Of a stretch of 14,428 bases of DNA, positions 1-14,428 are shown piece after piece. This stretch comes from Bordetella parapertussis (lineage in GTDB: Bacteria > Pseudomonadota > Gammaproteobacteria > Burkholderiales > Burkholderiaceae_B). Made by a program: the position numbers and the translations under genes. Each line of letters starts with the position of its first letter. Within the stretch, counting starts at the first letter, position 1. The notes beneath the pieces are model-generated. The model did not search any database and was not told the origin of the DNA. It saw nothing but the letters and a program-made list of their open reading frames with translations. The stretch spans positions 1 to 14,428 of the forward strand of contig CAMCYB010000042.1 of NCBI GenBank assembly GCA_945883615.1. Reading direction: 5' to 3'.

Positions 1-97
1 AGGTTGCCCAAAGCGATGGGTATTCATCCCGATGTTCTTGCACCATTCGCACAGCACGCTCACGGACTTCGGGGGAAAAGGTATTTGATTTTTTCAT
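1..97 (-). CDS. IS3-family transposase OrfA, N-terminal part (cut by window edge)
   Basis: The minus-strand reading frame from the ATG at 97-95 begins [19 protein letters not shown] and continues for 32 codons to the window edge. This is the characteristic start of OrfA of IS3-family elements (IS407/IS51 type), the helix-turn-helix protein that is normally joined to the integrase-like OrfB by a programmed frameshift. A GAGAG stretch about ten bases upstream could serve as the ribosome binding site. The rest of the element lies outside the window, so it cannot be said whether the transposase is intact. Seen: start, peptide and adjacent terminal repeat. Known: family assignment from the conserved N-terminus. 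Confidence 0.88.
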
Positions 98-122
98 GAC
101 AATATTCTCTCAGAAAATAATG

Positions 123-147
123 CCTCCTCAAAACCCGGGGCGATTCA
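123..147 (-). repeat. Terminal inverted repeat of the IS3-family element
   Basis: About 25 bases ending at 147 form the outer end of the insertion sequence. On the minus strand it opens TGAATCGCCCCGGG followed by TTTTGAGGAGG. The partner repeat is outside the window. The exact inner boundary is arbitrary because it cannot be compared with the other end. Confidence 0.75.
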
Positions 148-236
148 AGCTTTATAGGGCTTTCAGTGACTGGGCCACCTTCGTGCAAAATGGTTTCAAT
201 GGATAGGTTGCGTTTACGAATTTTTATGAGTGACAT
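147..236 (-). pseudogene. AA_synth-family protein, 5' fragment disrupted by the IS element
   Basis: From the ATG at 236-234 the minus strand encodes 30 codons (MSLIKIRKRN, then an SIE and an EGGPV motif, ending ESPIKL) before entering the insertion sequence. The pattern M-S-x-I-x-I-R-K, S-x-E, E-x-G and a Pro near residue 27 matches the start of the intact AA_synth protein at 5751 (MSSIVIRK, SVEET), with 11 of 30 residues identical by eye. The frame continues through the IS for 28 more codons to a stop at about 60, giving a meaningless fusion. The gene would be the fourth in the leftward FNR-TetR-enamidase operon. No clear ribosome binding site is seen. Short length keeps the family call moderate. 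Confidence 0.6.
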
Positions 237-280
237 GGTTTTGTGTTTTAGATAATAAATAAAGCAAGCTTGAATGAACC

Positions 281-299
281 CACTTGTTATCAGTGGGGG
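281..299 (-). terminator. Short hairpin between enamidase gene and AA_synth fragment
   Basis: CCCACT (281-286) and AGTGGG (294-299) form a six-base-pair perfect stem with a seven-base loop, just after the enamidase stop on the minus strand. It is followed by a T-rich but not uniform stretch, so it is at best a weak terminator or an mRNA-stabilising hairpin that could reduce expression of the next gene. Confidence 0.3.
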
Positions 300-315
300 C
301 TAAGTGCTTAAAACG

Positions 316-1509
316 CTAATGACCTAACACAATGGGAATTTCAGTTGCAGGTGGTGTATTACGGCTGCGCCCGCAGCGAACTAGGCCGTCAATCATCACC
401 ATACCAATGCCTGGAATATCGCCAAGCTGAATGCTCTCAAGCACGTTCTTTCCGGCTGTATGTTGGGCTCTATCAATAAATACGAAATCAGCAGCACGAC
501 CGGTTTCAATGAGGCCACTGTTTAAATTTCGCATGCGTGCCGTGTTACCTGTCGCGAAACAAAATACCAGTTCGGCAGGTATGTTGCCAAGGCTAGAAAG
601 CAATGAAATTAAGCGCAACATGCCTAACGGTTGAACGCCAGAACCCGCAGGTGAGTCGGTGCCCAAAATGACTCGGTGTGGGCATTTCAGATCCAGTGCG
701 GCTTTGGCCGCAGCGATGGCTATTTTCTCGTTGCCGTTATGAACAATTTCAATGCCTCGGCTTGAGCGCTCGCATAGTTCGCAAACATGTGCTTCAGATA
801 AAGACGTATGGCCGCCATTGATATGCCCGATAATGTCAGCATCAGCTTCGAGCACAACATCTTTATCTATTAACCCTGACCCAGGAATAGAGGGCCCACC
901 CGTATGAATGGTGCTTTGTATACCGTACTTGCGTGCCCAGGCTACCATTTTTTGTGCTTCTTCACCGGCCTTGACTGAGCCTAAACCCACTTCCCCCAAC
1001 AACGAAACGCCAGCTAGTGCAAGCTCACGAAAATCGTCTTCTACCATGCCTTTTTCAATAATAGGTGCGCCTGCAAGAACCTTCACGCCACCCGGTCTAA
1101 AATTGTCAAAGGCACGCTGTGCGGTGATGGCGAGTGCTTTGAGGCCAACAATATCTTTAGGTCGACCCGGTAAGTGCACTTCACCTGCAGAAATCATTGT
1201 GGTGACGCCGCCGTGAAGGCTTGATTCGATCCAGCCGAGTTGGTTTTGTCTGGGTGTCCAGTCACCAAACACAGGGTGCACATGACTATCGATGAGGCCG
1301 GGGGCCAAGCAAACCCCTTTGGCATCTATAACTGTCTTGGCGTGAGCGGTGTCACAGTCTTTATGCAGACCCACTGCTGTGATGATGCCGTCTTGCACGA
1401 TGACTGTATCAGCTGAAAGAATAGGCTGATCGAGGTCGCCTGAGAGCATGAGCCCAACGTTGTGTATAACAACTTTGCCTGATTTGTCTGATGCTGCGAC
1501 GTCAGCCAT
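316..1509 (-). CDS. ena: Enamidase (1,4,5,6-tetrahydro-6-oxonicotinate amidohydrolase)
   Basis: Cytosolic amidohydrolase-superfamily enzyme that opens the ring of 1,4,5,6-tetrahydro-6-oxonicotinate to give 2-formylglutarate and ammonia. The 397-residue protein resembles the Eubacterium barkeri enamidase closely over its whole length, with shared blocks such as HGGVTTMISAG (99-109), PGRPKD (114-119), GEVGLG (172-177), HTGG.SIPGS (202-211), HINGG (229-233) and SRNTPPA near the C-terminus. Predicted metal ligands are H76 and H78 (the HVH motif), the bridging E173, which replaces the usual carbamylated lysine, H202, H229 and D285. The E. barkeri enzyme is known to bind Fe and Zn. The start has a GAGG ribosome binding site inside the last codons of the TetR gene, whose stop is only five bases upstream, so the two are likely translated together. 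Nothing appears truncated. Confidence 0.93.
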   Translation of the reverse strand: MADVAASDKSGKVVIHNVGLMLSGDLDQPILSADTVIVQDGIITAVGLHKDCDTAHAKTVIDAKGVCLAPGLIDSHVHPVFGDWTPRQNQLGWIESSLHGGVTTMISAGEVHLPGRPKDIVGLKALAITAQRAFDNFRPGGVKVLAGAPIIEKGMVEDDFRELALAGVSLLGEVGLGSVKAGEEAQKMVAWARKYGIQSTIHTGGPSIPGSGLIDKDVVLEADADIIGHINGGHTSLSEAHVCELCERSSRGIEIVHNGNEKIAIAAAKAALDLKCPHRVILGTDSPAGSGVQPLGMLRLISLLSSLGNIPAELVFCFATGNTARMRNLNSGLIETGRAADFVFIDRAQHTAGKNVLESIQLGDIPGIGMVMIDGLVRCGRSRNTPPATEIPIVLGH

Positions 1510-1514
1510 ATTTT

Positions 1515-2210
1515 TTATGCCTCTTCTTTATAGCCAACCGTACTTAAGACGGCTTGCATAACAAATTTTTCCCATGCTTCGAAGGTTTCTATTGAATCAA
1601 GTTTTTCACCGAGAAAGGCTGAAAGCGTGTAGCGGTTTGATTGGTAAAAATAACCCAGCGCGGCGACCATCATGTATAGGTCACGTGCCAGCACGTCTTG
1701 ACGAAAAACACCTTGCGCCTGGCCTGACTCGAGAATGTTACTAAAGACACTGATTGCTGTTGAAGAATACTCAGTCGCGAGTTGCAACTTGGCGATATGT
1801 TTACCCCGATGCAAGTTTTCGCTGTTGAGAATCGTGACAAATTCAGGATGATCGTGGTAGTAGTAAACAATAAAAGTGATGATGCGTTTGAGGCTACCGA
1901 CAGGGTCTTTGGCGTCAATGTTGACCTTTGCTTCGGCTTCGTTAAATCGTCGGTAAATTTCTTCAAGAACCGCTACAAATAAACCTTCTTTATTGCCAAA
2001 GTAGTAGTAAATCATACGGTCATGCGATTTGGCTGCACTTGAAATCTTTTCAATGCTGCCACCGTTGAGCCCGTATTTTGCGAACACGCGTATCGCTGCT
2101 TTTAGAACGCTATCACGGGTCAATTGCGCTGACCGTGCACGCGTGCCGAGGGGCTTAACGCTAGCTGACTTTTTAATTGGAGTTTGCTTGGTTTTAATAG
2201 CTTGTGCCAT
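1515..2210 (-). CDS. TetR/AcrR-family transcriptional regulator
   Basis: A 231-residue TetR-type regulator. A Lys/Arg-rich leader (about 1-30) precedes the DNA-binding domain, which shows SVLKAAIRVFAKYGLNG (34-50), the helix-turn-helix around 52-71 and the typical MIYYYFGNKEGLF ending (66-78). The C-terminal part (about 90-231) is the ligand-binding and dimerisation domain, with HPEFVTILNSEN at 121-132. The gene lies between FNR and enamidase with gaps of 5 bases on each side, so it is part of the catabolic operon and probably autoregulated. Its likely target is the inverted repeat at 3109-3128 in the divergent promoter region, and its effector is probably nicotinate, 6-hydroxynicotinate or a later intermediate. 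Both target and effector are inference. It is unrelated to the MarR-type NicR of Pseudomonas putida. Confidence 0.9.
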   Translation of the reverse strand: MAQAIKTKQTPIKKSASVKPLGTRARSAQLTRDSVLKAAIRVFAKYGLNGGSIEKISSAAKSHDRMIYYYFGNKEGLFVAVLEEIYRRFNEAEAKVNIDAKDPVGSLKRIITFIVYYYHDHPEFVTILNSENLHRGKHIAKLQLATEYSSTAISVFSNILESGQAQGVFRQDVLARDLYMMVAALGYFYQSNRYTLSAFLGEKLDSIETFEAWEKFVMQAVLSTVGYKEEA

Positions 2211-2215
2211 TATGG

Positions 2216-2989
2216 TTATTGGTCTGCAAAAGCGCGTTCAATCACAAAGTCAAAAGGTGTTGATGTATTGCCTTCTTTAAACCCACGCGCTTCAAGTATA
2301 TGCTTGAGGTCGCGCAACATGGCAGGGCTTCCACAAATCATACCCTTATCGTATTCAGGATGCAACGGTGGTACACCGAGGTCAGTAAACAGTTTGCCAC
2401 TTTCAATGAGCGCTGTGATGCGCCCCTCGTTACGAAACGGCTCGCGCGTAACAGTAGGGTAGTATTTGAGTTGTTTTTTAACCATTTCACCTAAAAATTC
2501 ATGTTCAGGAAGTACCTGCGTCAAATAGTCGTGGTACGCCAACTCTTTAACTTCGCGAACGCTATGAATAAGGATGACCTCAGAAAATTTTTCGTAGGTT
2601 TCAGGGTCGTGAATGAGGCTCATGAAAGGCGCGAGACCTGTACCTGAACTGAACAGGTACAAACGCTTGCCGGGAAGCAGGTAATCGATAAGTAAAGTGC
2701 CAGTTGGCTTACGACCCACAACGATTTCATCGCCTGGCTTAATATGCTGCAGACGAGATGTCAAAGGGCCGTTGGGCACCTTAATGCTCAAAAATTCAAG
2801 GTGTTCATCATGGTTCGCGCTAACGAGACTATAAGCACGAAGCAAGGGTTTACCATCAATCATTAACCCAATCATTGTGAAATGACCATTTTTAAACTTA
2901 AGAGAGGTGTCTCGAGTGGTGGTGAAAGAAAAGAGACTGTCAGTCCAGTGATGGACGGTCAAAACTTTTTCTGAGTTGAGTGCGCTCAT
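2216..2989 (-). CDS. fpr: Ferredoxin--NADP+ reductase, bacterial Fpr type
   Basis: A 257-residue cytosolic FAD enzyme that moves electrons between NADPH and ferredoxin or flavodoxin. The FAD-binding motif RAYSLVSA is at 51-58, a ribityl/pyrophosphate region around SIKVPNGPLTSRL at 68-80, the NADP-binding GTGLAPFMSLI at 116-126, and CGSPAML at 219-225. The C-terminus (FVIERAFADQ) is of the bacterial Azotobacter/Pseudomonas Fpr class. Length is normal for the family. A ribosome binding site AGGA lies eight bases upstream of the ATG. As the first gene of the operon that also encodes enamidase, it probably supplies reduced ferredoxin to 6-hydroxynicotinate reductase, encoded divergently. The E. 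barkeri reductase is ferredoxin-linked, so the pairing is reasonable, but no ferredoxin gene is present in the window. Confidence 0.9.
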   Translation of the reverse strand: MSALNSEKVLTVHHWTDSLFSFTTTRDTSLKFKNGHFTMIGLMIDGKPLLRAYSLVSANHDEHLEFLSIKVPNGPLTSRLQHIKPGDEIVVGRKPTGTLLIDYLLPGKRLYLFSSGTGLAPFMSLIHDPETYEKFSEVILIHSVREVKELAYHDYLTQVLPEHEFLGEMVKKQLKYYPTVTREPFRNEGRITALIESGKLFTDLGVPPLHPEYDKGMICGSPAMLRDLKHILEARGFKEGNTSTPFDFVIERAFADQ

Positions 2990-3050
2990 TTTAATTCCTG
3001 CGTTCTAGTGTGTGGCGATTTTGCGTAAACAAAAGCTGTTAGTAAAGTCG

Positions 3051-3079
3051 TTGCTTTTATGAGCAGTTTAAAATACACT
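3051..3079 (+). promoter_or_regulatory. Possible sigma-70 promoter for the hnr operon
   Basis: TTGCTT and TACACT each match four of six consensus bases and are separated by the ideal 17 bases. The palindrome at 3109-3128 would lie about 20-25 bases beyond the start of transcription, a position where a repressor can act. The assignment is by eye only. Confidence 0.3.
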
Positions 3080-3108
3080 GATAGGTATAAATTTAGTGAT
3101 TACAACAT

Positions 3109-3128
3109 AATGTAGTGAATTCTACATT
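3109..3128. promoter_or_regulatory. Perfect inverted repeat, candidate TetR operator
   Basis: AATGTAG (3109-3115) and CTACATT (3122-3128) are perfect seven-base arms around a six-base spacer TGAATT. The 20-base dyad size is within the range bound by TetR-family dimers. It lies midway between the divergent operons, one of which encodes a TetR regulator. Seen: the palindrome. Inferred: that this regulator binds it. Confidence 0.5.
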
Positions 3129-3237
3129 TAAACTAAGCTTATATCAAATGATTTTAAGTGGCTCGTTTGTCAGGTTTGTTTGTTAAGTTCGTATATCGGT
3201 TCGTTAGAGCGGTTCGTTTTACTAATTGGGCAAAAGC

Positions 3238-4827
3238 ATGGAACATACCAAAACAGATGGGCTACCTGAAGAAGGCCTGCCAACCAGTGCAATTCAGGTT
3301 GCAGAACAAAGCCCCCAAGAGCAAAAATCAAACGGTAAAGTTGAATGTAATGCGTGTCCTGTTCTATGCAAGATTAGTGTAGGCCGGACAGGTGCCTGTG
3401 ATCGTTATGCCAATAACCAAGGTCATTTAGTTCGGGTCGATTCAGTCATCTTCCTGCAAAAAAACTTTGAGGGTAGTAACCCACAGAAGCCTACCGCGTT
3501 TGTGCACATTGATGCTGCAAACCCTGAGGGTTGGAATGGCGATGTGTTACATGCCAACAATGCATTTGTAACCGGCATTGGTGCATCGACAACATACCCT
3601 GACTACAAGCCTGCACCTTTTATTGTCAGCTCTCAGTATGAAGGTGTTGACACCGTCACGGTGGTTACAGAGGGTATCTTTAGTTACTGTAGCTTTAAAA
3701 TTAAAATTGATACCGATCGGTATTTAGGGCCTGAACAGGCTAATGTGCGTTGTGAAGGTGAGGTAGTGGGTCATGTGACCACAGCTGAATATGGTTCGCA
3801 AATGCTGTCGCTTGGTGGGGTTCATCACCTAACGGGCGGCAGTAAAAAAGAAGGTAAGGTCACCATGAACATGATGGCTGCCTTGGGTAATAAGCAAGCT
3901 GTTGAGTTGGCCATTGACGGGGGTGCAACCATGATTATTCAGGCGGGTAAAGCCCCAATAGTTAATGGTGTGCCAGAGCAACGTATGCGTGTGGGCTGCG
4001 GCTCAGCAGCAGTGGGAATTTTTGCGCAACAATTTCAGGGTTTGGTCGATGAGGTTGTGGTGGTTGATGATCACATTACAGGTGTGCTCACCGAGCATCA
4101 GGCTGGCAAGTGCCTCAATATGCGTCGTTCGGGCATTGTGATGCGTGGCCGGCGTTCGACGCCAGGCAGGTATTTTCAGGTGGCTAACCCCGGTACGGGT
4201 TGGGGCGGAACCGATATCGCTGACCCCTTGTCAATAATTGAAAGTTGGGACACAGAGTACGCATGGCCAGGGCTGCGCCTACTCATGACTTCTACGACAG
4301 GTGAACATGCGAATTGGTATCGCTTAAATGATGCCTTGCAACCAGAACAAGAAGCGATGCCTGTTGAGGTTCGTCAGATCGTTGATCGTATTGGTGAAAA
4401 CTGTGAGCCCTCAATGGTGTCGGTACTTTTTCTTGCTGGTGCCGGCGGCAGTTTACGCGCAGGTGTCACGACAAATCCAGTTAGCTTAACTCAGTCAATC
4501 AAAAAATCGCTTGTTAATGTGACCTGTGGTGGGGCGCCTGCCTACGTATGGCCAGGCGGTGGCATCACAGTCATGGTTGATGTGATGGGTATGCCAGATA
4601 ACAGTTTTGGTACTGTGCCAACCCCTGCAATTGTTGCCCCAATAGAGTTCACCATGCGCTTATCCGAGTACGCGGCACTGGGTGGGCATATGGATTACGT
4701 TCAAACGATGGAATCGGTACTTCGTGCAGGTAGCTGGCATCAAGACGGCGCACCCTTGACTCGCGTTTGGCAACCCTTGGCATCGCAACATACATGGCCG
4801 ATTGGGCAGCCGCCCATGTTGGGTTAA
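3238..4827 (+). CDS. hnr: 6-hydroxynicotinate reductase (iron-sulfur flavoprotein)
   Basis: Reduces 6-hydroxynicotinate to 1,4,5,6-tetrahydro-6-oxonicotinate, probably with electrons from ferredoxin. Numbered from the ATG at 3238, the protein has 529 residues. A cysteine cluster C37-x2-C40-P-x2-C44 with C54 in GACDRY is a [4Fe-4S]-type motif. Other cysteines are at 151, 172, 254, 292, 389 and 430. Glycine-rich blocks (LSLGGVHHLTGGSKKEGK at 190-207, YVWPGGGI at 436-443) are conserved-looking. The E. barkeri enzyme is known to carry covalent flavin; possible attachment sites here are D227-GGAT and GAST around 115-118. An in-frame TTG at 3226 is an alternative start, and neither start has a good ribosome binding site. 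Enamidase across the divergent promoter carries out the next step, which supports the call. The family assignment is from recall of the family and context, not alignment. Confidence 0.85.
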   Translation: MEHTKTDGLPEEGLPTSAIQVAEQSPQEQKSNGKVECNACPVLCKISVGRTGACDRYANNQGHLVRVDSVIFLQKNFEGSNPQKPTAFVHIDAANPEGWNGDVLHANNAFVTGIGASTTYPDYKPAPFIVSSQYEGVDTVTVVTEGIFSYCSFKIKIDTDRYLGPEQANVRCEGEVVGHVTTAEYGSQMLSLGGVHHLTGGSKKEGKVTMNMMAALGNKQAVELAIDGGATMIIQAGKAPIVNGVPEQRMRVGCGSAAVGIFAQQFQGLVDEVVVVDDHITGVLTEHQAGKCLNMRRSGIVMRGRRSTPGRYFQVANPGTGWGGTDIADPLSIIESWDTEYAWPGLRLLMTSTTGEHANWYRLNDALQPEQEAMPVEVRQIVDRIGENCEPSMVSVLFLAGAGGSLRAGVTTNPVSLTQSIKKSLVNVTCGGAPAYVWPGGGITVMVDVMGMPDNSFGTVPTPAIVAPIEFTMRLSEYAALGGHMDYVQTMESVLRAGSWHQDGAPLTRVWQPLASQHTWPIGQPPMLG

Positions 4828-4836
4828 GACACATAC

Positions 4837-5763
4837 ATGTCGCACATCTGCAAAATACTATCAGGCAATCGCCAGCACTTTCAGCATGGAGGCAATCGCC
4901 AGCACTTTCAGCATGGCCCGATTGACTTGTTGATTCAAGCAGAAGGAGACCCTATCGCGGTGCAAGATGCGCATGTGCATGCAAGCAAACAGTTTGCTGA
5001 GGTGCTACCCACCCTGGTGGGTGAGTTGAGTCGGTTGCGACAACCCGTTCGCGCAGGCGCTCCGAATACATTTGTTGGGCCCGTGGCCAACCGCATGTGG
5101 CAAGCATGTCGACCCTTTGTCAATGAGAATTTTATTACCCCCATGGCAGCCGTTGCAGGCTCAGTTGCCCAATACATTCTTATGTCATACCAAGTGCCTG
5201 GCATAAAACGTGCTTGGGTTAACAATGGTGGTGACATTGCATTGTATTTGACGCGTGGTACACAATTACAACTGGGTTTGTTTAGCGATTTGTCACGCGC
5301 AATCCCTTCAATTTTGACAGCACAGTTACCCGACCTAGATGGCATGGCATCGATTTTCGCTGGGTCAGGCATTGGCGGCGTGGCCACCAGCGGTTGGGCG
5401 GGTCGAAGTCATTCGCTGGGCATTGCTGACAGCGTGACCGTTTTTGCGTCTGATGCCGGTTTGGCTGATGCAGCAGCAACCATTTTGGCGAATGCCGTAA
5501 ATGTTGACGATGATTTAATCGTTCGTCAGCCCGCTAACAGTTTGTCAGATGACACAGATTTAGAAGATCGCTTGGTTACGGTTGAAGTCCCTAAATTAGA
5601 TCGCTCTCAAGTTGCTCAGGCGTTGTCATTTGGTTTAAAAAAAGCGCAAACTTATGTTGATAATGGTTTGCTGCAGTCTGTTGTGTTGATGTGTCAAGGT
5701 CAAGTGGTATCGGCAACTCGATTGAATGCCCGTATAAAAGAGAGCGCGTTATGTCATCAATAG
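4837..5763 (+). CDS. UPF0280-family, ApbE-like protein; possible flavin transferase for Hnr
   Basis: A 308-residue protein of the UPF0280 family, which is structurally related to ApbE (FMN transferase). Visible motifs are QHGPIDLLIQA (25-35), WVNNGGDIALYLT (127-139, the ApbE-type N-x-GGD block), GVATSGW..RSHSLG (181-195) and ADAAAT (210-215), equivalent to the ApbE ADalaT motif whose Asp and Thr bind metal; here D211 and T215. There is no signal peptide, so it is cytosolic, unlike most periplasmic ApbE proteins. It starts nine bases after hnr, with no clear ribosome binding site, and overlaps the next gene by 13 bases. A perfect 27-base tandem duplication near the start repeats GNRQHFQHG, so residues 10-18 and 19-27 are identical. 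Function is unproven; attaching flavin to Hnr is an inference from fold and position. Confidence 0.85.
   Translation: MSHICKILSGNRQHFQHGGNRQHFQHGPIDLLIQAEGDPIAVQDAHVHASKQFAEVLPTLVGELSRLRQPVRAGAPNTFVGPVANRMWQACRPFVNENFITPMAAVAGSVAQYILMSYQVPGIKRAWVNNGGDIALYLTRGTQLQLGLFSDLSRAIPSILTAQLPDLDGMASIFAGSGIGGVATSGWAGRSHSLGIADSVTVFASDAGLADAAATILANAVNVDDDLIVRQPANSLSDDTDLEDRLVTVEVPKLDRSQVAQALSFGLKKAQTYVDNGLLQSVVLMCQGQVVSATRLNARIKESALCHQ
4863..4916 (+). repeat. Perfect 27-bp tandem duplication inside the UPF0280 gene
   Basis: Positions 4863-4889 and 4890-4916 are identical, both beginning AGGCAATCGCC and ending CAGCATGG. The repeat adds nine codons in frame (GNRQHFQHG twice) just before the family motif GPIDL. 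Identity at every base, including third codon positions, points to a recent event. Confidence 0.95.
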
Positions 5764-6338
5764 TCATTAGAAAAATTGCTGTGAGTGTGGAAGAAACACA
5801 TGTCGAGATGGGTCAAATGATCTCGCCACCCACTCGGCGGGCAGTGGCCATAGCCGTGATTCAAAACCCCTATGCCGGGCGCTACGAAGAAGACTTGAGT
5901 CTGCTTATTGATGCGGGCGAAATGTTGGGTGGTCTGCTTGGTCAGCGTTGCGTGCAGGCATTGGGCATCGCACCCCATGAGGCACAAAGTTATGGCAAGG
6001 CAGCCATTGTTGGCGAGCGTGGTGAACTCGAGCATGCAGCGGCCATTTTGCACCCCAAGCTGGGTGCACCATTACGCAAAGCCTTTGAAAAAGGGGCTGC
6101 ACTCGTACCTTCATCAAAAAAACGCGGTGGCCCAGGCACCCCAATTGACGTACCGCTCGGCCATAAAGATGCGGCGTTTGTAAGAAGTCACTTCGATGCA
6201 ATTGAGGCACGATTAACCGATGCCCCCGCTGCCGATGAAATTTTGGTCGCTGTAGCGGTTACAGATAGTGGTAGACCTTTGCCCCGTTTAGGCGGGTTGA
6301 AAGTGAGCGAAATTAAGGGTGAAGATGGTTTGAGGTAA
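5751..6338 (+). CDS. AA_synth-family protein (PF06684-like), function unknown
   Basis: A 195-residue soluble protein of the family named amino acid synthesis, for which I know no proven reaction. Blocks visible are IRKIAVSVEET (6-16), IQNPYAGRYEEDLS (37-50), YGKAAIVGERGELEHAAAILHP as 81-102, KKRGGPGTPIDVPLGHKDAAFVRSH (123-147) and a C-terminal ILVAVAVTDSGRPLPRLGG (164-182). The start at 5751 is preferred over an in-frame ATG at 5691 because the family begins M-x-x-I-x-IRK, and an AGAGAG ribosome binding site lies just upstream. It overlaps the UPF0280 stop by 13 bases, so the two are translationally coupled. A second member of the family, broken by an insertion sequence, sits at the end of the enamidase operon (147-236). 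Position suggests a role in nicotinate breakdown downstream of Hnr. Confidence 0.85.
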   Translation: MSSIVIRKIAVSVEETHVEMGQMISPPTRRAVAIAVIQNPYAGRYEEDLSLLIDAGEMLGGLLGQRCVQALGIAPHEAQSYGKAAIVGERGELEHAAAILHPKLGAPLRKAFEKGAALVPSSKKRGGPGTPIDVPLGHKDAAFVRSHFDAIEARLTDAPAADEILVAVAVTDSGRPLPRLGGLKVSEIKGEDGLR

Positions 6339-6426
6339 AGGTGTACAGAGGTAATGAGGATGCTGTGAAATGTTTGTTCTGAAACGTATTTCGTTTTTAT
6401 TGCAGTCATAACTGGAGCTATAAAAA

Positions 6427-7641
6427 ATGAAAAAAAATCTATCAAAACGAGTAGCCTTAAAATTGATACTGTCAGCCTGCTTATTAGGTTCGTCAGTCAT
6501 GGCATCGGCGCAAGATAAAATTAAAATTGGTGAAGTCAATAGTTATAAAGCGCAACCCGCTTTTCTAGAGCCCTACCGCATGGGCATGGAACTCGCGATT
6601 GAAGAGATCAATCAATCAGGGGGGTTGTTGGGTAAGCAAGTTGAATTAATTCGCCGTGACGATAACGCCAACCCCGGTGACGCTGTTCGTGCCGCTGAAG
6701 AGCTGATCACACGCGATCAAGTTGATTTACTGACGGGCTCTTTTCTGTCACACATTGGTCTGGCGTTGACAGACTTTGCAAAACAAAAGCAGGTTTTTTT
6801 CCTAGCTAGCGAACCGCTGACAGATAAAATTACTTGGGCAAACGGTAACCGCTATACCTTCCGTTTACGGCCATCAACTTTTATGCAAGTCAGTATGTTG
6901 GTGCCTGTCGCCGCTGCATCAAATGAAAAGCGTTGGGCAATCGTGTACCCCAATTACGAATATGGTCAGTCTGCAGCAGCGACCTTTAAAACATTGATGA
7001 AACAGGCGCAGCCTGACATCGAGTTTGTTGCTGAGCAAGCCACACCATTGGGTAAAATTGACGCGGGTAGTGTGGTTCAGGCCTTAGCCGATGCTAAACC
7101 AGATGCTATTTTCAATGTACTTTTTGGCGCTGATTTAGGTCGTTTCGTGCGCGAGGGCAACACACGCGGTCTGTTTAAAGACCGTGAAGTCGTGAGCCTG
7201 CTTACTGGTGAACCTGAGTACCTTGACCCACTGAAAGACGAAGCACCTAATGGCTGGTTGGTCACGGGCTACCCATGGTATGGCATCAAAACGCCAGAAC
7301 ATGCAGCCTTTTTAAAAGCCTATGAAGCGAAGTTTGGTGATTATCCACGACTCGGTTCAGTCGTGGGCTACTCAACCATTATGTCGTTGGCAGCAGGCGT
7401 TAAGAAAGCGGGTAGTACAAAAACTGAAGACATGATTGTTGCCTTTCGTGGGCTTGAGTTGATGTCACCTTTTGGTCCGATTCGTTATCGCCCTGAAGAT
7501 CATCAGTCAACCATGGGTGGGTTCGTAGGAAAAACCAAGAACGTTGACGGCAAAGGCGTCATGGTTGACTACGTTTACATCGATGGCGCAACAGTTCTGC
7601 CCTCGGCTGCAGAAGTGAAATTGTTACGTCCTGCTGATTAA
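6427..7641 (+). CDS. Liv-type ABC transporter substrate-binding protein
   Basis: Periplasmic binding protein of the branched-chain amino acid/hydrophobic amide uptake (HAAT) class, 404 residues. A Sec signal peptide covers about 1-28, with cleavage likely after ASA28. LSAC at 15-18 also resembles a lipobox, but a lysine at 12 breaks the short hydrophobic stretch before it, so signal peptidase I is favoured. The mature protein has the two-lobed Peripla_BP_6 pattern: IKIGEVNSYKA, AIEEINQSGGLLGK, ELIRRDDNANPGDAVRAAEELI, the conserved YPNYEYGQS and a late GGFVGKT region. A GGAG ribosome binding site is centred about nine bases before the ATG. It follows the AA_synth gene after 88 bases, in which no terminator was seen. 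Substrate is inferred to be nicotinate or a related pyridine carboxylate from the surrounding catabolic genes. Confidence 0.9.
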   Translation: MKKNLSKRVALKLILSACLLGSSVMASAQDKIKIGEVNSYKAQPAFLEPYRMGMELAIEEINQSGGLLGKQVELIRRDDNANPGDAVRAAEELITRDQVDLLTGSFLSHIGLALTDFAKQKQVFFLASEPLTDKITWANGNRYTFRLRPSTFMQVSMLVPVAAASNEKRWAIVYPNYEYGQSAAATFKTLMKQAQPDIEFVAEQATPLGKIDAGSVVQALADAKPDAIFNVLFGADLGRFVREGNTRGLFKDREVVSLLTGEPEYLDPLKDEAPNGWLVTGYPWYGIKTPEHAAFLKAYEAKFGDYPRLGSVVGYSTIMSLAAGVKKAGSTKTEDMIVAFRGLELMSPFGPIRYRPEDHQSTMGGFVGKTKNVDGKGVMVDYVYIDGATVLPSAAEVKLLRPAD

Positions 7642-7665
7642 CGTTTTTACATACACAGGCTCACT

Positions 7666-9567
7666 ATGGATTTTTCCGGCTTCCTCGTTCAGTTGCTAAA
7701 TGGTTTGTCATCAGCCTCTTCACTGTTCTTGGTTGCGGTGGGTCTGTCACTCATTTTTGGGGTTACGCGCATTGTCAATTTTGCGCATGGCTCTTTTTAC
7801 ATGGTCGGTGCTTATGTTGCTTATACCCTGGTGTCGGTGTGGTCTGGCGCCTTAGGGTTTTGGGTCTCATTACTACTTGCTGCATTAGTGGTGGCGGTGC
7901 TGGGCGCTTTAACTGAAATTTTGTTGTTACGGCGTATTTATAAAGCGCCCGAACTCTTTCAGTTGCTAGCGACCTTTGCTCTGGTGTTGGTGATTAAAGA
8001 TGCATCGCTCTGGATCTGGGGACCAGAAGAATTATTAGGGCCTCGAGCACCAGGCATGACGGGCGCCGTTGAAATTTTTGGTCGGCTGTTTCCCACATAT
8101 GATTTATTTTTGGTGGCGATGGGGCCGGTGGTGCTGGGTTTACTCTGGTTGTTGCTGACTCGTACGCGGTGGGGGGTTCTGGTTCGAGCTGCATCGCACG
8201 ATCGGGGTATGGTTGCAGCCCTTGGCGTTAATCAAGTGTGGCTTTTTACGGCTGTGTTTGCACTCGGTGCTTTTCTAGCGGGTCTGGGTGGGGCATTTCA
8301 GTTGCCACGTGAACCCGCTAACCTTGAAATGGATCTCCATATTATTGGTTCCGCTTTCGTGGTGGTTGTCGTGGGTGGCATGGGGTCCATACCAGGCGCT
8401 TACGTGGCGGCTCTTCTCATTTCAGAGATTAAGGCCATTTGCATTTGGCTGGGTGTGGTTGACATAGGTGGGTTTGAAGTGTCCTTCTCTAAGCTAACGC
8501 TAGTTGTTGAGTTCTTAGTGATGGCATTGGTTCTCGTCATAAGACCATGGGGCTTATTTGGTCGACCTCAGCCCTTGTCACGACACGTCGGGCATGCAGA
8601 AGAGCCCTTGCGTCTGGGTAAGGGTAATCAGTCGCTCTGGTTAGGTTTATTGCTTTTCCTTTTTTTACTCGCGTTGCCAATGTATAGCGCACAGTCGCCC
8701 TACACTGTGATCTTGGCCATTGATTTGTTAGTTGCCGCATTGTTTGCCACGAGTTTGCATTTCATTATGGGGCCAGCGGGTTTGCACTCATTTGGCCATG
8801 CGGCCTACTTCGGGCTGGGTGCATATGGTGCTGCTTTGTTGTTAACAAAAGCAGGCATTCCAATGGAAGCTGCACTTCTGCTTGCACCCCTTTTGGCGAT
8901 TGCCGGCGCCTTTGTATTTGGTTGGTTTGCCGTGCGGTTGTCGGGTGTTTACCTAGCAATGCTGACATTGGCTTTTGCGCAGATCACTTGGGCGACGGTC
9001 TATCAGTGGGACAGTTTTACGGGGGGTAGTAATGGCTTAATTGGTGTGTGGCCAGCCCATTGGTTAAGTCATAAGTCAACCTACTATGTCTTGGTTCTAA
9101 CGTTGACGGCTTTAAGTCTCTGGGCACTGCGTCGCATGCTATTTTCGCCATTTGGCTACGCCATTCGTGCGGGTCGAGACTCTTTTGCACGGGCTGATGC
9201 AATCGGTATTGATGTCAAAAAAGTGCATTGGGTCGCGTTTATTATTGCAGGGGGGTTTGCAGGTTTGGCGGGCTCCTTGTTTGTTTTTTCCAAGGGCAGC
9301 GTCTCGCCCGAGACCTTGTTTGTGACCAAGTCAGTTGATGGCTTAGTGATGGTGTTACTCGGTGGCATACAAACATTGGTCGGGCCTATAGTCGGTGCCG
9401 TCAGTTTTACTTGGTTGCACGATACCGTGGCTCGTAATACAGAATATTGGCGGGCCGTGTTGGGTGGTGTTATTTTGTTGTTGGTATTGCTGTTCCCTCA
9501 AGGTATTGCTGGGTACATTCGCTTGGCCATGCAACGCTTGAGCCGTCTTAGGGGGGTCGCTAAATGA
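7666..9567 (+). CDS. Fused LivH-LivM permease of a Liv-type ABC transporter
   Basis: A 633-residue inner-membrane protein that combines both permease subunits of a HAAT importer. Residues 1 to about 300 are LivH-like: opening segments with GLSLIFGVTRIVNFAHGSFYMVG (26-48 region) and a cytoplasmic coupling stretch ending ALGVNQVWLF (185-194). After a short linker (about 301-322) the LivM-like half runs to the end, with FGHAAYFGLGAYGAA (376-390) and the coupling stretch RAGRDSFARADAIGID (501-516). Many hydrophobic segments are present in both halves. In E. coli LivH and LivM are separate proteins; fusions of this kind are found in many proteobacterial aromatic-acid clusters. It overlaps the next ATPase gene by four bases (ATGA). 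The ribosome binding site (AGG) is modest. Confidence 0.92.
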   Translation: MDFSGFLVQLLNGLSSASSLFLVAVGLSLIFGVTRIVNFAHGSFYMVGAYVAYTLVSVWSGALGFWVSLLLAALVVAVLGALTEILLLRRIYKAPELFQLLATFALVLVIKDASLWIWGPEELLGPRAPGMTGAVEIFGRLFPTYDLFLVAMGPVVLGLLWLLLTRTRWGVLVRAASHDRGMVAALGVNQVWLFTAVFALGAFLAGLGGAFQLPREPANLEMDLHIIGSAFVVVVVGGMGSIPGAYVAALLISEIKAICIWLGVVDIGGFEVSFSKLTLVVEFLVMALVLVIRPWGLFGRPQPLSRHVGHAEEPLRLGKGNQSLWLGLLLFLFLLALPMYSAQSPYTVILAIDLLVAALFATSLHFIMGPAGLHSFGHAAYFGLGAYGAALLLTKAGIPMEAALLLAPLLAIAGAFVFGWFAVRLSGVYLAMLTLAFAQITWATVYQWDSFTGGSNGLIGVWPAHWLSHKSTYYVLVLTLTALSLWALRRMLFSPFGYAIRAGRDSFARADAIGIDVKKVHWVAFIIAGGFAGLAGSLFVFSKGSVSPETLFVTKSVDGLVMVLLGGIQTLVGPIVGAVSFTWLHDTVARNTEYWRAVLGGVILLLVLLFPQGIAGYIRLAMQRLSRLRGVAK

Positions 9568-10346
9568 GCTTATTAGTCGTTAAGAATTTGGGTAAGTCAT
9601 TTGGTGGGGTTAAAGCCGTTGATGGCATCGATTTCTCGGTGGGCGCGGGTGAACTGTTGGCCTTAATTGGTCCTAACGGTGCGGGTAAATCAACGACGTT
9701 CAACATGGTTAATGGTCAACTCAAAGCAGACCGAGGTTCTATTCTTTTGGGTGGCCAAGAGCTGATTGGTTTGCGACCCCGCGAGGTCTGGCGTTTAGGT
9801 GTTGGGCGCACGTTTCAAATTGCAGAAACCTTTCAGTCTCTCACCGTTTGTGAGAATGTGCAGATGGCATTGATTTCAGCTGATCAACAGCTTTTTTCAT
9901 TTTTTAAGCGTGCTGCTCACCATGCGCTGGGTCGAGCACGTGAACTACTTAACCTAGTCGGCATGCTTGATCAAGCAGATCGTGCCTGCAGTGAGTTAGC
10001 CTATGCAGACGTTAAGCGCGTTGAGTTGGCGATTGCCTTGGCCAATTCACCACGCCTACTGCTGATGGACGAGCCGACAGCAGGCATGGCGCCAGGCGAG
10101 CGCAACGCACTGATGACGTTGACTAAAAAATTGGTGACCGACCAAGGCATTGCTGTTTTGTTTACCGAGCACAGCATGGATGTGGTGTTTGCTCATGCCG
10201 ACCGAATTATCGTGCTGGCTCGAGGCCGCCTAATCGCCGAAGGTTCAGCCAGCGAAATTCGTGACAACCTAAAAGTTCAAGAAGTGTATTTCGGAACGGG
10301 TAAAACGTTCGAAAAAGCAACGCAACAAGCAGAGGTCGGCGTATGA
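9564..10346 (+). CDS. ABC transporter ATP-binding protein, LivG type
   Basis: A 260-residue cytoplasmic ATPase that pairs with the LivF-type protein to drive the importer. Walker A GPNGAGKST is at 36-44, the Q-loop at about 82-87 (GRTFQI), Walker B LLLMDEP at 165-171 and the H-loop histidine at 203 (TEHSMD). The signature motif is unusual: LAYADVKRVELA (145-156) instead of LSGGQ or the LivG-type LSYGDQ. Its stop overlaps the start of the LivF gene by four bases and its own start overlaps the permease stop by four bases, so these genes are tightly coupled. Substrate specificity comes from the binding protein and permease rather than from this subunit. Confidence 0.93.
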   Translation: MSLLVVKNLGKSFGGVKAVDGIDFSVGAGELLALIGPNGAGKSTTFNMVNGQLKADRGSILLGGQELIGLRPREVWRLGVGRTFQIAETFQSLTVCENVQMALISADQQLFSFFKRAAHHALGRARELLNLVGMLDQADRACSELAYADVKRVELAIALANSPRLLLMDEPTAGMAPGERNALMTLTKKLVTDQGIAVLFTEHSMDVVFAHADRIIVLARGRLIAEGSASEIRDNLKVQEVYFGTGKTFEKATQQAEVGV

Positions 10347-11092
10347 GTTCAAATCGACTGAAAATCGACACCCCCTTGCTTGTTGTGAACGGCCTGCGTG
10401 CTTGGTATGGTGCTGCCCAAGCGCTATTTGATGTATCGCTAAATGTTCAGCAAGGGGAAGTCGTGGCGCTGATGGGGCGCAACGGTGCCGGAAAATCAAC
10501 CACCATGAAAACTATCATGGCTATGATGGAAAGAAGAGCCGGTCAAGTGCACTTCATGGGTAAAGATATATCGACTTGTCCAACCCATACGATTGCTGCC
10601 AGTGGCCTTGGGTTTGTGCCTGAAGACCGACGTATCTTTACGGCGCTCACTGTGACAGAAAATCTTATGGTGGGTCAGCAGGCTGCGCGTTTTTGGCCAG
10701 ACGGCACACCTGCCCCGCACTGGAAAGCACAGCAACTTTTTGAATTGTTTCCCAATTTAAAAGACATGCAAAATCGTTTGGGTAGCCAAATGAGTGGCGG
10801 CGAACAGCAGATGTTGACGGTTGCGCGCTCGCTTATGGGTAACCCCTACTTATTGTTACTTGATGAACCCTCTGAGGGTGTGGCCCCTATAATTGTCGAA
10901 CAGATGGCGCACATGATTTTGGCCCTCAAAGCCAAGGGTGTCAGTATTTTGCTGTCAGAACAAAACCTACATTTTGCAGATTTGGTGTGCGATCGTGCTT
11001 ATGTTTTAGAAAAAGGTGTGATTCAGTACGAGGGCACCATGGCAGCGCTCAATGCCAACGAGTCAATACGCCGTGCCTACTTAAGTGTCTAG
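10343..11092 (+). CDS. ABC transporter ATP-binding protein, LivF type
   Basis: A 249-residue cytoplasmic ATPase, partner of the LivG-type subunit. Walker A GRNGAGKST is at 45-53, the region VPEDRRIF (92-99) is typical of LivF, the signature motif MSGGEQQ is at 150-156, and Walker B LLLLDEP is at 170-176. The H-loop carries Gln (SEQN, Q207) as is normal in LivF proteins. It has a complete, canonical signature, in contrast to its LivG partner, so the two ATP sites may not be equal. The next gene, nicA, begins eight bases after its stop, which ties transport and the first catabolic step into one transcript. Confidence 0.93.
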   Translation: MSSNRLKIDTPLLVVNGLRAWYGAAQALFDVSLNVQQGEVVALMGRNGAGKSTTMKTIMAMMERRAGQVHFMGKDISTCPTHTIAASGLGFVPEDRRIFTALTVTENLMVGQQAARFWPDGTPAPHWKAQQLFELFPNLKDMQNRLGSQMSGGEQQMLTVARSLMGNPYLLLLDEPSEGVAPIIVEQMAHMILALKAKGVSILLSEQNLHFADLVCDRAYVLEKGVIQYEGTMAALNANESIRRAYLSV

Positions 11093-11100
11093 ACAGAAAC

Positions 11101-11592
11101 ATGAGAAAGCCAGCTGATATTATTTTGCAAGTCAACGGCATACAGCGCGCTGTGACGGTGTCACCTGACGCAAGTTTGTTGTTTGTGTTGCGTAATGATT
11201 TGGCACTTAACGCACCTAAGTATGGTTGCGGCCTCGGGCAGTGTGGCGCCTGCACAGTGTTGATAAATCGTGTGGCTGCTCGCGCCTGCGTTATACCCGT
11301 CGGTGAATTGGGTCAGCGCAGTGTGACAACCTTAGAAGGTTTAGCGAGGGGCGAGATCTTGCACCCAGTGCAGGCGGCTTTCATACAAGAGCAAGCTGCC
11401 CAATGTGGTTATTGTTTGAACGGCATGATTATGACCGTTGTTGCGTTACTCGAGCGTGTACCCGAGCCTACCGAGCAGCAGATTACCGACGCCTTATCAG
11501 GAAATATATGTCGTTGCGGTACCCATGTTGAAATCATGGCGGCAGCTCTTCAGTCGGTCACGCTACTGGCTCAGACTGAGTCTCGTTTATGA
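11101..11592 (+). CDS. nicA: Nicotinate dehydrogenase, small [2Fe-2S] subunit (NicA type)
   Basis: A 163-residue iron-sulfur subunit of a xanthine-oxidase-family hydroxylase, transferring electrons from the molybdenum subunit. C43, C48, C51 and C63 (YGCGLGQCGACTV) bind the plant-ferredoxin-type [2Fe-2S] cluster, and C102, C105, C137 and C139 (QCGYCLNGM, NICRCGTH) bind the second cluster in the helical domain. Length matches P. putida NicA (about 157 residues). A reading frame extends upstream to 10987 inside livF, but the ATG at 11101 fits the family and lies just after the livF stop. The ribosome binding site is weak (AGACAG). It overlaps nicB by four bases. With NicB it is predicted to make 6-hydroxynicotinate; related hydroxylases for isoquinoline or aldehydes share the architecture, so the substrate rests on the hnr and ena neighbours. 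Confidence 0.88.
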   Translation: MRKPADIILQVNGIQRAVTVSPDASLLFVLRNDLALNAPKYGCGLGQCGACTVLINRVAARACVIPVGELGQRSVTTLEGLARGEILHPVQAAFIQEQAAQCGYCLNGMIMTVVALLERVPEPTEQQITDALSGNICRCGTHVEIMAAALQSVTLLAQTESRL

Positions 11593-14330
11593 GTTCATCA
11601 GACCGCTTTCGCACACGGGCTGATTTTTTGCAGGCTCAAGAAGTTCTGCTCGTTTTACGTGAACCGCCACCCCCAATGCCGGCAAGCCCTGGCCAACCTT
11701 TTTCTGTGGGTGCTAACCCCCTAGAAGGCGATGAGGTGTTGTTGGCTGTTTGGCCTGACGGTTCAGTTATTGCGCTTCATGGTCACGTTGATTTGGGAAC
11801 GGGGCTTAGAACGGCGTTGTCACAGCTTGTGGCTGAAGAACTTGATGTGGCCCTGTCGCAGGTCAAAATGATTATGGGTGATACGGCTACATCACCCAAC
11901 CAAGGCGCAACCATTGCCAGCGCTTCCATTCAAATTCATGGTGCGGTGCTCAGACAGGCTGCTGCCCAAGCGCGTGCCTATCTGTTGGCGCAGGCTGCAA
12001 ACACGTTAAAGCGGCCCATCGAAGACCTGCAGGTGCGTGACGGTCTGGTAACGTGTACGCAAGATGAAACGATTCGCTTGTCGTATGGCGAGCTCGTGCG
12101 GGGTGCGCAGGTTGCTTTACGACTCGACCCCAGCGTTGCGCTCAAAGACTTTCGTGATCATCGCGTTGTGGGTCAATCGGTGCCACGTGTCGACATTCCA
12201 GCCAAAGCGCGTGGGGAACTGACTTTCGTGCATGACATGAGAATGCCCGGCATGTTGCACGGGCGTGTCATACGACCACCCTACGCAGGTGCAGATCACG
12301 GCGACTTTATTGGCAACACGCTTGAGTCTGTTGATCAGTCGTCCATCTCACATATTCCGGGTGTGGTGGCAGTGGTTATCATTCGCGATTTTGTTGGGGT
12401 AGTGACTGAAAGAGAAGAGCAGGCTGAGGCGGCGATGCGTGCGCTCGCTGTTCGCTGGAAGCCTTGGCCTGGCTTACCCGATGTGAATGATATAGAGAAT
12501 GCGCTTCGCAATAACCCCTCTGTGCCACGCGAGTTAGTGAACGATGGTGATGCCCCGGGCGAAATCGAAGCGGCGGGTGACGGTTTAAGCCGAACGTATC
12601 TTTGGCCTTATCAAATGCACGCGTCGCTAGGGCCCTCATGTGCTGTGGCAGACTGGCGCAAACCAGAAGATCAAAGCGACCAAGACCCCTTTGCGTTACG
12701 CATTTGGGCCGGTACACAAAACCCTCATGTGTTGCGAGCTGATCTAGCGCGCTTAACCGACCTTGAAGACATCACTGTTGATATTGTTCGCATGGAAGCC
12801 TCGGGCTGTTATGGCCGCAACGGCGCTGATGACGTGGCGGCAGACGCTGCGCTACTGTCTCGCGCTGTGGGTGCACCCGTTCGTGTGCAACTTTCGCGAG
12901 AGCAAGAAAACCTGTGGGAGCCCAAGGGCGCTGCCCAATGGATGCAGGTTGCAGGCGCAGTGACTGATGGTCGCATTAACGCGTGGGATTTCTCAACCTC
13001 TTACCCCTCAAATGGTGCGCCACCGTTGGCGCTATTGCTAACACGTACCATTGAACCAAATGCGCAAGCCTATTTTATGGGTGACCGCACTGCCCGCCCA
13101 CCTTATACCGTGCCCAACTTGCGGGTAACCGTTAATGATATGCCGCCTATTTTGCGGGCTTCTTGGCTTCGTGGTGTGTCGGCGCTACCTAATTCTTTCG
13201 CGCATGAATCGTTTGTCGATGAGTTGGCCACGGCCGCTAAAAAAGATCCGGTTGCATTTCGTTTAAGCCATCTTGATGATCCGCGTGCCAATGAACTACT
13301 CAAAGAGACCGCGCTTCGTGCAGGTTGGCAGCCGCGCACAGGCCCTCGTTTAATAAAGGGCGAGAACGGTTTATTACAGGGGCAGGGCGTTGCCTATGCT
13401 CGCTATGTTCACAGTCGATGGCCTGGGTTTGGTGCCGCGTGGGCCGCTTGGGTTGCAAATGTCGAAGTAAACCCGAATACCGGTGAAGTTCACGTTCGTA
13501 AAGTGGTGGTCGGTCACGATGCGGGTTTGACGATTAACCCGGCGGGTGTTGAGCACCAGATTCATGGCAATGTCATTCAGGCCACGAGTCGTGCGCTACG
13601 CGAGAAAGTCACCACTGAGCCCATAAAAAACACAGTCGCCACGCAAGAGTGGGGTTCATACCCGGTACTCAGTTTTCGGCAGGTGCCCGTTATTGAGGTC
13701 TATCAGATGCCGCGGCCTGAAGAGCCTGCACTCGGTGCCGGTGAATCGTCTTCAGTGCCGGGTACTGCGGCTATCGCCAACGCGATATTCGACGCCACAG
13801 GCGTGCGGTTTCGTCAGCCCCCTTTTACGCCTGAGGTAATTAGAGCCGCGCTGAACCCATTACAGGCGCCACAAAGTGAAAGCGAACCCTATGATGATCA
13901 GCGCAACACACCTCAGCTATTTTTAAAAACACCTTCAAAACAAGCTGTTTACCCCCGACGCAAATCTATGGTTTGGCGTGGTTTGGCGTTATTGGTGGGA
14001 ACAGTGAGTGTTGTGACCGGTGTGTTGGGCTGGCGCAGTGTGATTGCGCCTATTGAACGTTCTTCAGTCAATTTGTACTCAGTAGAAACCATCATGCGTG
14101 GTAAGCAATTATCTGCATTGAGCAACTGCGCCACCTGTCACACGACTGTCGATGGCCAGAAATATGCGGGTGGCGTTGCTTTACCCACGCCATTTGGCAC
14201 TATTTACACCACCAACATCACACCAGACCCTGAAACAGGTATCGGCAATTGGTCATTGGCGGCATTTGAACGTGCCATGCGTCCTGACTTCTGCCAATCT
14301 ACCCAAGATTTACTGAGCAAAGAAAAATAA
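11589..14330 (+). pseudogene. nicB: Nicotinate dehydrogenase, large molybdopterin/cytochrome c subunit (NicB type), 3' truncated
   Basis: The large subunit of a NicAB-type hydroxylase, here 913 residues against roughly 1,190 in P. putida NicB. Molybdopterin motifs are present: DLGTGLRTALSQ (68-79), GDTATSPNQGATIAS (97-111), a hammerhead region around 190-310, and GAGESS with the catalytic-type E719. A membrane-spanning segment lies at about 796-816, followed by the first haem motif CATCH (847-851) and the typical FGTIYTTNITPD. Family-like sequence ends at R898 (base 14282); the last 15 residues do not fit the family and stop at 14330. NicB of P. putida has three haem motifs, so at least two are lost. 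There is no N-terminal signal; the single membrane segment would place the haem domain in the periplasm. Whether the shortened product works is unknown. Paralogous substrates remain possible. Confidence 0.85.
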
Positions 14331-14428
14331 TCTATATTTTTCAATGTGTTGTATTTTTTCAATTCGCGATCATACGCACTAATGGTATCTTTGCCGGATG
14401 GCAGGAGACCTCACAACCCGTAAAACAC
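14283..14428. other. Unrelated AT-rich sequence interrupting nicB; probable end of a mobile element
   Basis: At 14283 the cytochrome c domain of NicB stops resembling its family and the composition becomes AT-rich, with no gene of the catabolic cluster following. The junction begins CCTGACTTCTGCC. The CTGAC start recalls ends of IS4/IS50-type elements, but this is only a few bases and no partner repeat is in the window. On the minus strand a short open stretch from 14427 ends with a stop at 14359, which could be the tail of a transposase that I do not recognise. Alternative: a deletion that joined nicB to foreign sequence. Confidence 0.4.

What the first reader, a model, noticed from the sequence alone, without database searches (positions are those of the whole stretch)
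4837..5763. UPF0280 protein as a dedicated cytosolic flavin transferase for 6-hydroxynicotinate reductase
E. barkeri Hnr is known to carry covalently bound flavin, but no attachment enzyme is assigned as far as I know. UPF0280 proteins share the ApbE fold, and this one keeps N-x-GGD and ADAAAT with the metal-type Asp and Thr (D211, T215). It starts nine bases after hnr. ApbE joins FMN to Thr/Ser in motifs like D-G-x-x-G-A-T/S; Hnr has D227-G-G-A-T and a second G-A-S-T at about 115-118. Together this gives UPF0280 a concrete, testable job.
Basis: partly seen in the sequence, partly recalled or inferred. Interest (0 to 1): 0.8.

Follow-up and report, generated by a model that had tools for sequence, protein, structure and literature searches.

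The report
Obligate partner protein of nicotinate reductase
A small protein of unknown job, built like enzymes that glue flavin onto other proteins, is encoded right after the enzyme 6-hydroxynicotinate reductase and in the bacteria surveyed is hardly ever found without it, so it probably prepares that enzyme, perhaps by attaching its flavin.

The parts
4837..5763 (+). UPF0280 protein (308 aa), proposed dedicated maturation factor of Hnr
5221..5235 (+). codons 129-133 N-N-G-G-D; N129, G131, G132, D133 invariant in 34 of 34 aligned sequences
5386..5394 (+). codons 184-186 T-S-G (Ser185 aligns with the ApbE TSG; correspondence to Vc Ser241 inferred); the ApbE His loop that should follow is missing
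5464..5481 (+). codons 210-215 A-D-A-A-A-T, ApbE-type metal-site Asp211 and Thr215
4863..4916 (+). exact 27-bp tandem duplication (GNRQHFQHG twice), absent from the 15 relatives aligned
3238..4827 (+). 6-hydroxynicotinate reductase (Hnr), 529 aa from ATG 3238; name as given by sources for its relatives
3346..3399 (+). Hnr C37-x2-C40-x3-C44-x9-C54, Fe-S-cluster-like motif, invariant in 95 of 95
3580..3612 (+).
3916..3930 (+).
2216..2989 (-). ferredoxin-NADP reductase-like protein, likely electron donor (inferred)
316..1509 (-). enamidase (match to enamidase 2vun, E 5e-108), the step after Hnr
5751..6338 (+). AA_synth (PF06684) protein, start overlaps the UPF0280 end; function unknown

Best explanation
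The UPF0280 protein is a cytosolic maturation factor dedicated to Hnr. SHOWN: one co-directional gene pair, near-perfect co-occurrence with hnr in the Pseudomonadota sampled, ApbE fold of the model, conserved metal-site Asp211/Thr215, N-x-GGD and Ser185, no conserved Cys, and loss of the ApbE catalytic-His loop. INFERRED: with a divalent metal it binds a nucleotide cofactor, most likely FAD, and transfers its FMN part (or helps it bond) to Hnr, giving the covalent flavin that the E. barkeri enzyme is reported to carry (recalled). Because the His base and the ApbE target motif are both absent, the site is probably not DGGAT. Thr118/Thr119 in the G-x-x-T-T-Y-P-D-Y-K-P loop are the best candidates. 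The NADPH-ferredoxin reductase encoded beside it would feed electrons through the Cys4 cluster to that flavin.
Against: The segment with ApbE's catalytic His (HHIxDPxTG) is missing, and window His192 is Phe in 28 of 34. The helical insert is about 34 residues against 103 in T. maritima ApbE. Price et al. [quoted passage not shown] No ApbE motif in 267 Hnr sequences. The window protein itself does not reach PF02424. A 2025 paper still calls MA1715, the M. acetivorans member, a sulfur trafficking protein (PMC12068725, passages). Covalent flavin in a Pseudomonadota Hnr: none found in my searches (library of limited scope). No Bacillota genome could be searched.
Confidence: 0.5

Rival explanations
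1. UPF0280 is a dedicated Hnr accessory, but not a covalent transferase: it binds or hydrolyses FAD/ATP, delivers flavin non-covalently, or acts as an assembly chaperone, and Hnr flavinylates itself or binds flavin reversibly.
For: Same obligate pairing; metal and N-x-GGD sites kept but His base lost; no ApbE target motif in Hnr. Many covalent flavins form autocatalytically (general knowledge).
Against: The pocket residues are invariant, which fits catalysis or ligand binding; nothing found here positively points to a chaperone.
Confidence: 0.28
2. UPF0280 supplies sulfur or Fe-S clusters to Hnr, as proposed for COG2122 with DUF39 in homocysteine synthesis.
For: COG2122 is required with DUF39 in Desulfovibrio, fitness r = 0.98 (PMC5764234); MA1715 is called a sulfur trafficking protein (PMC12068725); Hnr has an invariant Cys4 motif.
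Against: No conserved Cys in Pseudomonadota UPF0280 (best column 10 of 34), whereas the M. voltae member is reported to have a C-terminal Cys cluster (PMC9431491). DUF39 is in 0 of 398 sampled Pseudomonadota genomes.
Confidence: 0.11
3. UPF0280 is a catabolic enzyme or a structural subunit of the reductase, not a maturation factor.
For: It lies in a catabolic operon, often with a 4-bp overlap (20 of 36 loci by automatic gene calls), which suits subunit stoichiometry.
Against: It follows hnr even on the 10 of 26 plasmids without an enamidase match (enamidase elsewhere in those genomes was not excluded). The E. barkeri reductase was, as I recall, described as one kind of protein.
Confidence: 0.1
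4. The protein is a canonical ApbE that attaches FMN to Hnr Thr231 in DGGAT.
For: Fold and metal residues.
Against: Thr231 is Gln in 41 of 95 sequences; Asp at -4 instead of -6; strict motif in 0 of 267; His loop missing.
Confidence: 0.01

Closest known systems
ApbE / Ftp / FmnB flavin transferases (PF02424)
   Different: Lacks the HHIxDPxTG segment with the catalytic His and most of the helical insert; window protein not detected by PF02424; target motif absent from the partner; no signal peptide seen by eye (no predictor run)
COG2122/UPF0280 proteins MA1715 and DvMF_0044 (homocysteine/sulfide assimilation)
   Different: Partner there is DUF39, absent from the 398 sampled Pseudomonadota; the Cys cluster reported for the M. 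voltae member has no counterpart here; partner here is Hnr
Cytoplasmic ApbE of Klebsiella serving a soluble fumarate reductase
   Same: Cytosolic factor serving a cytosolic redox enzyme, as described in PMC12052999
   Different: That one is an ApbE whose target carries the standard recognition motif
6-hydroxynicotinate reductase of Eubacterium barkeri
   Same: Family name and pathway place; the SG-6C homologue is 42% identical (PMC3511419)
   Different: Cofactor content of the Pseudomonadota enzymes unknown to me; whether E. barkeri has UPF0280 was not testable here

Membership tests
UPF0280 / NF003322 | Score over the curated equivalog cut-off (290 bits) | tested here: met
   342.6 bits
ApbE flavin transferase (PF02424) | ApbE fold | tested here: met
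   [not shown]
ApbE flavin transferase (PF02424) | PF02424 match over gathering score | tested here: not met
   No PF02424 hit listed for the window protein at E up to 10; 25 of 34 members of A2 hit at E up to 1, best 5.6e-6
ApbE flavin transferase (PF02424) | Metal-site Asp/Thr in ADxxxT and TSG Ser | tested here: met
   Asp211, Thr215, Ser185 in 34 of 34; profile alignment
ApbE flavin transferase (PF02424) | Catalytic His in the HHIxDPxTG loop | tested here: not met
   Loop absent: ATSG-to-VTV 20 residues in 33 of 34, one without the pattern; TSG-to-V[TS]V/I 35-39 in the five of eight ApbE where it could be measured
ApbE flavin transferase (PF02424) | Helical insert of about 100 residues in the first T-fold | tested here: not met
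   Residues 68-101 of the model against 88-190 in T. maritima ApbE; pocket function not tested
ApbE flavin transferase (PF02424) | Target motif D-x-x-[ST]-G-A-[ST] in the partner | tested here: not met
   0 of 267 Hnr sequences
ApbE flavin transferase (PF02424) | FMN transfer from FAD | not testable with these tools
   Needs biochemistry
COG2122 sulfur-assimilation proteins | Presence with DUF39 (PF01837) | tested here: not met
   PF01837 in 0 of 398 genomes, 32 of which have UPF0280
COG2122 sulfur-assimilation proteins | Conserved Cys for persulfide or Fe-S | tested here: not met
   Best Cys column 10 of 34
6-hydroxynicotinate reductase (partner) | Nicotinate-pathway context | tested here: met
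   Enamidase 2vun E 5e-108; Mo hydroxylase genes
6-hydroxynicotinate reductase (partner) | Covalent flavin | not testable with these tools
   Known to me from recall for E. barkeri only

The most novel reading that the evidence does not exclude
UPF0280/COG2122 is a family of cofactor-attaching enzymes that keep the ApbE metal site but use a different base and target signal. Each lineage is dedicated to one unusual redox enzyme (Hnr in Pseudomonadota, DUF39 in archaea and Desulfovibrio) and modifies it, in Hnr on the Thr118/Thr119 loop. The 'sulfur trafficking' phenotype of COG2122 would then be a cofactor-attachment defect of DUF39.
Probability: 0.25. Interest if true: 0.88.

Novelty: new variant of a known kind. 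Interest (0 to 1): 0.68.

Why it matters
An uncharacterised family gets one defined partner and a test that needs two genes. It would name the missing maturation step of a ring-reducing enzyme in vitamin B3 and chloronicotinate breakdown, which matters for expressing that enzyme elsewhere. It would also reopen the meaning of the COG2122 requirement in homocysteine synthesis. If the ApbE fold attaches flavin without the known catalytic His and target motif, motif-based surveys miss such targets.

Tried and rejected
Rejected: Thr231/DGGAT as an ApbE site. ApbE itself as the general attachment enzyme (no match in 5 of 14 hnr genomes; completeness is not told, and G003 is a MAG, so absence there is weak). 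A homocysteine role with DUF39 in this phylum. Chance adjacency (hypergeometric p about 1e-47 and 1e-74, inflated because species are not independent).

Rows dropped: L039 from the Hnr alignment (stop codon inside my coordinates); L012, L020, L026, L027, L035 (closely similar or duplicate), L018, L029 and L007 were also left out of A3, which holds 27 of 36 loci plus the window; L012, L019, L020, L035 were left out of A2, which holds 33 of 37 plus the window. Ten of 18 ApbE loci failed my ORF filter, leaving 8 (the first run, used 5 of 14). The 267 Hnr sequences are 239 proteins from two capped lists of 120 (of 8000 scored in each search) plus the 28 of A3.

Full report
OBSERVATION. The window is a nicotinate-type catabolic cluster of an Alcaligenaceae-like bacterium (inferred); the closest loci are Alcaligenaceae MAGs, with Hnr 85% and 95% identical. 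It holds enamidase (-; solved relative 2vun, E 5e-108), TetR (-), a ferredoxin-NADP reductase (-), then on the + strand hnr, UPF0280, AA_synth PF06684, a branched-chain-type ABC transporter and 2Fe-2S/Mo hydroxylase genes. UPF0280 spans 4837-5763, nine bases after hnr, and scores 342.6 bits on NF003322 (cut-off 290).

PARTNERSHIP. Two samples of species-level genomes were searched with Hnr (E <= 1e-10) and with NF003322 (E <= 1e-5). Pseudomonadota, 398 genomes: Hnr in 32 and UPF0280 in 32, the same 32, with UPF0280 directly downstream on the same strand in 32 of 32. Alphaproteobacteria, 385 genomes: Hnr in 67, UPF0280 in 68; all 67 overlap and 66 are adjacent. In G607 the two matches lie on different contigs. 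The extra genome G528 has a 29.5-bit match below the cut-off. The samples share 4 hnr genomes, so 95 distinct ones. In 72,556 plasmids, 26 carry Hnr and 27 UPF0280 (E <= 1e-5). All 26 Hnr plasmids carry UPF0280, same strand, at most 521 bases from the Hnr match by the listed coordinates. The 27th, Hydrogenophaga pBPS33-1, has four UPF0280 places; in the two that I read UPF0280 follows IS1071 or an unannotated stretch in its place, and the small ORF before it reads as the Hnr C-terminus (residues 467-499, E 1e-3), so it is a truncated hnr-UPF0280 pair. In 20 of 36 fetched loci my automatic gene calls overlap by 4 bp (L003 and L012 are the same genome).

CONTROL FOR PATHWAY. On the same plasmids enamidase (E <= 1e-20) accompanies Hnr in 16 of 26 and also occurs on 9 plasmids without Hnr; a copy elsewhere in those genomes was not excluded. 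The neighbouring AA_synth is on 388 plasmids and the ferredoxin reductase (E <= 1e-20) on 105. Of these four neighbours of hnr only UPF0280 is restricted to Hnr plasmids, apart from the one with the stump. In Pseudosulfitobacter, Hnr-UPF0280 sits beside hydantoinase genes with no enamidase in view. So UPF0280 belongs to Hnr rather than to the pathway.

HNR. 0 of 267 Hnr sequences hold the ApbE motif. Thr231 is Thr in 36 and Gln in 41 of 95. Thr118 and Thr119 are invariant in 95 of 95, and the stretch G-x-x-T-T-Y-P-D-Y-K-P-A-P is intact in 261 of 267. This loop lies in a low-confidence part of a weak model (mean pLDDT 69; segment 112-126 under 50). Conserved Cys: 37, 40, 44, 54 (cluster-like) and 151, 254, 389; a Cys-linked flavin is therefore also possible. 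No known fold was found.

COMPARISON. Price et al. 2018 (PMC5764234, passages) report that COG2122 is required with DUF39 for homocysteine synthesis in Desulfovibrio. They cite work, not seen here, that the ApbE homology stops short of the flavin-binding region, and a proposal that COG2122 aids persulfide modification. A 2025 paper calls MA1715 a sulfur trafficking protein (PMC12068725, passages). That partner is absent here (PF01837 in 0 of 398) and no Cys is conserved, while a methanogen member is reported to have a C-terminal Cys cluster (PMC9431491, passages). [quoted passage not shown] In this library 'UPF0280' occurs in 0 papers, '6-hydroxynicotinate reductase' in 2, 'COG2122' in 4, and 'hydroxynicotinate' with 'covalently bound flavin' in 0; a wider ApbE/nicotinate search listed 20 of 33 papers, of which I saw titles and the starts of abstracts. 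The library lacks most subscription papers, so this is weak evidence of novelty.

VERDICT. Dedicated Hnr factor: very likely (about 0.85). Covalent flavin attachment: best mechanism, about 0.5, unproven. It is a UPF0280 member with an ApbE fold; it should not be filed as an ApbE, because the PF02424 score, the His loop, the helical insert and the target motif were tested and not met. That lowers 'it is an ApbE', not 'it works like one'.

Noticed in passing
window 4863-4916: Exact 27-bp tandem duplication adds 9 residues (GNRQHFQHG) near the UPF0280 N-terminus; absent from the 15 relatives aligned with it.
   Followed up: partly
L005 (NZ_CP044550.1) 4023-5028 and 14832-15837: Repeated units with IS1071 in Hydrogenophaga pBPS33-1 carry UPF0280 with an hnr stump, a Rieske protein and a PDR/VanB oxidoreductase.
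   Followed up: partly
window 11589-14330: Mo-hydroxylase large subunit ends at 913 aa just after a CxxCH cytochrome c motif; the L006 homologue is 1267 aa by its coordinates, so this frame may be cut short by a frameshift or real truncation.
   Followed up: no
L007 1-9944: Hnr-UPF0280 pair beside hydantoinase A/B genes and no enamidase in view; Hnr may act in a second ring-opening route.
   Followed up: no
[not shown]
   Followed up: partly
window 5751-6338: AA_synth (PF06684) protein of unknown function follows UPF0280; the solved relative 2qtp is very close (E 4e-90) yet named uncharacterised.
   Followed up: no
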